Source: Lacimicrobium alkaliphilum (lineage in GTDB: Bacteria; Pseudomonadota; Gammaproteobacteria; Enterobacterales; Alteromonadaceae). Taken from it: a DNA stretch of 64,000 nucleotides. Location: assembly GCF_002591895.1 (NCBI RefSeq), contig NZ_NISX01000001.1, forward strand, positions 1 through 64,000, read 5' to 3'. Shown here piece by piece: positions 1 to 64,000 of the stretch. Each line of letters begins with the position of its first letter. The stretch's first letter is position 1. The notes below the pieces were generated by a model, which was not told the origin of the DNA, did no database searches, and saw nothing but the letters and a program-made list of their open reading frames with translations. Made by a program: the position numbers and the translations under genes.

Positions 1-241
1 CAGAAGCTGTCCTGAGCGAGGGATTTTTATGAAATCCTTCCCTGGATTTCACCACAGGCCATCCTTCGGATGTTCAAAATTTTTCCAGAAAATTTTGTCG
101 GTTACCTTTGTGTCCTTACAAAGGTAACTGGCTCGAAGGGACGAGAGACATAAAAGACAGGGAGGTCGATGTCTCGTTTAACTCAACTCACAATCGTACT
201 TATCCTTACGGTGTTAATCAGTCCTTTCAAATTTACTGATA
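1..241. other. Left-edge intergenic stretch with a hairpin
   Basis: No convincing gene is seen in the first 241 bases. The clearest structure is a perfect 10-bp inverted repeat, GTTACCTTTG at 101-110 and CAAAGGTAAC at 119-128, with an 8-base loop. There is no following T-run, so it is not a classical terminator. The segment resembles dispersed intergenic repeat DNA rather than coding sequence, but with one copy in view this cannot be confirmed. Confidence 0.4.
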
Positions 242-430
242 TTACACTTGGGTATCGATCACACTGCCTACTCTCTGGCCTGGATCAGGGGTCTGGGATG
301 GGGTTTCCAGCCGAGCTACTTCTGCCTCCCCCTGACGTTGCTGCTGCTCTGTTCTCTGCGTTTCTTGTTGCTGAGCGGGTTGAGGTTGCACTGTCTGTAC
401 ATTACTGCCAACCGCAGAACCGATTTCCAT
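242..430 (-). CDS. Small Gln-rich hypothetical protein
   Basis: This 62-residue protein is not recognised. It starts MEIGSAVGSNVQTVQ, has a Gln/Glu/Arg-rich middle (about residues 16-40) and a Pro/Thr-rich tail. It has no signal peptide, membrane segment or cysteines, and is probably disordered. The case for a real gene is a good ribosome binding site, GAGGT seven bases before the ATG, and an opening of the kind seen in short conserved proteins of marine gammaproteobacteria. It lies just downstream of tesA on the same strand, with 66 bases between. A competing plus-strand reading (169-507) has no similar support. Confidence 0.5.
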   Translation of the reverse strand: MEIGSAVGSNVQTVQPQPAQQQETQRTEQQQRQGEAEVARLETPSQTPDPGQRVGSVIDTQV

Positions 431-496
431 TATTGCTACCTCGCTTGCTTTTTCATCTGATTACTAATAGTAGACCACGTCACTGCAGTTTGTCTT

Positions 497-1129
497 TCAT
501 TGGCTAATTTCTTCATGTGAAAGATAGGGCATAAGTTGCTTCTGCATATAACGGGCAATAAAGGGCTGCGCTTCAACGCTGGGGTGTATGCGGTCTTTTT
601 GCATCATTTTGTCATCTAAGGCGATATCTTTAAGAAAAAACGGGATCAATGGCACATCATGTTGTTCCGCCAGAGTCTGGTAGCTTTGCGTGAACATCTG
701 ATTATAACGCCGCCCAAAGTTAGTAGGAATTTGCATTTGTTGCAGTATCACATCGATATCACGTTTTTCAGCCATCGTGATCATGGCGCTGATATTGGCC
801 TTTAACTTACTGACCGGGTAACCTCGCAGCCCATCATTGCCGCCAAGTTCAATCAGCATATGAGACGGTTGATGTTGATCAAGCAGGCGCGGCAGGCGGG
901 CCAGCCCGCCGTCAGTGGTTTCTCCGCTTACGGCGGCATTGATAACGGTAATATCCTCAGGCTTTAAAGCATCTTGTAACAATGTTACCCAGCCTTGTTC
1001 TTGCTTCATGCCATAGGCAGCACTTAGGCTGTCACCGAGAATCAGTAGCCTGACCTGTTCTGCCTTAAGTTGATCTGAAAACAGCAGAAAGGGTATAAGG
1101 GTTAAGATAATCTTCAAAAATGAAAACAC
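497..1129 (-). CDS. tesA: Acyl-CoA thioesterase I / lysophospholipase L1 (TesA, SGNH hydrolase)
   Basis: Periplasmic SGNH/GDSL esterase that hydrolyses acyl-CoA-type thioesters and lysophospholipids. The four SGNH blocks are visible: GDSLSAAYG with the nucleophilic Ser, the Gly of VSGETTDGG, GGNDGLRG with the Asn, and DRIHPS with the catalytic Asp and His. The frame is open to 1192, but that start would overlap the divergent ybbA gene and put an odd hydrophobic stretch in front. A GTG at 1129, 11 bases after GGAG, gives a normal signal peptide (about 24 residues) and a family-typical length near 211 residues, so I prefer it. The head-to-head tesA-ybbA-ybbP arrangement is the same as in Escherichia. 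Confidence 0.93.
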   Translation of the reverse strand: MFSFLKIILTLIPFLLFSDQLKAEQVRLLILGDSLSAAYGMKQEQGWVTLLQDALKPEDITVINAAVSGETTDGGLARLPRLLDQHQPSHMLIELGGNDGLRGYPVSKLKANISAMITMAEKRDIDVILQQMQIPTNFGRRYNQMFTQSYQTLAEQHDVPLIPFFLKDIALDDKMMQKDRIHPSVEAQPFIARYMQKQLMPYLSHEEISQ

Positions 1130-1151
1130 AATTAACGGGACTCCAAAAAGT

Positions 1152-1853
1152 ATGATTCGTACCAGTGCGATCACCAAAATAGTGAATACCACCGAAGGCG
1201 AGCTACAGATCCTTCAGCCTATCAGCTTTGATGTCAACTCTGGTGAGTCAGTTGCCATTGTCGGTGCGTCCGGCTCAGGCAAATCTACTTTATTAGGTTT
1301 ATTAGCCGGTTTGGATCAGGTGACTGAAGGAGAAATCTATCTGGACGAGGAACCTTTGCATCAGATGGATGAAGAGGCAAGGGCGCGGATGCGCGGCGAA
1401 AAGGTGGGCTTTATCTTTCAGAGTTTCATGTTGGTACAAAGCCTGACGGCACTGGAGAATGTGATGCTACCGGCCGAAATAAGTGGTCACCCCAAACCGC
1501 GTCAGGCGGCGCTGGAGGCCTTACAGCAAGTTGGGCTGGAACACCGTGCCCATCACTATCCTAACCAGCTCAGCGGCGGTGAGCAGCAGCGTGTTGCGAT
1601 TGCCCGGGCTTTTATTACACGGCCCAAGATTTTGTTTGCTGATGAACCCACAGGTAATCTTGATGCCGCTAATGGTGACAAAATAGAAAAACTTCTGTTT
1701 GAACTTAATCACCAGTCCGGCACAACCTTAGTTTTGGTAACCCATGATACGGAATTAGCTTCACGTTGTGACCGACAATTGCATATGTATGCAGGTACTC
1801 TGACTGAAGATGACAGTGTACAACTGAATGCGGAGCAGCGTCATGTCAGCTAG
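1152..1853 (+). CDS. ybbA: ABC transporter ATP-binding protein YbbA
   Basis: ATPase subunit of a MacB/LolD-type exporter, acting in the cytoplasm with the membrane partner YbbP. Walker A is GASGSGKST (about residues 37-45), the signature is LSGGEQQR, and Walker B is [12 protein letters not shown], followed by the H-loop VTHD. The length of 233 residues is typical of the LolD/FtsE/MacB class. The start lies only 22 bases from the preferred tesA start on the other strand, so the two promoters must overlap or lie within coding DNA. The 3' end overlaps the ybbP start, indicating translational coupling. The transported substrate is not known from the sequence. Confidence 0.95.
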
Positions 1854-4368
1854 TCCAAATAATGCTGCCTGGACCCTGTCGTGGCGCTTATTTCGCCATG
1901 AAGCCCGTCGTGGTGAACTGACGGTTATTCTGCTGGCCATTGTGCTATCTGTGGCGGCAGTGTTGTCGCTGTCTCTTTTTAGTGAACGTTTGCAATCCGC
2001 ACTGACTGACAGAACGGCCGAGTTTCTTGCTGCAGACCGTTTGTTGGGTTCTGATAAGCCGGTACCGGATGAATGGCTGGACAAAGCGCGTGAACAGGGC
2101 CTCAATCTTGCTCAGCGGGTGCAGATGCGCTCTATGGTATTTGCCAACGATGAACTGATGCTGGCAGATGTACGGGCGGTAGATAATGCCTATCCGCTTA
2201 AAGGCACCATTAAACTTGCGGATGAACCCTTTGGTCTGGGCAAACCCGTGAACGGCTTACCGGGGGCTGGAGAGGTATGGCTGGACTCGCGCCTGTTTCA
2301 GGTACTGGGAATAGAAAAAGGTGACAAGGTTGAGATTGGCGAGCGCGAATTTCTGGTCAGTGCGGTTATCAGCGAGCTGCCTGACGGTGGTTTTAATGTG
2401 TTCGGCGGCGACCCTTTAGTATTAATGCCGTTGAAGGACCTTGCGGCTACAGGTATCAGCGGGCCGGGAAGTCGCACTGATTATGACTATATGTTCAGCG
2501 GTGAAGACGCTGCGCTGGATGCCTACTATGAATGGCTGGAGCCCAAACTGGATCGGGAGCTCCATTACTGGCGTTCGGTAAAGGATGATGACTCCCCTCT
2601 GGGGCGTTCTGTACGTCGTGCTGAACAGTATTTTCTGCTAGCCAGTCTGCTGGCCATAGTACTGGCTTCGGTGTCTATTGCTGTTGCTGCACAGCGCTAC
2701 AGTCATCGCCACTACGACCCTGTGGCAATTATGAAAACCCTGGGCGCATCCGGTGCGATGGTACGAAAAATTTATCTGTTGCAGGTTATTTTTATCGCAA
2801 CTCTGGGGATTGTGATTGGCAGCCTGCTGGGTTTTTCGGCTCAGTATGTGGTGGCGGAACTGATCGCAGAAAAAGTGCCTGTCGCACTGGATAACTGGCA
2901 TTGGCGTCCGTTTTTCATTGCAATCTTTACAGGTGTAGTGTGTGCGATGCTGTTTTCGCTGTATCCGTTGATGAAGCTTTTTTCTGTGCCCCCTTTACGG
3001 GTATTGAGGCGCGATTTAGGCGCTAATGTAGGCTCCAGGATTATCCAGTTTATTGCCGCAGGAAGCGCTATTTTTGTGCTGATGTGGGCTTATAGCGGCG
3101 ATCTGAAAATCAGTCTGATTCTGTTGGTTACCGGGCTGGTACTGGCTATGGCATTGATGGCTGTGACTATGGGGTTGATTTGGCTTGGCCGGAAACTCGG
3201 GCAGGGGCGTATGGGGGCATGGCAGCTCGCCTGGGCACGGATCCAGCGTCGGGCAATGGACAATTCAGTTCAGTTAATCAGCTTTGCCATCACTATCATG
3301 TTGTTACTGGTGGTATTGGTGATGCGCAATGACATGGTCAGGCAGTGGCAGGAACAGTTACCCAAAGGCACGCCAAATTATTTTATGATCAATATCACTG
3401 ATCAGCAGCGCCCTGTTGTAGAGTCTCATTTCTCCGAACGCGGACTGGAAATGGACAAGTTCTATCCCGTTGTGCGGGGGCGCTTTGTGGCCATTAATGA
3501 AGAAACGATTCGCACTGACGTCACCAAAGAGGACGACGATTCAGGTCGCAGAGGGCTTGGCAGAGAAGCGAATCTGACCTGGAGTAGTACGCTTCAACAA
3601 GAGAATCGCGTGGTGGCCGGAAACTGGCATGGGGATACGCAAAGTAGTGACAAACCCTATCAGGTTTCAGTGGAGTCAAAAGTGGCAGAACGTCTGGAGA
3701 TTAAACTGGGCGATGTGTTGCGCTTTAATATCGGTAGTGAAGTTGTGGAAGCTGAAGTGGGAAGCCTGCGGGAAGTCAATTGGCAAACCATGCAGCCAAA
3801 TTTCTTCTTCGTGCTTGAGCCAGCCGCCATGCAGGCTTTCTCGCCAACCTATATTACCAGTTTCCATTTGCCTACTGAGCAAAAAGCGCAGCTTGGAGAG
3901 TTGATGTCGCCTTTTTCAACAGTCACCTTGTTTGATGTGGATGCGAGGATCAATCAGTTACGCAGTATTGTTTCTCAGGTGTCATTGGCAGTGGAGTTTA
4001 TACTGGTTCTGGTATTGTGTGCCGGAGCTCTGGTATTGGTAGCACAGGTGCAATCCAGTATGGATGAACGTCAGCAGGAACTGGCCATACTACGTACCCT
4101 TGGCGCCAAAGGCATGATGATTCGTATGAGCGTGATCGCCGAGTTTGTCATTATCGGCATTGTTGCCGGCGGGATGGCGGCGATGGCCAATGAGCTGGCA
4201 TTGTATTTGTTGCAAAGTCAGGTATTTAATATGCAGACAACGGTGCACTGGCAATATTGGCTGCTGGCACCGATAACCGGTGCTTTGGTGGTCGGGGTGC
4301 TTGGGGCAATAAGTTGCTGGAGGCTACTGTCTCTGAATACCAGCCAGTTGCTCAGGCGAATGGTGTAA
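1843..4368 (+). CDS. ybbP: ABC transporter permease YbbP (FtsX/MacB-type)
   Basis: Large inner-membrane permease, partner of YbbA. It has an N-terminal membrane segment (about residues 25-45), a long periplasmic MacB-like region, a first FtsX core (about 265-450), a second periplasmic region, and a C-terminal FtsX core (about 715-840), as expected for COG3127. The start is chosen at 1843 rather than 1828 because GGAG sits seven bases before it; this ATG overlaps the end of ybbA. The length is 841 residues, close to the family norm. Its role is thought to be lipid or lipoprotein export, with substrate unproven. Confidence 0.93.
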   Translation: MSASPNNAAWTLSWRLFRHEARRGELTVILLAIVLSVAAVLSLSLFSERLQSALTDRTAEFLAADRLLGSDKPVPDEWLDKAREQGLNLAQRVQMRSMVFANDELMLADVRAVDNAYPLKGTIKLADEPFGLGKPVNGLPGAGEVWLDSRLFQVLGIEKGDKVEIGEREFLVSAVISELPDGGFNVFGGDPLVLMPLKDLAATGISGPGSRTDYDYMFSGEDAALDAYYEWLEPKLDRELHYWRSVKDDDSPLGRSVRRAEQYFLLASLLAIVLASVSIAVAAQRYSHRHYDPVAIMKTLGASGAMVRKIYLLQVIFIATLGIVIGSLLGFSAQYVVAELIAEKVPVALDNWHWRPFFIAIFTGVVCAMLFSLYPLMKLFSVPPLRVLRRDLGANVGSRIIQFIAAGSAIFVLMWAYSGDLKISLILLVTGLVLAMALMAVTMGLIWLGRKLGQGRMGAWQLAWARIQRRAMDNSVQLISFAITIMLLLVVLVMRNDMVRQWQEQLPKGTPNYFMINITDQQRPVVESHFSERGLEMDKFYPVVRGRFVAINEETIRTDVTKEDDDSGRRGLGREANLTWSSTLQQENRVVAGNWHGDTQSSDKPYQVSVESKVAERLEIKLGDVLRFNIGSEVVEAEVGSLREVNWQTMQPNFFFVLEPAAMQAFSPTYITSFHLPTEQKAQLGELMSPFSTVTLFDVDARINQLRSIVSQVSLAVEFILVLVLCAGALVLVAQVQSSMDERQQELAILRTLGAKGMMIRMSVIAEFVIIGIVAGGMAAMANELALYLLQSQVFNMQTTVHWQYWLLAPITGALVVGVLGAISCWRLLSLNTSQLLRRMV

Positions 4369-4439
4369 AAAAGTTATCAGTTCTCAGCGGTCAGTTGACA
4401 GCAACTGGCCTGCTGAGCTGATACATATTGGGTGTGGAT

Positions 4440-5339
4440 TCAGCGTAATTGCAAGCTTGCCAATGCTTCATCAAGGTGCTGATGCTGAAAGTGAAAGCCA
4501 GCTTCCTGTAATCTTTTTGGAATTACCCGTTGACCATAAAGTACAAGGTCAGACATTTCGCCAAACAGTATTTTAACCACAAAGGCGGGCATCGTGAACA
4601 CACAAGGGCGGTGAAGGTCCTGCGCAAGGGCCTGGCTGAAATCCTTGTTGGTTACCGGGTTGGGGGCGACAAGGTTATAAGCACCCTGAGTGTCGGGTTG
4701 CTCGAGTAAAAACATGATGGCTGAAACCATATCACTGATATGGATCCAGGACATATACTGTTCACCGTTGCCCATGGGGCCACCCAGACCGAACTTGAAT
4801 GGAGGCATCATTTTGACGAGTGCACCGCCCCTGCGGCTGAGCACAATACCGGTACGAAGCAGACAGACCCGGGTTGTATCTGATTGGGCCTGAAGAGCAA
4901 TCTCTTCCCATTTTTTACATAAGCGGTGGCTGAATTCATCATGACAGGACGGGTGATACTCACTGATAAACTCATCATCCTGACGGCCGTAATAGCCAAT
5001 TGCTGAACCACTGATAAAAACTTTTGGAGGGTTGTTTCCTGCCTGACAGAGATCTACCAGTTTTTGCGTGAGCTGCCATCGACTTTGACAAATGCGTTCC
5101 TTTTGTTCATCACTCCAGCGCTTATCGGCAATAGGCTCGCCAGCGAGATTAATGACCGCATCATATTCATCCAGGTTTGTCAGTGACTTGATAGATGACA
5201 TCCAGCGGGCACGCCTCCCAAGGAGCATTTGTGCTTCTGCAAGGTTACGGGTCAGTACCGTAACCTGATGTCCTTCAGGAAGTCGGGACAGAAGCCGGGA
5301 GCCTATTAGTCCGGTGCCGCCCGTCATCAGGATTTTCAT
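4440..5339 (-). CDS. yfcH: NAD(P)-binding epimerase-like protein YfcH (TIGR01777)
   Basis: Short-chain dehydrogenase/epimerase-like protein of 299 residues. It opens with the Rossmann glycine motif MKILMTGGTGLIGSRLL. SGSAIGYYG (about residues 118-126) holds the YxxxK-type region found in this family, and the C-terminal about 50 residues match the DUF1731 tail (AFVVKILFGEMSDLVLYGQRVIPK). The family is conserved, but its substrate is unknown. It lies 12 bases downstream of folX on the same strand, the pairing also seen in Escherichia, and the two are probably one transcript. Confidence 0.9.
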   Translation of the reverse strand: MKILMTGGTGLIGSRLLSRLPEGHQVTVLTRNLAEAQMLLGRRARWMSSIKSLTNLDEYDAVINLAGEPIADKRWSDEQKERICQSRWQLTQKLVDLCQAGNNPPKVFISGSAIGYYGRQDDEFISEYHPSCHDEFSHRLCKKWEEIALQAQSDTTRVCLLRTGIVLSRRGGALVKMMPPFKFGLGGPMGNGEQYMSWIHISDMVSAIMFLLEQPDTQGAYNLVAPNPVTNKDFSQALAQDLHRPCVFTMPAFVVKILFGEMSDLVLYGQRVIPKRLQEAGFHFQHQHLDEALASLQLR

Positions 5340-5351
5340 AAGACTCTCACT

Positions 5352-5720
5352 TTAATCACTGTTACCACAAGATAAGCACAGAGATACCGAATCAGCAAAG
5401 CGTAAAGCATGGGGTTTGTCCACTTCGGCCTGTGCATAAGTGACCCAAGGGTGCTCGGCAGCAATAGCCAGAATCTCAGATGTGAGCTTTTCAAGTAACG
5501 AGAAGCGATTGTGTTCCACCAGTTCGATAATACGTTTAGTGATCGTGCGATAATTCAATGCATCCTGCATATTATCCGAATTCGTTGCCTGCTCTGCACT
5601 GTAGCGAATCTTTACGTTGACGAGCACATCCTGTTTATTTTCTATCTCATCGGGTTTGATGCCGATATAGGTGCGTAAACGGAGGTTCTTGATACGGATT
5701 GTGGCCGGGTTTAGTGTCAT
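5352..5720 (-). CDS. folX: Dihydroneopterin triphosphate 2'-epimerase (FolX)
   Basis: FolB/FolX-fold enzyme that epimerises dihydroneopterin triphosphate (or its monophosphate) at C2'. FolX rather than FolB is supported by [14 protein letters not shown] near the start, [22 protein letters not shown] and the [10 protein letters not shown] tail, all very close to the Escherichia protein. The frame is open to 5750, but the ATG at 5720, preceded by GAGGA, gives the usual length of about 122 residues. It is followed by yfcH. The C-terminus carries two cysteines (CLSCGNSD), which is unremarkable. Confidence 0.92.
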
Positions 5721-5805
5721 TTCTGTTAATTTCCTCAATGCAGATATCAAAAATTAGGTGTATCTGTTAATTTTGCCATAAGCACAGATAGTTAACTTGT
5801 GAATA

Positions 5806-6873
5806 ATGGATAAAAATAAGAGTTCAAGTCTTAAAGCGTTACTGACGATGGCGTCGCTTATCGTCATATTGGCCGGTATTAAAGCAGCCAGTGCCATTGT
5901 CGTTCCGTTCCTTTTATCGATGTTTATTGCCATCGCCTGTGCGCCGATTATCCGGCGCGCATCCTTGTATCACATACCTAAAGTTCTGTCTGTGATAATG
6001 GTAATACTGATTATTGTGGTATTTGGATTTATGCTGGCCGGGCTGGTTGGTCAGTCGATGAACGAATTTACTGAAAATCTACCCGGTTATAAAACCCAGC
6101 TGGGAAATGAGCTTGCCTGGCTGGCAGCCCAGTTATCCTCACTAAATATAGAAATCGACAGAACTCAGTTACTGTCTTATCTTGATCCGGGGCTTGCCAT
6201 GAATATGGCCAGTAATCTCCTTACCAGTCTTGGTTCAGTGATGACCAACTTTTTCCTGATTCTGCTGACAGTCGTATTTATGCTGTTTGAGGCGGACACC
6301 ATACCGAAAAAAGTGCATATTGCGCTGGCGAATCCGGACATAAAAATTAAACAGGTAGACAGGTTTCTGACATCCGTTAAAAACTATCTGGTGATAAAGA
6401 CACTAATCAGTCTGGTAACCGGAACCATCGTGGGGGTGGTGCTTTACCTCCTGGGACTGGATCATTTTATGTTATGGGCGGTTCTGGCGTTTTTACTTAA
6501 CTATATTCCTAATATCGGCTCTATTCTCGCTGCAGTGCCAGCGGTGTTGCTTGCATTTGTTCAGCTTGGCCCGGCAATGGCAGGGGTGGTGGCGTTGTTT
6601 TATATTGCACTGAATACGCTGATGGGTAATATGATTGAGCCTAAATTTATGGGACGGGGGCTGGGTTTGTCCACATTGGTAGTATTTCTGTCATTGATAT
6701 TCTGGGGCTGGCTGTTAGGTACAGTTGGAATGCTGTTGTCGGTGCCCCTGACCATGATTGTGAAAATAGCCCTGGAGTCAACGCATGGTGGGAACTGGTT
6801 TGCGGTGTTACTCGGTGATGGCGGTGAAATCAGTACTAAAGCTGATCCTGAAAAGGTTACCTCCCAGGGATGA
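5806..6873 (+). CDS. AI-2E family transporter (PerM/TqsA-like permease)
   Basis: Inner-membrane protein of 355 residues with about eight predicted helices: a pair at 12-40, one near 60-85, and the conserved C-terminal block from about 140 to 330. The family hallmark is the late hydrophobic block FLLNYIPNIGSILAAVPAVLLA followed by MGNMIEPKFMGRGLGLSTLVVFLSL. Family members have been linked to AI-2 export or Na+/H+ exchange; the substrate cannot be assigned here. Its last 66 bases overlap the 3' end of the sensor kinase gene on the opposite strand. The start has only a weak ribosome binding site. Confidence 0.88.
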   Translation: MDKNKSSSLKALLTMASLIVILAGIKAASAIVVPFLLSMFIAIACAPIIRRASLYHIPKVLSVIMVILIIVVFGFMLAGLVGQSMNEFTENLPGYKTQLGNELAWLAAQLSSLNIEIDRTQLLSYLDPGLAMNMASNLLTSLGSVMTNFFLILLTVVFMLFEADTIPKKVHIALANPDIKIKQVDRFLTSVKNYLVIKTLISLVTGTIVGVVLYLLGLDHFMLWAVLAFLLNYIPNIGSILAAVPAVLLAFVQLGPAMAGVVALFYIALNTLMGNMIEPKFMGRGLGLSTLVVFLSLIFWGWLLGTVGMLLSVPLTMIVKIALESTHGGNWFAVLLGDGGEISTKADPEKVTSQG

Positions 6874-8145
6874 GTCGGCTATTTCCAGTTTGCCCTGATA
6901 GGCATTGACAAGATCTGTGACAATGGCCATACCAAGGCCCTGGCCGCCGGGATAACTGTCAAGCCGGGTACCGCGGTTGAGTATTTGCTGGCGTTGTTCA
7001 GGATGGATTCCGGGACCATCGTCTTCGATGGTTAACACCAGTGTGTTGTTGTTTTGCTGCAAGCTGACACGAACCTGTTGGTGTGCAGCCTTGCAGGCGT
7101 TATCAATCAGGTTGCCAAAAAGCTCCATTAAATCGGTTTTGTCGGCAGCCAGTTCAGCTTGCGCGTCATCCAGCAGTGTAATATCAAGCTTTTTATCGGC
7201 GTAAACCTTTTTCATCGCACTGATAATCTGATGCAGTAAGCCCGATAAGGCAACTTTCTGCTGCCAACCACTGCCGGCCCCGGCTACTGCCCGCTTTAAC
7301 TGACGACTGATAATGCTGTCGATCTGTTCAACGGGCTCGTTGGCAATTTGCATTACCCGATCATTGCCTTTTAACATCGCCAGTGGCGTTTTCAGGTTGT
7401 GAGCCAGATCGCCGAGACTATTGTAATAGCGTTGACGTTGTTGCAGTTCGGAATCCAGCAGGTGGTTGAGGCTTGTTTTCAGGTGTTCCAGCTCCGGTGG
7501 GAAGGTTCCGGCAAGACGGTGACATTTGCCTTTTTCCACATCACTGATCTGGCTTACCAGTTGGCTGATGGGCCTCAGAGCCGCATACAGGCTGAACACC
7601 AATAAGGCGATTAGCAACAAAGAAATCAGCCCGAGCCATTGCCACAAGGTTGCCCGGTAGGCGCTGACCTCCTGGTCAAACAGCCGCCGCTCCTGCAGAA
7701 TATGAAAGCTAACAGGAAACATAAAACCCCGATCCTCAAACTCGGCGGTGTAGCTGAACTGAAAAAACGTTATCCCGTCGATTAGCCTGGAGACAAACAT
7801 CTCTTCACCCACATCAGGCCGGTCCAACTCGGGGATCTGACGCCAGTTAAGGGTGGAGTCTGACTCCCAGATGGGCAGTTTGTGCATGGAAATCAGCGCA
7901 TAGGTACCTGAGTCGGGGATATTCAAACTATTGTTAAACAGCTGCTCAGGCATCTGGATCTCGCCCTGTATCACCTCAAATTCAGAGATTAGACCCAGGT
8001 TCTGCAATCTCAATTGCTCCTCCATGGACTGACTGAGGCTATTGCTGAAGGCCTGCTCTAATACCAATGCCGCAAGGGGAAAAAAGATTGCCAGCACCAG
8101 TATGGCAGCCGCCAGACTGCGGCCTTTCAGCGACCACCTGGTCAT
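6808..8145 (-). CDS. Sensor histidine kinase, PhoQ-like
   Basis: Membrane sensor kinase of 445 residues. It has a first transmembrane helix (about 10-30), a periplasmic sensor of about 130 residues, a second helix (about 168-190) and a HAMP-like linker. The H-box is DLAHNLKTPLAML (His near residue 250), the N-box NLIDNACKAA, and the G-boxes DDGPGI and GQGLGMAIV. The H-box resembles PhoQ (DLTHSLKTPL). The start overlaps the stop of the upstream regulator by four bases (ATGA), so the pair is co-translated. The signal sensed is unknown; PhoQ proteins respond to Mg2+, acid or cationic peptides. The 3' end overlaps the convergent permease gene. Confidence 0.9.
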   Translation of the reverse strand: MTRWSLKGRSLAAAILVLAIFFPLAALVLEQAFSNSLSQSMEEQLRLQNLGLISEFEVIQGEIQMPEQLFNNSLNIPDSGTYALISMHKLPIWESDSTLNWRQIPELDRPDVGEEMFVSRLIDGITFFQFSYTAEFEDRGFMFPVSFHILQERRLFDQEVSAYRATLWQWLGLISLLLIALLVFSLYAALRPISQLVSQISDVEKGKCHRLAGTFPPELEHLKTSLNHLLDSELQQRQRYYNSLGDLAHNLKTPLAMLKGNDRVMQIANEPVEQIDSIISRQLKRAVAGAGSGWQQKVALSGLLHQIISAMKKVYADKKLDITLLDDAQAELAADKTDLMELFGNLIDNACKAAHQQVRVSLQQNNNTLVLTIEDDGPGIHPEQRQQILNRGTRLDSYPGGQGLGMAIVTDLVNAYQGKLEIADSSLGGNLFRISFSTDFTAITE

Positions 8146-8816
8146 AGCTGCCGATTAATCCGGTATCCCCGCCCACGCAAGGTTTCGATAGGTTTGATTT
8201 GATTGTCCGGATCGAGTTTCTTACGTAAACGGCCCACAAAAACTTCAATCACATTACTATCCAGATCAAAATCCTGATCATAGATATGCTCAGTCAGCTG
8301 GGTTTTGGAAACAATCTTATTGGGGTTCATCAACAGATACTCCAGCACCCGATACTCATAGGCTGTGAGCTCCACCGGCTTGTCATTGACAAACACTTCT
8401 TCTGAGAGCGTGTCGAGTTTTATCGGCCCTCTTTCCAGTGCCGGATTAGGCTGGCCTGCGGCCCTGCGAATCAGGGCCTTCGCCCGAGCCAGCAGCTCTT
8501 CGTTGTAGAAGGGTTTAGTGAGATAGTCATCGGCACCGGCCTCAAGACCCTCGACCTTCTCCTGCCATCGGTCTCTTGCGGTAAGTATGAGTATAGGGCT
8601 GATGATTTTCTGCTGACGTACGCGCCGGATTAGCTCGAGGCCGTCCAGTACCGGTAAGCCGATATCGATAATAGCCAGGTCGTAAGGGTACTCTTTAAAC
8701 AAATATAGAGCCTTCTCTCCATCATCAGCCAGATCCACGCTGTAGCCATTGTGTTGCATTAACTGATCTAACTGTGTGAGCAGACGACTATCGTCTTCTA
8801 CTATCAAAATACGCAT
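8142..8816 (-). CDS. Response regulator, PhoP-like (OmpR family)
   Basis: A 224-residue DNA-binding response regulator. The receiver domain (1-115) has the acidic pair EDD (7-9), the phosphorylation site in AIIDIGLP (Asp about 51), Thr in LTAR and Lys in TKPF. The winged-helix OmpR/PhoB domain (about 125-222) has ELTAYEYRVLEYLL and VEVFVGRLRKKL-type motifs. It is paired with the PhoQ-like kinase and preceded by a PepSY-like gene on the same strand, a common arrangement (pepSY-RR-HK) in marine gammaproteobacteria. The regulon cannot be read from here. Confidence 0.92.
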   Translation of the reverse strand: MRILIVEDDSRLLTQLDQLMQHNGYSVDLADDGEKALYLFKEYPYDLAIIDIGLPVLDGLELIRRVRQQKIISPILILTARDRWQEKVEGLEAGADDYLTKPFYNEELLARAKALIRRAAGQPNPALERGPIKLDTLSEEVFVNDKPVELTAYEYRVLEYLLMNPNKIVSKTQLTEHIYDQDFDLDSNVIEVFVGRLRKKLDPDNQIKPIETLRGRGYRINRQL

Positions 8817-8848
8817 AGCGAACCCTATCCTTATCTGGCGGTCCTGTA

Positions 8849-9118
8849 CTAATGACCGTTTTTCTTCTTATCGTTACTCTTGACGCGACCGGATTTCGTA
8901 TCCACATCCACAGACACCACACGGCCAGATTTTTTCAGCATTTTGACTCTGTAATTGTCTTTTTTACGATCGACTTTCAATACACGCCCATTGACTTGTT
9001 GGCGAGCCTTCTGTGCCGCTTTGGCCTTATTCATCTGCTCCTGACCCTGTTCCTGCGCCACGATTGGGGTCACCAGGCATATACAGAAAATCAGAGACAG
9101 TAGTCTGAGTGTTTTCAT
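8849..9118 (-). CDS. Small periplasmic PepSY-like protein
   Basis: Exported protein of about 89 residues. It has a signal peptide (MKTLRLLSLIFCICLVTPIVAQ), a Gln/Lys/Ala-rich segment, and a single PepSY-like unit (GRVLKVDRKKDNYRVKML then VVSVDVDTKSGRV), ending in a basic tail. PepSY proteins next to PhoPQ-type operons are thought to modulate the sensor. The second ATG (9118) is preferred because GAGG then lies five bases away. It is 32 bases upstream of the response regulator and probably in the same transcript. Confidence 0.75.
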   Translation of the reverse strand: MKTLRLLSLIFCICLVTPIVAQEQGQEQMNKAKAAQKARQQVNGRVLKVDRKKDNYRVKMLKKSGRVVSVDVDTKSGRVKSNDKKKNGH

Positions 9119-9243
9119 CATGTCCTCATTAAAAAACCGAAGGTAATTAGTCTACCGCCAAAGCTTACTTCATCAAACAGATAAACCAGAAACCCGTTAC
9201 AGAATAACGGAGCTGGATGAATTGGGGCTGAATTTGAGAGGTA

Positions 9244-9275
9244 AAATAAAAAAAGGGGCGTGAAAGCCCCTTTGC
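9244..9275 (-). terminator. Rho-independent terminator
   Basis: Read on the minus strand, an 8-bp stem (AAAGGGGC/GCCCCTTT) with a six-base loop is followed directly by a T-rich tract. It lies 17 bases past the stop of the lipoprotein gene at 9292 and should end its transcript. Confidence 0.85.
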
Positions 9276-9291
9276 TCTGCCATCAGTATTT

Positions 9292-9729
9292 TCAGGCTAG
9301 CGGATTTTCGCAAGTGGCATAAACGCTGAATCTTTTATTGTAAGTATAAAGATGTACTGACAGGGACAGACCACCTAACTCTTGCCACAACTGTTCATTG
9401 TCGGCTTTAGGGCAGACAGACTGGCGCAGGTAGTTGCGCTGATACTCTGGATCCATGTCGAGTTTGCCGGGGATCTGGATATAAGCATCTATTCCGCCTT
9501 TGACTGCAGTAGCCCCCTGATAATACCAGTCACCCATCATAAACGTGGTTTTAAATGATTGATTGACCCTTTTCAGGGCCAGTTCAGGAATGTTGTCTGA
9601 GGCAGGTGCCCGGGCAGCGATTTCAGCCACAGAGAAACCTTGCATGCAGGCTGTCAGGCCAATGGACATAAGAATGGCAGAAACCACCATTATCAGACTT
9701 TTTACCGGGTAAAATTGTTTTATGTTCAT
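9292..9729 (-). CDS. Putative lipoprotein of unknown function
   Basis: A 145-residue protein with a hydrophobic N-terminus (about residues 10-27) ending in the lipobox LTAC, so Cys28 is the probable lipidation site. The mature part is not recognised. It contains WYYQGATAVKGGIDAYIQIPGKLDM and two later cysteines (VCP and TCENPLA) that could pair. It stands alone, with its own terminator. It lies upstream of the PepSY-PhoPQ-like genes on the same strand but is separated from them by that terminator. The function is unknown. Confidence 0.75.
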   Translation of the reverse strand: MNIKQFYPVKSLIMVVSAILMSIGLTACMQGFSVAEIAARAPASDNIPELALKRVNQSFKTTFMMGDWYYQGATAVKGGIDAYIQIPGKLDMDPEYQRNYLRQSVCPKADNEQLWQELGGLSLSVHLYTYNKRFSVYATCENPLA

Positions 9730-9835
9730 TGGCCACCTCAGATATATTGCTTACATGAGAGATATCGGCGCAGAAAAAAAAAACTTGAGTAGAACTCATA
9801 TCCGCTAGAATGGTCTGAAAAATACGCGAAGGCTG

Positions 9836-10528
9836 TTGCGGCTATCTATGCATAAATTTTTGAGTTTTTTACTGATGGCGAAAGTGAAATTGCTGTCTCA
9901 TCTTTTTTACCGTGGCAGAGTTAACTGGCTTAGCAAAGAAAAAGAAGAAGCATTAAAGGATGTGCGGCTACTGGTATTTCTGAATCACACCAGTTTGTTT
10001 GAGCCCTTGTTTATCCGTTTTGCCCCCTGGCGATTTGTCTGCCAATTAGCCCATAAAGTGGTTGTTCCCGGTGCTGATATTACGCTTAAACGCCCAATGA
10101 CAGGCAGAATACTCAAAGTGCTGCTTCCCGGATGCATTCCTATTACCCGACAACAGGACGAATCATGGCAGCATTTTCTTTCTCATGTGCAAGAGGATGT
10201 CATCACGGCCATATTGCCGGAGGGCAGGATGAAACGCAGTAATGGCCTGGATAGTCAGGGTAACCCTATGAGTGTACGCGGTGGTGTGGCCGATATCTTA
10301 GTCCGGCTTAGAGAAGGCAAAATGTTGTTTGTTTATAGCGGCGGGTTACATCACGTTCAGGTTCCGGGGCAACGTTTCCCCAGGGTTTTTAAGACCCTGA
10401 GCGTAAATATGGAAATATTAGATATTGCAGACTATAAAGCCGCACTGGAACAACAAGGGGAGGGCAGTTTTAAGGCAAGGGTGGTTAAGGATATGAACCA
10501 CCGCCTGCAACACTGTGTGCCTGAGTAG
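9836..10528 (+). CDS. PlsC-type lysophospholipid acyltransferase family protein
   Basis: Probable membrane-associated glycerolipid acyltransferase of 230 residues. The family motif I is NHTSLFEP (about residues 50-57; His and the acidic residue form the catalytic pair) and motif III is LPEGRMKR (about 124-131). It is short and divergent relative to PlsC, so the acyl acceptor is uncertain. The frame opens with a TTG at 9836 or an ATG at 9848; AAGG at 9829-9832 is at poor spacing for either, so the start is uncertain by four codons. It is monocistronic and is followed by a palindromic repeat. Confidence 0.8.
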   Translation: MRLSMHKFLSFLLMAKVKLLSHLFYRGRVNWLSKEKEEALKDVRLLVFLNHTSLFEPLFIRFAPWRFVCQLAHKVVVPGADITLKRPMTGRILKVLLPGCIPITRQQDESWQHFLSHVQEDVITAILPEGRMKRSNGLDSQGNPMSVRGGVADILVRLREGKMLFVYSGGLHHVQVPGQRFPRVFKTLSVNMEILDIADYKAALEQQGEGSFKARVVKDMNHRLQHCVPE

Positions 10529-10602
10529 GTGAAGCGATCAGCTTTCAGTCGTCAGTCTTCAGTGATAAACCTGCTCGTTGATTTTAGTGTAATAAAGCAT
10601 GT

Positions 10603-10682
10603 AACCACAGAGACACGGAGGGCACAGAGAAGTAAAGGGGATTAAGACGTTCAATCCTCTGTGTTCTCCGCGCCTCTGTGGT
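10603..10682. repeat. Palindromic intergenic repeat, ACCACAGAG type
   Basis: An imperfect inverted repeat of about 80 bases. The left arm begins ACCACAGAGACACGGAGG and the right arm ends CCGCGCCTCTGTGGT. A related half-motif (CACCACGGAGGCACAGAG) occurs at 57895-57912. It lies between the acyltransferase (+) and sdaA (-) stops, where repeats of this kind usually sit, and could act as a shared 3' hairpin. Confidence 0.65.
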
Positions 10683-10696
10683 AAAAATTTCTTTAT

Positions 10697-12070
10697 TTAA
10701 CACTCGATAATATTCACTGCCAGACCACCACGGGCCGTTTCTTTGTATTTCGATTTCATATCGTTGCCGGTGTCCCACATGGTTTTAATCACCTTATCCA
10801 GTGACACTTTGTGCTCGCCGGAGCCGCGCAGAGCAAGACGGGCTGCATTGATGGCTTTAATTGCCCCCATAGCATTGCGCTCGATACAGGGCACCTGTAC
10901 CAGACCGCCGACGGGGTCACAGGTCAGACCCAGATTGTGTTCCATACCGATCTCGGCGGCATTTTCCACAGCATTCACACTGCCGCCCATAATCTCTGCT
11001 AACGCTCCTGCTGCCATGGAGCAGGCTACGCCCACTTCGCCCTGGCAGCCCACTTCAGCACCGGATATGGAGGCATTCTTTTTGTACAGAATACCGATGG
11101 CAGCGGCCGTTAGCAGAAAGCGCACCGCGGTGTCTTCATCCACGGGACGTACAAATTTATCGAAATAACACAGTACTGCAGGAATAATCCCCGCTGCGCC
11201 ATTAGTCGGCGCTGTTACCACTCTGCTACCCGCGGCATTTTCTTCATTTACGGCCAGGGCAAACAGGTTCACCCAGTCCATGGCCGCCATAGGGTCGGCA
11301 CTTTTCTCACTTTGTAGCTTACGGTACAGATCCGGCGCCCGGCGTCTGACCTTCAGCCCACCCGGCAGAATACCCTCGGTCTGTTTACCTTTTTCGATAC
11401 ATGCATCCATGACTTTCCAGATATGCCAGAGCTTGGCCCGGATATCTTTCTCCGGCTGAAAAACCTGCTCATTTTTAATCATCAAGGAGCTGACACGCAT
11501 GCCGCTTTCCTTACAATGCCCTAATAACTCCGATGCTGTCTCAAATGGATAGGGTACAGGCCTTTCTGAGTGTTTAAGTGCGGTAGCTTTTTCATCTTCA
11601 AAGTCTTCTTCTTTGATAATGAAGCCGCCACCGATGGAGTAGTAGGTCTGACTGAACAACACCTCGTCACCTTGCCTGGCATAAAAGCTCAAACCATTGG
11701 AATGTAGCTTCAGGGTCTTGCGGCGATGAAAAACAATGGCACCCTCACGGGGGAATTTTATTAGTTTCTCTCCGCCCAGATTTAGTTTCTGGCTTTGCTC
11801 TATGTCACTGAGCATTTGCTCAACCTGGTCTACATCTACGGTTTCCGGATCGTGGCCAAGCAGCCCAAGAATTACGGCTTTACCGGTACCATGGCCTTTA
11901 CCGGTTTGCCCGAGTGACCCGCATAGCTCCACCTTAACCCTGTCTGTCTGTCCGAACAGATCCCGGGTTTTGAGTTCCTGAATAAAGGCTTTGGCAGCAC
12001 GCATCGGGCCCACCGTATGTGAGCTGGACGGGCCGATGCCGATGCTGAACATGTCGAATACACTGATCAT
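10697..12070 (-). CDS. sdaA: L-serine dehydratase, single-chain [4Fe-4S] type
   Basis: Cytoplasmic iron-sulfur enzyme that deaminates L-serine to pyruvate and ammonia. The 457 residues contain the N-terminal beta domain ([26 protein letters not shown]) fused to the alpha domain. The cluster cysteines are in [15 protein letters not shown] and [16 protein letters not shown]. The length and fusion match the SdaA/SdaB/TdcG class. The neighbours nudL and pabB on the same strand reproduce the Escherichia pabB-nudL-sdaA order, though about 190 bases including a repeat separate sdaA from nudL. Confidence 0.96.
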
Positions 12071-12200
12071 AGGGTTCTCTTAATGTTTTTCTATAACTTA
12101 TAGGATGGCGAATTGTGCAGTAACTGACAAACAGACAAAAGTAATCGTACAGATTAGATTAGTTAATGGAGTGTAAAGAAATGTGTGATCTGTGTTGGTT

Positions 12201-12269
12201 AGGGGTGAGGTGTCAGGAGTGAGGACGATCCGCCCCCTCACTCTTCTCACCTCACTCCTCACTCACCCA
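12201..12269. repeat. GTGAGG/CCTCAC inverted repeat
   Basis: A region of short GTGAGG-type units on one side (12205-12224) and CCTCAC/ACTCACC units on the other (12237-12269). Together they form an extended imperfect hairpin that runs into the last codons of nudL. This is seen directly; its role is unknown, possibly an RNA hairpin in the nudL-sdaA spacer. Confidence 0.5.
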
Positions 12270-12831
12270 GATGATTAGAAAGATTACGCACAAAAGCGGC
12301 TGTAGCGCCCCATATATGTTGTTGCTGCCAGTGTATAAAGTAGATTGGATGCTGGCCATCTTTGCGTCTTGCATAGTGAACCAGGTGATTTTTTTTGTTC
12401 ATCAGATAACTCAGGGGCACCTCAAAGATGGATGCTACTTCATTATGATCCCGTTTCAGGTCAAGTGGGGGGTCGATAATACCAATATATGGGGTGACCT
12501 CGAAGCCACTTATCGTGCGATAACGCCCCAGCTGGCCGATGATTTCCACCTGATCATGGCTGATTCCAATTTCTTCTTCGGTCTCTCTTAAGGCTGCCTT
12601 TAAAAGGCTATCATCATGAATTTCCATACGTCCGCCGGGAAAACTGACCTGTCCGCCGTGATGGCGTAAGTGACTGGCCCTGCGGGTAAATAGCATTGTC
12701 ATTGGCTCTCTGTTGATCAACGGCATCAGTACCGCAGCGGGGTAGCCGGGTTTGCTGAGCGGGTAATCCGGCTCGTAGCTAACCTGTCTGACATTATAAA
12801 ACTGACGTAAAAACTGTGTTTTGTTCATCAC
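12259..12831 (-). CDS. nudL: CoA pyrophosphatase (Nudix hydrolase NudL)
   Basis: Nudix enzyme of 190 residues predicted to cleave CoA and related nucleotides to 3',5'-ADP and phosphopantetheine. The Nudix box is intact (starting GGRMEIHDDSLLKAALRETE and continuing EEIGI), preceded by the CoA-type motif LRHHGGQVSFPGG. The length is as expected for the YeaB/NudL group. It lies nine bases downstream of pabB on the same strand, so it is probably co-transcribed. Its stop codon sits inside a GTGAGG repeat. Confidence 0.92.
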   Translation of the reverse strand: MMNKTQFLRQFYNVRQVSYEPDYPLSKPGYPAAVLMPLINREPMTMLFTRRASHLRHHGGQVSFPGGRMEIHDDSLLKAALRETEEEIGISHDQVEIIGQLGRYRTISGFEVTPYIGIIDPPLDLKRDHNEVASIFEVPLSYLMNKKNHLVHYARRKDGQHPIYFIHWQQQHIWGATAAFVRNLSNHLGE

Positions 12832-12840
12832 CTGATGAGT

Positions 12841-14229
12841 CTATTTTTTTCCTGAATAGTCGGGTTTCTCACCCGATAAAACCGGTAAAATTTTATTCAC
12901 TTTATGCAAGGTTTCCTGATATTCCATTTCTGGATCTGAGTCCAGCACAATGCCTCCTCCGGCCCAACAGTAGAGTTGCTGATTTTCACACAACAGGGTA
13001 CGGATACAGATACTGGTATCCATACGACCATCGGCTGACAGATACCCAATGCTACCACAGTAAACACTGCGTCGGTGGGGCTCAAGCTCTTCGATAATTT
13101 CCATGGCGCGAATCTTCGGGGCACCGGTTATCGAACCACCAGGAAAGGCTCCCCGAAGCAAATCCAGAGGGCTTGAATCCTCTTTAAGACGTCCTTCCAC
13201 TGTCGATACCAGATGGTGAACTGCAGGAAAACTCTCTATGGCAAAAAGTTGAGGAACCTTCACCGACCCACTTTGACAATGCTTGCTCATATCGTTGCGC
13301 AGCAGGTCGACGATCATCAGGTTTTCAGCGCGGTCTTTGTCTGAACCTGCCAGTGCTTTTGCCAGGGCCTGGTCTTCGCTCTTATCAAGGCTGCGTGGCC
13401 GGGTACCTTTAATCGGCTTGGTTTGCACTTCTTTATCCTGAACCGACAACAACCGTTCCGGTGAAATGCTCATTACGCAGCTGTTTTCTAACCGGATAAA
13501 GGCAGAGAAGGGCGCCTGATTGGCCTCCCGTAGTTTCTGATAGGCCTGCCATTCATCACCTTTGTAAGCCGCTGTAAAACGCTGCGCCAGATTAACCTGA
13601 TAACAATCACCGGCAAGCAGGTATTTATGAATGCGCGACAGTTTCTGTTGGTATTCGTCTTGAGTCATGTTCGACTGCCAGGAAGACGTCAGACGAAAAT
13701 CCATGGTTTGGGCCGCCGCTTTACTTGCCAACTGATTCAGCTTATCGGGATCCGGAGCCGGATAGTCAGGATGGCTGAGCAACCAGCTTTCACCTGTCTT
13801 GCATGATTTGGCCACAGCCCAGCTGTAGATCCCCACGGCCATATCCGGCGCATCAATATCTGCTTTGGCTGTTACCGGTAAGGACTCAAAACGCCGGCCT
13901 AAATCATAGGCAAAATACCCGGCGGCACCGCAACTAAAGGGAAAGTCGCTAACAGTGGCCTGCTCCGGCTGTGGAAAATATTCCGCGATAAGTTGCTCAA
14001 TCAATTGCAGTGGATCGTTTTCACTGCTGGTAAATTGACCATTGCGATGCACTTCGCTGGTGTCACCTTTGGTGACTACCCAGGCCAGGGGCTCGGCCAG
14101 CATCAGGTCAAACTCACCGTTGACGTGTGTGGTGCCGGCAGAGTCCAGCAGCATGGCCCAGGGCTGGTCACTGTAGTGACTGAAAAGCCGGGGCAGATCC
14201 AGCTGTGGATTAAGGGGAGTTTTATTCAC
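12841..14229 (-). CDS. pabB: Aminodeoxychorismate synthase component I
   Basis: Converts chorismate and ammonia to 4-amino-4-deoxychorismate for folate synthesis. The C-terminal chorismate-binding domain is clear: PIKGTRPRS with the PabB-type active-site Lys, GAFPGGSITGAPKIRAME, and AGGGIVLDSDPEMEYQET. An N-terminal domain precedes it. PabB rather than TrpE is supported by PIKGT and by the complete trp operon elsewhere in the window. The frame is open to 14325, but a GTG at 14229 with AGGT seven bases upstream gives a normal length (462 residues) and leaves room for the promoter of the divergent fumarase gene. Confidence 0.93.
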   Translation of the reverse strand: MNKTPLNPQLDLPRLFSHYSDQPWAMLLDSAGTTHVNGEFDLMLAEPLAWVVTKGDTSEVHRNGQFTSSENDPLQLIEQLIAEYFPQPEQATVSDFPFSCGAAGYFAYDLGRRFESLPVTAKADIDAPDMAVGIYSWAVAKSCKTGESWLLSHPDYPAPDPDKLNQLASKAAAQTMDFRLTSSWQSNMTQDEYQQKLSRIHKYLLAGDCYQVNLAQRFTAAYKGDEWQAYQKLREANQAPFSAFIRLENSCVMSISPERLLSVQDKEVQTKPIKGTRPRSLDKSEDQALAKALAGSDKDRAENLMIVDLLRNDMSKHCQSGSVKVPQLFAIESFPAVHHLVSTVEGRLKEDSSPLDLLRGAFPGGSITGAPKIRAMEIIEELEPHRRSVYCGSIGYLSADGRMDTSICIRTLLCENQQLYCWAGGGIVLDSDPEMEYQETLHKVNKILPVLSGEKPDYSGKK

Positions 14230-14352
14230 GTTACTACCTGAAAATGACAATGAAGCGTGGGTCAGAGCGTTTCTGAACCTGCATACTTTGATGTATGATA
14301 CGCCAACCAAATATACACACAACAAAGACCAGTCAATTCAACGAGGCAGAGC

Positions 14353-15882
14353 ATGACACAGATCCGTCAGCAGGATTTTATCGACAGCATCGAAGATGCA
14401 TTGCAGTTTATCTCCTATTATCACCCTCTTGATTATGTCAAAGCCGTCGAACAGGCTTATGAAAAAGAGCAGAGCCAGGCCGCCAAAGATGCCATGGCAC
14501 AGATTCTGATTAATTCGCGTATGTCAGCCGAGGGCAAAAGGCCTTTGTGTCAGGACACCGGCATTGTTACCTGTTTTGTGAAAATAGGTATGCAGGTCAG
14601 CTGGGATAAAACCGATATGACGGTACAGCAAATGGTGGATGAGGGCACCCGCAGGGCATATCTGAACCCCGATAATCCTTTGCGCGCCTCAATTGTAGCC
14701 GACCCTGCCGGTGCCCGGAAAAACACCAAAGATAATACCCCGGCGGTGGTGCATATCGATATGGTACCCGGCGATAAAATTGAAGTGATGATCGCCGCCA
14801 AGGGCGGCGGCAGTGAAAACAAATCCAAGATGGTAATGCTCAACCCCTCTGATGATATCGCCGAGTGGGTGGTAAAAACCCTGCCTACCATGGGTGCGGG
14901 TTGGTGCCCGCCGGGCATGCTGGGTATCGGCATAGGTGGTACTGCAGAAAAAGCCGCAGTACTGGCCAAAGAAAGCCTGATGGATCCGGTGGATATTCAG
15001 GAACTGATGGCACGTGGGGCCGAGACCACAGAAGAAAAATTACGCCTGGATATTTTTAAGAAGGTTAACGATCTGGGTATTGGTGCCCAGGGCTTAGGCG
15101 GGCTCACTACTGTGGTAGATGTGAAAATCAAATCCCTGCCCACCCATGCCGCTTCCAAGCCGGTAGCCATGATCCCCAATTGTGCGGCTACCCGCCATGC
15201 CCATTTTACTCTTGATGGCAGTGGCCCGTCTGAACTCAAAGCACCTAAGCTGGAAGACTGGCCCAAAGTAACCTGGGAAGTGGGCGAGAATACACGCAGA
15301 GTAAATCTGGATACGGTCACTAAAGAAGATATTCTCGACTGGAAAGTGGGTGAAACCGTGTTGTTGTCAGGCAAGATGCTCACTGGCCGTGATGCGGCCC
15401 ATAAACGCATTCAGACCATGCTGGATAATGGCGAAGGTTTGCCTGAAGGTGTGGATCTGACTAATCGCTTTATCTATTACGTGGGCCCTGTTGATGCGGT
15501 AGGCGATGAAGTGGTTGGCCCGGCTGGCCCGACTACTGCCACAAGGATGGATAAATTTACCGATATGATGCTGGAAAAAACCGGTCTTATCGGCATGATC
15601 GGTAAAGCCGAGCGGGGCCCGGCTACAGTTGACAGCATTGCTAAGCACAAGGCCGTGTACCTGATGGCAGTGGGGGGGGCGGCGTATCTGGTTTCCAAGG
15701 CAATCAAGAAGTCCCGTGTTGTAGCTTTTGAAGAGCTGGGTATGGAAGCGATTTACGAATTTGAAGTGGAAGATATGCCGGTTACCGTAGCCGTAGACAG
15801 TACTGGTGCCAATGCTCACCAGACCGGCCCGGCCATCTGGAAAGCGAAAATTGAAGAGCTGGAAGCTGAGTTAAGCCGCTAA
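14353..15882 (+). CDS. fumA: Fumarate hydratase class I ([4Fe-4S])
   Basis: TCA-cycle enzyme interconverting fumarate and malate. The 509 residues span the fumarase alpha domain (about 1-285) and beta domain (about 300-500). Visible motifs include RPLCQDTGIVTCFVKIG, AAKGGGSENKSKM, GAGWCPPGMLGIGIGG, NCAATRHAHFTLDGSGPSEL, KMLTGRDAAHKR and YYVGPVDAVGDEVVGPAGPTTATRMD. The cysteines needed for the cluster are present. It is preceded by about 120 bases shared with the divergent pabB and followed after eight bases by rmuC. Confidence 0.96.
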   Translation: MTQIRQQDFIDSIEDALQFISYYHPLDYVKAVEQAYEKEQSQAAKDAMAQILINSRMSAEGKRPLCQDTGIVTCFVKIGMQVSWDKTDMTVQQMVDEGTRRAYLNPDNPLRASIVADPAGARKNTKDNTPAVVHIDMVPGDKIEVMIAAKGGGSENKSKMVMLNPSDDIAEWVVKTLPTMGAGWCPPGMLGIGIGGTAEKAAVLAKESLMDPVDIQELMARGAETTEEKLRLDIFKKVNDLGIGAQGLGGLTTVVDVKIKSLPTHAASKPVAMIPNCAATRHAHFTLDGSGPSELKAPKLEDWPKVTWEVGENTRRVNLDTVTKEDILDWKVGETVLLSGKMLTGRDAAHKRIQTMLDNGEGLPEGVDLTNRFIYYVGPVDAVGDEVVGPAGPTTATRMDKFTDMMLEKTGLIGMIGKAERGPATVDSIAKHKAVYLMAVGGAAYLVSKAIKKSRVVAFEELGMEAIYEFEVEDMPVTVAVDSTGANAHQTGPAIWKAKIEELEAELSR

Positions 15883-15890
15883 GGATGCTG

Positions 15891-17360
15891 ATGAACTCTG
15901 AACTGGAATTATTACACCTGGCACTGGCTGCAGGCGGCCTGGCTGTTGGCGGGCTGGCCAGTGCCTGGATTGTGAGCAGTAGAGCGCAGGCTAAAACACA
16001 GGCATTACAGACCGAACTGGACAGGCTGAATCAGCAACATCAGCAGGATCAACATAGCCTGCACCAGGCTTACGACAGTATCAATGAGGTGAAACAGAGG
16101 CTGGATGATACCCATCAGCAGCAACTGCAATTGCAAAATGAACTGGGCCAGTACCGCCAGCAGGCACAGCGTATTCCAGAGTTAGAGCAGCACTCCCGCC
16201 AGTGGCAGGATAAGTGGCAACAGGCCAGTGATGAGCTGGGCAGGCTGCGCACTGAACTGGAATCGCAAAGGGCCCGTTTTGAACAGGAGCAGAAGGCCGC
16301 AGAAGACAAACTGCAACTGCTAAAAGATGCCGAGCAAAGCCTGAAACAGCAGTTCGAGAATCTGGCCAATAAAATTTTTCAGCAAAAGACAGAAAATTTC
16401 ACCAGCGCCAGCAAGCAAAGTCTGGACAGTCTGCTTACACCCTTAAAAGACCAGATTGAAGGCTTTAAAAAGCAGGTGACGGATCAGTATGTGAAAGAAG
16501 GCCAGGAACGTGCCTCGCTGAAAACCGAGATCTTAAGCCTTAAGCAACTGAATATTCAGATCACCGAGGAAGCCGCCGCCCTGACCAAAGCCCTTAAAGG
16601 CGACAACAAGCAGCAGGGCAACTGGGGTGAGGTGGTGCTGGAGCGCATCCTGAGTGAATCGGGGCTGCGAGAAGGTCACGAATATGACACTCAGGGCCAG
16701 TACAAAGATGAGCAGGGTAAGGCCTATAAGCCCGATGTGATTGTGCACCTGCCCGGTGACAAGGACGTGATTATCGATGCCAAGATGTCACTGGCGGCCT
16801 ACGAGCGTTATTTTAATGAGCAGGATGATGAGGCCCGCGCCCGCCATTTAAACGAGCATATCAGTTCGCTGCGCAATCATATCAAAGGGCTGGGTAATAA
16901 GGATTATCAGAACCTGCGGGGGGTGAAAACCCTCGATTATGTGCTGATGTTTGTGCCAGTGGAAGCGGCATTTTTGCTGGCCATTGATAATGCCCCGGAC
17001 CTTATCAAGCTGGCACTGGACAATAATATTATGCTGGTCAGCCCCACAAACCTGCTAGTGGCGCTGCGTACTATCAATAATATCTGGCAATACGAGTATC
17101 AGAATCAGAACGCCAAAGTGATAGCTGACAAAGCGGCGCGCCTGTACGACAAATTTGTCGGCTTTGTGGAAGATCTCGAAGGCCTGGGCAACAGCCTGCA
17201 AACGGTACAAAAGAAGTATGATGGCGCGATGAATAAACTAAGCGAAGGGCGCGGTAATCTGGTACGCCGGGTGGAAGAGTTTAAGAGTCTTGGCGTGCAA
17301 AGCAGCAAAAAACTCAGTGCTAAGATGCTGGAGAGCCAGTCACCAGAAGAGGAAGACTGA
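15891..17360 (+). CDS. rmuC: DNA recombination protein RmuC
   Basis: RmuC family protein of about 489 residues. It has an N-terminal membrane anchor (about 8-28), a long Gln/Glu/Leu-rich coiled coil (about 30-190), and the conserved nuclease-like RmuC domain (about 200-430) with NWGEVVLERILSESGLREG, VIIDAKMSLAAYERY and MFVPVEAAFLLA. RmuC limits recombination at inverted repeats. The ATG at 15891 is preferred over 15885 because AAGG is then six bases away. It is probably transcribed with fumA. Confidence 0.93.
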   Translation: MNSELELLHLALAAGGLAVGGLASAWIVSSRAQAKTQALQTELDRLNQQHQQDQHSLHQAYDSINEVKQRLDDTHQQQLQLQNELGQYRQQAQRIPELEQHSRQWQDKWQQASDELGRLRTELESQRARFEQEQKAAEDKLQLLKDAEQSLKQQFENLANKIFQQKTENFTSASKQSLDSLLTPLKDQIEGFKKQVTDQYVKEGQERASLKTEILSLKQLNIQITEEAAALTKALKGDNKQQGNWGEVVLERILSESGLREGHEYDTQGQYKDEQGKAYKPDVIVHLPGDKDVIIDAKMSLAAYERYFNEQDDEARARHLNEHISSLRNHIKGLGNKDYQNLRGVKTLDYVLMFVPVEAAFLLAIDNAPDLIKLALDNNIMLVSPTNLLVALRTINNIWQYEYQNQNAKVIADKAARLYDKFVGFVEDLEGLGNSLQTVQKKYDGAMNKLSEGRGNLVRRVEEFKSLGVQSSKKLSAKMLESQSPEEED

Positions 17361-17396
17361 CTGGTATCGGCGGGAGATTTCGGCTATGCCTGAGAT

Positions 17397-17795
17397 ATGA
17401 ACTCACAACAGCTATATCTTCTTGGCGCAGATTTATTGCTTGGCCTGCATCTGGCCTTTGTGCTTTTTGTGGTAGGGGGCCTGTTACTGATTTTTATCGG
17501 CAAGTGGCGGGGCTGGGACTGGGTCAGAAACCGGCGCTTTCGCTTTGCTCATCTTCTGGCCATTGGCTTTGTGGTGGTGCAGGCCTGGCTTGGCAGAATC
17601 TGCCCGCTGACCCAGTGGGAGATGATGCTGCGCGAACAGGCCGGGCAGGTCACTTACAGCGGTGCTTTTATTGCCCACTGGATGTCGGAGTTTTTGTATT
17701 ATCAGGCCCCGGCCTGGGTGTTTGTACTTATCTACTCCCTTTTTGGTCTGTTGGTATTACTGAGTTGGTACCTGGTGCGACCCAAAAAACCATAG
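17397..17795 (+). CDS. DUF2784 family membrane protein
   Basis: A 132-residue integral membrane protein with about four helices (12-35, 45-65, 80-100, 108-127). It has the DUF2784 hallmarks: LLLGLHLAFVLFVVGG, a tryptophan-rich KWRGWDWVRNRRFRFAHLLA, and ICPLTQWEMMLREQAGQ. The function is unknown. It lies 36 bases downstream of rmuC and 63 bases before the CBS gene, all on the plus strand. Confidence 0.85.
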   Translation: MNSQQLYLLGADLLLGLHLAFVLFVVGGLLLIFIGKWRGWDWVRNRRFRFAHLLAIGFVVVQAWLGRICPLTQWEMMLREQAGQVTYSGAFIAHWMSEFLYYQAPAWVFVLIYSLFGLLVLLSWYLVRPKKP

Positions 17796-17858
17796 CCTGC
17801 CTGTAACCACTTGATTATAGTGGTGGTTGTTTTGTACCAACTGCATGTGGGAAGGGGT

Positions 17859-18341
17859 ATGAAAGTCAGCAAAATTATGACCACTAATGTGGTAACAGTT
17901 GGTCTGGATGATAACCTTGGCAAGGTCTACCAGATTTTTGAAAAACACCGTTTCCATCATGTATTGGTGGTTAGCGGCAAAACTCTGCTTGGCATTATTT
18001 CTGATCGCGATCTGCTTAAACACTTAAGCCCGAGAATCGGCACCCCCATGGCCAATCAGCATGATCAGGCCGCCTTTAGGCGCAAAGTCTCCCAGATTAT
18101 GAGCCGGGAGCTTATCGTGATCCTGGAGAATGAATCGGTGCTTCAGGCAGTACGTTTGTTTAACCGCCACCGTATTTCCTGCCTGCCGGTGGTCAATGCA
18201 GAGCGTCAGTGGGTGGGGATCTTAAGCTGGCGGGATGTGTTTCGTCAGATCGAAAAAGTAAAAGGTTCACCAACCCTGTTGATACCTGAAAAGCCAGCTA
18301 AACAGCAGGAAGTGCAACTGGCCGACCCGGATAAGATCTGA
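17859..18341 (+). CDS. CBS-domain protein
   Basis: Cytoplasmic protein of about 160 residues with two CBS motifs: one at about 1-60 (MKVSKIMTTNVVTVGLDDNL, then HHVLVVSGKTLLGIISDRDLLKHL), and one at about 77-135 (VSQIMSRELIVILENESVLQAVRLF, then ISCLPVVNAERQWVGILSWRDVF). CBS pairs bind adenine nucleotides and regulate partner proteins; no partner is evident. The frame is open to 17811, but the ATG at 17859 directly follows a GGGAAGGGG ribosome binding site and starts the domain correctly. Confidence 0.88.
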   Translation: MKVSKIMTTNVVTVGLDDNLGKVYQIFEKHRFHHVLVVSGKTLLGIISDRDLLKHLSPRIGTPMANQHDQAAFRRKVSQIMSRELIVILENESVLQAVRLFNRHRISCLPVVNAERQWVGILSWRDVFRQIEKVKGSPTLLIPEKPAKQQEVQLADPDKI

Positions 18342-18360
18342 AGCATGGGCCGATGCCAAT

Positions 18361-18390
18361 GCTGGCGCCCTTTGCCAGCCCTTCGTTTTT
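18361..18390 (+). terminator. Possible terminator after the CBS gene
   Basis: GCTGGC (18361-18366) pairs with GCCAGC (18374-18379) around a seven-base loop. A TTTTT run begins six bases after the stem. The gap between stem and T-run makes it weak. It lies between convergent genes. Confidence 0.4.
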
Positions 18391-19414
18391 ATTGCCAGTG
18401 CAGTATTTTAACGATACGGTTATAGACGATTTCCGATAAGCTCCAGGTGTACCCATCGAAATCAGTTGTATTCACAAACTGAATCACAACCGTGTCAATG
18501 TCCTGGTGGTACTTTGCAATACTCTGATATCCGGGAATCAAACCTGTATGGTCGTAAACGTAAATGGAGGAATAAATTTCCTGTTCCCCTTCTTTAAACA
18601 ATGAGCCATCGTTCAGCGCCCGCAAGAATATGCCCAGATCCTCTGCTGTGGCGATCATTGAGCCATAATCGGCGGTCTTTATATCCTCTTCTATTCCAAC
18701 ATAGTAACCGCCCATCACATCGTCGATATTCACCTCATGGATCGAGCCGTAGGTATTATGTAGTCCGAGCGGGAGCAAAACTTCTTTGCGGATATATTGG
18801 TCTTTGCTGTAACCCAGTACCTTTTCGATAATCTCAGATATGAGTAAATAATTGGTATTGGAGTAGGCATAATCCTCTCCTGGTGCAAAGTCTGCGGGTA
18901 AATCCAGTACCCGTGCAAGGGCTTCTTTGCTGCTTTTGGGCGGATTTGTCCAGAAATTTGGCGTGTCTGTTAAATTGGGAATGCCGCTTCGATGCTGCAG
19001 CATCATGCTTAAGGTTATTTGGTCTGCATGTTCAATTCTTCCCACTAACTCCGGAAAGTAATCAGCGAGGGTCTTTTGCAAAGATAAATGTTCGTCACTT
19101 ACCAGTTTAGCGACAGCAACAGCATCGTATAACTTGCTGATACTGGCAATCTTAAACAAGGCCTGATGGTTTGCAGGGATTTTATTCTAGCGATCATGCC
19201 AGCCAGCCGCATAAAACTCAGGCGGCTCGCCTGCTTTATCTACATAAACAATCATTCCATCAAACCCATGGTTCAGGGCGTCGTCTACCTGCTCCTGAAC
19301 AGTACCTGGCAGTGGTAATATCCAGGCCTTAATCAAAACCCATGGTACGAAAAACATGGAGGCCAGGGTGGCAACAAGCAACACTATTCTGAGTATTCGT
19401 TTGCGCTTTGTCAT
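18389..19414 (-). pseudogene. Serine hydrolase (class C beta-lactamase/DD-peptidase family), interrupted by an in-frame TAG
   Basis: Two pieces in the same frame are separated by one TAG (19187-19189). The first 75 codons encode a membrane anchor (about 9-30) and the start of the catalytic domain, ending GWHDR. The rest carries the family motifs SxxK (SISK), YSN (AYSNTNYLL) and the late HTGLIPGYQS segment, where HTG takes the place of KTG. Joined across the stop, the product would be 341 codons, normal for the family, with no frameshift or gap. The upstream piece alone lacks the nucleophile. The enzyme would have been a membrane-anchored periplasmic hydrolase. A recent nonsense mutation is most likely; a sequencing error is possible. 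Confidence 0.8.
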
Positions 19415-19708
19415 TTTGTTTACCTTGCCGGGCTACTACTGGTTTTTTCTTCAGGCATTTGCGAGCGTTTTGCTGCGGTTTGGCCAACTAACAAATGCAA
19501 TTTTCCAGACAAATCGGACACGCGACTGCCTGAGAATACTGTGGGGTACGAATTACTCGGATTTCCTTTTTGGTAGATAACTTGACTGTCTATCGTGGTT
19601 TTCTCTGTCTCGTTGACTGAGGATTAATACTGTCAGTTTTTCAGGGGCATGGTGAACTGTTTAATGTATCACCATTGATGCAGGATACTGGCCGCGAAGA
19701 ATCAGCTC
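19415..19708. other. Intergenic stretch without a recognised feature
   Basis: About 290 bases between two minus-strand genes. It should contain the promoter of the broken serine hydrolase gene and the 3' end of the membrane-protein transcript. A plus-strand open frame here has no ribosome binding site or recognisable content. No repeat or strong hairpin was seen. Confidence 0.4.
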
Positions 19709-20125
19709 TTACTGCCCCTTGAGCCGACTATTACCCCTCAGCTTGGCGGCAATGCGCGGTGCAAGGGCTGTTGCCGCGAGAACAACAGGCCAGATGTTGC
19801 CACTCTTAAATGTATAGGCTTCGAGTAACTCGGGCCACAATTTGCCCTGCCAGATCCCAAACGAAAACTCAAAAACAAGTGTGAGTGCAAGCCAGCCCAA
19901 TCCAACGACCCAGAGATGGAGGGTACGGCTAATTTGTAGCCAAGGAAGTGACAAGTACGCCACGCCAATGATCAAGGTTGAAAGCAGCAACCCACTCAGC
20001 ACCAGTGCGGCTGGAGTTCCGATCCCCGGTATAAGTAAAGACTCGCGCAGTATTCCATTGGCAACAGCAATAACAAGAATGCTGGCCCAAATCACCAATG
20101 CCTTTAAAGTGACTACCGTAAGCAT
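19709..20125 (-). CDS. Small integral membrane protein, unknown function
   Basis: A 138-residue protein with four predicted helices (about 5-25, 37-58, 68-90, 108-125) and a short basic tail (AAKLRGNSRLKGQ). The NGILRESLLIP motif after helix one and FEFSFGIWQGKLWPELLEAY between helices three and four look conserved, and similar short membrane proteins occur in unrelated bacteria. No enzymatic motif is seen. It is monocistronic. The function is unknown. Confidence 0.65.
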   Translation of the reverse strand: MLTVVTLKALVIWASILVIAVANGILRESLLIPGIGTPAALVLSGLLLSTLIIGVAYLSLPWLQISRTLHLWVVGLGWLALTLVFEFSFGIWQGKLWPELLEAYTFKSGNIWPVVLAATALAPRIAAKLRGNSRLKGQ

Positions 20126-20352
20126 AGATTGTTCCTAAGCACGAGTATCCGATTGCATTCTGTGGGTTTACTATGCCCCAGCCCTGGGAGCAGTGCAATT
20201 TTTGGTGCATAAAAGATCAGGCTTTTCAGTGACTCAGCGTTATTCTGGCTGTCTGCACCGGCACTAAATAAGCCCAAGACTCAGCGCTATTTTGCCAAGC
20301 TGCGCTATTCGCTGTAGGCTGATTGTGTGCTTTTTTTATTAAGGATTACACC

Positions 20353-21690
20353 ATGAATGCTCTGAAAACTGCTCTGCTGGTTCCCTTTTGTTTTTCTGTG
20401 CTTACCCTGCCGGTTAATGCCGATGCGACTGCTGACAACGCACTACGGGATAAGATACAGCAGGACTTACCGCTGTTGATGGAGACCTACAAACATCTGC
20501 ATCAGTATCCCGAACTAAGCGGTGATGAAGAGCAGAGTGCGGCGATGCTGGCAGAAAAGGCCCGTGAGCTGGGCTTTGAGGTGACCGATAACGTGGGTGG
20601 TCATGGTGTGGTGGCGGTGATGAAAAACGGCCTTGGCCCGGTGGTGATGATCCGTGCCGATATGGATGCCTTGCCCGTTGAGGAGAAAACCGGCTTGCCC
20701 TATGCCTCAGAAGTGGTTGCCACCACAGAAGATGGTATCGAAAGCCCGGTAATGCACGCCTGTGGCCATGATACCCATATGGCCGGCTGGCTGGGTACAG
20801 CCCGTACGCTGGTGGATCAGAAAAAGAACTGGTCAGGCACCCTGGTGATGATCCTGCAGCCCTCTGAGGAGCGCGGTCGGGGTGCCAAAGATATGCTTAA
20901 TGATGGTTTGTATGAGCGTTTCCCCAAACCTGATTATGTACTGGCATTTCATAACTCCGCCTCATTGCCTGCCGGTGTGATTGGCTACACCCCGGGTTAT
21001 ACCCTGGCCAATGTGGACAGTGTGGATATTATTGTTAAAGGCGTTGGCGGCCACGGTGCTTACCCCCATGCCACCAAAGATCCTATTGTATTGGGCAGCC
21101 GCATCGTCGGGGCATTACAGACTCTGGTCAGCCGGGAGCTGGATCCCCAGGACCCTGCAGTGGTAACAGTCGGCAGTTTCCAGTCAGGCTCAAAACACAA
21201 TATTATTTCCGATGAAGCCAGGTTATTGCTGACCGTGCGTAGTTATTCCGATGAAACCCGCCAGACCCTGCTCGATGGCATTGCCCGTATCGCCAAAGGG
21301 GAGGCGATTGCTGCAGGAATACCTGAAGAGTTGATGCCAGAGGTGAATATCAAAGATGAATATACGCCCTCTACCTACAACAGCCCGGAGTTTACCCGCA
21401 AAATGGCCGAGCGCTTTACCGCCAGATTCGGCGGTGACAGAGTGGTACAGGCCCCGCCGGTGATGGCAGGTGAAGACTTTGGCCGTTATTATCGCGCTGA
21501 TACCAGCATTAACAGCATGATTATCTGGGTGGGTGGTGTGCCAGCGGATAAATGGCAACAGGCTCAGGAGCAGGGCACCAAGTTGCCTTCATTGCATAGC
21601 CCGTTGTGGGCACCACAGGCAGAAAAAGTGATTGCCACCGCCGCTGAAGCCTTAACTGCAACGGCTATGGATATTATGCAAGGCGAATAA
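20353..21690 (+). CDS. Exported M20 family amidohydrolase/peptidase
   Basis: Zinc-dependent amidohydrolase of the hippurate hydrolase/aminoacylase-like M20D group, 445 residues. It has a signal peptide (about 1-24, cut after VNA), so it acts in the periplasm. Metal and catalytic motifs include RADMDALPVEEKTGLPYAS, MHACGHDTHMA, LQPSEERGRGAKDML and GEDFGRY; the dimerisation domain lies at about 215-325. The upstream ATG at 20323 is rejected because AAGGATTACACC directly precedes the ATG at 20353, which also gives the signal peptide. The substrate is probably an N-acyl amino acid or a peptide-like amide. Confidence 0.9.
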   Translation: MNALKTALLVPFCFSVLTLPVNADATADNALRDKIQQDLPLLMETYKHLHQYPELSGDEEQSAAMLAEKARELGFEVTDNVGGHGVVAVMKNGLGPVVMIRADMDALPVEEKTGLPYASEVVATTEDGIESPVMHACGHDTHMAGWLGTARTLVDQKKNWSGTLVMILQPSEERGRGAKDMLNDGLYERFPKPDYVLAFHNSASLPAGVIGYTPGYTLANVDSVDIIVKGVGGHGAYPHATKDPIVLGSRIVGALQTLVSRELDPQDPAVVTVGSFQSGSKHNIISDEARLLLTVRSYSDETRQTLLDGIARIAKGEAIAAGIPEELMPEVNIKDEYTPSTYNSPEFTRKMAERFTARFGGDRVVQAPPVMAGEDFGRYYRADTSINSMIIWVGGVPADKWQQAQEQGTKLPSLHSPLWAPQAEKVIATAAEALTATAMDIMQGE

Positions 21691-21767
21691 GTTTGTTATG
21701 GGCCATGATCTAAAGCCAGGTTGTGGCGTAAAATCATAATAACGCTAATCCCCGGTAAAGGCGCTTT

Positions 21768-22820
21768 ATGCTGAGATTAATCTTCCCTGTGCTCCTGTTC
21801 AGCTTATTGCTGGTCGGCTGTACCGTTCAGCCTGAAGGCCGTGTCAGTGAAGTGGTGGCCAGGGCTGGGGAGGTTTATCAGAACCCGCATATAGAAGATC
21901 CGGAAAAAACCGTTTTTGCCTTTGCCTGGACCAAGTACTTTGGTGATGTGCCCTTTGCCGATCAGCAAAGTGAGGCACACCGCATAGTAATAGCCGATAC
22001 CCTTGAGGACCTGACTCAGGCTCCTGAGAAACCCAGAGTCACCTGGCTGGGTCATTCCACCTTTTTAATCAGTTACAAAGGCATCAACCTGCTGACCGAT
22101 CCGATCTTTTCTGAGCGGGCTTCACCACTGAGCTTCGCCGGGCCGAAACGTCTTGCGCCTATGCCTTACAGGCTGGAAGATCTACCTGATATTCATCATG
22201 TGCTGATTTCCCATAATCATTATGATCATCTGGATGAATATACGGTAACGGCCTTACCGGATACGGTGCAGTATCATGTTCCGCTGGGCGTCGATAACTG
22301 GTTTAAGCAACTGGATAAGCGCAATTATCAGACTCACAGTTATGACTGGTGGCAACAGCGTGAGACAGGCGAGCTGCGTATTACCGCAACCCCTTCGCAG
22401 CACTGGTCCGCCCGTAGCCTGTTTGATCGCCGCCATACATTATGGGCAAGCTGGGTGGTGGAAATTGACGGCTTTAAATTCTGGTTTGGCGGCGATACCG
22501 GCTATAACGCGGTGGATTTTAAGCAAATCGGTGAACAGTATGGCCCCTTTGATCTGGCGCTGATCCCCATCGGTGCCTATTCGCCGAGGGATTTTATGCG
22601 TGAGTACCATGTGAATCCGGAAGAAGCGGTGAAGGTGCATCAGGAATTAGGCAGCCGCAAGAGTATCGGTATGCACTGGTCTACTTTTCAGCTTAGTGCC
22701 GAGCCCTTATTTGAACCGGCCCGGCGACTGCAACAAGCCGCCGCTGAGGCAGGGCTCAGCGACGACTTTATTACTCTTCAAATTGGACAGAGCCTTCATC
22801 TGGCAAAGCCACAACCCTGA
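21768..22820 (+). CDS. MBL-fold metallo-hydrolase lipoprotein (NAPE-PLD/UlaG-like)
   Basis: A 350-residue metallo-beta-lactamase-fold protein with a lipobox (LLLVGC, Cys18), so probably an envelope lipoprotein. It shows VTWLGHSTFLISYKG, the metal motif SHNHYDHLD, HWSARSLFDRRHTLWASW, FGGDTGY and GMHWSTF, as in the COG2220 group that includes N-acyl-phosphatidylethanolamine phospholipase D. A phosphodiesterase acting on phospholipids is plausible but unproven. It follows the M20 gene by 77 bases and ends four bases from the convergent receptor gene. Confidence 0.85.
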   Translation: MLRLIFPVLLFSLLLVGCTVQPEGRVSEVVARAGEVYQNPHIEDPEKTVFAFAWTKYFGDVPFADQQSEAHRIVIADTLEDLTQAPEKPRVTWLGHSTFLISYKGINLLTDPIFSERASPLSFAGPKRLAPMPYRLEDLPDIHHVLISHNHYDHLDEYTVTALPDTVQYHVPLGVDNWFKQLDKRNYQTHSYDWWQQRETGELRITATPSQHWSARSLFDRRHTLWASWVVEIDGFKFWFGGDTGYNAVDFKQIGEQYGPFDLALIPIGAYSPRDFMREYHVNPEEAVKVHQELGSRKSIGMHWSTFQLSAEPLFEPARRLQQAAAEAGLSDDFITLQIGQSLHLAKPQP

Positions 22821-22824
22821 GTAT

Positions 22825-24888
22825 TCAGAAACGGTAATCCAGTTTCGCCCAGGCAGTGCGCCCCGGCTCACTGATGCGATCATCGGCGACAAAGCCGGGA
22901 ACAGATGCCGCCGTTTTGCTCAGGTACTCCTGATAGGTTTTATCCAGCAAATTGTCGATGCCGAGACTCAGTAACCATTTGTCTGAAGGGCGATACAGCG
23001 CATTAACAGACAACACCCCAAAGCCAGCGGAAGCGGAACTGTCCAGTCCTGCTATGGTACCCTGACCGGCGGCAAAACGGGACTGCTGATCAACTAATCG
23101 CCACAAGCCTGACAGATGCCAGTTTTGTAGCTGATAAGCGGCGCTGATCCGAAACTCCAGCGGCGGTTGTTGGGCCAGTGGCAGATTATCACTGTCATTG
23201 GTGCCGCGGCTCACAGCCAGTGAGGTTTCCAGGGTGAGCTTCTCTGTCAGGCTCAGCTCTGCCGATACCTCGCCGCCCCAGGTGTGGGCATCAATGTTTC
23301 TGACCTGCTCCGGTAGCATGGCCTGTTGTTTTTCCAGCAGAATAAAATCTGTTACATCCGACAGGTAGGCAGACACCGATACCCGGGTAAAATCAGTTTG
23401 ATAGAGCCAGCCTATATCCAGCTGATGGGTTACTTCCGGTGACGTAAAAAAGGCTGACGGACTGTCTTCGCCACTTCTGGCGTTACCCAGTAATTCCCAG
23501 TAATCCGGAAAACGGGCGGCGCGGCCTGCACCCAGATACCAGGTATGTTGATTGTGAGTCTGTTCAATACGCACAAAGCCGCTTGTCAGGGTATCCTGGC
23601 GACGTTCACCAAAGCTGGGGTTGTCGATGCTTAGCTGCTGATTTTTACGCAGCATTGTGCGTTGATCCTGAGCTTCCCAGCGATCTGCCCGCAAGCCGCC
23701 AAACAGACTCAGATTGGCTAAAATCGCGTAGTCTATCTCGGCGTATATACCCCACTGATCGAAGCGGCCATCTTCGACTCTGAGCATATCCTGCCAGGGC
23801 ATCATTAACTGGTTCATGCTCATACGGTTTCGATGCACGTTCTGGCTGTTATCCAGCCCCAGGCGTACCTGCCAGTTTATCGCCGGTTCCAGATCGAGCT
23901 GGATTTTACCACCTCGTGTATAGCGATCCGGATTCATGGCCGCCGGAAACGGCATCATGGCATTTGGGGTAAAGTTTCTGAGGCTGAAATTGTCCATCAA
24001 ATGGTCAATATGATTGAAGTATAACTGCCCCTCAATGCGGGATAGCCAGTCATTTAAGTCATCCTGTCTGGCTTTGATACTGATATGGCGGCGATCAAAC
24101 ATGCTGCCGTCCATGGCCCGATCTGCATAGGCACTTTCGCCGTCACTCCGGCCCAGGCTCAGCATTAACAGCGTGTCGGGCCCCGGTGTCCAGGCCAGTT
24201 CAGCGGCAGCGCTCCAGCGGTCATATGCGCTGTTGACAGGGTTGCCGTTGCCATCCTGATAATTACTGGCGCTGGCGTTACTGAGGCTCATACGCAGGTA
24301 ACCGTTCTGATTGCCGGAGGTGAGGTCGGCATTGAGTTCTTTGCGGTTAAATTCCGCCAGAGTCATGCTGATATCACCCTGAACTCCGGCTTCTGAAAGC
24401 TGATATTGGTCTTTTTCAAATAAAACCGTGGCATTGGCCGGCAGATTGAGCACGGATTGCGGGCCTTTGATCACCCGGATACGATCAAAGCTCTGTGGCG
24501 AGATATAGGCCGTAGGCGGGTCCATCCGACTGCTACATCCACCAAGCAGCATATTGCCGTCGGTAATGATGTTCAGACGCGAGGCGGCCATGCCCCTGAA
24601 TACAGGGTCGCCACTGGCCCCGCCCTTGCGAACGATACTGAATCCGGCGATGGTTTTCAGATAGTCGGCGCCATCATGGGCGGGCAGCGGTTGGCGGGGT
24701 TTCTTAGGATCCGTCACAATCTGATTAGGTGACGCCATCACTTCCCCCATAACCAGTACTTTTTCAATTTGTTGCAAAGGGGAGCCTGGCTGCTGTTGTT
24801 GTGCCGATGCGCCCGGGCTCAGGGCCATAGCAGATAACACCACACACAGAGCAGGTGAGCGGCAAGGTAAAACCGTGTTTTTATTCAT
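22825..24888 (-). CDS. TonB-dependent copper receptor (OprC/NosA-like)
   Basis: Outer-membrane receptor of 687 residues. It has a signal peptide (about 1-29), a plug domain (about 60-190) and a 22-strand barrel ending in the terminal aromatic YRF. The plug contains GADYLKTIAGFSIVRKGGASGDPVFRGMAASRLNI and the cysteine/methionine-bearing GGCSSRMDPPTAYIS, typical of the copper receptor family (TIGR01778). The barrel is methionine-rich in places (NRMSMNQLMMPWQDML), which fits Cu binding. A DUF2946-like gene lies upstream on the same strand, as is common for this family. It probably takes up copper or a Cu complex. Confidence 0.9.
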   Translation of the reverse strand: MNKNTVLPCRSPALCVVLSAMALSPGASAQQQQPGSPLQQIEKVLVMGEVMASPNQIVTDPKKPRQPLPAHDGADYLKTIAGFSIVRKGGASGDPVFRGMAASRLNIITDGNMLLGGCSSRMDPPTAYISPQSFDRIRVIKGPQSVLNLPANATVLFEKDQYQLSEAGVQGDISMTLAEFNRKELNADLTSGNQNGYLRMSLSNASASNYQDGNGNPVNSAYDRWSAAAELAWTPGPDTLLMLSLGRSDGESAYADRAMDGSMFDRRHISIKARQDDLNDWLSRIEGQLYFNHIDHLMDNFSLRNFTPNAMMPFPAAMNPDRYTRGGKIQLDLEPAINWQVRLGLDNSQNVHRNRMSMNQLMMPWQDMLRVEDGRFDQWGIYAEIDYAILANLSLFGGLRADRWEAQDQRTMLRKNQQLSIDNPSFGERRQDTLTSGFVRIEQTHNQHTWYLGAGRAARFPDYWELLGNARSGEDSPSAFFTSPEVTHQLDIGWLYQTDFTRVSVSAYLSDVTDFILLEKQQAMLPEQVRNIDAHTWGGEVSAELSLTEKLTLETSLAVSRGTNDSDNLPLAQQPPLEFRISAAYQLQNWHLSGLWRLVDQQSRFAAGQGTIAGLDSSASAGFGVLSVNALYRPSDKWLLSLGIDNLLDKTYQEYLSKTAASVPGFVADDRISEPGRTAWAKLDYRF

Positions 24889-24969
24889 TGTAATAACTTC
24901 AGGCTGGCCGGATTAAAGACTAACCCGGCTGGTTAAACTCGGGCCTGATGCAGCAGTGTGATCAGGCCA

Positions 24970-25398
24970 TTATTGGAAAAGCCTGAATATAAAAGGCGGT
25001 GCGCGGGACAGCGCTTTGTTGTATCTGTCATTTAGGGGGGCACTGGAAAAGAGACTGAATGCCGCAAGCGTTATTTTCTGCGAAGGGATGAGCGCAGCGT
25101 TGCCGGCCATAATGGTGCTGTTGTCGAGCAACAATCCGGCGCTACATTTTACCTGTTGCAGGGGCTCAGGGAGTTGTTCCGGCGGGTCGACAAAAACAAA
25201 CTGGCCCCGGCTCAGAGATGCGGCCATATCCACCCATTTCATATCCCGCCCGGTACAAATCAGTACCTTGTCGTCGCCGGCATACGTCTGAGCGGCTGAA
25301 AGGGTGCGGGATGCCGATAGCGGCGCTACTGTCAGGTTAAACAGCAGTAACAACAGCGCCAGTAACGCAATAGGCTGATTCTTAAAGCCTGAAGGCAA
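24970..25398 (-). CDS. DUF2946-like secreted protein, copper-associated
   Basis: A 142-residue protein with an N-terminal hydrophobic export signal (about 8-28). The segment VLICTGRDMKWVDM matches the ICT...KWV pattern of DUF2946-type proteins that sit next to copper receptors. KCSAGLLLDNS supplies a second cysteine. The tail (LSRAPPFIF) also fits that family. It lies 81 bases upstream of the copper receptor gene on the same strand and is probably co-transcribed. The function is unknown; a periplasmic copper role is inferred from context. Confidence 0.6.
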   Translation of the reverse strand: MPSGFKNQPIALLALLLLLFNLTVAPLSASRTLSAAQTYAGDDKVLICTGRDMKWVDMAASLSRGQFVFVDPPEQLPEPLQQVKCSAGLLLDNSTIMAGNAALIPSQKITLAAFSLFSSAPLNDRYNKALSRAPPFIFRLFQ

Positions 25399-25560
25399 AA
25401 TCTTATCCGTAGATTGAACTTCGTTTTATTCTAAAGTAAGCCGGTTCGATAATTCAATCATTTACAGGGTGAAATGTCAGACATTGCGTTCAGAAACACT
25501 CATCTAACGGTATAAATTGCGTTCACCGGGAATATCGCTCAGATACTCAACAAATTCCAT

Positions 25561-25659
25561 TTATTTGAAATACATGGTCTGATTGACAAGACGGCAGTAG
25601 TTTTTCCAGAAGTGGCCGAGTCGGCTGGCACGTTCAGGGCGGGTTATTTGGGTTTGCAT
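25561..25659 (-). CDS. 32-codon small ORF under a SoxR-box promoter
   Basis: This short frame encodes a basic, aromatic 32-residue peptide starting MQTQITRPERASRLG and ending VNQTMYFK, with one Cys and one Trp. It has no recognised relatives. The case for translation is unusual for its size. A strong AGGAG lies within the leader at ideal spacing, and a divergent promoter with a 19-bp spacer and a near-consensus SoxR box lies just upstream, giving a leader of about 22 bases. The stop TAA is followed at once by ATG and a further 18 codons in frame (25504-25560), so a second mini-ORF or a lost longer gene is possible. Confidence 0.55.
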   Translation of the reverse strand: MQTQITRPERASRLGHFWKNYCRLVNQTMYFK

Positions 25660-25688
25660 CGTTTTCTCCTTTTGTTAAGTCCGGGGTT

Positions 25689-25719
25689 ATGCTAGAACCT
25701 CAAGTTAAGTTAAGGTAAA
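25689..25719 (-). promoter_or_regulatory. SoxR box within a divergent promoter
   Basis: The 18-mer CCTCAAGTTAAGTTAAGG (25698-25715, plus strand) differs at only two positions from the Escherichia soxS operator CCTCAAGTTAACTTGAGG. On the minus strand it lies between TTTACC (25714-25719, -35) and TAGCAT (25689-25694, -10), with a 19-bp spacer. This is the overlong spacing typical of MerR-family-activated promoters. It reads towards the 32-codon ORF. The box lies 23 bases before the soxR start, so it may also control soxR itself. Confidence 0.8.
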
Positions 25720-25738
25720 GGCTTTTTAAGGAGAAAAT

Positions 25739-26179
25739 ATGCAAGCTCAGGATCTCAGTGTCGGGCAGGTGGCAAAGCGCTGTGGTGTCAGGGTATCGGC
25801 GTTGCACTTTTATGAAAGCAAAGGATTGATCTACTCCAGTCGCAACAGTGGTAATCAACGCCGCTATAGTGCAGATGTACTGAGAAGAGTGGCGGTGATC
25901 AAGGCAGCGCAGAAAATGGGGATTAGCCTGGCAGAAATTGAGCAGGCCTTTTCAGCGTTGCCAAAACACCGAGCCCCGGATAAAAAGGACTGGCAGGCGT
26001 TATCCTCTGGCTGGCATAGGCAATTGAGTAACAGAATAGATTATTTGCAGCGCTTGCGGGATTTACTGACCGGCTGCATAGGTTGTGGCTGCCTGTCGAT
26101 GGGCAAGTGCCCGGTCTATAATCCTGATGATAAACTGGCCCGGCAGGGGCCCGGGCCGGTGATCTTAGACAACAAATAG
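25739..26179 (+). CDS. soxR: Redox-sensitive transcriptional activator SoxR
   Basis: MerR-family regulator of 146 residues. The winged-helix DNA-binding part (LSVGQVAKRCGVRVSALHFYESKGLI) is followed by a dimerisation helix and the diagnostic [2Fe-2S] motif CIGCGCLSMGKC (four Cys spaced C-x2-C-x-C-x5-C). It is oxidised by redox-cycling compounds and then activates promoters with a 19-bp spacer. AAGGAG precedes the ATG. The divergent partner is not soxS but a 32-codon ORF. The stop abuts the convergent rimO stop with no gap. Confidence 0.95.
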   Translation: MQAQDLSVGQVAKRCGVRVSALHFYESKGLIYSSRNSGNQRRYSADVLRRVAVIKAAQKMGISLAEIEQAFSALPKHRAPDKKDWQALSSGWHRQLSNRIDYLQRLRDLLTGCIGCGCLSMGKCPVYNPDDKLARQGPGPVILDNK

Positions 26180-27601
26180 TTAAGCGCTTGTTACCCGGCT
26201 GCCCCATAGATCATATTCATCGGCATGCTCTATGGTGACCCTGACCAGATCACCGGGTTTGAGTTCAGTGTCACCGTTTAAGTACACCATGCCGTCAATT
26301 TCCGGGGCATCGGCATAGCTGCGACCGATGGCACCTTCTTCGTCCACTTCATCAATCAATACATCCATCTGCTGGCCGATGCGCTTTTGCAGTTTGGCGG
26401 TGCTGATAGCCTGCTGCTTAAGCATAAAGCGTTCATAGCGCTCTTCTTTAACCGATTCCGGCACGGCGTCGGGCAGTTCATTGGCTTTAGCCCCATCCAC
26501 ATCTGAGTACTTAAAGCAGCCCACCCGGTCAAGCTGCGCGGCATCGAGAAAATCCAGCAACATCTGAAAGTCTTCTTCGGTCTCACCGGGGAAGCCAACA
26601 ATAAAGGTGGAGCGGATCACCAGCTCAGGGCAGATCTCACGCCATTTGAGGATACGGTCAAGGGTACGCTCGGCGGCGGCCGGGCGTTTCATCAGCTTAA
26701 GGATTCTGGGGCTGGCATGCTGCAGCGGAATATCCAGGTAGGGCAGTATCTTGCCCGCAGCCATCAGCGGAATCACTTTATCTACCGAAGGGTAGGGGTA
26801 TACATAATGCAGTCTGACCCAGATTCCCATTTCGCCGAGTTTCTCACACAGCTCTGTCATGCCGGTTTTAACCGGCATACCGTTCCAGAAACCGGTGCGG
26901 TTTTTTACATCTACCCCATAGGCACTGGTGTCCTGAGAAATTACCAGTAATTCTCTGACCCCGGCGGCTTTAAGGCGCTGTGCTTCATCGAGCACGTCGC
27001 CAACAGGGCGGCTGACCAAATCGCCACGCATTGAGGGAATAATGCAGAAGGTACAGCGATGGTTGCAGCCCTCGGAAATTTTCAGATAAGCAAAGTGCCG
27101 CGGCGTGAGTTTAACACCATGGTCAGGCACCAGGTGCTCAAAGGGATTATGTTCAGGCTTGGGCAGGTAGTCATGTACCTGTTCTACCACGGTTTCATAA
27201 GCGTGCGGCCCGGTAATGGCCAGTACATTAGGGTGCACTTCACGAATTTCGTCTTCTTTTACGCCCAGGCAGCCGGTCACAATGACCTTGCCGTTTTCGT
27301 TAAGGGCTTCGCCTATGGTATCCAGTGACTCCTGCACCGCAGAATCAATAAAGCCACAGGTATTCACGATCACCAGGTCAGCATCGTTGTAGGTATTCAC
27401 CACATCATAACCCTCGGTGCGCAGCTGAGTGAGAATGCGCTCCGAATCCACCAGATTTTTCGGGCAGCCCAGCGAGATAAAACCGATGCGATTACCGCCG
27501 CTGATCTCGACTTCCTGTCCCTGTTTGGCTTGTTCAGACAAGACTTTTTTCGGGGTATCCAGTGTCGTTGTCTGGTTCGGGGGATAGGTCTCTACGGTCA
27601 T
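26180..27601 (-). CDS. rimO: Ribosomal protein uS12 (S12) methylthiotransferase RimO
   Basis: Radical-SAM enzyme that adds a methylthio group to an Asp of ribosomal protein S12. The 473 residues have the N-terminal UPF0004 domain ([18 protein letters not shown] with its first cluster Cys, [18 protein letters not shown]), the radical-SAM triad CNHRCTFC, and a C-terminal TRAM domain (about 400-470). There is an N-terminal extension of roughly 30 residues compared with Escherichia RimO. Closer ATG codons are lacking, so the extension may be real. It stands alone and is convergent with soxR. Confidence 0.96.
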
Positions 27602-27810
27602 ATTGTCTCGCTGGCTTAAAGGCTATGGTTACAGCCCGCTAAACGGGCCGGGAAAAGTCGGCGGATTATACATGAAGGGAAAAGCAATGGCATCCGTATC
27701 GCTTAAAAAACACCCAGCGAAACCGTTAGTGTGTAATACCCGTACAATGTATAAAATGTCGATAGTCCATGTGCTGTTTTCAGTAGCGTTATCTGCGATA
27801 TAAATAAGTC

Positions 27811-28959
27811 TCAGGCCGGGCAATAACATCCTTTTGCTTCAGAGAACACTGTTGGACCCAAACCCTTTGTATCGATGGTAGATGTCAGCCAGCTTTCAAT
27901 TAACCCTTTTCCCGCACTGCATCTGAAACCCGTCGAGTAAGGACCAATAAACGTCAGGTTACTCTCGGCATCAAATAAGATAATACTGGGAACTGCAGTA
28001 ATCCACTGCCTGAGTTCTGTGAATTCGGACAGGTTCAGTGACATTTTGCTGAGAGCCTGATGTACAGAATGAACCTGGTTGCTGGCATTATTGATGTTTT
28101 CCCCAGCCTGGGTAGCTGCTGCTGCAGCTGCGGTGGTTTCTTGCGCAGATTCTCCGGATGATGCCGCAATCTGCTGATTAGAAACTGACATTTGCTGTAT
28201 CGAACTGGCAATGGTATCGACTTGCTGACTGGTTGACCTACTCAGTTCATTGAGACGCTGTTGTTGCTGATAGATAGCACCGGTTGCACCAATCAGTTGC
28301 TTTGATACGGAAAAGGATTCGTCGAGTACCTTGCGGATACCACCAATAAGCGTTGAGAATTCTGTCAGACTGGGATCTATGGGCTGTTGAAGATCTATGA
28401 TTCCCTCACGGTTCAGTATGTCGGAGATACTGTTGCTCAGAAGGAGTGAGGTATGAGCCTCGTTAAAACTGCGTTTGGTGATCACCGCCAATACACCTCC
28501 TTCAGCAATAGCAAAGAAGGCATGAAGGAGGAGTATTCCGAATGTCAGATGACCTTCCTCGAAGATGTACACACCCGCGTTGTTACTCTGTAAAAGGAAA
28601 AAACTAATATGATGGATCGCAACAGTGGCCGTACTTACAAGAATGGCCTTCCAGTCCCGGTAATAGACTAAAAATGCCAGCAATGTAAAGATTTCGAAAT
28701 GCACCTCAATAAGACCATAGCTTTGTTGAATATGCAGAGCAGTAAGCAGTTGCACAGCTATCGCGACGGCATAGCGCGTAATCTGTGCCTGTGGCTGAGT
28801 GTAAATCAACATAAGTGGCAAAGCCGCAGTAGGAATGCCTATCATCATTGCCCACAACCAGGTGTCAGTGTAAGCAGCAATAGCAAAGGCGACAACAACC
28901 TGGGCCACTAATACACCACTGAATACTTTATTGGCTTCGTCTATCCACGGGTAACGCAA
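27811..28959 (-). CDS. Chimeric ORF: truncated chemoreceptor joined to a DUF6436-like C-terminus
   Basis: The first about 310 of 382 residues are an Alteromonadales-type methyl-accepting chemotaxis protein: six N-terminal membrane helices (about 12-165) and the first arm of the signalling coiled coil (SIQQMSVSNQQIAASSGESAQ). The arm stops before the conserved hairpin tip ([19 protein letters not shown] is absent). It runs directly into FTELRQWITAVPSIILFDAE...GPYSTGFRCSAGKGLIES...AKGCYC, which resembles the end of small thioredoxin-fold DUF6436 proteins. The fusion is in frame. It starts at a TTG with GGGAG eight bases upstream. It probably arose by a deletion, and chemotaxis signalling should be lost. 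Confidence 0.7.
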   Translation of the reverse strand: MRYPWIDEANKVFSGVLVAQVVVAFAIAAYTDTWLWAMMIGIPTAALPLMLIYTQPQAQITRYAVAIAVQLLTALHIQQSYGLIEVHFEIFTLLAFLVYYRDWKAILVSTATVAIHHISFFLLQSNNAGVYIFEEGHLTFGILLLHAFFAIAEGGVLAVITKRSFNEAHTSLLLSNSISDILNREGIIDLQQPIDPSLTEFSTLIGGIRKVLDESFSVSKQLIGATGAIYQQQQRLNELSRSTSQQVDTIASSIQQMSVSNQQIAASSGESAQETTAAAAAATQAGENINNASNQVHSVHQALSKMSLNLSEFTELRQWITAVPSIILFDAESNLTFIGPYSTGFRCSAGKGLIESWLTSTIDTKGLGPTVFSEAKGCYCPA

Positions 28960-29178
28960 ATTACTATCTCCCTATTACACTACAACCCACACTGTACGCT
29001 AAGAACTAGGTTATAGATCTGATTTATGTCAAGTTTCAGCAACCCGATACAATCCTTTCCAACGAACTTAAGACAGAACTGGCATTTAATGCGGGCAGAC
29101 AATATTATTCTGTTGAGACCCCTGCAGCACAGACCTATGCATGTAGTGATAAATATCAGCGAATAATCACTGTGGTAA

Positions 29179-30858
29179 ATGATGGAAAAAGACGATTTAA
29201 GTAATTTAGAGGCTCTGAACGTACTGATTATTGATGATCAGACTCTGGTGCACGATATTCTCAAGTCAACTTTTTATGATTTGGGGATCCGTACAGTAAA
29301 AAGTGCCGAAAACGCCTTTTTTGGTCTGCGCTTATGTGAACAGCAGCGCTTTCACGTGGTGATTTGTGCCTTTAATGTAAAAAGTGACAAAGATGGTTTC
29401 CATCTTCTTGAGGAGCTTAAGTTTAAGGGCCATGTGACCAAACGCACGATATTGATTTTTTTAAGCGCTGACACAGATGAGAGTCTGGTCAACAGTATCG
29501 CTGAGTTACAACCTGATGACTTCTGGGTCAAGCCGCTGTCACCAGCTCAGGTTAAAAAGCGCCTTCCCCATATACTGGAAGTGAAAAAGACGCTGTATAA
29601 CATTTATCAGGCTATCGACAATAAAGATTTTGGTAAGGCTATCTACTACGCTGATCGTCACCTGCTTAACCCAGCGCTTTCCAAGTATCAGATGCAACTG
29701 TTACGCATGAAAGGGGAGAGCCTTTTGGCTTTGTGCGAGATGGAAGATGCAGAAGCGTATTACCGGGCACTAATGGAGAAGTACACGGCATCCTGGGTGT
29801 ATCTGGGCTTTATCAGAATACTGCTCAAACAGGACAAAATGGAAGAGATTAAAGAACTGCTGGCGCAACTGACCGACAAAGTTGAGACCCGTTTTGCTAC
29901 CTATGACTTGCTGGCGCAGTACTATATCGAACGGGAAGACTATGAACAGGCTTACGAAGAAATTAAAAAGGCCGCAGAGCTGGCGCCCCGCAATATAGAA
30001 CGTAATAAAAAGCTCTGGGATCTGGCCCGCCTGACCCACGATCATCAGGGGCAATACAAGGCCACCCAGGCGATGGCCAAATACGCCAAAAATTCCATTC
30101 ATGACTCTCCCGCATTGCTGTTCAATGTAATTCGTTCAGGTATCGACCTGGCCTGTACTCTCACGGGTGAGGCCTCACTCAAAATTCTTAAACAGTCAGA
30201 ACGTTATATTACCGACCTGGAAAATAACTATGGCGGGAACGATGATTTCAAAGAGCAATTGGTGGTGGTTAAAGCCAGGGTTCACAATGCAAGGGAAGAG
30301 CGAGATCGGGCCGAACGGATTGTAGATACCCATGTAACGCTCAAGGCAACGCCGTCGGTGGAGGATAATCTGGACAAGGTCAAAGTATTCCATGAACTGG
30401 GCCGTCGTGAAGAAGCTATCACTCTTTTAGACAAGGTGAAGAAACAAATTGGCGGTGATGGTCTCACCAGTCAGGTGGTGGGCAAGTATATCGAGCAGGA
30501 AACCTCTGAGCGGGAAGAAGTTCACTTTACCCCCAAACAGCTCAACAGCATGGCGGTGGAATTATTTAAAAAGAATAAAAAAGTGCCGGCCCTGAAGTCT
30601 CTTGAACAGGCATTGCAGCTGACGCCCAGGAACGTGCGTGTGTCTCTGAGTATTCTCAAAGTACTGGTGGCTATTCACCGGGACGAAGGGCTGGATGCCG
30701 ACCAGCTTGAGCTTGCAGCCCGTACTCTGGATATTCTTAGCAAGAGCAAGCTGGATGAAAATCAGCAGAAAGCCTTTAATGATTTTGTGAAGGAATTGCC
30801 CCAAAGTGAGCCCAGTGAGGCTCAGTCAGAGACTGTCCGAGCTCAGCTTAACAGTTAA
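29179..30858 (+). CDS. Atypical receiver-domain protein with TPR repeats
   Basis: A 559-residue cytoplasmic protein. The N-terminal receiver-like domain (about 12-135) keeps the acidic pair (Asp19, Asp20), Ser in FLSAD and Lys in VKPLS. The normal phospho-acceptor Asp is replaced by Ala64 (VVICAFNV), so standard phosphorylation is not expected. The rest is helical with TPR-like repeats (for example YEQAYEEIKKAAELAPRN near 255-275 and VPALKSLEQALQLTPRNV near 470-490). Similar receiver/TPR proteins are common in Alteromonadales, with unknown partners. It is monocistronic. It may act as a scaffold. Confidence 0.8.
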   Translation: MMEKDDLSNLEALNVLIIDDQTLVHDILKSTFYDLGIRTVKSAENAFFGLRLCEQQRFHVVICAFNVKSDKDGFHLLEELKFKGHVTKRTILIFLSADTDESLVNSIAELQPDDFWVKPLSPAQVKKRLPHILEVKKTLYNIYQAIDNKDFGKAIYYADRHLLNPALSKYQMQLLRMKGESLLALCEMEDAEAYYRALMEKYTASWVYLGFIRILLKQDKMEEIKELLAQLTDKVETRFATYDLLAQYYIEREDYEQAYEEIKKAAELAPRNIERNKKLWDLARLTHDHQGQYKATQAMAKYAKNSIHDSPALLFNVIRSGIDLACTLTGEASLKILKQSERYITDLENNYGGNDDFKEQLVVVKARVHNAREERDRAERIVDTHVTLKATPSVEDNLDKVKVFHELGRREEAITLLDKVKKQIGGDGLTSQVVGKYIEQETSEREEVHFTPKQLNSMAVELFKKNKKVPALKSLEQALQLTPRNVRVSLSILKVLVAIHRDEGLDADQLELAARTLDILSKSKLDENQQKAFNDFVKELPQSEPSEAQSETVRAQLNS

Positions 30859-31012
30859 AAAATATTTTACAGGTGATGCTTGTCGTGCGCTGTTCAGGCA
30901 CGACATCTTCTATTTTCTCGCTTTAATAAGATAGTAATAAATGCGGCTGATAATGGAGAAATAAGTCAGCAGCGACGTCGTCTGATTTTATCATCAGCGA
31001 CAAGACAGAGAC

Positions 31013-31817
31013 ATGATCTCAGTAATTTTCTCCACTTATAACTCCCCTGAATGGATGGAAAAAACCCTGTGGGGTCTGCACTATCAGACCTGTCAGGATT
31101 TCGAAGTGATCATCGCCGACGATGGCTCCGGGGAAGAAACAGCCAGGCGTATAACGTCTTTTAAACAGCAAAGCAGTTGCAAAATAAAACATGTCTGGCA
31201 GCCTGATGCGGGATTTCAGAAAACCCGGATACTGAACAAAGCCCTGTTACAATCCGAAGGTGATTATATTGTTTTTACCGACGGCGATTGCATCTTACGC
31301 AAGGACTTTCTCGAGGCTCATCTTCATTACCGTCAGCCGGGTTATTTCTTATCCGGTGGATATTTTAAGTTACCTATGCATATCAGTCAGGCAATCAGCC
31401 ATCGCCAGCGGCCGGGCATTTGAGCTGGAATGGCTGATTGCACATGGCCTTAAAAAAACACATAAGATGATGAAACTCGGTACCTGGGGAGCGGTTGCCA
31501 GAATACTTAATATTATGACGCCAACCAAAGCCACCTGGAACGGACATAATGCGTCCGGCTGGCGGAAGGATATTTTTGCGGCCAATGGTTTCGATGAACG
31601 TATGCAATATGGTGGTGAAGATCGTGAACTTGGCGAAAGGCTGTTTAACCGCGGTATTAAATCAAAGCAAATTCGTTATTCCGCTATATGCTTACACCTT
31701 GATCATGCCAGAAGCTATGTTAAACCACAGATGCTGATAAAAAATAAAGCCATCCGTGAGCATACCCGAGTTAAAAACGTGCTCAGAACGCCTTATGGTA
31801 TTGAGAAACTGGCTTAG
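31013..31817 (+). pseudogene. Family 2 glycosyltransferase, frameshifted
   Basis: Frame 1 (31013-31423) encodes the GT2 nucleotide-sugar domain: ISVIFSTYNSPEWMEKTL, VIIADDGSGEET and the metal-binding FTDGDCIL, up to GGYFKLPMHISQAIS. The remaining domain is in another frame up to 31817: IASGRAFELEWL, TKATWNGHNASGWRKDIF, NGFDERMQYGGEDRELGERL and HLDHARSYVKP, matching the Glyco_transf_7C region. The switch falls near 31398-31402 in a CAGCCATCGCCAG context, consistent with one added base or two lost. The intact product would be about 267 residues and act in cell-surface glycan synthesis. It is convergent with the GT4 fusion gene 11 bases away. A sequencing error is possible. Confidence 0.8.
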
Positions 31818-31828
31818 AAAAACAGCTG

Positions 31829-34036
31829 TTATCTGATCAGAACATGGGCGTAAACCCGCTCCATTTCGCGGCCAAACTGGTTGATTCCATAACCGGCGGC
31901 CATCGATTCTGCATGGCCGGAAAGGGTTTGTCTCAGCTCATCATCTTCAAGCAGTCGTTTAACACAATCAGCCCATGCAGCACTGTTATGCATGGTTTTA
32001 AAGCCGGTTTTACCGTTAATAACAAAGTCGTCAATACCACTTGCGCGTATTGCCACCACAGGCATACCACTTGCCATGGCTTCAAGTATAACCATGCCCT
32101 GAGTTTCTGAGGTTGACGCAAATACAAACAGATTACCGAGACTGAAGTAAACGGGCATTTTTTCCGGTGGTACTGAACCTGCAAAAATAATGCGGTCCTG
32201 TAAGCCCAGTTCAGCAGTGAGCTGGCGCAATTGCTCTTGCTGAGGGCCATCACCAATCAGTATCAGCCTGAATTTTCTGGTACAGGTTTGATTAAGTCCT
32301 GCCAGTGCGTTGAGCATAAACCCGATGTTCTTCTCTTCACTTAATCTGGAAACACTCAGCAGAACCAGATCATCCTTGTCGATTCCCAAATCAGCTTGCA
32401 GCGCGGCTTTGTCCTGTTCAGCCTGCCTGCTGAATTTATCGGTTTCAATACCGGTGGGTACAACGAATACCGGTGTTTTCACACCGATCATACGCAGGTA
32501 ATGTTCGGATGCGTCTGAGGGCACCACAACCGCATCACACTTATTGCCCAGGCGCCGTACTAACAAGTGAGAAAGAAAGTTGCGGAAAAGCGCGTCTGGT
32601 AAGGGCACATTATGAGAATAATGCTCAAGTCTGGTGTGGTAAGTATAAATAACCGGTACTTTTAGCCACTTTGCTGCCAGAAGTCCCAGTGTACCCATCC
32701 AGAACGGATGGTGAATATGGATTACGTCGGGCGAAAATCCGCGTATTTTTCTGATTGCGGTCAAAGAAAACAGATTCGGCACCACAATGCCTCTTCCGGG
32801 AGCGCTTTTCCAGATGCAGGGGAGTCGGAAAATGTTTTCATCATCCCCGACTTTTTCCTCCTGTTTGTATTTTGGGGCGAAAATCATCGTTTTGTGCCCG
32901 AGTTTACGCAACGCTCCCGACAATCGCTGGATGGATATCGGTACCCCTCCGATAAACGGCAAATAATTGTTGGTAAACATCGCGACATTGATCCGTCGCT
33001 TCAGTTTCGGCTCAGAAGGGCGGTTGAAGTCAGGGTAATAGTCGCGCTCTTCAAACAGCAATGAATGTAGCCAGAAGGCACTGAGTACCAGCACGCTGAC
33101 AAGGAGCAGGTAATTCAGATAGCCTACATAGAACAGTGAGTGGATAAAAAACCAGATACTTTCAAGGATCCGAAAAAACCGATGCTGCCCGACATCTAAT
33201 TTTACCGGCTCAATTTGTACCTGATTTTGTTCAACACGGACCTGTACGAAGTGATAAAAGCTCTGTTCATCACTGAACACCAACCCTCCGGCACCCCCTG
33301 TGACAATAAAGGGGGTGTTGTTGGTTTTCTGTTCAGAATACAGTGGCAGGTTTGCCGAGAAAACCGCTTTGACTTTCGGGCTGTTAAGCTGCGGAGAGAT
33401 AAGCTCGCGGAAGCTCTGCTCGGCAAGGTAATCATCATCAAAGTCAAAAATACCGGTGTTGGTTACCGGGAGCAGAGGATGGCCAACAAAAATGAAAACA
33501 TTGTCGTTTGGGGCGACTTCAAGCTCTTCCTCCAGCCAGCGTGCCTGCCACCGGTAAGAGGTTTTCCCGGAGCTGTCGAGAAAAATAAAGCGGCTGTTTG
33601 CACCTGAAAAAGCAAAAACATAGGGTCCATAATGGTCATAATAGCGGTAGCTTCCAAAGGTATTGTGTTCATTTTCACCAAAGGTCAATAAATAGGGTTT
33701 TTGCAGATGACTCAGGGTGCCATGCAGTGCACGGTATTTGTCTTCACCACCACTGCTGACCGCGTTGCCTGCAGAAACAACAAAATCCACATTACTCTGA
33801 TTTAACTCAGGGATGATTTTGCGTTCAAAGACACCGATAGAATTGTTGATATTGCCGACTACAGCGAAACTGAAGTTTTCCCTGCCGTTCAACACTGATT
33901 CGATATTTTCAATCTGATCTGCATGTACGGCACCATAATCCACATCGGTCACATAGAGATAAATCTTGTAAAAAATAACCAGAAACAACACCAGCATATT
34001 CAGATAGAAGAGTGCTTTGTATAATGACGTACTCAT
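31829..34036 (-). CDS. Fusion protein: degenerate metallophosphoesterase domain plus GT4 glycosyltransferase
   Basis: A 735-residue membrane protein. It has an N-terminal helix (about 8-30), a calcineurin-like phosphoesterase-fold region (about 50-275), one or two membrane segments (about 290-335), and a GT4 glycosyltransferase (about 350-735; FIGGVPISIQRLSGALRKLGH, VSRLSEEKN, ETQGMVILEAMASGMPVV with the E-x7-E pair). The phosphoesterase motifs are eroded: GNINNS in place of GDxH, SAGNAV in place of GDxxD, GENEHN in place of GNHE, and GHPLL in place of GHxH. That domain probably cannot hold two metals. It overlaps the flippase-like gene by four bases. It probably adds a hexose to a membrane lipid or surface glycan. 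Confidence 0.82.
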   Translation of the reverse strand: MSTSLYKALFYLNMLVLFLVIFYKIYLYVTDVDYGAVHADQIENIESVLNGRENFSFAVVGNINNSIGVFERKIIPELNQSNVDFVVSAGNAVSSGGEDKYRALHGTLSHLQKPYLLTFGENEHNTFGSYRYYDHYGPYVFAFSGANSRFIFLDSSGKTSYRWQARWLEEELEVAPNDNVFIFVGHPLLPVTNTGIFDFDDDYLAEQSFRELISPQLNSPKVKAVFSANLPLYSEQKTNNTPFIVTGGAGGLVFSDEQSFYHFVQVRVEQNQVQIEPVKLDVGQHRFFRILESIWFFIHSLFYVGYLNYLLLVSVLVLSAFWLHSLLFEERDYYPDFNRPSEPKLKRRINVAMFTNNYLPFIGGVPISIQRLSGALRKLGHKTMIFAPKYKQEEKVGDDENIFRLPCIWKSAPGRGIVVPNLFSLTAIRKIRGFSPDVIHIHHPFWMGTLGLLAAKWLKVPVIYTYHTRLEHYSHNVPLPDALFRNFLSHLLVRRLGNKCDAVVVPSDASEHYLRMIGVKTPVFVVPTGIETDKFSRQAEQDKAALQADLGIDKDDLVLLSVSRLSEEKNIGFMLNALAGLNQTCTRKFRLILIGDGPQQEQLRQLTAELGLQDRIIFAGSVPPEKMPVYFSLGNLFVFASTSETQGMVILEAMASGMPVVAIRASGIDDFVINGKTGFKTMHNSAAWADCVKRLLEDDELRQTLSGHAESMAAGYGINQFGREMERVYAHVLIR

Positions 34037-35085
34037 TCTTTAGCCTTTTTGCAGAATAGCTCATGCAATATAACCGGGATACCGATTAACATGCCCAGGT
34101 AGATTGTCAGAAAACGCCAGATCAGAATAATTCCGACAAGTTCTGAGGTGCTCAGCAGGTCGGTAAAAAACAGACCGAACAGCCCTTCAGCAAACCCTGC
34201 ACCGCCCGGGGATGGGGCGAAATACATCAGGCTGGTTTGTATTGCTACCAGACCCGTTGTTGCCAGATAGCCTGCATCGTATCCGGATCCCCACAAAAGA
34301 AGACAGGGAAAAGAAAACAGTGAGAGCAGAAAAACCGCGGTAAAAAACACAGATAAGATAATATCTCTGCGGTTCCTGAGGTAGCAATGTTCCAGGCTGT
34401 GTGAAAATCTCACCGTTTCCCTGAGTACCTGACGCTTTCGCCGGTTGGCACTCTGAGCGCTGACAAGGCGGATCTTAATCAGTACTCCTGCAATCCTGTC
34501 GATGACATTTAACAGCCATCTCAGGCGGAATAACATAATCAGAAAGCAGGCAATATAGGTCAGCGCAACTATGGATAAGAGCCATCCTGCTCCTGTCATC
34601 ACCGCATTGTTGTCAAAGAACGGAAGATTCATTACCAGTAGGGGGATGGGAAGAAAAATCAGGGCCATGGCAATAAAAGTGCGGACTGTTGTCGCCGCTG
34701 TTGCGGTGCCAACAGGGATATTTAATCGCCGAAGATACCAGATCTGAGCGAAACCACCTCCGGTAGCCAGCGGGGTGATATTTGAAAACAGCATATTAAT
34801 AAAGGTGATTTTTATTCTGTGTCGCCATTTAAGCTGGTGACCGGATGCCTTAAGGATGTAACTCAGTCTCAGGGCATCGCTGGTGAAGTAGATCAGTATC
34901 AACACAAAGACACTTAACATCACCGGCCAGGAGTACAGCATAGGATTAATTGAGATCGACTGAGCATCGACCTTATAAAAGATCAGCAACGGAACACCAA
35001 TGCTTAACCCAACAAATAATACCGCTGAATAAATCCAGCGTACTGTATGCCGGCGCAGAGGTGACTCTGGCACAGAATCTGTCAT
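34033..35085 (-). CDS. Lysylphosphatidylglycerol synthase TM-region/UPF0104 membrane protein
   Basis: A 350-residue integral membrane protein with about eight to nine helices, of the family related to the MprF flippase domain (no synthase domain is present). Typical features are FINMLFSNITPLATGGGFAQIWYLRR and the late YFAPSPGGAGFAEGLFGLFF. Such proteins often accompany glycosyltransferases and may flip or bind glycolipids. The start has a good GGAGTGAAACG site. The stop overlaps the GT4 fusion start (ATGA), so the two are translationally coupled and probably work together on an envelope lipid. Confidence 0.85.
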   Translation of the reverse strand: MTDSVPESPLRRHTVRWIYSAVLFVGLSIGVPLLIFYKVDAQSISINPMLYSWPVMLSVFVLILIYFTSDALRLSYILKASGHQLKWRHRIKITFINMLFSNITPLATGGGFAQIWYLRRLNIPVGTATAATTVRTFIAMALIFLPIPLLVMNLPFFDNNAVMTGAGWLLSIVALTYIACFLIMLFRLRWLLNVIDRIAGVLIKIRLVSAQSANRRKRQVLRETVRFSHSLEHCYLRNRRDIILSVFFTAVFLLSLFSFPCLLLWGSGYDAGYLATTGLVAIQTSLMYFAPSPGGAGFAEGLFGLFFTDLLSTSELVGIILIWRFLTIYLGMLIGIPVILHELFCKKAKE

Positions 35086-35303
35086 CGTTTCACTCCGGTA
35101 AACCGAATCACCGGAGGCTCCATTGACCAGATAACCACTCTGGTAGCAGGTGTGACCAGCATGACGATCGCGGTGAAACGATCAGTAGTCGGGATGTTGT
35201 AGCCATTCTTTTCCGTGCTTTCATACAGAGCCGCTGTGCACCTTGTGTTTGTAGGGCTGCCAAAGGCAAAATGATAGCGAATATCTTTTGGTCTAACCAA
35301 CAT
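35082..35303 (-). CDS. Small ORF overlapping the flippase-like gene
   Basis: About 73 codons beginning MLVRPKDIRYHFAFG and ending FTGVKR. No family is recognised, there is no signal or membrane segment, and the ribosome binding site is poor. The main support is the four-base ATGA overlap of its stop with the next start, the same coupling seen between the next two genes. It could be the remnant of a longer gene. Low confidence that it is translated. Confidence 0.35.
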   Translation of the reverse strand: MLVRPKDIRYHFAFGSPTNTRCTAALYESTEKNGYNIPTTDRFTAIVMLVTPATRVVIWSMEPPVIRFTGVKR

Positions 35304-35394
35304 CAATTATCTATGCGGATTGGTATTAGTCCCAACAGACAAGTGTATGCGTATTCGTTCAGTTATTGCTGGTGCAGGTGTACAAGTCAGGAGT

Positions 35395-36234
35395 TTAGTT
35401 AAACTCTTGTAGCCAGCGACTAAGCCGATTTCTCACTCTGTTATCAAGCAACAGGCCCATATGGCTGATAGTAACAAATCTCACTCTGGTGCTGTGATCT
35501 AATAAGGCACGGTTCACGGGATAGACGACTAAATCATTAACCGAAGCAATGGTCATGACCGGCAGTTCCGGGGCCAACTGACTGAATGCCGGCAACTGAT
35601 GCAGCAGCGGGCTTTGCGGATGAAACAGTTCCTTCAGCCAGGGCAGGGTGAAATCGCCTACTGCCTGGGTTCCATGGTGGGGAGTGCCAAGGGTAATGAC
35701 GGATTTGATGCGGTGCTTATCCTGTGGGTAGTGTTGCAATAACATTCGGCAAACCAGCCCGCCCATTGAGTGAGCGAGAAGATGTACCGGTTGCTGCTGA
35801 TTATTGGTAAAGGTTTGTGCCAATGCCTGATGCAGGCTGTCCACGTATTTTCTCAGGTCTACGTAGGGTCGCCCCAGACTGACACTGTAAGTAGCAAAAC
35901 CCGCTTGTTCCAGATACCGTCTCAGTCCCCAGAAGCAACTGCCGTTCATATGAAACCCATGTACGCAGAGTACCGCTGGTTTATCAGCCGCTGATGGTTT
36001 ATGCAGACCATTCTTATTACTTTTAAAAATCAGCCAGAAGCTCATCAGCACCACAGCCCGCATGACTTCAGCATAGAAAAGCCAAAGTTGCCCGGGACTC
36101 AGCTTATAAAAGGGCAGGTTACTGCGGGCATAGAAGCGTTTGACCCGGATATATAACGACACAATGGCTACCGCATAGCTCATAGCAATGATCACAGGCA
36201 GACTCACAACAATAAGTGTCAGATAAAACAGCAT
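35395..36234 (-). CDS. Membrane-anchored alpha/beta hydrolase (lipase-like)
   Basis: A 279-residue protein with two N-terminal hydrophobic segments (about 3-27 and 48-70) followed by an alpha/beta hydrolase domain. The oxyanion segment is VLCVHGFHMNGSCF, the nucleophile elbow LLAHSMGGLVCR, then LGTPHHGT. A candidate acid is in SVNDLVVYP and the candidate His in ISHMGLL. This pattern matches PGAP1-like and triacylglycerol lipases. It is on the same strand as the flippase/GT4 genes, upstream of them, and may share the envelope-lipid theme. The substrate is unknown. Confidence 0.85.
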   Translation of the reverse strand: MLFYLTLIVVSLPVIIAMSYAVAIVSLYIRVKRFYARSNLPFYKLSPGQLWLFYAEVMRAVVLMSFWLIFKSNKNGLHKPSAADKPAVLCVHGFHMNGSCFWGLRRYLEQAGFATYSVSLGRPYVDLRKYVDSLHQALAQTFTNNQQQPVHLLAHSMGGLVCRMLLQHYPQDKHRIKSVITLGTPHHGTQAVGDFTLPWLKELFHPQSPLLHQLPAFSQLAPELPVMTIASVNDLVVYPVNRALLDHSTRVRFVTISHMGLLLDNRVRNRLSRWLQEFN

Positions 36235-36611
36235 GGGCCTGATACTTCTCCTGAAAAATGAGTGGGATAACAGCTATTTTGTCTTATATTTCTGATAATT
36301 CGCCAGTTATTGTGATCTGCGTTGATTTTGCAAAATCAATACAATCATGCTGTTAATCGCTATGGCGCTATAGTGCTGCATTCTATTTTAATGGGCACAG
36401 GAGTTAAAGCGCCCACCGCAGCAACCCCTGAAATAGAAAGAGTTATGCTGAGTCAGGATTCAGCGCCAGGTAGGAAATCCGGAGGATCTTCAAGCGGCTA
36501 TTCACCATTCCGATACGGCTATGTATCAGGCTAAGTGCCGCGGCAAAAATCAGGTGGCCAGGGGCAAAAAAACATGACCAGTGAAAAGACCACCTGAGAG
36601 ACTCTGAAAGT
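36235..36611. other. Intergenic region between the lipase and cyanophycinase genes
   Basis: About 377 bases without a supported gene. A 70-codon plus-strand frame (36322-36534) lacks a ribosome binding site and any familiar content. Near the cyanophycinase stop, CAGGTGG (36550-36556) can pair with CCACCTG (36590-36596) across about 33 bases. With the adjoining T-rich run on the minus strand this might serve as a weak terminator for that gene. Confidence 0.35.
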
Positions 36612-38390
36612 TTAATTCTCTATGCCGAAGGGCAGGTTGATATAACTGCAGCGCTGCTGTCCTTTATTATCAGATAGACTAAAAAGGGTATCCTCAGTGG
36701 GCATCGCAACATAGGCGATATTATCAAGACTCCAGTTAAGCGGCTCCTGAGTCCCGCAGTTATGACTGAGCAACCGGCGCCAGACGCCTTCCTCCAGCAC
36801 CGGAGTCACGTTTATCCTGTCAGTAACAACGTTGCCGGCGAGCTCAAAACGTAATTGTTTTTCTTGTGTATCAAAGGCGAACCTGTCGCCATGATTAAGG
36901 TAATGGCTGCTTGCTACCAGTTGTCGCTTGTTGCCCTGCAGTTTATAGATACCGCTTTGGCTGTCTGTAACAAACACACCGCCCTGACCGATCACTTCCA
37001 TCTTTATGTTTGTGCCTGTGGTATTCACCAGCAACGCAGTGGCTTCATCGACACCAAAACCGAATCGGGTACCGGTATAGGTGCTCAGTAGGGCAAGACG
37101 GGCTTCTCTGTCACGCTCGGAAAAATGGGTATCCAGTATGCCTAAGTTAAACAGGCCACTGCCACCCCCGGCCCGATAGGTAAGATCTGAGCCTTGCAAA
37201 CCGTTACAGCATTTACTGTCGTCAGCGCACCTGGTGCCTGGCGGTGGAGTCGCAAAGGGGCCTCTGGCAAAAGCGGTAGCCGAATCGCCATTTGAGATCA
37301 TTGGCACCGGACGGTTGGCGAATACCCCGCCTGATTGCACTGCAGTGCCGGCGCTGGTACCCCCAACAACCAGTTTGCCCCCAGCCATTTGCTGTTTGAT
37401 CAGTTGCAGTTCTTTGCTGTCAGTACCCTCTTCATTTAATAGAGCGGCCAGGGTCAGACTCTGGTCGCCACCGTTAAAGAAGACCCCCTGTACCTGACGT
37501 ATCTGTTGATAAAGCTGTTGCGGATCCTGGCAAACTGACTTTTGTAGTGCGGTACGATTGGGGTAGATCGCCTCGCGGTTAAAACTGCCATTGGCGGCAC
37601 GGATATCAGTCAGCTTTTCACAACCGGCAAAGCCTTTTTCTTCCAGGTTTCTGGCCTGTTGATAGCTTTTATCCAGCGGCAGCCAGATCACCTCGGCACC
37701 GGCCTCCTTAAACACTGACTGATAAAAATCGGCCACTTCAAAAGGATCGCGACTGGAGGCTGTTATCACAGCTATGCGGGGAGTTGTATCCTGTTTCTCC
37801 AGTCGTGCTTTGGCCATTTCTACGAAGCGATGGTAGACAGCTCTGGAGTGCGGGTTCTTGTTCTGAGCCAGGTCTGTCACCTCGGTTTTTCTGTTACCCC
37901 TATCATCAAGCTGGCGAATTTCGAAGAAATCCAGCATGGCATAGTACAGCCTGTCCGGAATTTCCTGATAAAACAGAGAGCCATTCAGATTACTGTAATT
38001 CACCCTGGAAAAGGCATCACGCAGATCGCCACTGGTCAGGCTTTTATTCTGCAGCTTTGCATAAATATTCTTAATCACCCGGGAAAAGTCTGCCCGGTAG
38101 TCCTCTGGCTGATGTAAAAAAGGAGCAGAACTGAGCAATGATTGAACAGCGTTCTCAGTGATCTGATACAAAGACTGTTGTTTATGCTGTTGTGAAAAGC
38201 TGCTGTCCAGACAGTTTTTCTGGCTAAAACTCGAACAGGTGGAAAGGCCGCCCCCCACCAACACAAGATTGTAATTATCTTCGAAAATCACTCTGTTTTC
38301 GTCGGATTTGTCCGTATTTTCACCGACGTTTGCCCAACCGGTGCAAGAGAACATAAGCGCGATAACCGCGGGCAGTGCAGACATTTGCAT
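36612..38390 (-). CDS. Exported cyanophycinase (peptidase family S51)
   Basis: Predicted to hydrolyse cyanophycin, the multi-L-arginyl-poly-L-aspartate storage polymer, to beta-Asp-Arg dipeptides. The 592 residues start with a signal peptide (about 1-20), so it acts outside the cytoplasm. S51/cyanophycinase motifs are clear: VFFNGGDQSLTL, the nucleophile motif VVGGTSAGTAVQSGG, LGILDTHFSERDREARL and GFGVDEATALLV. It is longer than intracellular cyanophycinases (about 280 residues), with an N-terminal insert rich in helices and a C-terminal beta-rich part, like extracellular CphE-type enzymes. AGGA precedes the ATG. It is divergent from the receptor-permease-dipeptidase genes. Confidence 0.88.
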   Translation of the reverse strand: MQMSALPAVIALMFSCTGWANVGENTDKSDENRVIFEDNYNLVLVGGGLSTCSSFSQKNCLDSSFSQQHKQQSLYQITENAVQSLLSSAPFLHQPEDYRADFSRVIKNIYAKLQNKSLTSGDLRDAFSRVNYSNLNGSLFYQEIPDRLYYAMLDFFEIRQLDDRGNRKTEVTDLAQNKNPHSRAVYHRFVEMAKARLEKQDTTPRIAVITASSRDPFEVADFYQSVFKEAGAEVIWLPLDKSYQQARNLEEKGFAGCEKLTDIRAANGSFNREAIYPNRTALQKSVCQDPQQLYQQIRQVQGVFFNGGDQSLTLAALLNEEGTDSKELQLIKQQMAGGKLVVGGTSAGTAVQSGGVFANRPVPMISNGDSATAFARGPFATPPPGTRCADDSKCCNGLQGSDLTYRAGGGSGLFNLGILDTHFSERDREARLALLSTYTGTRFGFGVDEATALLVNTTGTNIKMEVIGQGGVFVTDSQSGIYKLQGNKRQLVASSHYLNHGDRFAFDTQEKQLRFELAGNVVTDRINVTPVLEEGVWRRLLSHNCGTQEPLNWSLDNIAYVAMPTEDTLFSLSDNKGQQRCSYINLPFGIEN

Positions 38391-38775
38391 AGCAGAAATT
38401 CCTGGTTCAGAAGGTTAAATTTTTGTTGACATGCTTTTACGCTAAAGGTAATTCTAATAGGGTGTCAATCAGATTGTGGCAGCGCATAAAAGCGCGGTAA
38501 TCGCATAAATATTGGCCTGGTACTGTTAACCAAAACGAAGTGATTATGTTGAAAAAAGCGGTCAACCTGACCAGTTATCATTACAACAGCTTCTATTTGT
38601 CCGAGTGGTTCGACGAATAGCCAACCTCCTTTCTCTTTAGGTGAATCGGAGCGGCATCCTGCTGCCTGAAACCACCATCCAGGAAACTCAATCAATTATT
38701 AGAAAAATGCTGACAGGGCACGTCTGTTTTTTGTGGCGTTGATCCGTCCGGCATAGCAACAACAGGGTAATTATC
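38391..38775. promoter_or_regulatory. Divergent control region of the cyanophycin locus
   Basis: 385 bases between the cyanophycinase (-) and the receptor (+). A possible plus-strand promoter is TTGACA (38426-38431) and, after 17 bases, TAATTC (38449-38454), which would leave a leader of about 315 bases. No ArgR, Fur or Pho-type box was recognised. A minus-strand open frame at 38465-38695 looks spurious. The long leader could hold regulation not resolved here. Confidence 0.35.
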
Positions 38776-41709
38776 ATGAAAATCAACAGATTGCATACGG
38801 CCATTTGTATTGGCCTGGGTTTGGGCATGACAGGCGTTGCCAACGCACAGGAAACGGACAGCGAACAGAGTGTAGAAAAAATTCAGATCACCGGTTCACA
38901 TATTCGCGGTGTGGATATGGAAGGCGCACAACCGCTGACGATTATCAGTGCCGAAGACATTAAGAAATCTGGCGCAAGCAGCGTATTTGAACTGATGCGC
39001 ACTATTTCTCAGACCCGCGGCGGTGAAGGCTCATTTTCGACCTCTGAAAGTGGTGCTACATCCACATCCACTCCGGCCGGGCAGGCAGCTGCATCCCTGC
39101 GTGGCCTTGGTCCTTCAGCAACCCTGACGCTGATCAATGGCCGTCGTATTGCTGCCAGCTCTTTTGCCTCCGGCACCCAGAACTTTGTGGATATCAACAG
39201 TATTCCGCTTGCCGCCATTGAGCGCATCGAAGTACTGGCCACCGGTGCTTCCGCTACCTACGGTGCCGATGCCGTGGCCGGGGTAATTAACTATATTCTG
39301 AAAAAAGATTATCAGGGTGCTGAGCTTAACGTTTCATACGGTAACAGCACTGCCAGCTCCGATGAGGGCAAGGCCAACATCAACTTTATCTGGGGTGATG
39401 AAGTCGGGGGCGGTGATTTAATGGTGTTTGCCGATTACTATGATCGCAAGGACTTTAAAGCCACAGATCGCAGCTATACCCGGGACCCTGTGCTGCAAAG
39501 CAGTTACTCCTATCTGTCAAAAACCCCCAATATTTACTATAACTCCTCGAATGTTCAGGATGAAGACGGCAACTATCTGGAGATTGCTAACCCAAATTGT
39601 CAGACCGAGCTGGTCAGAACGGAATTTGGCGAAGATATCTGTGCCTATTATGGTAATGGGGATGACTGGCTGGAAACACCGCTGGAAAGCCTCTCCACAG
39701 GTTTTAGTTACAACAAGGATTTTGGTGATCTGAACTGGAAAACCGACTTTTTCTACACTAATACCAAGTCCACCTCTTACTCGACGCCGGCACCGATTAA
39801 TCAGATAGATGATTCTGAGGGGCCGTTTACCTCTGAGACAGCTATTGATATTTACCCCGATGAAATTCGCGATCGCCTGCTTGACGATATTTACTTCCAG
39901 CGTTTCGATACCCCGGCGGGTCAAAGTATCTGGGGCTTCAGATTTGATGGCCGCTTTGAAGATCCCCGTACCATAGAGATAGAAACCGATTCCTTCCGTC
40001 TGGTGTCCGGTTTGCAGGGCATGGTCGGCGAATGGGAGTGGGAATCCGCCGTAACCCTGTCTAAATCTGAGTCAGAACAGGTAGCCACTGCCGGCATCTA
40101 CAACAGATATAAATATCATGCAGCGATTGCTGGTGAGCTTTGCTCAAATGGCAATATCGCCAATTATAATGCTGATACTGACACGTTAAGCTGTTCCGGT
40201 GGCGAGTTGCTGGGCATGTACAACCCCTTTGCCCGGAATGATGCTCAGAACGATGCGATTTTAGCGCAGGCCCAGGAAATGCCGACCCGCGATGGTGAAA
40301 GTACCGTATACGGCTGGGATCTGCGTTTTTCCGGCGATCTGATGGAATTTAATAACGATGTGATTCGCTCCGCCTTCGGTCTTGAATTCCGCAGGGAAGA
40401 AATCACCGATGTACCGTCATTAAATGCCCGTGCCCGCTTTGAAAACGACTACCTGGTGGATGTGTTCGGCTTTGGCTCCAGCTTGTCTGAAGCGGATCGT
40501 ACGCAATGGGGCGCTTTTGCTGAATTCCATATTCCGCTGACAGAGCAACTGGAAATGCAACTGGCCGGTCGTTACGACGATTACAATGACTTTGGTGACA
40601 GCTTTAATCCCAAGGTGTCGATGATTTACCGTCCAACTGATGACCTGGTGATGCGTGCCTCCTGGGCCACCTCTTTCAGAGCGCCATCACTGACCCAGGC
40701 AGGTGTCAAGCTGCGTACCACTCGCGCCTCTTTTGATTGTTCCGCTAACCAGGCGGTAGCGGATCTCTACTGTGAAGGCTTCGGTGACTTGCGTGGCAAC
40801 AACGTGCTGGAGCTGGGTAATCCGGACCTGCAGGCAGAAGAATCTGATTCTGTCAGTGTCGGTTTTGCCTGGAGTCCTGCCCGCAATACCACAATCACCC
40901 TGGATTACTGGCGCTTCGACCATGAAAAACTGGTGGATACGGATATGACCGGGGTACTGGATCGGGCTATCAGTGATGCGTCACTGCGCCACTGTGGTCT
41001 GGTACCAGAGGGTGAGATGGGGATTTCCTACGATCCGGATCTGTGCCTGGTTACGGATATGGCGGGTCTGACCATTGAGCAGGATGGAGCCAACTTAAGC
41101 GAAATTCTGGATGCCTGGGTGGACTTCGATCAGCCACGTTTTGAAGAACTGCCGCTGAATCGTGATCATGTACTGCTGCTTGAAAATACCGGCAATCAGA
41201 CCGTCAGTGGTCTGGATCTGGCTTTCGATCATAAGTTTGAATTCAGCGGCGGCGATCTGTCCCTGCAATTCGATGCCACCCATTACATCAGTTTCGAACG
41301 CAACAAGCCCGGCTCCGATGAAATAGAAGAACTGATCGGTACCTGGCGCTATCCTGAGAATATTGCCAGCCTGGGTCTGTTCTGGGATACAGACGACTGG
41401 TTTGCCGGTGTAACCGCCTATTACACGGATTCTTACGCCGATGATATCCAGCGCCTGCGTGGCCGTGAAATCGACGAGCTCGATAGTCTTGGTGAACTGA
41501 ACGCGGACGGGGAGCGCGATGTCAGTGCCTGGACCACGGTGCGTTTAAGCACAGGGTATGAGTTTGACAATGCCAGTGTCAGCCTGTCAATCGACAACCT
41601 GTTTGATCGCGAGCCACCCCGTGCATATGGATCTGCCCGAGGGTTTGATTCCATTAATCACGATGCTTTTGGCACCACTTACCGTGTATCCTTGAGTTAT
41701 TTCTTTTAA
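38776..41709 (+). CDS. TonB-dependent receptor, probable cyanophycin/peptide uptake
   Basis: Outer-membrane receptor of 977 residues. It has a signal peptide (about 1-25), a TonB-box-like stretch (EKIQITGSHIRG), a plug (about 45-175; RGLGPSATLTLINGRRIAASS and VLATGASATYGADAVAGVINYIL), and a barrel ending in a terminal Phe (VSLSYFF). The plug pattern is that of the large receptor class used by marine bacteria for oligopeptides and polysaccharide pieces. The substrate is inferred from neighbours: a cyanophycinase on one side, a permease and an isoaspartyl dipeptidase on the other. A hairpin 23 bases past the stop may reduce readthrough into the permease. Confidence 0.9.
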   Translation: MKINRLHTAICIGLGLGMTGVANAQETDSEQSVEKIQITGSHIRGVDMEGAQPLTIISAEDIKKSGASSVFELMRTISQTRGGEGSFSTSESGATSTSTPAGQAAASLRGLGPSATLTLINGRRIAASSFASGTQNFVDINSIPLAAIERIEVLATGASATYGADAVAGVINYILKKDYQGAELNVSYGNSTASSDEGKANINFIWGDEVGGGDLMVFADYYDRKDFKATDRSYTRDPVLQSSYSYLSKTPNIYYNSSNVQDEDGNYLEIANPNCQTELVRTEFGEDICAYYGNGDDWLETPLESLSTGFSYNKDFGDLNWKTDFFYTNTKSTSYSTPAPINQIDDSEGPFTSETAIDIYPDEIRDRLLDDIYFQRFDTPAGQSIWGFRFDGRFEDPRTIEIETDSFRLVSGLQGMVGEWEWESAVTLSKSESEQVATAGIYNRYKYHAAIAGELCSNGNIANYNADTDTLSCSGGELLGMYNPFARNDAQNDAILAQAQEMPTRDGESTVYGWDLRFSGDLMEFNNDVIRSAFGLEFRREEITDVPSLNARARFENDYLVDVFGFGSSLSEADRTQWGAFAEFHIPLTEQLEMQLAGRYDDYNDFGDSFNPKVSMIYRPTDDLVMRASWATSFRAPSLTQAGVKLRTTRASFDCSANQAVADLYCEGFGDLRGNNVLELGNPDLQAEESDSVSVGFAWSPARNTTITLDYWRFDHEKLVDTDMTGVLDRAISDASLRHCGLVPEGEMGISYDPDLCLVTDMAGLTIEQDGANLSEILDAWVDFDQPRFEELPLNRDHVLLLENTGNQTVSGLDLAFDHKFEFSGGDLSLQFDATHYISFERNKPGSDEIEELIGTWRYPENIASLGLFWDTDDWFAGVTAYYTDSYADDIQRLRGREIDELDSLGELNADGERDVSAWTTVRLSTGYEFDNASVSLSIDNLFDREPPRAYGSARGFDSINHDAFGTTYRVSLSYFF

Positions 41710-41732
41710 TCCGATTGATATAGCTCACGGCG

Positions 41733-41758
41733 GCGGGGCATCAGCCCCGCTTGCTTTT
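41733..41758 (+). terminator. Intra-operon hairpin after the receptor gene
   Basis: GCGGGGC (41733-41739) pairs with GCCCCGC (41744-41750) around a four-base loop, followed by TTGCTTTT. It could terminate most transcripts so that the receptor is made in excess over the permease and peptidase. Confidence 0.7.
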
Positions 41759-41800
41759 GGTTTATCCAGTTATTGGCTGAACCCTCAGTCAGGTGGTGTT

Positions 41801-43309
41801 ATGCAAGCTGAAAATTCAACTTCACAGCCACAACAGCAATCGTTGGCCAGTAAGATGCCTGATGCTTTTGTGATCCTGTTTTTCGTGGTGCTGATCGCCA
41901 CAGTCCTGACCCATATTATTCCGGCTGGTTACTTTGAAACCAGCGAGGTGACACGGATAGTGGATGGTCAGGAACAAACACGTACGCTGATTGAGCCAGA
42001 CAGCTTCACTTACGCAGGTGAGCAGGACAACGGAGCCAGAGTCTTTGCCAGCGGCGGTGGTCAGGGCTTTTTTAATTATGCCTTTGAGGGCATGGTGTCG
42101 GGCTCTAAATGGGGTGCGGCTATCGGTGTTGTGGCTTTTATTCTGATTGTCGGTGGCGCCTTTGGCATCATCATGCAATCAGGTGCCGTGAATAATGGCA
42201 TTATGGCCCTGATACGCCGTACCCAAAAGGCCGACAAACTCATCGTACCCATGATGTTTTTGTTGTTCTCTTTTGGTGGTGCGGTGTTTGGCATGGGCGA
42301 GGAGGCGATTGCCTTTTGTATAGTGCTTACCCCCCTGATGGTGGCATTAGGTTACAACGCCATTACTGCCGTGCTGATCACCTATATCGCCACGCAGATA
42401 GGTTTTGCCACTTCCTGGATGAACCCCTTCAGCGTTGCCATTGCACAAGGTATTGCGGATGTGCCACTGATGTCTGGCAAAGGCTATCGTGTCACCCTTT
42501 GGGCGATTTTTACGCTGGTGGGCATGGTCTTTACCATGCGTTATGCCGCACACATAAAAGCGGACCCCGAGAGCAGTGCCAGTCTGCATGCCGACAGGCA
42601 TTTTCGTCAGCAACAACAACAGGCGCTGAGTAATAACTTTGGCGCAGTGGATATCGCCATTCTGCTGACCTTACTGGCCGGTATAATCTGGGTGATCTGG
42701 GGCGTAACCCTGTATCAGTATTATATCCCGGAGATTGCCAGTCAGTTTTTTGCCATGGGAATCGTCGTGGCCATTATCGCCATAGCAGGGGGACGCATGA
42801 CCATGAACGGTGCGTCGGAAGCGTTCCAGAAAGGCGCAAAAGAATTACTCCCCGCAGCGCTGATTGTGGGCATGGCAAAAGGAATTGTACTGATTTTAGG
42901 TGGTGATGATGCTACCAGTCCCTCGGTGCTGAATACCTTATTGCACCATGCCGGCAGCAGTATGGCGTCAGTATCGGAAACCGGTTCGGCGCTGTTTATG
43001 TTTGGCTTTCAGTCGGTATTTAATTTTTTTATTGCATCGGGTTCCGGCCAGGCAGCCCTGACCATGCCGTTGATGGCGCCACTGTCTGATCTGGTGGGGG
43101 TTTCCCGGCAAATTGCGGTTCTGGCCTTTCAACTGGGTGACGGGCTGACCAACACCATCATTCCAACTTCTGCATCATTAATTGGTTGTCTTGGTGTGGC
43201 ACGAATTGACTGGTCTGTGTGGGCCAAATTTGCCTGGAAGCCGGTGCTGGGTCTTATGTTAATGTCAGCCGCTGCAATGGTAGTGGCTGTAGCAATAGGT
43301 TATCAATGA
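41801..43309 (+). CDS. YfcC/ArcD-type C4-dicarboxylate/basic amino acid permease
   Basis: Inner-membrane permease of 502 residues with about 12 helices, of the YfcC family (DcuC/ArcD superfamily). Characteristic segments are MPDAFVILFFVVLIATVLTHIIPAG near the start, GGAFGIIMQSGAVNNGI, FGMGEEAIAFCIVLTPLMVALGYN and the late GDGLTNTIIPTSASLIGCLGVA. Other members carry arginine/ornithine or dicarboxylates. Its ATGA overlap with the isoaspartyl dipeptidase gene ties it to that enzyme, so beta-Asp-Arg dipeptide or arginine is the likely cargo (inference). Confidence 0.85.
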   Translation: MQAENSTSQPQQQSLASKMPDAFVILFFVVLIATVLTHIIPAGYFETSEVTRIVDGQEQTRTLIEPDSFTYAGEQDNGARVFASGGGQGFFNYAFEGMVSGSKWGAAIGVVAFILIVGGAFGIIMQSGAVNNGIMALIRRTQKADKLIVPMMFLLFSFGGAVFGMGEEAIAFCIVLTPLMVALGYNAITAVLITYIATQIGFATSWMNPFSVAIAQGIADVPLMSGKGYRVTLWAIFTLVGMVFTMRYAAHIKADPESSASLHADRHFRQQQQQALSNNFGAVDIAILLTLLAGIIWVIWGVTLYQYYIPEIASQFFAMGIVVAIIAIAGGRMTMNGASEAFQKGAKELLPAALIVGMAKGIVLILGGDDATSPSVLNTLLHHAGSSMASVSETGSALFMFGFQSVFNFFIASGSGQAALTMPLMAPLSDLVGVSRQIAVLAFQLGDGLTNTIIPTSASLIGCLGVARIDWSVWAKFAWKPVLGLMLMSAAAMVVAVAIGYQ

Positions 43310-44478
43310 ACAGTCTAACGTTAATAAGGAATATCAGGGTTCTTTGCCCTGAAGACAAAGGCACGCTGGATGTGCTGATCGCGGGTGACAAAGTGGTTGC
43401 CATGGATAAATCCATCGCTATCAGCTCGAATATGCTCATCGAAGTGGACGGCAGTGGCAAAGTGTTGATGCCCGGTCTGGTTGACAGCCTGGTGCATATC
43501 ACAGGTGGTGGCGGTGAAGGCGGTTTTCATACCCGCACACCGCAAATGTCTCTGACCGATGCCACCACTGGTGGTGTTACTACGGTGATTGGTGCTTTGG
43601 GTACCGATGCCACCACCCGCACCTTACCGGATCTGCTGGCTAAGGCCAGAGGGCTGGAAACAGAAGGGCTGAGCGTATATTGCTATACCGGTTCTTATCA
43701 GCTGCCACCACGCACAATAACCGGCAATGTGACCGATGATATTGTGCTGATCGAAAAATTTATCGGTATCGGTGAAGTGGCCATTGCTGATCATCGCTCA
43801 TCACAACCCACTCCCAGAGAGCTGATGCAGATTGCTTCAGACGCAAGAGTTGGCGGTATGCTGTCGGGTAAATCCGGGATTGTCAGTATTCATGTGGGGG
43901 ATGGCGCTGGTCAGCTGAAATTATTACATGAGGTGGTGGAACAATCTGATATCCCTGCGTCGCAATTTTATCCTACCCATATAAACCGCAATCAGTCTTT
44001 ACTTGACGCAGGAATTGCCTGGACCAGGGCTGGCGGACGCATCGATTTCACCAGCAGCACCAATGCGCAGTTTATCTGTGAAGGTGAGATACCTGCTGCA
44101 GAAGCCCTGGCCTATTGCCTGCAAGAGGGGGTAGATGCCACGCAGCTTACCATCAGCTCAGACGGCAATGCCAGCCTGCCGGTATTTGATCAAAAAGGGC
44201 AACTTATTGGTCTGGAAGTGGGCCAGGTTGGGTCTTTGTATCAGTCTTTCTGTGATGCGGTACATAAGTACCAGGCACCTTTGGAAAAAGCCCTTGCCAG
44301 CGTTACCAAAAGCCCGGCAGATATACTCGGCTTATCTCACAAAGGGCGTATTGAGCCAGGCTGCGATGCAGATTTGATTATTGCCGCAGCAGATTCATTG
44401 CAAATCGAATCTGTGTATGCCCGGGGAAGATTGATGCTCCGTGATGGCAAGGCCTGTGTTAAAGGGACTTTTGAGTAA
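43306..44478 (+). CDS. iadA: Isoaspartyl dipeptidase (IadA family), metal site altered
   Basis: Amidohydrolase-superfamily enzyme expected to split beta-Asp dipeptides such as beta-Asp-Arg. Of 390 residues, strong IadA marks include HITGGGGEGGFHTRTPQ, SRTITG-like PPRTITGNV, DHRSSQPT, PTHINRN, TISSDGNAS and a C-terminus (DGKACVKGTFE) identical to the Escherichia protein. Two differences stand out. The HxH motif reads LVH (Leu instead of the first His), and the bridging Lys position aligns with Glu (GEVAIADHRS). The other ligands (His in SIHVGDG, His in PTHINRN, Asp in SSDGN) remain. The start at 43306 overlaps the permease stop (ATGA); an upstream in-frame start at 43219 is rejected. Confidence 0.88.
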   Translation: MNSLTLIRNIRVLCPEDKGTLDVLIAGDKVVAMDKSIAISSNMLIEVDGSGKVLMPGLVDSLVHITGGGGEGGFHTRTPQMSLTDATTGGVTTVIGALGTDATTRTLPDLLAKARGLETEGLSVYCYTGSYQLPPRTITGNVTDDIVLIEKFIGIGEVAIADHRSSQPTPRELMQIASDARVGGMLSGKSGIVSIHVGDGAGQLKLLHEVVEQSDIPASQFYPTHINRNQSLLDAGIAWTRAGGRIDFTSSTNAQFICEGEIPAAEALAYCLQEGVDATQLTISSDGNASLPVFDQKGQLIGLEVGQVGSLYQSFCDAVHKYQAPLEKALASVTKSPADILGLSHKGRIEPGCDADLIIAAADSLQIESVYARGRLMLRDGKACVKGTFE

Positions 44479-44529
44479 CCTTAGCGCTCATTGTTAAAGC
44501 GTCTCCCGTGGGCCATGCTCTGTCCCTTA

Positions 44530-44567
44530 CCGCAGCAGTTTTACAATTTAGACTGCTGCGGCTTTTT
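44530..44567 (+). terminator. Rho-independent terminator ending the cyanophycin operon
   Basis: A perfect 10-bp stem, CCGCAGCAGT (44530-44539) and ACTGCTGCGG (44552-44561), has a 12-base loop and is followed by CTTTTT. It lies 52 bases past iadA and separates that operon from the nuclease genes. Confidence 0.93.
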
Positions 44568-44601
44568 ACGTTTGTCATAAAACTGATTTTTCAGATGAAA
44601 C

Positions 44602-44619
44602 TTGTCACTTATTTGTCAT
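44602..44619 (+). promoter_or_regulatory. Pho-box-like site upstream of the nuclease gene
   Basis: TTGTCAC (44602-44608), TTAT, TTGTCAT (44613-44619) form two TGTCA-centred repeats with the 7-4-7 layout (11-bp period) of PhoB binding sites. A third TTGTCAT lies at 44572-44578. A GATTAA about 12 bases downstream could act as a -10. If functional, phosphate starvation would induce the DNase operon. The remaining bases to the gene start at 44892 make an unusually long leader with nothing else recognised. Confidence 0.6.
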
Positions 44620-44891
44620 ATCTGCTTTCTGGATTAAAAAACAACCAACAGATTACGTTTTAAACAGCTATCCATCCTCGCCATTCTTACTTGTTGCTTC
44701 AGGTAAATTTACCTATGTATTTTAACTTATTGATTATAAAGCTTTATGTACAGGAAGTTATGAATCTTTATAACCCCTTCTTACTTTCTATACCTGATTG
44801 CACAATCAGTTACGAATAGTCAGCGTGCAGATGAAGATTTGGCAGTACTGAAACGCGCATTCTAGTAACCAGCAAATACAGGGTAGAGAAT

Positions 44892-47800
44892 ATGAAAACC
44901 AGAATATCTTTGTTGTCGGCCGCTATACTGGCGTCCATGCAGGCAACGGCTGCTCCGGCAGACAGTTTGATCATCAGTGGCGTAGTAGATGGCCCCTTGC
45001 CCGGAGGCTTACCAAAGGCCGTTGAAATTTATGTTGCCAAAGACATTGATGATATCAGTCAATGTGGCCTTGGTTCGGCCAACAACGGTGGTGGTACCGA
45101 TGGTGAGGAGTTTACCTTCCCTTCAGGTGCTGTCAGTGCCGGTCAATATCTGTACGTGGCTTCCGAGTCTGCCGGTTTTAGTGATTTCTTTGGCTTTTCG
45201 CCCAACTACACCAGCAGTGCAGCCAACATTAATGGCGATGATGCCATTGAGCTGTTTTGTGATGGCGCTGTGGTAGATACCTTTGGTGAAACCGAAGTAG
45301 ATGGAACGGGACAGGCCTGGGAGCATCTTGATGGCTGGGCGTACCGGATAGCCGACACAGGCCCGGATGATGGGAATTTTGTTTTAGCGAACTGGCAGTT
45401 TAGCGGGCCGAATGCACTGGATGGCGAGAGTAGCAATGACTCGGCTGTGCTACCGTTTCCGCTGGCCAGTTTTACGGGGGATGGTGGTGGTTCGCCGGGC
45501 GATCCTGACCCGGTCGACCCGGATCCGGTTGAGCCAGGTGAAGGCGGCGAAGGACTGCTTTTCTCAGAATATGTTGAGGGCAGCAGTTTTAACAAGGCCA
45601 TTGAGCTGGCAAATACAACGGACGCTACGCTGGACTTAAGTGGCTATCAGGTTCTGCTGTATTCTAACAGCAATACCAATGCCGGCACTACGTTGGATCT
45701 TACCGGCTCACTGGCCGCTGGTGAGGTACTGGTTATTGCCAATTCCCAGGCAGCTGATGCGATTCAGGCCGTGGCGGATGTGATTTCCGGAGTCACTAAC
45801 TTTAACGGCAATGATGCGCTGGAACTTCGCTATAACAATACACTGGTCGACAGTATCGGTCAGGTTGGCAGCGGACAGAACTTTGGCAGCAATGTGACTC
45901 TGGTTCGCAAGGCTGATACCGCCGGGGATACGGATTCATCGGATACCTTTGTTGCCGCAGAGCAGTGGCAGGAATTTGCGTCTGATACCTTTACCTATCT
46001 GGGCAGCCACAACGGCGACGATGGTGGTGACACCCCTGTGGTTGAGTTATGGCAGTGTGGTGACCCGGCAACCCTGATCAGTCAGATTCAGGGCAGTGGT
46101 GATGTTTCGCCAGTGGCGTCTGAAAGCCACATTGTTGAAGCGGTGGTAACCGGTACCTTTACAAACCTGCAGGGCTATTTTGTTCAGGAAGAAGTCGCAG
46201 ACTGGGATAATGACGCGAATACTTCAGAAGGGGTGTTTGTCTATACCAATTCTGATCAGAATCTGCCTCAGCCGGGAACACTGGTAAGAGTGCAGGGCGA
46301 GGTGAGTGAGTTCTTTGATAAAACCCAGCTCACTGTCAGCGCTCCAGGTCTGGATTGTGGACAGGCAGATACGCCCACAATGAGCTTGTCACTGCCTTTC
46401 GCCGATGCGCAGCAGCCAGAGTCTTTAGAGGGGATGCTGGTTAGTTTTGAACACAGCCTGACGGTAACCGACAATTACAATCTGGGGCGCTATGGTGAAG
46501 TGACACTATCTAATGGCCGTACTTATATTCCGACTAACCTGCACCTGCCGGGTTCTGCAGTAGCCCAGTCTCTGGCGGAGGAAAATGCTCTCAACCGTAT
46601 TTTGCTGGACGATGGTATCAACGGTCAGAATCCCGAAACGGTGATTTATCCCACTGGTGGGCTGTCTGCATTTAATACCCTGCGTACCGGTGATCTGGTT
46701 AGTAGTCTTAGCGGCGTGCTCGATTATGGCTTTGGTGAATATCGCATTATTCCGGTTGAAGCACCGACTTTTGTGGCCAGTAACCCGAGAACACCAGCGC
46801 CGGAGATTGCCGAGGGCAACCTTAAAGTAGCCAGCCTGAATGTGCTGAACTTCTTTAATGGTGACGGTCAGGGTGGCGGCTTCCCGACACCAAGAGGTGC
46901 CGACAATTCACAAGAATATCAGCGTCAGCTGGATAAGCTGGTGTCTGCCATTCTGACCATGGATGCCGATGTTGTCGGGCTGATGGAAATTGAAAACGAT
47001 GGCTATGACCAGAACAGCGCCATCGCTCAGTTAACTGACGCACTCAATGCTCTGGCTGGCGAGTCTGTCTATGCATATGTGGATGCAGGTGGGCAGCTAG
47101 GTACTGATGCTATCGCAGTGGGTCTGCTGTATAAAACCGGTGCCGTTACGCCGGTGGGTGATGCGCGTATTCATCTGGATTCGGTCTATAACCGCCCGCC
47201 GCTGGCCCAGCGTTTCAGTAACGCCGGAGGCGGCGAACTGAGCGTTATCGTTAACCACTTTAAATCCAAAGGCGGTTGCGGCAGTGCCGATGGTCTGGAT
47301 CAGGACCAGGGCGACGGTCAGGCTTGTTTCAATGCCACTCGTGTAGCCCAGGCCCGGGCATTACTGGACTGGATAGCGACTGATGAGCAGCTCTCAAGTG
47401 AGAAAAACCATCTGGTTATTGGCGATTTAAATGCCTATGCCAAGGAAGATCCTATCCGTGCATTTACTGACAATGGCTTTACCAACCTGATCGAAGCCTA
47501 TGCCGGATCCGAGGCATACTCCTACGTGTTCAGAGGTGAAGCCGGGTATCTGGACCATGCTATTGCCAGTGACGACCTCGCCGCACAGGTGACCGATGTG
47601 GCTACCTGGCATATTAATGCCGACGAGCCACGTATTCTTGACTACAACACCGAGTACAAATCACAGCAACAGGTACTGGACTTCTATGCACCGGACAGCT
47701 ACCGCGCCTCGGATCATGACCCTGTTATCGTCACTTTGGACCTGCAGGCTGCAGAATTACAGGGTGATTTTGACGGTGATGGTGATGTGGATAGCAGCGA

Positions 47801-47942
47801 TATGAAAGGACTGATGCGGGCCATACTGACCCGACAAACCATTGATATGGCTTTCGATTTGAATGATGACGGTGTTATTAACACCCGCGACCTACAAATC
47901 ATGTACACGCTCTGTAGCCGAGCCAGCTGTGCCACTGAATAA
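44892..47942 (+). CDS. ExeM/NucH-type extracellular DNase with C-terminal dockerin
   Basis: Secreted endonuclease of 1016 residues. The signal peptide is at about 1-20, a first lamin-tail-like region at about 25-195, an Asp/Pro-rich linker (GDPDPVDPDPVEPGEGG) near 205, a second lamin-tail domain at about 223-375, an OB-fold region at about 390-640 and an exonuclease/endonuclease/phosphatase domain at about 650-955. Catalytic motifs are ASLNVLNFFNGDG, GLMEIEND, VNHFKSKGG, VIGDLNAYAKEDP and SDHDPVIV. The last about 60 residues form a type I dockerin with two calcium loops, DFDGDGDVDSSD and DLNDDGVINTRD. It is followed after 23 bases by a cohesin-like gene. Expected to degrade extracellular DNA for phosphate, nucleosides or biofilm release. 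Confidence 0.9.
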   Translation: MKTRISLLSAAILASMQATAAPADSLIISGVVDGPLPGGLPKAVEIYVAKDIDDISQCGLGSANNGGGTDGEEFTFPSGAVSAGQYLYVASESAGFSDFFGFSPNYTSSAANINGDDAIELFCDGAVVDTFGETEVDGTGQAWEHLDGWAYRIADTGPDDGNFVLANWQFSGPNALDGESSNDSAVLPFPLASFTGDGGGSPGDPDPVDPDPVEPGEGGEGLLFSEYVEGSSFNKAIELANTTDATLDLSGYQVLLYSNSNTNAGTTLDLTGSLAAGEVLVIANSQAADAIQAVADVISGVTNFNGNDALELRYNNTLVDSIGQVGSGQNFGSNVTLVRKADTAGDTDSSDTFVAAEQWQEFASDTFTYLGSHNGDDGGDTPVVELWQCGDPATLISQIQGSGDVSPVASESHIVEAVVTGTFTNLQGYFVQEEVADWDNDANTSEGVFVYTNSDQNLPQPGTLVRVQGEVSEFFDKTQLTVSAPGLDCGQADTPTMSLSLPFADAQQPESLEGMLVSFEHSLTVTDNYNLGRYGEVTLSNGRTYIPTNLHLPGSAVAQSLAEENALNRILLDDGINGQNPETVIYPTGGLSAFNTLRTGDLVSSLSGVLDYGFGEYRIIPVEAPTFVASNPRTPAPEIAEGNLKVASLNVLNFFNGDGQGGGFPTPRGADNSQEYQRQLDKLVSAILTMDADVVGLMEIENDGYDQNSAIAQLTDALNALAGESVYAYVDAGGQLGTDAIAVGLLYKTGAVTPVGDARIHLDSVYNRPPLAQRFSNAGGGELSVIVNHFKSKGGCGSADGLDQDQGDGQACFNATRVAQARALLDWIATDEQLSSEKNHLVIGDLNAYAKEDPIRAFTDNGFTNLIEAYAGSEAYSYVFRGEAGYLDHAIASDDLAAQVTDVATWHINADEPRILDYNTEYKSQQQVLDFYAPDSYRASDHDPVIVTLDLQAAELQGDFDGDGDVDSSDMKGLMRAILTRQTIDMAFDLNDDGVINTRDLQIMYTLCSRASCATE

Positions 47943-47965
47943 CAAATACTACTAAGGAAAAGACA

Positions 47966-48517
47966 ATGAAAAAACTTATTGCAATCTTAACGTTAACGCT
48001 GGGCTTTGGTGCTCAGGCAGCTCAAATTAACCTCAGTGTGGATCAGACCGATTACACCATCGGAGACGAAATCACCGTCAATCTGAGCGCTACCGACCTG
48101 GTGGATGTGGCGGCATTTGAGTTTGATTTGCTGTTCGATACCGGCAGTTTTGGACTGAGTGCGGGCGATTCTGTGGTTGCGGATAGCTCAGATCTGTCAT
48201 CGGCTATCTTATTTGAAAACTTTGCCTTTGCGGACGGTGCGGAAACGGGACTGGGTTTTGGTTTCTTCGACATTTTCTCCCTGAATGGAGAGGCGTTGAT
48301 AGCCAGCTTTACCTTAACGGCACAGGCGCTGGGTAACTTTGACTTTGCACTGGCAAACGGGGTATTCAGCGATTCTCTGTTTGATGATGTTCCGGTTAGC
48401 TTTTCAGGTAACTCGTCGGTTAATGTTACGGCCGCAGAGGTTTCAGAACCTGCGAGTCTGGCATTGTTCGGGCTGGCTCTGACCGGCTTCGTTGTGGCAC
48501 GCAGAAAGCGCAGTTAA
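47966..48517 (+). CDS. Cohesin-like domain protein with PEP-CTERM sorting signal
   Basis: A 183-residue exported protein. It has a signal peptide (about 1-18), a single beta-sandwich domain (about 19-155) with cohesin-style features (VDQTDYTIGDEITVNLSATDLVDVAAFEFDLLFDT compressed around residues 25-55, later GEALIASFTLTAQALG), and a C-terminal PEP-CTERM tail: SEPASLALFGLAL, a hydrophobic helix and a basic end (ARRKRS). PEP-CTERM proteins are processed by an exosortase and kept at the surface or in the matrix. It lies directly after a dockerin-bearing nuclease, so the natural reading is a cognate surface anchor. Cohesin assignment is by pattern, not by search. Confidence 0.78.
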   Translation: MKKLIAILTLTLGFGAQAAQINLSVDQTDYTIGDEITVNLSATDLVDVAAFEFDLLFDTGSFGLSAGDSVVADSSDLSSAILFENFAFADGAETGLGFGFFDIFSLNGEALIASFTLTAQALGNFDFALANGVFSDSLFDDVPVSFSGNSSVNVTAAEVSEPASLALFGLALTGFVVARRKRS

Positions 48518-48537
48518 ACTTCACGCGCACGCGCAAG

Positions 48538-48560
48538 AGCCCTGCTTCGGCGGGGCTTTT
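48538..48560 (+). terminator. Terminator after the cohesin gene
   Basis: An 8-bp stem (AGCCCTGC/GCGGGGCT, with one G-T pair) has a stable TTCG loop and is followed by TTT. It ends the nuclease-cohesin transcript before the second nuclease gene. Confidence 0.88.
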
Positions 48561-48589
48561 GTGCATCTGTTATTACTAGTGGATTTTAA

Positions 48590-50065
48590 ATGAACCAACA
48601 ACTTCGATACCTCTTCATCATTTTTTTTCTGGCTGTGTCAGCGCTGCAGGCAGGTTGTGCAGAACAATCAGATGTAACGCTTTCAGAGCCTGTTGTGCTG
48701 TCGCTACCTTTTAGCAGTTACGAGCAGGTTGCAGCATTAGACGGAAAACACGTGACGTTTAATCAGCCATTGACAGTGATAGACAGTTACAACCTGCATC
48801 GTTTTGGAGAGCTGACACTTTCTCATCAACGGCAGTTCGTTCCGACCAACCTATACTTGCCTGGCTCTTCTCAGGCGGCAGCACTGGAACAGCATAACCA
48901 ATTGAACCGTATCCGGTTGCTGGATCACAGTGATCAGGAATATCCTGAAAAAATACCTTATCCAGGCGAAGCGTTAAGTGCGAATAATACAGTGCGTGTT
49001 GGTGATCAGGTGGTTTCTGTTACTGGTGTTTTGCAGCTATCAGACCAGAAAATTACTCTGCGCCCTGTTGAACAGCCTGAATTTATAGCAGCCAATCCAC
49101 GCCTGCAGAGGCCGGAGTTGCGCAGCGGAAATCTTCGTATCGCCAGCCTTAATCTGCTCAACCTGTTTAACGGTGACGGTCAGGGCGGTGATTTCCCTAC
49201 CCCCAGAGGGGCCGATAATCCTGAGGAATATCAGCGTCAGTTAGCCAAGTTAGTAGCCTCTGTTGCGGCGATGGATGCTGATATTATCGGACTTATGGAA
49301 CTGGAGAACGATGGTTTTGGCCAGTTCAGTACTATCGCCCAGTTCACTGAGGCATTAAATCATGCTGTTGGTGAAAACCGTTATGCTTTTGTTGATGCCG
49401 GAGCACCATTGGGTGATGACGTGATTGCGGTGGGTTTGTTGTATCGCCCACAAGTGGTTTCGCTGATGTCCACAGCAAAAATTAGCCCGGATAAGGTTTT
49501 TGACCGGCCACCACTGGCTCAGGTATTTCAGCATAAGGCTTCGGGAGAGTCACTCACTGTAGTGGTCAACCATTTTAAATCCAAGGGCAGTTGCCATAGG
49601 GCTGAGGGACTGAATCAGGACCAGAATGATGGACAGGGCTGCTTCAATGCAAAACGCCAGCTACAGACTAACCGATTGATAACATGGCTGGATACTGAGC
49701 CAGATCTCAACAGCAACGGAAAGCAACTGGTGATGGGTGATTTGAATGCCTATGCCATGGAAGACCCCATCCGCGCGTTTGCGGCTCATGGATATAAGGA
49801 TTTGGTGGGGCATTTTGCCGGTGACAAAGCCTATAGCTATGTTTATAGAGGTCAGTCCGGCTACATTGACCATGCGCTGGCCAGTCGACAACTATTCACA
49901 AAAGTAATCGATGCGGCCGCTTGGCATAGCAATGCCGATGAACCCCGGGCACTGGATTACAACACTGAGAATAAAACCGCTGGGCAGTCTCAGTCGCTCT
50001 ATGCAAAAGACGGCTACAGAGCGTCGGACCATGACCCCGTGCTAATCAGCATTAAATTTGATTAA
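48590..50065 (+). CDS. ExeM-like endonuclease lipoprotein, paralogue of the dockerin nuclease
   Basis: A 491-residue lipoprotein. The N-terminal hydrophobic stretch ends in LQAGC (Cys22 probably lipidated, followed by Ala, compatible with outer-membrane sorting). It then follows the large nuclease closely: OB-like region (about 35-185), then the nuclease domain with ASLNLLNLFNGDG, GLMELEND, VNHFKSKGS, VMGDLNAYAMEDP and SDHDPVLI, all catalytic motifs kept. It lacks the lamin-tail domains and the dockerin. It is clearly a tandem paralogue that anchors by lipid instead. It may act on oligonucleotides at the cell surface (inference). Confidence 0.88.
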   Translation: MNQQLRYLFIIFFLAVSALQAGCAEQSDVTLSEPVVLSLPFSSYEQVAALDGKHVTFNQPLTVIDSYNLHRFGELTLSHQRQFVPTNLYLPGSSQAAALEQHNQLNRIRLLDHSDQEYPEKIPYPGEALSANNTVRVGDQVVSVTGVLQLSDQKITLRPVEQPEFIAANPRLQRPELRSGNLRIASLNLLNLFNGDGQGGDFPTPRGADNPEEYQRQLAKLVASVAAMDADIIGLMELENDGFGQFSTIAQFTEALNHAVGENRYAFVDAGAPLGDDVIAVGLLYRPQVVSLMSTAKISPDKVFDRPPLAQVFQHKASGESLTVVVNHFKSKGSCHRAEGLNQDQNDGQGCFNAKRQLQTNRLITWLDTEPDLNSNGKQLVMGDLNAYAMEDPIRAFAAHGYKDLVGHFAGDKAYSYVYRGQSGYIDHALASRQLFTKVIDAAAWHSNADEPRALDYNTENKTAGQSQSLYAKDGYRASDHDPVLISIKFD

Positions 50066-50116
50066 GCAGCACTAATCAGGGCATCCTTGTGCTAATAATC
50101 ACTCCCGGATACCCTG

Positions 50117-50434
50117 ATGGCTAATTATTCATTAACACAGCGCTGGCGCCATTTTAAGCTTAAGCTCAACAAGCAATTGGTGGCACAGACCGTTACTGCT
50201 CAATTACTGAGACAAATCATCAGAGATTATCAGGCACAGGGCTGGGAACGGGATCGTATGCACAGTGAAGTAGATACAGAGAAATGTTTCGACGTTCTGA
50301 GTCTTCGAAAAGGTAACAGCCAATTGGATTTTAGATTGCCCGATGAACAGGGCGGCGAAATCTGCGGCCCTGATAATGCGCTTTCTGCACTGGCTCGCCA
50401 GTACCAGTTGGCGACCACCCGGACTCCGGATTAA
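50117..50434 (+). CDS. Hypothetical 105-residue protein
   Basis: Not recognised. A soluble, Gln/Arg-rich protein with no signal peptide, with an N-terminal basic helix (SLTQRWRHFKLKLNKQLVAQ), KCFDVLSLRKGNSQLDFRLPDEQGG in the middle, and an Ala/Leu-rich end. It lies 51 bases after the lipoprotein nuclease and 41 before a Crp/Fnr-type regulator, on the same strand. The ribosome binding site is weak. It is probably a real cytoplasmic protein of unknown role. Confidence 0.55.
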   Translation: MANYSLTQRWRHFKLKLNKQLVAQTVTAQLLRQIIRDYQAQGWERDRMHSEVDTEKCFDVLSLRKGNSQLDFRLPDEQGGEICGPDNALSALARQYQLATTRTPD

Positions 50435-50475
50435 ATACCCTCATCATATCTCGTTGCACAATCAGGAGGCCGGTA

Positions 50476-51087
50476 TTGACGCCACAACAAACAACTGAGG
50501 CATCACAGGCCGCATACGCGGCACTAAGACAAAGTCTGAATCAGTACGCCACTATTAGCGATGATACCTGGAAGGCGTTCAGGCCGTTATGCCGGTACCG
50601 CGAACTGTCCGCCAGGGCTCTTTTGTACAGTGTCGGTCAGCACCCGGACAGTTTTAGCTACGTGTTTACTGGTCTGTTTAGGGTGTTTATTAGTGATGCG
50701 CAGGGTAATGAATACAATAAAAACTTCTTTGCCGAAGGCAGTTTTCCCGGATGTATGACGGCCCTGCTGACCGGAGAGCCTTCTCAGTTCAGTGTCCAGG
50801 CTCTGGAGCCGGTGCAGATCATCGAAATTGACTTTAACGGGTATCGGGCATTGCTGGATAGCAATATAGAACTGATGCGCTTTCAGATACGTTATCTTGA
50901 ACAACACTGGTTGCAAGCCAAAGACACCCGCGAGGTGGAAATTGTGCAGCAGGGGGCCAGTCAACGATATCGCAGCTTTTTACGTCAGTACCCGGATCTG
51001 CACCGGCGTCTTGCGCAGTATCATATTGCATCTCATCTGGGCATTACCCCCACCCAGCTAAGCCGGATTCGACGTAATATCCTTTAG
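50476..51087 (+). CDS. Crp/Fnr family transcriptional regulator
   Basis: A 203-residue regulator with an N-terminal cyclic-nucleotide-binding-fold domain (about 35-140; LLYSVGQHPDSFSYVFTGLFRVF, then EGSFPGCMTALLTGEPSQFSVQALEP) and a short C-terminal helix-turn-helix (IASHLGITPTQLSRIRRNIL). The HTH resembles the compact type found in many Bacteroidota and Shewanella regulators, not CRP itself. It starts at a TTG, supported by a perfect AGGAGG six bases upstream. It probably controls the adjacent nitroreductase-YdcZ-GNAT genes. The ligand is unknown. Confidence 0.88.
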   Translation: MTPQQTTEASQAAYAALRQSLNQYATISDDTWKAFRPLCRYRELSARALLYSVGQHPDSFSYVFTGLFRVFISDAQGNEYNKNFFAEGSFPGCMTALLTGEPSQFSVQALEPVQIIEIDFNGYRALLDSNIELMRFQIRYLEQHWLQAKDTREVEIVQQGASQRYRSFLRQYPDLHRRLAQYHIASHLGITPTQLSRIRRNIL

Positions 51088-51219
51088 CTTTTTTCCAAAG
51101 CGCTATTAACCAAGCAAATGAATGTTTTTCATCTACGGCGTTTTATCAACCTATGTAAATGAGTTTGTTGTTTGGCGTCATTATGCTTGTGCTCTTTACA
51201 CAATAAAGAGAGACAAGAT

Positions 51220-51846
51220 ATGAAGGTATTAGACGCACTAAACTGGCGCTATGCGGTACGCAACTTCTCTGACGAGCAAATTCCCCGTGAAGATCTGGAA
51301 ATCTTATTACAAGCTGTGAGGATGAGTCCCAGTGCATTTGGTCTGCAACCCTATCGCCTGATCGTAATCAGCAACAAATCGCTGCGTAAGCAACTACTGG
51401 CACACTCAATGGGTCAGAGCAAAGTAGTGGACTGTTCTGATCTTGTTGTTTTTGCTGCACAGACCGATGTCAGCGAACACACTGTACAAGCCTATATGGA
51501 GCAGCTAATCAGGCTCAGGCAGGTCGCACCTGAGTCTGTTGAGGCCTTTCAGCAACAGATTAACGGTTTTCTTTCATCCTTGTTGCCACAGCAAAAAGCC
51601 GAGTGGGCACATCAACAAGCATACATCGCACTGGGTAACTTACTTACCAGTGCAGCAATGATGAAAATCGATAGTTGCCCGATGACCGGATTTGACCCGC
51701 AGGGCTATGACCAGGTTCTGGACCTCAATCGCCAGCAGCTTACCACCACCGCCATCTGTGCACTGGGACGCCGTCACTCACAAGATAATTATGCACAACT
51801 GGCGAAAGTGCGTCTGGATACAGACGAATTCATTCTGCGGAGTTAA
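51220..51846 (+). CDS. Nitroreductase family NAD(P)H oxidoreductase
   Basis: FMN-dependent oxidoreductase of 208 residues, NfsB-like. Visible motifs are LNWRYAVRNFSDEQIP (FMN-binding Arg residues), LLQAVRMSPSAFGLQPYRLIVI and a late YIALGNLLTSAAMMKIDSCPMTGFD, ending ALGRRH. It could reduce nitroaromatics, quinones or flavins. The ATG at 51220 is chosen over the open frame at 51172 because it starts the domain and follows a purine-rich AAGAGAGACAAG. It is followed after four bases by the YdcZ-type gene, so they form one operon. Confidence 0.88.
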   Translation: MKVLDALNWRYAVRNFSDEQIPREDLEILLQAVRMSPSAFGLQPYRLIVISNKSLRKQLLAHSMGQSKVVDCSDLVVFAAQTDVSEHTVQAYMEQLIRLRQVAPESVEAFQQQINGFLSSLLPQQKAEWAHQQAYIALGNLLTSAAMMKIDSCPMTGFDPQGYDQVLDLNRQQLTTTAICALGRRHSQDNYAQLAKVRLDTDEFILRS

Positions 51847-51850
51847 GGTG

Positions 51851-52291
51851 ATGATGCTGTTTATAGTACTGGCAGTGCTGGCCGGTGTTGCCATTGCGAC
51901 CCAGGCCAGTATGAATGCTTACCTTGGGGTATTGTTAAAAGACTCTTTATTGGGCACCGCTATTGCGTTCGCCAGCAGCTGTCTGTTTTGCGTGCTGGCG
52001 ATTGCATTGTGGACCAAGGCACTGCCGAGTGTTTCAGTAATCCGCGCCGTGCCGCTATACCTGTGGTTTGGTGGCGGTATGTTAAGCGCATTTGGGGTGG
52101 GGATGTTGTATTTTCTTATTCCCAAACTTGGGGGCGGACCATTGATGGCTTATGCGCTGACCGGACAATTGCTGATGGCGACAGTGGCCAGCCATTATGG
52201 ATGGTTTAACTTCCCCGTTAAACCGTTGGACCTGCCAAGGATCGGCGGCATTATTGCCCTGGTTGTGGCGTTGATTTTATTGAGAAAATGA
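51851..52291 (+). CDS. DMT-superfamily membrane protein (YdcZ/DUF606)
   Basis: A 146-residue protein of five helices, one DMT half-unit of the YdcZ/DUF606 type: LAGVAIATQASMNAYLGVLLKDSLLGTAIAF near the start and KLGGGPLMAYALTGQLLMATVASHYGWF in the middle. Family members are thought to export small metabolites. The start is 51851 or 51854; AAGG at 51845 fits the second slightly better. Its end overlaps the GNAT start by four bases (ATGA). Confidence 0.85.
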   Translation: MMLFIVLAVLAGVAIATQASMNAYLGVLLKDSLLGTAIAFASSCLFCVLAIALWTKALPSVSVIRAVPLYLWFGGGMLSAFGVGMLYFLIPKLGGGPLMAYALTGQLLMATVASHYGWFNFPVKPLDLPRIGGIIALVVALILLRK

Positions 52292-53013
52292 GCATGAATA
52301 CTAACCAACTCAAGCAAGCCAATATTGATAACCTTAGCGCCCTGTGGCAAACCCTGGGCAGTCATAGCAGCAAAGATAGTCGGGGCAACAGGGTACATTG
52401 CTCAGCCAGCTGGCCACATCGTTGTTGGTCAGACTTTCCTGTGCGGCTGTTTCCCGGCGCATTTTTAGCACCACAGAGCATTGTGCCGGTCTGGCAGGTG
52501 GGGGAGCAAAGTCGCGAACAGGAGCAGGCCCTGGAAGAGCAGGGTTTTACTGTCGCGTTTGAGCAGCAGGCTATGGTGCTAGAGCTAAACCCCCCGGCTG
52601 AGTGTCAGACTGATAATGACATCACCATTATTAACAGCGAGGCAGATATTATAGTCTGGACGAGCATCGCCAGTGCTGCCTTTGGTTATATCATTGACCC
52701 TGATGTGATCCTGCGGGGTAACCAGGCCCCAAATCTGCAACTGATGCTGGGGTATGCGCAACAGCGTCCGGCTGTAACCGCACTGCTATATCAAACCGAC
52801 GATATTGTGGGTGTGCATCAGCTTGGGGTGACACCAGAGTTCAGAGGAAAAGGGCTGGCAAGCAAAATGATGGCAGCCCTATTAGGCAGCGACATGGTTC
52901 GCCGCTCAAAATGGATGGTGTTGCAAGCTTCTGCGGCAGGTGAGCCCATGTATCGTAAGCTGGGATTCCGGCCGCAGTTCAGAATTCGCAATTATCAGCG
53001 TCAAAAACCATGA
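52288..53013 (+). CDS. GNAT family N-acetyltransferase
   Basis: A 241-residue protein. The C-terminal GNAT domain (about 110-238) has the acetyl-CoA motif VHQLGVTPEFRGKGLASKMM and the late QASAAGEPMYRKLGF. The N-terminal about 100 residues (CSASWPHRCWSDFP, FPGAFLAP) are less typical and may form a second degenerate GNAT-like fold. It is translationally coupled to the YdcZ-type gene. The acceptor is unknown; an acetyltransferase with a small exporter and a nitroreductase suggests detoxification. Confidence 0.82.
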   Translation: MSMNTNQLKQANIDNLSALWQTLGSHSSKDSRGNRVHCSASWPHRCWSDFPVRLFPGAFLAPQSIVPVWQVGEQSREQEQALEEQGFTVAFEQQAMVLELNPPAECQTDNDITIINSEADIIVWTSIASAAFGYIIDPDVILRGNQAPNLQLMLGYAQQRPAVTALLYQTDDIVGVHQLGVTPEFRGKGLASKMMAALLGSDMVRRSKWMVLQASAAGEPMYRKLGFRPQFRIRNYQRQKP

Positions 53014-53049
53014 TGGGCTTTAATGGCATGGTCTGAGCAGGAACTGAAA

Positions 53050-53871
53050 TCAGGGCTTGATTGCATATTTTCTCAGTAACTCCTGCCAGGCCTCTGTGTT
53101 CAATGCCGAGGTAAGCCACTGATGCAAGTCCGGGCGGTTGGCTGGTAACATTACCTGCAGCGTAAAGCTATTATAAGGCAGTTTAAACACATGGAGCTTA
53201 TCGGCCAATCCGTTGGTGTCGTTGTTTACCAGATAATTCAACGTACTCCGGCGCACCAGGGTAATATCGGCGCGCCCCTTTGCCACACGTTGCAGCACGG
53301 CAAGGTTACTGGACCCGTTATCCCGTATAAGCTGCTTATCCTGCATCATTTCGCCCAGCACCCCTGGGTACTGATGCCCGTGCAATGCGGCAAATGTCAG
53401 CCCGGATAAAGATGAAGGGCCATCATATTCAATAGGATTTTGCCGTGATGAAACCAGAAGATCGGCATCGTCAAAAAGTGGGACCCAGTTAAAGGTGTCG
53501 CTATTCTCTGCGCTCCAGCCCCACTGCGGGATAACACCAAACAGCATCCAGTTGTTATCACATTGAATGGTGTTTGAAGGGCAGCTCCCATTTAACCAGT
53601 GCTTCAGTTCCCAATCGAGTCTCTTTCTGGGTCTTATCTCTACCCTGACCTGAGGAACATCTTTTTGCTGCATCAGCAATTGTGCCAGATTAAACGCCAG
53701 TCCACCCTGCGCAGAATTGATATCACCTGTTATAAAAGGGGGTTGCTGATGGTAGAGGTACATTTTCAGAGATTCAGTCCGCGAGGCGGATAATGTGTTG
53801 CTACCAAATAACCCGATGGTGAGACAAAAAAGTAATATTAAATTGTGAGACTGTTGTTTGAACCTCTGCAT
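53050..53871 (-). CDS. Periplasmic solute-binding protein (amino-acid-type, family 3)
   Basis: A 273-residue exported protein with a signal peptide (about 1-30). It shows the two-lobe pattern of family 3 solute-binding proteins (LYHQQPPFI near the start, LSGLTFAALHGHQYPGVL, RVAKGRADITLVRRSTLNYLV). No ABC permease or ATPase lies nearby, and two cysteines (SCPSNTIQC) could form a disulfide. It lies 25 bases downstream of a chemoreceptor gene on the same strand, so it may feed a signalling role rather than transport. The ligand is unknown. Confidence 0.75.
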   Translation of the reverse strand: MQRFKQQSHNLILLFCLTIGLFGSNTLSASRTESLKMYLYHQQPPFITGDINSAQGGLAFNLAQLLMQQKDVPQVRVEIRPRKRLDWELKHWLNGSCPSNTIQCDNNWMLFGVIPQWGWSAENSDTFNWVPLFDDADLLVSSRQNPIEYDGPSSLSGLTFAALHGHQYPGVLGEMMQDKQLIRDNGSSNLAVLQRVAKGRADITLVRRSTLNYLVNNDTNGLADKLHVFKLPYNSFTLQVMLPANRPDLHQWLTSALNTEAWQELLRKYAIKP

Positions 53872-53896
53872 CAGTTTCCCTTTCTATGCCTGAATA

Positions 53897-55555
53897 TTAA
53901 CTGGTTTTATAGCGGCCTATTATCTGATCTAATTCTGTTGCCAGCGCTGCAAGCTCGTCGCTTATCGTGGCTGCTTTGCTGGTTCCTTCAGTGGTTTCCT
54001 CGGCGATCGTCACAATACGGTGTACGTTCTGATTGATGGATTCAGAGACAGTGGTTTGTTCTTCGGCGGCACTGGCAATCTGATTATTCATGTCGTTTAT
54101 GGTGGTGACGGCAGTCTGTATTTCCTGCAGTGCTTTACTGACTCTGTTTGCTTCCGTGACGGTGTTTTCACTATGTTTACTAATCTGACCTATTGCGGTG
54201 ACGGCATCGTTGGCGCCATTTTGCAAACGGCCTATCATATCATTGATCTCCTCTGTGCTGGATGCGGTACGAGCAGCCAGCGTTCTGACTTCATCGGCGA
54301 CGACGGCGAATCCACGCCCTTGTTCACCAGCTCTGGCCGCTTCAATGGCGGCATTCAGTGCCAGCAGGTTGGTTTGTTCGGCGATCCCGCTGATCACCTC
54401 CAGAACGCCGCCAATGTTTTGTGACTCTGTGCCAACTTTAGAGATCACATCTACCCCGGCCTGAACCTGTTCCTCCAGCCCCCGAATCACCTCAATGGCT
54501 CTGGCCAGAGTCTGACTGGCGCGTTGTACCTGCTGATCGGCGTCATTGGCTGCATTGGCGGCGCCGCTGGCGTTATTTGCCACATCCTGCGCTGTTGTAG
54601 CCATCTCATGCATGGCAGTGGCTACCTGGTCACTCTCAGCATGTTGCTTCTGTGTACCTTGCTGGGCATTACTCATTAAACTGGAGAGCTGTTCTCCTGA
54701 CTGGCTAAGATGGGTCACAGATGAACGTACATTTGAGACCAATTCGGCTACCTGGCTTGCAAAGACATTAAAGGCACGTGCCAGGTCTCCCAGTTCATGC
54801 TCCTGCTCTTCCAGTCGTTGAGAGAGGTCGCCTTCTCCTTCAGCGATATCCTGCATGGCACCTACCGCCTGTTGCAAGGGCACCAGGATGCTGCGCGCGA
54901 TCATCACGCCAAGGGCAATCATGGCCAGCAGAAGTAGCAAAGCGACAATAATCAGTAACAGCATGCTCTTACTGACCTGTTGGTCGGTTTGCGCTTGCAG
55001 GTTCTGCAGCTGATTTTCAAGATCATCGATATAGAAGCCGGTAGCAATGATCCAGTCTGTGTCCGGAATCATCACCGCTTTGGCCAGTTTCGGGGACGCT
55101 ACCGAACTGCCTACTCTGGGCCAGCTGTAGCGAATATAATCCCCTCCCGATCTGGCGGCCTGGATATATTCTCTTGTAAGGTAGCGCCCATCCTTTGTCT
55201 GGCTATCATAAAAACTCTGCCCCTCTCTGTCTGGCGCATCAGCACTGACAACCTGAACCCCCTTGGTGTCGTAGACAAAGAAATAGTTATTGCCATTTTC
55301 GTAACGCAGCTGACGCAAAATACTTTTGCGTTGCTCCTCGGTCTCTGCTGTGGCAACGGCACTGATAGCCAGTTCAAGAAATGCATCGAGTTGAGCCTGA
55401 CGCTCAGCAAACAAAGATTGCCGCATTTGTTCTGCACTCATCTGGGCGATGCTTTTTTGTTGACTGATTGATTGCCAGGTTAACGTCAGTGCCAACAGAA
55501 CAAGGGGGATTGTGGCAAGCAGCATGATTTTGAGTTTGATCGAGAGTTTATGCAT
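53897..55555 (-). CDS. Methyl-accepting chemotaxis protein with a Cache sensor
   Basis: A complete 552-residue chemoreceptor. It has a transmembrane helix (about 9-28), a periplasmic single-Cache domain (about 35-185; [40 protein letters not shown]), a second helix (about 195-220), HAMP (about 220-275), and a full signalling domain with the conserved tip [21 protein letters not shown]. It ends IGRYKTS, with no CheR-binding pentapeptide. It is followed by a solute-binding-protein gene and preceded by a Tsx-like porin gene. Confidence 0.93.
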
Positions 55556-55581
55556 TAGGCTTTACCCGGAAGTGGTGTGCA

Positions 55582-56298
55582 TCAGAAATGCCATTTGATT
55601 AACAGGTTCAGGTTATTCTCGTTACTGGCTAAGGCAGCGCTGTTTGCAATGCCAAACTTGTTACGCCAGTAAACATATTCAAAACCCAGATACAGTTTAC
55701 TTTTAATACCCAGAACATCACTGGCCAGCCACTTTAACTGTGGCGTGATGTTCAGATTGGCCCGCTGGTCTGAACTGGTGCTGGCCCAGTCAGCGAATCC
55801 GTCGAATACAAACTGTTGTTCACCGAACCGCCAGGGTACAGCCCAAACCAGAGTGAGCTGCCAATTGTTCGCCTTGTCATCATTGTTGCGGCGATAACCA
55901 TTTACCTGAAAAAACTGAAAGCCGGGTATATCGAGATCCACGCCCATACCATATAAAAAATTTGTGGCGTTACTGCCCATTTCAACATGGCCCGCAATCA
56001 GCACGTCTTTTATCGGACCCGCAACAAAGCTTGTGGAGGTCTTTTTGCTAAGACTGAAGCGGGGTTGAAGTTCCGCATAATTGGTCCGGGTGCCGTCGGC
56101 AAAACGCATATGGTCGAGAAAAAAGAAGCTGTCACCCCAGTCGGTGCTGGCCACATGCTCAAGGGTAATAACCTGCCTGTCGGATTCGCCAATCCGATAA
56201 TTTTCGCCGTACAGATAACTGAGACGCGCCTCCTGAAAACTCGCCAGAGCGAGGTGGGAATGAAACAGAACCAGTAGCAGAATCAGGCCAGCTTTCAT
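55582..56298 (-). CDS. Tsx/OmpK-like outer-membrane channel
   Basis: A 238-residue outer-membrane beta-barrel with a signal peptide (about 1-19). It has alternating barrel strands (YLYGENYRIGESDRQVITLEHVASTDWGDSFFFLDHMRF) and a terminal Phe (LNLLIKWHF). The WGD..FF.D pattern marks the nucleoside-specific channel family (Tsx/OmpK). Nucleoside uptake would fit an organism with two extracellular nucleases about 6 kb away, but the link is only suggestive. The next gene downstream on this strand encodes a chemoreceptor. Confidence 0.82.
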   Translation of the reverse strand: MKAGLILLLVLFHSHLALASFQEARLSYLYGENYRIGESDRQVITLEHVASTDWGDSFFFLDHMRFADGTRTNYAELQPRFSLSKKTSTSFVAGPIKDVLIAGHVEMGSNATNFLYGMGVDLDIPGFQFFQVNGYRRNNDDKANNWQLTLVWAVPWRFGEQQFVFDGFADWASTSSDQRANLNITPQLKWLASDVLGIKSKLYLGFEYVYWRNKFGIANSAALASNENNLNLLIKWHF

Positions 56299-56386
56299 AG
56301 GCTTACTTCTTGAATAGAAAGGAACTATTCAGTTAAGCCTCTATCTGGCTGAAATTCAAGTGAGTCTGAAAATGCCCCAGGGACTG

Positions 56387-56803
56387 TTATTCAAGATCCA
56401 CTTTTCCGCGCAGGTTTTTTTTACTACCGGTTTTCTTCTTATTTTCTATCCTGCGGCGCTTTGCAGCTTTACTGGGTTTTGTCGGGCGACGGGCTTTCCG
56501 GGTTTTTCCTGCTTCTTTAATCAGGGCCACCAGACGGGCGAGGGCGTCTTCTTTATTCTGTTCCTGGGTACGGGCGTTCTGAGCCTTGATCACCACCACG
56601 CCATCGCTGGTAATGCGGCTGTCGGAGAGTTTCAGTAAGCGCTGCTTATAAAAGTCGGGCAGGGTAGAGGCGTTGATATCGAAACGCAGATGAATAGCGC
56701 TGGCCACTTTATTTACATTCTGGCCACCACTGCCCTGAGCACGAATGGCACTGAGTTCTACTTCATCTTCGCTGATACTGACATTGCTGTTGATAATTAA
56801 CAT
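56387..56803 (-). CDS. arfB: Alternative ribosome-rescue factor B (peptidyl-tRNA hydrolase ArfB)
   Basis: Releases peptides from ribosomes stalled at mRNA 3' ends. The 138 residues contain the release-factor core with the catalytic GGQ in AIRAQGSGGQNVNKVASAIHLRF and the basic C-terminal tail (rich in Lys/Arg, about 105-138) that enters the empty mRNA channel. The length matches Escherichia YaeJ/ArfB. It is downstream of the yciB-yciI genes on the same strand, separated by a 63-bp palindromic element. Confidence 0.93.
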   Translation of the reverse strand: MLIINSNVSISEDEVELSAIRAQGSGGQNVNKVASAIHLRFDINASTLPDFYKQRLLKLSDSRITSDGVVVIKAQNARTQEQNKEDALARLVALIKEAGKTRKARRPTKPSKAAKRRRIENKKKTGSKKNLRGKVDLE

Positions 56804-56822
56804 AGGACTATAACGTTATCAG

Positions 56823-56885
56823 TTGTAGGGGCGAATTCATTCGCCTGAATTAAACACTGCCAGCCCAATAAATTGGGCCCTACAA
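56823..56885. repeat. 63-bp palindromic element with two internal hairpins
   Basis: Ends are a perfect 8-bp inverted repeat, TTGTAGGG (56823-56830) and CCCTACAA (56878-56885). Inside are GGCGAATTCATTCGCC and GCCCAATAAATTGGGC, each nearly self-complementary. The result is a small cruciform of three nested or adjacent stems between yciI and arfB. It resembles dispersed repetitive palindromes; mobility is unproven. Confidence 0.7.
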
Positions 56886-56890
56886 AATCA

Positions 56891-57190
56891 TTATGGCAGG
56901 ACTTTATTATAGGGCTTGACGATGCTGCGGGCATAGACGCCGGCCGCTTTATAAGGATCCGCATCGGCCCAGGCTTGTGCCTGTTCGAGCGAGTCAAACT
57001 CAGCCACGACCAGGGACCCTGTAAAACCCGCTTCACCCGGGTCTTGTGTGTCGATGGCGGGGCAGGGGCCTGCAATCAACAACCGGCCCTGTTGTTTTAA
57101 CTGCTCCAGACGCGCCAGATGTTCAGGCCGGGCCTTTTTACGTAACGCCAGACTCTGGTCAATGTCTTCGGAATAAATCATGTACCACAT
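56891..57190 (-). CDS. yciI: YciI family protein
   Basis: A 99-residue cytoplasmic protein of the YciI/dimeric alpha-beta-barrel family. Typical features are [44 protein letters not shown] and [22 protein letters not shown]. The conserved His and Asp lie in these segments. The function is not established. It is four bases downstream of yciB and near the trp operon, a neighbourhood also seen in Escherichia (yciB, yciI near trp). Confidence 0.92.
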
Positions 57191-57193
57191 CAG

Positions 57194-57748
57194 CTATTTC
57201 TCATCATTGGCGCTGTCAGTTTGCTCTTCCGGCATATACTTATAGGCATACATAATCGTCGCGATGGTAAATATCAGTGTGACGCCGGTCATACCAAAGA
57301 CTTTAAAGTTGACCCAGATACTCTCACTGAAACCATATGCTACATACAAATTTGCTGCTGCGCTGGCGAGGAAAAAGGCCGCCCAGCTAATATTCAGGCG
57401 TTTCCAAATCTTATCCGGTAATACCATAGCACTGCCCAGTAAACTCTTAAGGGCCGGCCGCTTCATCAGCTGACTTCCCAGCAGAATCACAGCGAAAAGG
57501 ACATAAACAATACTTGGCTTCCACATAATAAAGTGTTCATCGCGCAGGCCAATAGTCAGGCCCCCAAATACCAGGATCATAATCAGGAACACCCATTGCT
57601 TTTTAGGCACTTCTTTTGTTTGCAGGTAAGTCACCAGTATCTGCAACAGGGTGGCAAGCATCAGCGCACCCGTTGCCCAGAAAATATCCTGCATCTTGTA
57701 GACCACAAAAAAGATCAGCAGGGGAAGGAACTCTAATAAAAACTGCAT
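57194..57748 (-). CDS. yciB: Inner membrane-spanning protein YciB (septation protein A family)
   Basis: A 184-residue integral membrane protein with about five to six helices. Family motifs are LLEFLPLLIFFVVYKMQDIFWATGALM at the start, KPSIVYVLFAVILLGSQL, and KRLNISWAAFFLASAAANLYVAY. It ends with a short charged cytoplasmic tail. Members affect cell division and envelope synthesis. It is in one transcript with yciI. Confidence 0.93.
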   Translation of the reverse strand: MQFLLEFLPLLIFFVVYKMQDIFWATGALMLATLLQILVTYLQTKEVPKKQWVFLIMILVFGGLTIGLRDEHFIMWKPSIVYVLFAVILLGSQLMKRPALKSLLGSAMVLPDKIWKRLNISWAAFFLASAAANLYVAYGFSESIWVNFKVFGMTGVTLIFTIATIMYAYKYMPEEQTDSANDEK

Positions 57749-58141
57749 AATGACTCACTTAAAAAACTTGGCTGGCCTGATGATACCGATTTTTACCCCG
57801 CTAAGACAGGGGGTATGAGTGCAGAATGCTGAATGATGAGTGATGAGTTAAAACTGAACAACAGCCTGCAACCGCTACAGTAAGGAGATTATTCACCACG
57901 GAGGCACAGAGAAAAAGCAAGATAACAAAACTCCGACCACGAAAAACACTAAATACACGAAAGGAAACTGCAAAACAGCACCTGCTCATTTTTCGTGCTT
58001 TTCGTGTGGTTCGTGGTTGAATGCTTTTACAGTACTCGTAGCCTGGATAGAGCGAAGCGGAATCCGGGTAAAGGTAAGATCATCCCGCAATCCGCTTCTT
58101 GCAGGCTACACCTGCGGCTCCGCGGTGAATAAATTACATCG
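57749..58141. repeat. Cluster of palindromic repeats between yciB and trpA
   Basis: This gene-free 393-base gap holds several inverted repeats in a row. CACCACGGAGGCACAGAG at 57895-57912 is related to the repeat at 10603. CCACGAA (57937-57943) and TTCGTGG (58010-58016) enclose CACGAAA/TTTCGTG units. A 72-bp hairpin runs from GTAGCCTG (58038-58045) to CAGGCTAC (58102-58109), with an internal AGCGGAATCCGGG arm. No coding sequence is supported. No clear T-run for trp termination was found. Confidence 0.7.
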
Positions 58142-58951
58142 TCAGCTATGGGTGGTACCCGCTTTCATGCCCGCTACATAGTCGGTCAGGCGCTGTAGCA
58201 TGGCGGGCACATCCGTCAGATGCTCTTCAATTAACTTCACAGTGGCTGAGCCTGCTATGGCTCCCGCCGCTCCCGCGGCAATCGCTTCTTTAACCTGCTC
58301 CGGCTTCGAAATACCAAATCCAAGAATGGGTCTTGCCGCACCTACCTGTCTGAGTTTGTCGATAAGCTCTGATGCCGGCATTGTGGCGGCAGTTTCCGCA
58401 CCAGTCACACCAGCCCGGCCCAACAGATAGGTATAGCCACTGGATAGTTCGCCAATCCGGGCCATGGTCTCGTCGCTGGCATTGGGCGGCGCAATCAGAA
58501 TCTGGTGCAGATTATGAGCTTTAGCTGCGTTGGCAAATGGCGCGGACTCCCGAATCGGCACATCGGCGATCAGCATCGAATCTACCCCGGCTTCACTGGC
58601 CTGACGATAAAACTCATCGGTACCCGGGGCGAGTACCAGATTGCTGTATAGCAACAATCCAATCGGAATATTCGGATGCTGGCGACGCACTTTATGAATG
58701 ATTGCAAAACAGTCTTTAGGATGCACATCGGACTTCAGTGCACGAATGGCTGCTTTTTGGATAGTGGGGCCATCGGCAATGGGGTCGGAGAAAGGAATCC
58801 CCAGCTCCAGAGCGTCGGCTCCGCCTTCTATCAGCGCATTAATAATCGCAAGGCTGGTTTCCGGGTCGGGATCACCGAGCATGACAAAGGGGACAAAAGC
58901 GCCTTCACCTGCGTTATCCAGGCGTTCAAACATCTGTGCGTATCTATCCAT
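58142..58951 (-). CDS. trpA: Tryptophan synthase alpha chain
   Basis: Cleaves indole-3-glycerol phosphate to indole and glyceraldehyde 3-phosphate. The 269-residue TIM barrel has [12 protein letters not shown], the catalytic Glu in [20 protein letters not shown] with the catalytic Asp further on ([11 protein letters not shown]), [12 protein letters not shown] and [10 protein letters not shown]. The start overlaps the trpB stop by eight bases. It is the last gene of the trp operon. Confidence 0.97.
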
Positions 58952-60137
58952 CTTGGTGTTCTCCGGTCAGAATCTTGTGAACATGGGCCAGGTCTTTATC
59001 CCCCCGGCCGGAAAGGTTGACAACGATAAGGGTTTCTTCCTCCGCTTCATCCGCCATATTCAGAGCGTACGCAAGGGCATGTGACGACTCCAGTGCCGGA
59101 ATTATGCCCTCTTTTCTGGCGAGCAGCTGAAAGGCATTCAGCGCCTCTTCATCGGTGACCGAAGCGTACTGAGCGCGGCCAATATCGTTCAGATAAGCAT
59201 GCTGAGGACCCACTCCGGGGTAGTCGAGCCCCGCAGAAACAGAATAGGATTCCTCTATCTGGCCCTCACTGGTCTGCATGATATAGCTGAAAGCGCCGTG
59301 TAATATCCCCTTGGTGCCATTGGCAATGGCAGCCCCGTGTTCATGGGTATGCAGACCCTTTCCGGCGGGTTCGACACCAATTAATTTCACATCGGCTTCG
59401 TCAATAAAATCAGCAAAAATACCAATGGCATTAGAGCCTCCGCCAACACAGGCGACAATGGCATCGGGCAGGCGCCCCTCTTTATCGAGTATCTGTTCAC
59501 GCACTTCTTCGCCGATCATGCGGTGAAATTCGCGCACTATGGTGGGAAACGGATGAGGTCCAGCCGCGGTGCCGAGCAGGTAATGCGCTTTGTCATAGGT
59601 GGCTGACCAGTCTCTCATGGCCTCATTAACGGCGTCTTTAAGGGTACCGGATCCCGCTTCTACCGGAATCACCTCAGCGCCCATAAGCCGCATACGAAAT
59701 ACATTGGGAGCCTGACGTTCAACATCTTTTGCGCCCATATAAATACGCGCCTTTAAACCGAGCAAAGCACACGCCAGGGCGGTTGCCACACCATGTTGAC
59801 CCGCACCCGTTTCGGCAATCACTTCCTTTTTACCCATGCGTTTGGTTAAAAGCGCCTGGCCCAGCACCTGATTTGTTTTGTGTGCACCACCGTGAAGTAA
59901 ATCTTCTCTTTTCAGATAGAGCTTTACTTTAGGGTTACTCACCAGATTACGGGTCAGAGTGAGTGACGTGGGTCGTCCGGCATAATCTTTTAGCAGTGCC
60001 ATAAACTCCTGTTGAAATTCAGCATCCTGTTGTGCATCCACAAATGCCTGTTCTAACTGATCCAGTGCCGGAATAAGCAGTTCGGGCACATACATACCAC
60101 CGTACTGGCCAAATTTACTGTCTAAATGTTCTGTCAT
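58944..60137 (-). CDS. trpB: Tryptophan synthase beta chain
   Basis: PLP enzyme joining indole and serine to give tryptophan. The 397 residues contain the PLP lysine in [18 protein letters not shown], the glutamate in [13 protein letters not shown], the phosphate-binding loop [14 protein letters not shown], and the late ESSHALAYA and NLSGRGDKD. It overlaps trpA by eight bases, and its start shares a base with the trpCF stop. It is a normal TrpB1-type length. Confidence 0.98.
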
Positions 60138-61510
60138 CAGTAGTCTCTTAATTGCTTGAATAATTGGGTGATTTTAGTCGCGTCTTTATGCCCGGGGGCG
60201 CTTTCTACACCAGAATTAACATCCAGCATGCCGACACCGGTTTCGGCGGCTTTGTTAATGTTCTCTGCGCTCAGACCTCCGGCCAGAATCAATCCGGATT
60301 TATCTTCAATATTGTCCAGAAGTGCCCAGTTAAAACGCTTGCCGGTACCGCCAAACTGGTTACCCACCTGGCAATCGAGCAGATAGCGGTTCACCAGTGG
60401 ATTGTTTGTTTCTGGTAAACTGTCTGTTACGCCACAGGCTTTGAAAATGTCACACTCTGGTGGCAACAGCTCTCTGAGCGCCTGTATATAACTGAGATCT
60501 TCCTGACCATGCAGTTGTACAGCTGCCAGATCTAACGCCCGCGCTATATCAGCGACATCCTTTACCTGTTCGTCAACGAAAACCCCTACATAGTTAAAGG
60601 GAACATAGCCGACGATATTTCCGGCCTGCTCAGCGGAGATGGCACGGGGAGATTTTTCTGCAAATATTAACCCGGCATAACAGGCTCCCGATGCTTTTAC
60701 TATATCGGCATCTTCAACCGTAGTTATGCCGCAAATTTTCACCTTCCCATAGACCAGATTTTTTACCGCCTGGAGCAAATTTTCCTGCGCCATCAGCGCA
60801 CTGCCTACCAAGAAACCATCGGCAAAGGGTGCCAGCTTCAACACATCCTGATGGGTATAAATGCCAGATTCGGAAATGACCAGGGCATTGTCATTAAGCA
60901 TGGGTGCGAGTCTGGCGGTGGTAGAAAGATCAGTGCTCAGATCACGCAGATTGCGGTTGTTTATACCGATTATTCTGGCTCCCAGTTTATTCGCCCGCTG
61001 CACTTCCTCCTCGTTACTGACTTCGGTGAGTACATCCAACTGATACTTATCGGCCAACTCCGCCAACTGCGTATATTGCTGGTCATCCAGTACCGAGAGC
61101 ATCAGTAATATGGCGTCGGCGTTATAATACCGGGCCAGATAGACCTGATAGGGGTCAATAAAAAAATCTTTATTCAGTACCGGCTGGCTGACCCTGTCAG
61201 TTACATAACGCAGGTATTCATAATTTCCCTGAAAGTATTTTTCATCTGTCAGTACTGAAATGGCGCTGGCAAAAGGTGCATACGCACTGAGGATCTCATC
61301 CAGATCAAAATGTTCACGAATAAGCCCTTTCGAGGGGGAGGCTTTTTTACATTCAAAAATATAACCGGCCTGAGGCTGACTGAGTGAATCATAAAGGCTT
61401 TTATCTGAAGGCCTGAGATCATCAATAAACTGCCCGAGAGGCAGGGCTTGCTTCAGGGCTTCGATCTCTTGTTTTTTATCGGCAACAATTTTTTGCAGCA
61501 CGTTTTCCAT
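60137..61510 (-). CDS. trpC: Bifunctional indole-3-glycerol phosphate synthase/PRA isomerase
   Basis: Two fused TIM barrels. IGPS occupies about 1-255 ([73 protein letters not shown]) and TrpF about 256-457 ([48 protein letters not shown]). It has the same fusion as Escherichia TrpC. The ATG at 61510 aligns with the usual start ([12 protein letters not shown]); a GTG at 61528 that overlaps the trpD stop is an alternative and would add six residues. Confidence 0.97.
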
Positions 61511-61524
61511 TATCAGTTCTCTTT

Positions 61525-62547
61525 TCACACGTGTTCGGGTAAAGACCGGGACAATCCTGCAGTGCGCTCTATGAGTGCCAGAGGCTTATCACTGTTAAGT
61601 TTGTCCATGGCCATTTCAGCACCTTGCTGGTAGCTATCCGCCAGCCCCAGCAGTTTCAACAATGCGCCGCTATTGATCGCCACTGCCTGGCGATGGGCGT
61701 CCTGGCCATTGCCGGCTAACAGCGTTTCAATTACCTGTTTATTCTCGGCTGGATCGCCGCCCTTAATCGCACTGATTGGCTGTTCAGGAAGATTAAAATC
61801 TGCCGGAGTCAGCTGATACTCGCGGATCGTATTTTGCTCCAGTTCTGCAACCTTAGTCGGGCCGTGTAACGCCAGCTCATCCAGGCCACTACCATGCACC
61901 ACAAGGGCATGTTGATAGCCCAGAAGTTGCAGGGTCTCAGCCATCGGCCTGACCAGTTCCGGCAAATACACCCCCAGTAAAATATGAGTTGGCCGGGCAG
62001 GGTTGGCTAACGGACCGAGCAAATTAAACAGAGTGCGGGTTTTTAACGCGGTTCGCACCGGCATGGCATGTCGTATCCCGGCATGGTACTCAGGGGCGAA
62101 TAAAAAACACAACCCGGTTTTATCCAGACAGACACTGGCGGTATCCGGGCTCATCGCCAGATCCAGACCAAATTCGCGGAACAGATCCGCTGAGCCGGAT
62201 TTGCTCGAGACACTTCGGTTACCATGTTTGGCGACTTTAGCGCCACAACTGGCCGCGACAATGGCACTGGCGGAGGATATGTTCAGGGTATTAAACCCAT
62301 CACCACCGGTACCGACAATGTCTGCAAAATCATAATCAGGTCTTGGAAAGTGTTTAGCCTGATCGACCAGCGCACTGGCAGCACCGGCGATTTCTGCTGG
62401 CGTTTCACCGCGCATCTTCAGCGCGGTTAATGCCGAGGCCAGTATTATGGGGTCCATATTGCCGGCAATGACCTGCGCAAAAAACTCTCGGGTTTGTTCC
62501 TGTGTCAGGGCTTTTTGGGCGTAGAGCTGTTCCAGTAAAGGTTGCAT
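61525..62547 (-). CDS. trpD: Anthranilate phosphoribosyltransferase
   Basis: Transfers phosphoribose from PRPP to anthranilate. The 340 residues show the PRPP and anthranilate motifs [72 protein letters not shown] and VHGSGLDEL. It is unfused, unlike Escherichia where TrpG and TrpD are one chain. The start is one base from the trpG stop, implying tight coupling. Confidence 0.97.
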
Positions 62548-63152
62548 CAGGCGTCTCCAAGATAATTGATACTCTGGGCTAATAAGGTGCTGCCCAAAGC
62601 GGTAAGAATAGATTCAGGATGAAACTGAAAGCCCAGCATTTTATCTTCAGGGTGATACAGCGCCATGGCCATATCTGCGAATTCTGCCAGCACTTCAAGT
62701 TGCTCTGGCACATGTGTCGCTACCAGTGAGTGGTAACGGGCTACAGGCAGAGGTTGAGGCAGGTCAGCAAACATATGCTTTCCCTGATGGTCGATGGCTG
62801 AGGCTTTTCCATGCACCACCTGGTTGGCCCGGCCTACTTTACCACCATAGTGTTCCACAATGGCCTGATGCCCCAGACAAATCCCAAGTACCGGAAACTT
62901 ACCCTGCACCAGTTTTAACAACGCCGGTACACAACCGGCATCAGCCGGCGCACCAGGGCCGGGAGAGAGCATCAGAATAACCGGGTCAGTGCATTGCTGC
63001 ATTTTCTGGAGAATGAACTCAGCATGCTGACTGTTGCGATATACCGTCAGTGTAAAGCCCAGACAGCGCATCTCATCCACCAGATTGTAGGTAAATGAAT
63101 CAAAATTATCGATCAGAAAAATATGCGGTTTGTTGTTACGTTGCAGGTTCAT
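62547..63152 (-). CDS. trpG: Anthranilate synthase component II (glutamine amidotransferase)
   Basis: Supplies ammonia from glutamine to TrpE. The 201 residues hold the class I amidotransferase triad: nucleophile Cys in [15 protein letters not shown], and His and Glu in [11 protein letters not shown]. It also has [16 protein letters not shown] near the start and [12 protein letters not shown]. It overlaps trpE by four bases. PabA could share this subunit, as no separate pabA is in view. Confidence 0.96.
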
Positions 63153-64000
63153 TGCTGCGACTCCTGTGCCACATCAGTTTGGTGGGCATCGAGGATGGCA
63201 CGGATCACCGCCTGGGCTTTGCTGCGGGTTTCATTCGCTTCCGCCACCGGATCGGAATCATGTACTACGCCGGCACCGGCCTGAATATGGGCTACACCTT
63301 CGCTGACGAACGCCGATCGAATTACAATGCAGGTATCCATGTCGCCCTGGCCGTTAATATAACCCACTGCACCGCCATAACTGCCGCGCCGGTGCTTCTC
63401 TACTTCGCGTATCAGTCTGGCGGCCATCACTTTGGGTGCACCGACTAAGGTGCCCATATTCATGCAGGCCTGATAGGCGTGCAGGGCGTCGAGGTCATCC
63501 CGTAACTGACCCACGACCCGTGAGACCAGATGCATAACCTGGGAGTATCTGTCTACCTTGAGCAGATCCTTGACATAACGACTTCCTGGCTTAGACACTC
63601 TGGCGATATCGTTGCGGGCCAGATCTACCAACATCAGGTGCTCAGCCTTTTCTTTCGCATCCTCGCGAAGATCCAGTTCGATACGACTGTCGAGATCCCG
63701 GTTAAGGCTGCCATCCGGATTGCGACCACGGGGACGTGTACCGGCTATGGGATAGACTTCCACCTGATTGTCCTGATGGCTGTACTTGAGTGCCGACTCC
63801 GGAGATGCGCCAAACATGCAAAATTGCTGGTCCTGAAGGAAGAACATATAGGGGCTCGGATTTTGCTGTTTGAGTCTGGCGTAAGCCAGATGCGGGTCAG
63901 GGCAGGGCAGGCTGAAGGTGCGCGAAGGAACAACCTGAAATATATCCCCGGCGAGAACATGTTCTTTCAGATCCAGCACATGTTGCTGATAAACATCATC
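63149..64000 (-). CDS. trpE: Anthranilate synthase component I, N-terminus beyond the window
   Basis: Only the last 283 codons are in view; the frame stays open to the right edge. The chorismate-binding domain is clear: [37 protein letters not shown] (the Ala in PIAGT marks anthranilate synthase rather than PabB), [43 protein letters not shown] and [19 protein letters not shown]. The promoter and any leader-peptide attenuator lie outside the window. Confidence 0.96.

Follow-up and report, generated by a model that had tools for sequence, protein, structure and literature searches.

In the Lacimicrobium alkaliphilum window, the whole 64,000-nucleotide stretch of DNA that was analyzed, a gene for a secreted nuclease ending in a dockerin is followed by a gene for a small protein with a single predicted cohesin domain and a PEP-CTERM tail. 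The two genes probably encode a dedicated pair of enzyme and anchor, in which a single cohesin sorted by exosortase A (XrtA) would hold the dockerin enzyme of its neighbor at the cell surface or in the exopolysaccharide. The preliminary description of this DNA saw one such case; the larger finding is that related genomes combine the gene pair with a range of different enzymes, and it suggests a previously undescribed way of keeping digestive enzymes near the cell.

The two-gene locus and its products

The locus is composed of the following features:

44892..47942, + strand: gene for an ExeM/NucH-family secreted nuclease of 1016 aa, with lamin-tail and exonuclease-endonuclease-phosphatase (EEP) domains and a C-terminal type I dockerin
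45552..45866, + strand: best-scoring lamin tail domain (LTD; residues 221-325, PF00932)
46134..47744, + strand: ExeM/NucH nuclease core (NF033681 profile positions 1-546)
47763..47939, + strand: C-terminal type I dockerin with two calcium-type loops and a cysteine-pair tail (PF00404, residues 958-1004; family profile, 94.4 bits)
47966..48517, + strand: gene for a single-cohesin PEP-CTERM protein of 183 aa, the proposed exosortase-sorted docking partner
48020..48442, + strand: predicted cohesin-type beta-sandwich ectodomain (family profile and predicted fold)
48440..48514, + strand: PEP-CTERM tail with SEP motif, hydrophobic helix and basic end (TIGR02595, PF07589)
48531..48564, + strand: intrinsic-terminator-like stem-loop 3' of the two-gene unit, with a 15-pair stem and the tail ATCTGTTATT (consensus match only)

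The gene coordinates given in the preliminary description and the 23-base gap between the two reading frames proved exact in an ORF check, and its central observation, a dockerin nuclease next to a cohesin-like PEP-CTERM gene, is confirmed. The stem-loop that it placed after the small gene is also present as a consensus match; terminator-like sites overall show no excess (5 found versus 6.0 expected from shuffles).

The nuclease scores 657.8 bits against the curated ExeM/NucH model NF033681 (cut-off 300), 44.7 bits against PF03372 and 77.2 bits against the LTD family PF00932 (cut-off 34.3), of which a second stretch was counted without a stated position. All four EEP motifs (LMEIEND, NHFKSKG, GDLNAY, and SDHDPV) were found, and a signal peptide was read from the sequence. 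The model and the motifs place the protein in the ExeM/NucH extracellular nuclease family, as proposed earlier, together with ExeM of Shewanella oneidensis and Xds of Vibrio cholerae, which share its LTD and EEP domains. It is not ExeM-GG: the NF033680 score is 470.7 bits against a cut-off of 1300, and the C terminus is a dockerin rather than a GlyGly-CTERM tail. A hydrophobic tail of the latter kind, linked to rhombosortase, terminates Shewanella ExeM; the window nuclease has a dockerin there and a separate partner with a sorting tail. According to the accessible text of PMC6085458, Shewanella ExeM is a calcium-requiring enzyme of importance for biofilm, and its presumed substrate is DNA near the cell.

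The type I dockerin named in the preliminary description exceeds the Dockerin_1 (PF00404) cut-off of 22.9 with 29.6 bits, and solved dockerins appear among the structure-database matches of the dockerin search. Its second loop is followed by two cysteines (LCSRASCATE; family consensus, LCTRxRCA), a pair that is invariant across 24 aligned dockerins.

A signal peptide, a single cohesin-type domain and a PEP-CTERM tail make up the small protein. Profile support for the domains proposed earlier was uneven: in contrast to the dockerin, the small protein by itself stays below the Cohesin PF00963 cut-off of 24.1 (19.9 bits; E 9e-4), and thus the cohesin call needed further evidence, from a family profile against solved structures and from the predicted fold. 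A phmmer search of solved structures with the window protein alone gave nothing meaningful. However, a profile of 72 family ectodomains, of which 40 match PF00963 at E up to 0.1, finds solved cohesins (best 3l8q, E 1.1e-14), with antibodies among the weakest of the 41 matches obtained at E 1 or better. Because the full-length model had a pLDDT of 39.6, the ectodomain alone was used instead (pLDDT, 70.8; pTM, 0.67; built on three sequences). All 50 Foldseek rows listed for this model are cohesins or cohesin-bearing complexes (best E 3.6e-8 to 6kgf), and VIA-align gave a Z of 14.1 to 6kgc (rmsd 2.3 over 126 residues), with the first non-cohesin folds, unrelated Ig-like domains, still reaching a Z of up to 11.1. 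Thus, the ectodomain is predicted to be a cohesin-type beta-sandwich, in agreement with the earlier proposal. No Pfam carbohydrate-binding module matched the small protein, nor was one present among the 15 families that match any of the 72 ectodomains.

The tail that had been read as PEP-CTERM lies above both cut-offs (TIGR02595, 23.8 bits, cut-off 16; PF07589, 24.1 bits, cut-off 20.7). It combines a sorting motif, SEP instead of PEP, with a hydrophobic helix and a basic end, and the genome encodes the corresponding exosortase: XrtA (TIGR03109, 340.3 bits, cut-off 208, at G000:C3), together with six XrtA-system genes, in line with membership of the small protein in the PEP-CTERM group. Across the family, a hydrophobic and basic tail is found in 71 of 72 members, and 62 carry a motif resembling PEP as judged with a permissive pattern; TIGR02595 matches 38 of the 72 at E up to 0.1.

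Proposed mechanism and known systems

In the proposed mechanism, the nuclease would be exported out of the cell, and its C-terminal calcium-loop dockerin would bind, presumably in a calcium-dependent manner, the single cohesin encoded by the next gene. XrtA would process the PEP-CTERM tail of the cohesin protein, probably by cleavage, while sorting it outward or into the exopolysaccharide. A nuclease docked in this way would degrade DNA close to the cell rather than diffuse off, which may be where the benefit to the cell lies. The window cohesin is tied to dockerins by genomic association, detailed below. The preliminary description had read the locus as a nuclease that docks through its dockerin onto a cohesin-like protein processed by exosortase, with interaction and surface model inferred, and our analysis supports this reading. 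Alteromonadaceae combine the same gene layout with other secreted hydrolases, mostly with one cohesin gene per dockerin gene. We lean, with less assurance, toward a broader statement: in Alteromonadaceae and sporadic other gammaproteobacteria, single cohesins planted by exosortase A on the outside of the cell or in its exopolysaccharide would each specifically capture the hydrolase of the adjacent gene, giving Gram-negative bacteria a modular, scaffold-free, one-enzyme-one-socket counterpart of the cellulosome with many naturally orthogonal pairs.

The closest known systems are the anchoring scaffoldins of cellulosomes (ScaE of Ruminococcus flavefaciens; the SLH-type anchors of Clostridium thermocellum; OlpA and OlpC), which offer a surface cohesin to a secreted dockerin partner, as is proposed for the window pair. 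ScaE and OlpA carry a single cohesin each, and the cohesins of OlpA and OlpC are among our fold matches (3ul4 and 4dh2). The available part of PMC12484212 describes ScaE as fixed to the cell by sortase and the SLH-type anchors by a binding part. The window pair differs from these anchors in its Gram-negative host, in using exosortase/PEP-CTERM instead of sortase or SLH, in the adjacency of cohesin and enzyme genes, and in cargo, which across the pairs includes a DNase, proteases, and marine-polysaccharide enzymes. Cohesin-type modules also occur outside cellulosomes, in Clostridium perfringens glycoside hydrolases and in Archaeoglobus fulgidus, and the window ectodomain matches 2jh2, 2w1n, 2vo8, and 2xdh strongly in fold. 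Judging by the entry titles, the C. perfringens cohesins are modules of the enzymes themselves, unlike the separate cohesin protein of the window. In the accessible portions of the literature on non-cellulosomal cohesins, we saw no case of a single, sorted cohesin whose gene adjoins that of its cargo, and a review calls the function of cohesins outside cellulosomes unknown in the part available (PMC5244752).

Published roles of the PEP-CTERM/exosortase system include floc formation, motility, and biofilm (accessible text of PMC12188702 among the sources), and the same source, as far as accessible, treats the final destination of PEP-CTERM proteins as unsettled. The literature searched, in its accessible excerpts, yielded no PEP-CTERM docking of a separate secreted enzyme. 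We found no paper joining dockerin with PEP-CTERM, with or without cohesin, or dockerin and cohesin with an extracellular nuclease; for dockerin or cohesin with exosortase we found one archaeal review only. The accessible parts of the literature on dockerin and cohesin in Alteromonas dealt with counts from metagenomes or with engineered vesicles, or contained no more than a reference. An exosortase-sorted single cohesin beside a dockerin enzyme is therefore cohesin-based anchoring in a form that is new with respect to the excerpts and papers searched. If the proposed mechanism is correct, cohesins outside cellulosomes and one group of PEP-CTERM proteins gain a function that can be tested. The mechanism could then explain how these bacteria retain nucleases and enzymes that degrade polymers, and it would supply surface-display engineering with dozens of natural pairs.

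Gene adjacency and exosortase in related genomes

We surveyed 147 related genomes, 88 with and 59 without exosortase. The near-full-length matches listed for the family profile A1 (E up to 2.2e-9) define 75 cohesin places, of which 70 adjoin a gene with dockerin loops (in G042 and G011:C1 seen by pattern only), four lack a dockerin neighbor, and one more lies at a contig end. A1 itself was built without L029, L031, and L032, which match in the PEP-CTERM tail only, and without L018, whose tail is truncated; four weaker near-full-length matches (G033, G018 twice, and G002; E 1.8e-7 to 3.5e-6), none of them near a dockerin match, fall outside the 75. As a control, none of the 70 listed tail-only PEP-CTERM matches has a dockerin match at a distance of 3 kb or less. 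On survey and control together, a chance neighborhood was rejected. The Fisher values of the survey take no account of common descent among the genomes.

From the dockerin side, the family profile A2, built without the divergent L033 and without L010 and L016, in which the dockerin is internal, finds a cohesin gene next to 66 of 88 places (55 of them immediately downstream at up to 241 bases, 3 at up to 755 bases, and 8 in another order). Reading the loci raises the count to 68 and leaves 20 of the 88 without a recognized cohesin neighbor, among which G081 (an 82-residue open frame) was counted unread and the G018 contig ends ~600 bases past the gene. Because A2 was built from dockerins adjoining cohesins, its share is inflated, and the count was repeated with Pfam Dockerin_1 (PF00404), which was not built from these dockerins: 37 of 57 have a cohesin neighbor, 35 downstream within 797 bases and 2 next door. 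The other 20 lack a recognized cohesin neighbor; those newly found with Pfam, for instance, G039:C7:545839 and G088, were counted from profile matches.

The window genome itself holds three dockerin-cohesin gene pairs by profile searches; both partners are absent from another species of the same genus (G001). Another pair, in G054, came up with a profile to which it had not contributed, its dockerin being read by eye. Eleven of the 52 dockerin genomes have no cohesin at the cut-offs used, and two of these (G020 and G078) also have no exosortase; G031 has a Pfam dockerin and no exosortase. Gene order follows dockerin position in all four pairs whose dockerin falls within residues 1-100, where the cohesin gene lies upstream, by the dockerin end; exceptions to this rule are L146, L147, and L148, with a C-terminal dockerin and yet an upstream cohesin gene.

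Since A1 includes the PEP-CTERM tail, the comparison with exosortase was repeated using a tail-free ectodomain profile, A5, built from paired members. It matches 76 places in 46 of the 147 genomes, all 46 within the 88 that encode exosortase and none among the 59 others. Four A5 places fall outside the 72 family members: the G054 pair, one in a 746-residue protein (G104), and two without a dockerin neighbor (G011:C7 and G037).

Enzyme variety and matching of dockerins with cohesins

By BLAST, the 69 partner proteins form 19 clusters, the ExeM cluster accounting for 30, and by Pfam they include DNases, M43, M9, and M4 proteases, porphyranases, and a carrageenase. Thus, the constant element is the dockerin-cohesin domain pair, while the enzyme varies. 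Homologous dockerin nucleases that never have this neighbor would have counted against the earlier proposal; they do have it in the 30 ExeM pairs, and lack it at some other dockerin-bearing ExeM loci (for example, L114, L116, L119, L121, L123, and L125).

We then compared dockerin and cohesin distances in 69 of the 72 pairs (L137, L144, and L182 have no family-profile dockerin match). Their correlation was 0.499 versus 0.195 (sd 0.060, maximum 0.423) for partner shuffles within the 21 multi-pair genomes, and 0 of 5000 shuffles reached the observed value. Across different clusters and genomes, it was 0.272 versus 0.097 (sd 0.053) for shuffled partners, with 1 of 5000 reaching it. Dockerin and cohesin thus diversify together, a pattern that linkage alone would also give.

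Accordingly, the genes might be linked without their products interacting, kept together by co-regulation or joint movement, with the cohesin binding something else; the 20 of 57 Pfam dockerins without a recognized cohesin neighbor also fit this view. However, the enzyme changes over the 19 clusters while dockerin and cohesin persist, and none of the 70 listed tail-only PEP-CTERM matches accompanies a dockerin. Cohesin and dockerin bind each other in cellulosomes, and we regard mere linkage as very improbable.

Another arrangement, a small cellulosome in which several dockerin enzymes gather on the cohesin proteins and form a joint complex at the surface, would fit the three pairs of the window genome and two loci (L151 and L152) where one cohesin gene sits between two dockerin genes. 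The anchors, however, have ~160-245 residues with one cohesin match each and no carbohydrate-binding module found, and dockerin and cohesin partners match within genomes in the shuffle test, which makes such a complex extremely unlikely. Membership of the window nuclease in a classical cellulosome was rejected, the neighbor being a one-cohesin protein rather than a multi-cohesin scaffoldin and carrying no carbohydrate-binding module.

The cohesin protein could instead serve in transit or control, as an export partner or holding factor that binds the dockerin in the envelope during secretion and retains the enzyme at the inner membrane, or in an inactive state, until tail cleavage by exosortase releases the complex. 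The one-to-one gene pairing fits a dedicated export partner, and so do a published model in which the PEP-CTERM tail, before it is cleaved, retains its protein in the inner membrane (PMC12188702, available part) and the finding of Shewanella ExeM almost exclusively in the inner membrane fraction (PMC6085458, available part). Against this, we surveyed ExeM tails in the 30 genomes that scored best among 92, taking a single locus per genome: by-eye reading of the C termini found 18 ending in a dockerin and 12 without, so the nuclease family needs no dockerin for export. We therefore consider an export role unlikely and prefer the pair of enzyme and anchor, as some partner enzymes have porphyran, carrageenan or similar polymers outside the cell as substrates, which suits an outside role.

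The two-gene unit and its small protein

The window carries a two-gene unit on the + strand, in which a nuclease gene is followed after 23 bases by a gene for a small PEP-CTERM protein.

44892-47942, +, ExeM/NucH-family nuclease, 1016 residues (NF033681, 657.8 bits, cut-off 300)
nuclease residues 958-1004, +, type I dockerin (PF00404, 29.6 bits, cut-off 22.9)
47966-48517, +, 183-residue gene product with signal peptide, beta-sandwich ectodomain and PEP-CTERM tail (TIGR02595, 23.8 bits, cut-off 16)
48531-48564, terminator-like stem-loop 3' of the small gene
48590-50065, directly after the terminator, ExeM paralogue with a lipoprotein-like start, without LTD and without dockerin

In the nuclease, lamin-tail domains accompany a complete nuclease core, and the dockerin is C-terminal. 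Matches above cut-off thus bear out both the dockerin and, on the signal peptide-bearing neighbour, the PEP-CTERM tail of the preliminary description. The dockerins aligned in A2, a family profile built from dockerins adjoining cohesins, share an invariant cysteine pair just past the second loop (consensus LCTRxRCA, 47910-47939 in the window). Judging from the alignment, these cysteines might form a disulfide clasp and could serve as a signature of the group. The paralogue is identical to the dockerin nuclease at 261 of 470 aligned residues and starts with LQAGC, which we take to be a lipobox; a similar gene occupies the equivalent place in G002 (L047).

Pfam by itself was not decisive for the cohesin identity of the small protein, as PF00963 reached 19.9 bits (E 9e-4), below its cut-off of 24.1. 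We therefore turned to a profile of 72 family ectodomains adjoining dockerin-loop genes, with signal and tail removed. Its best matches among solved structures were cohesins, both from scaffoldins of cellulosomes and from enzymes of Clostridium perfringens (3l8q, E 1.1e-14; 6kg8, 1.4e-9; 2jh2, 5.1e-6), with antibodies among the weakest of 41 matches with E up to 1. The match is not circular because the profile contained no known cohesin. At E up to 0.1, Pfam found PF00963 in 40 of the 72 members and any other family in at most three. The ectodomain of the window protein, predicted from three sequences, had a pLDDT of 70.8 and a pTM of 0.67, while the full-length model reached a pLDDT of only 39.6. 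Each of the 50 Foldseek matches listed for this ectodomain was a cohesin or a complex containing one (best 6kgf, E 3.6e-8), and VIA-align placed it on 6kgc with a Z of 14.1 (rmsd 2.3, 126 residues), the first non-cohesin fold following at Z 11.1. The predicted fold and the profile search thus agree with the cohesin-like beta-sandwich proposed earlier.

Pairing of dockerins and cohesins across genomes

The survey covered 147 genomes: the window's family contributed 89, among them the window's own genome, and its order another 58. Among the matches listed for the cohesin profile including the PEP-CTERM tail (A1), 75 were near full length with E no higher than 2.2e-9, spread over 45 genomes. A dockerin-loop gene adjoined 70 of these 75, while four had no such neighbour and one lay at a contig end; the gene layout first noticed in the window thus recurs. 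The 70 consist of 64 adjoining an A2 match and six adjoining another gene with dockerin loops, four of which pass Pfam Dockerin_1 (G015, G021, G025:C9, G062) and two of which were recognized by pattern only. Conversely, A2 gave 88 dockerins in 52 genomes, and a cohesin lay next door to 66, or 68 once loci were read (L132 and L133 added). In 55 it followed the dockerin gene immediately, on the same strand and no more than 241 bases away; in three the distance was up to 755 bases, with an extra domain after the dockerin; and in eight it was next door in another order. Because A2 came from paired dockerins, we repeated the count with Pfam Dockerin_1 and found a cohesin next door at 37 of 57 places (43 genomes), in 35 cases downstream within 797 bases. 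As a control, tail-only PEP-CTERM proteins had a dockerin match within 3 kb in 0 of 70 cases among the matches listed.

The window's own genome holds two further pairs. The partner in L134 is a PPC/PKD repeat protein of 1595 residues; the one in L135 has 584 residues and is of unknown type, with relatives in five other pairs.

G000:C45:178940-179749, further pair, in L134 (G000:C45:173000-184000)
G000:C45:211974-212730, further pair, in L135 (G000:C45:207000-217000)

Against a strict pairing, no cohesin neighbour was recognized for 20 of the 88 A2 dockerins, nor for 20 of the 57 found with Pfam. The latter include six missed by A2 (G039:C7:545839, G048:C7:292, G054:C3:354871, G088:C1:158503, G101:C1:317220 and one on G031:C128). 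In G032, G101 and G125, the dockerin's neighbour was a PEP-CTERM protein with no cohesin by Pfam. At the cut-offs used, 11 of the 52 dockerin genomes had no cohesin, two of them also lacking exosortase. Either the cohesins of these enzymes are too divergent to detect, or their dockerins have another use.

The tail-free ectodomain profile (A5) matched 11 of 398 genomes across the phylum, eight of the same family and three of other families of the class. A dockerin-loop gene adjoined the match at L198 by profile (31.2 bits) and at L200 by sequence reading; none was seen beside that at L201. The L200 protein carries a PEP-CTERM tail and passes the Pfam cohesin cut-off (56.6 bits). At L246 (G104:C76), a cohesin-like domain lies near the N terminus of a 746-residue protein truncated by the contig edge, with no dockerin neighbour seen.

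Exchange of cargo around a constant pair

BLAST clustering of 69 partner proteins, after masking of the dockerin, gave 19 clusters: 30 ExeM-type, seven with M9 collagenases, six of unknown type, five with M43 proteases, five large PPC/PKD repeat proteins, and small or single clusters including two porphyranases, a lambda-carrageenase, a glucuronyl esterase and two M4 proteases (Pfam identities from part of the members). The clusters are not 19 unrelated families, because the two M4 proteases split. Common to pairs across clusters were the dockerin and the cohesin.

The cohesin gene was downstream in 65 of 72 pairs and upstream in seven. In four of the seven (L132, L149, L150, L173), the dockerin lies in the enzyme's first 100 residues, adjoining the cohesin gene, and every N-terminal dockerin pair (4/4) has this order; in L146, L147 and L148, by contrast, the dockerin is C-terminal although the cohesin gene lies upstream.

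Dockerin and cohesin distances correlated at 0.499, a value reached by none of 5000 partner shuffles within the 21 multi-pair genomes (mean 0.195, sd 0.060, maximum 0.423). For comparisons restricted to different clusters and genomes, the value was 0.272 versus 0.097 when shuffled (sd 0.053; 1/5000 reached it). This shows that matched partners are co-inherited and falls short of proving binding, because linkage alone could give it.

At L151 and L152, a single cohesin gene is flanked by two dockerin enzyme genes, so that both enzymes may share one socket. In G015, the cohesin gene paired with an M43 protease (L037:4606-5085) stops just past the PEP motif, without the hydrophobic helix.

Exosortase and a proposed route to the cell surface

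Six XrtA-system genes are present in the window's genome, XrtA itself among them (340.3 bits, cut-off 208), and exosortase (PF09721) was found in 88 of the 147 genomes. Ignoring shared ancestry, A1 cohesins occurred in 45 of these 88 versus 0 of 59 others (within the window's family, 45/71 versus 0/18), tail-free A5 cohesins in 46/88 versus 0/59, A2 dockerins in 50/88 versus 2/59, and Pfam dockerins in 42 genomes with exosortase versus one without (G031). Of 30 ExeM loci, one from each of the 30 best-scoring of 92 genomes, 18 ended in a dockerin, all in exosortase genomes; the other 12 divided into six with and six without exosortase, shared ancestry again ignored. In G001, of the window's genus and with exosortase, the profiles found neither dockerin nor cohesin, and the only ExeM found has 489 residues, like the window's paralogue. 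ExeM appears to have had its C-terminal part swapped from lineage to lineage, because dockerin-less relatives (L213, L217, L218, L219, L223, L230, L234; tails read by eye) often show PPC-like ends.

Most likely, the secreted nuclease is held near the cell by its neighbour's exosortase-sorted cohesin. We infer that, after secretion, its dockerin would bind the cohesin encoded by the next gene, whose tail exosortase A would cut off during delivery to the outside or the exopolysaccharide; such docking would thereby keep the nuclease near the cell. In the part of the literature consulted, the final location of PEP-CTERM proteins is left open (PMC12188702). Shewanella ExeM, described as calcium-requiring and proposed to attack DNA close to the cell, carries a hydrophobic GlyGly-CTERM tail of its own in place of a dockerin and cohesin partner (PMC6085458); the pair may thus be a second answer to the same need.

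Our literature search found nothing combining dockerin with PEP-CTERM, and for dockerin or cohesin with exosortase only an archaeal review, which treats them separately in the portion consulted. Cellulosome bacteria, according to PMC12484212, fix cohesin proteins to the surface by sortase (ScaE) or SLH modules. The pairs described here differ in their Gram-negative host, PEP-CTERM sorting tail, often non-cellulolytic cargo and adjacent cargo and anchor genes.
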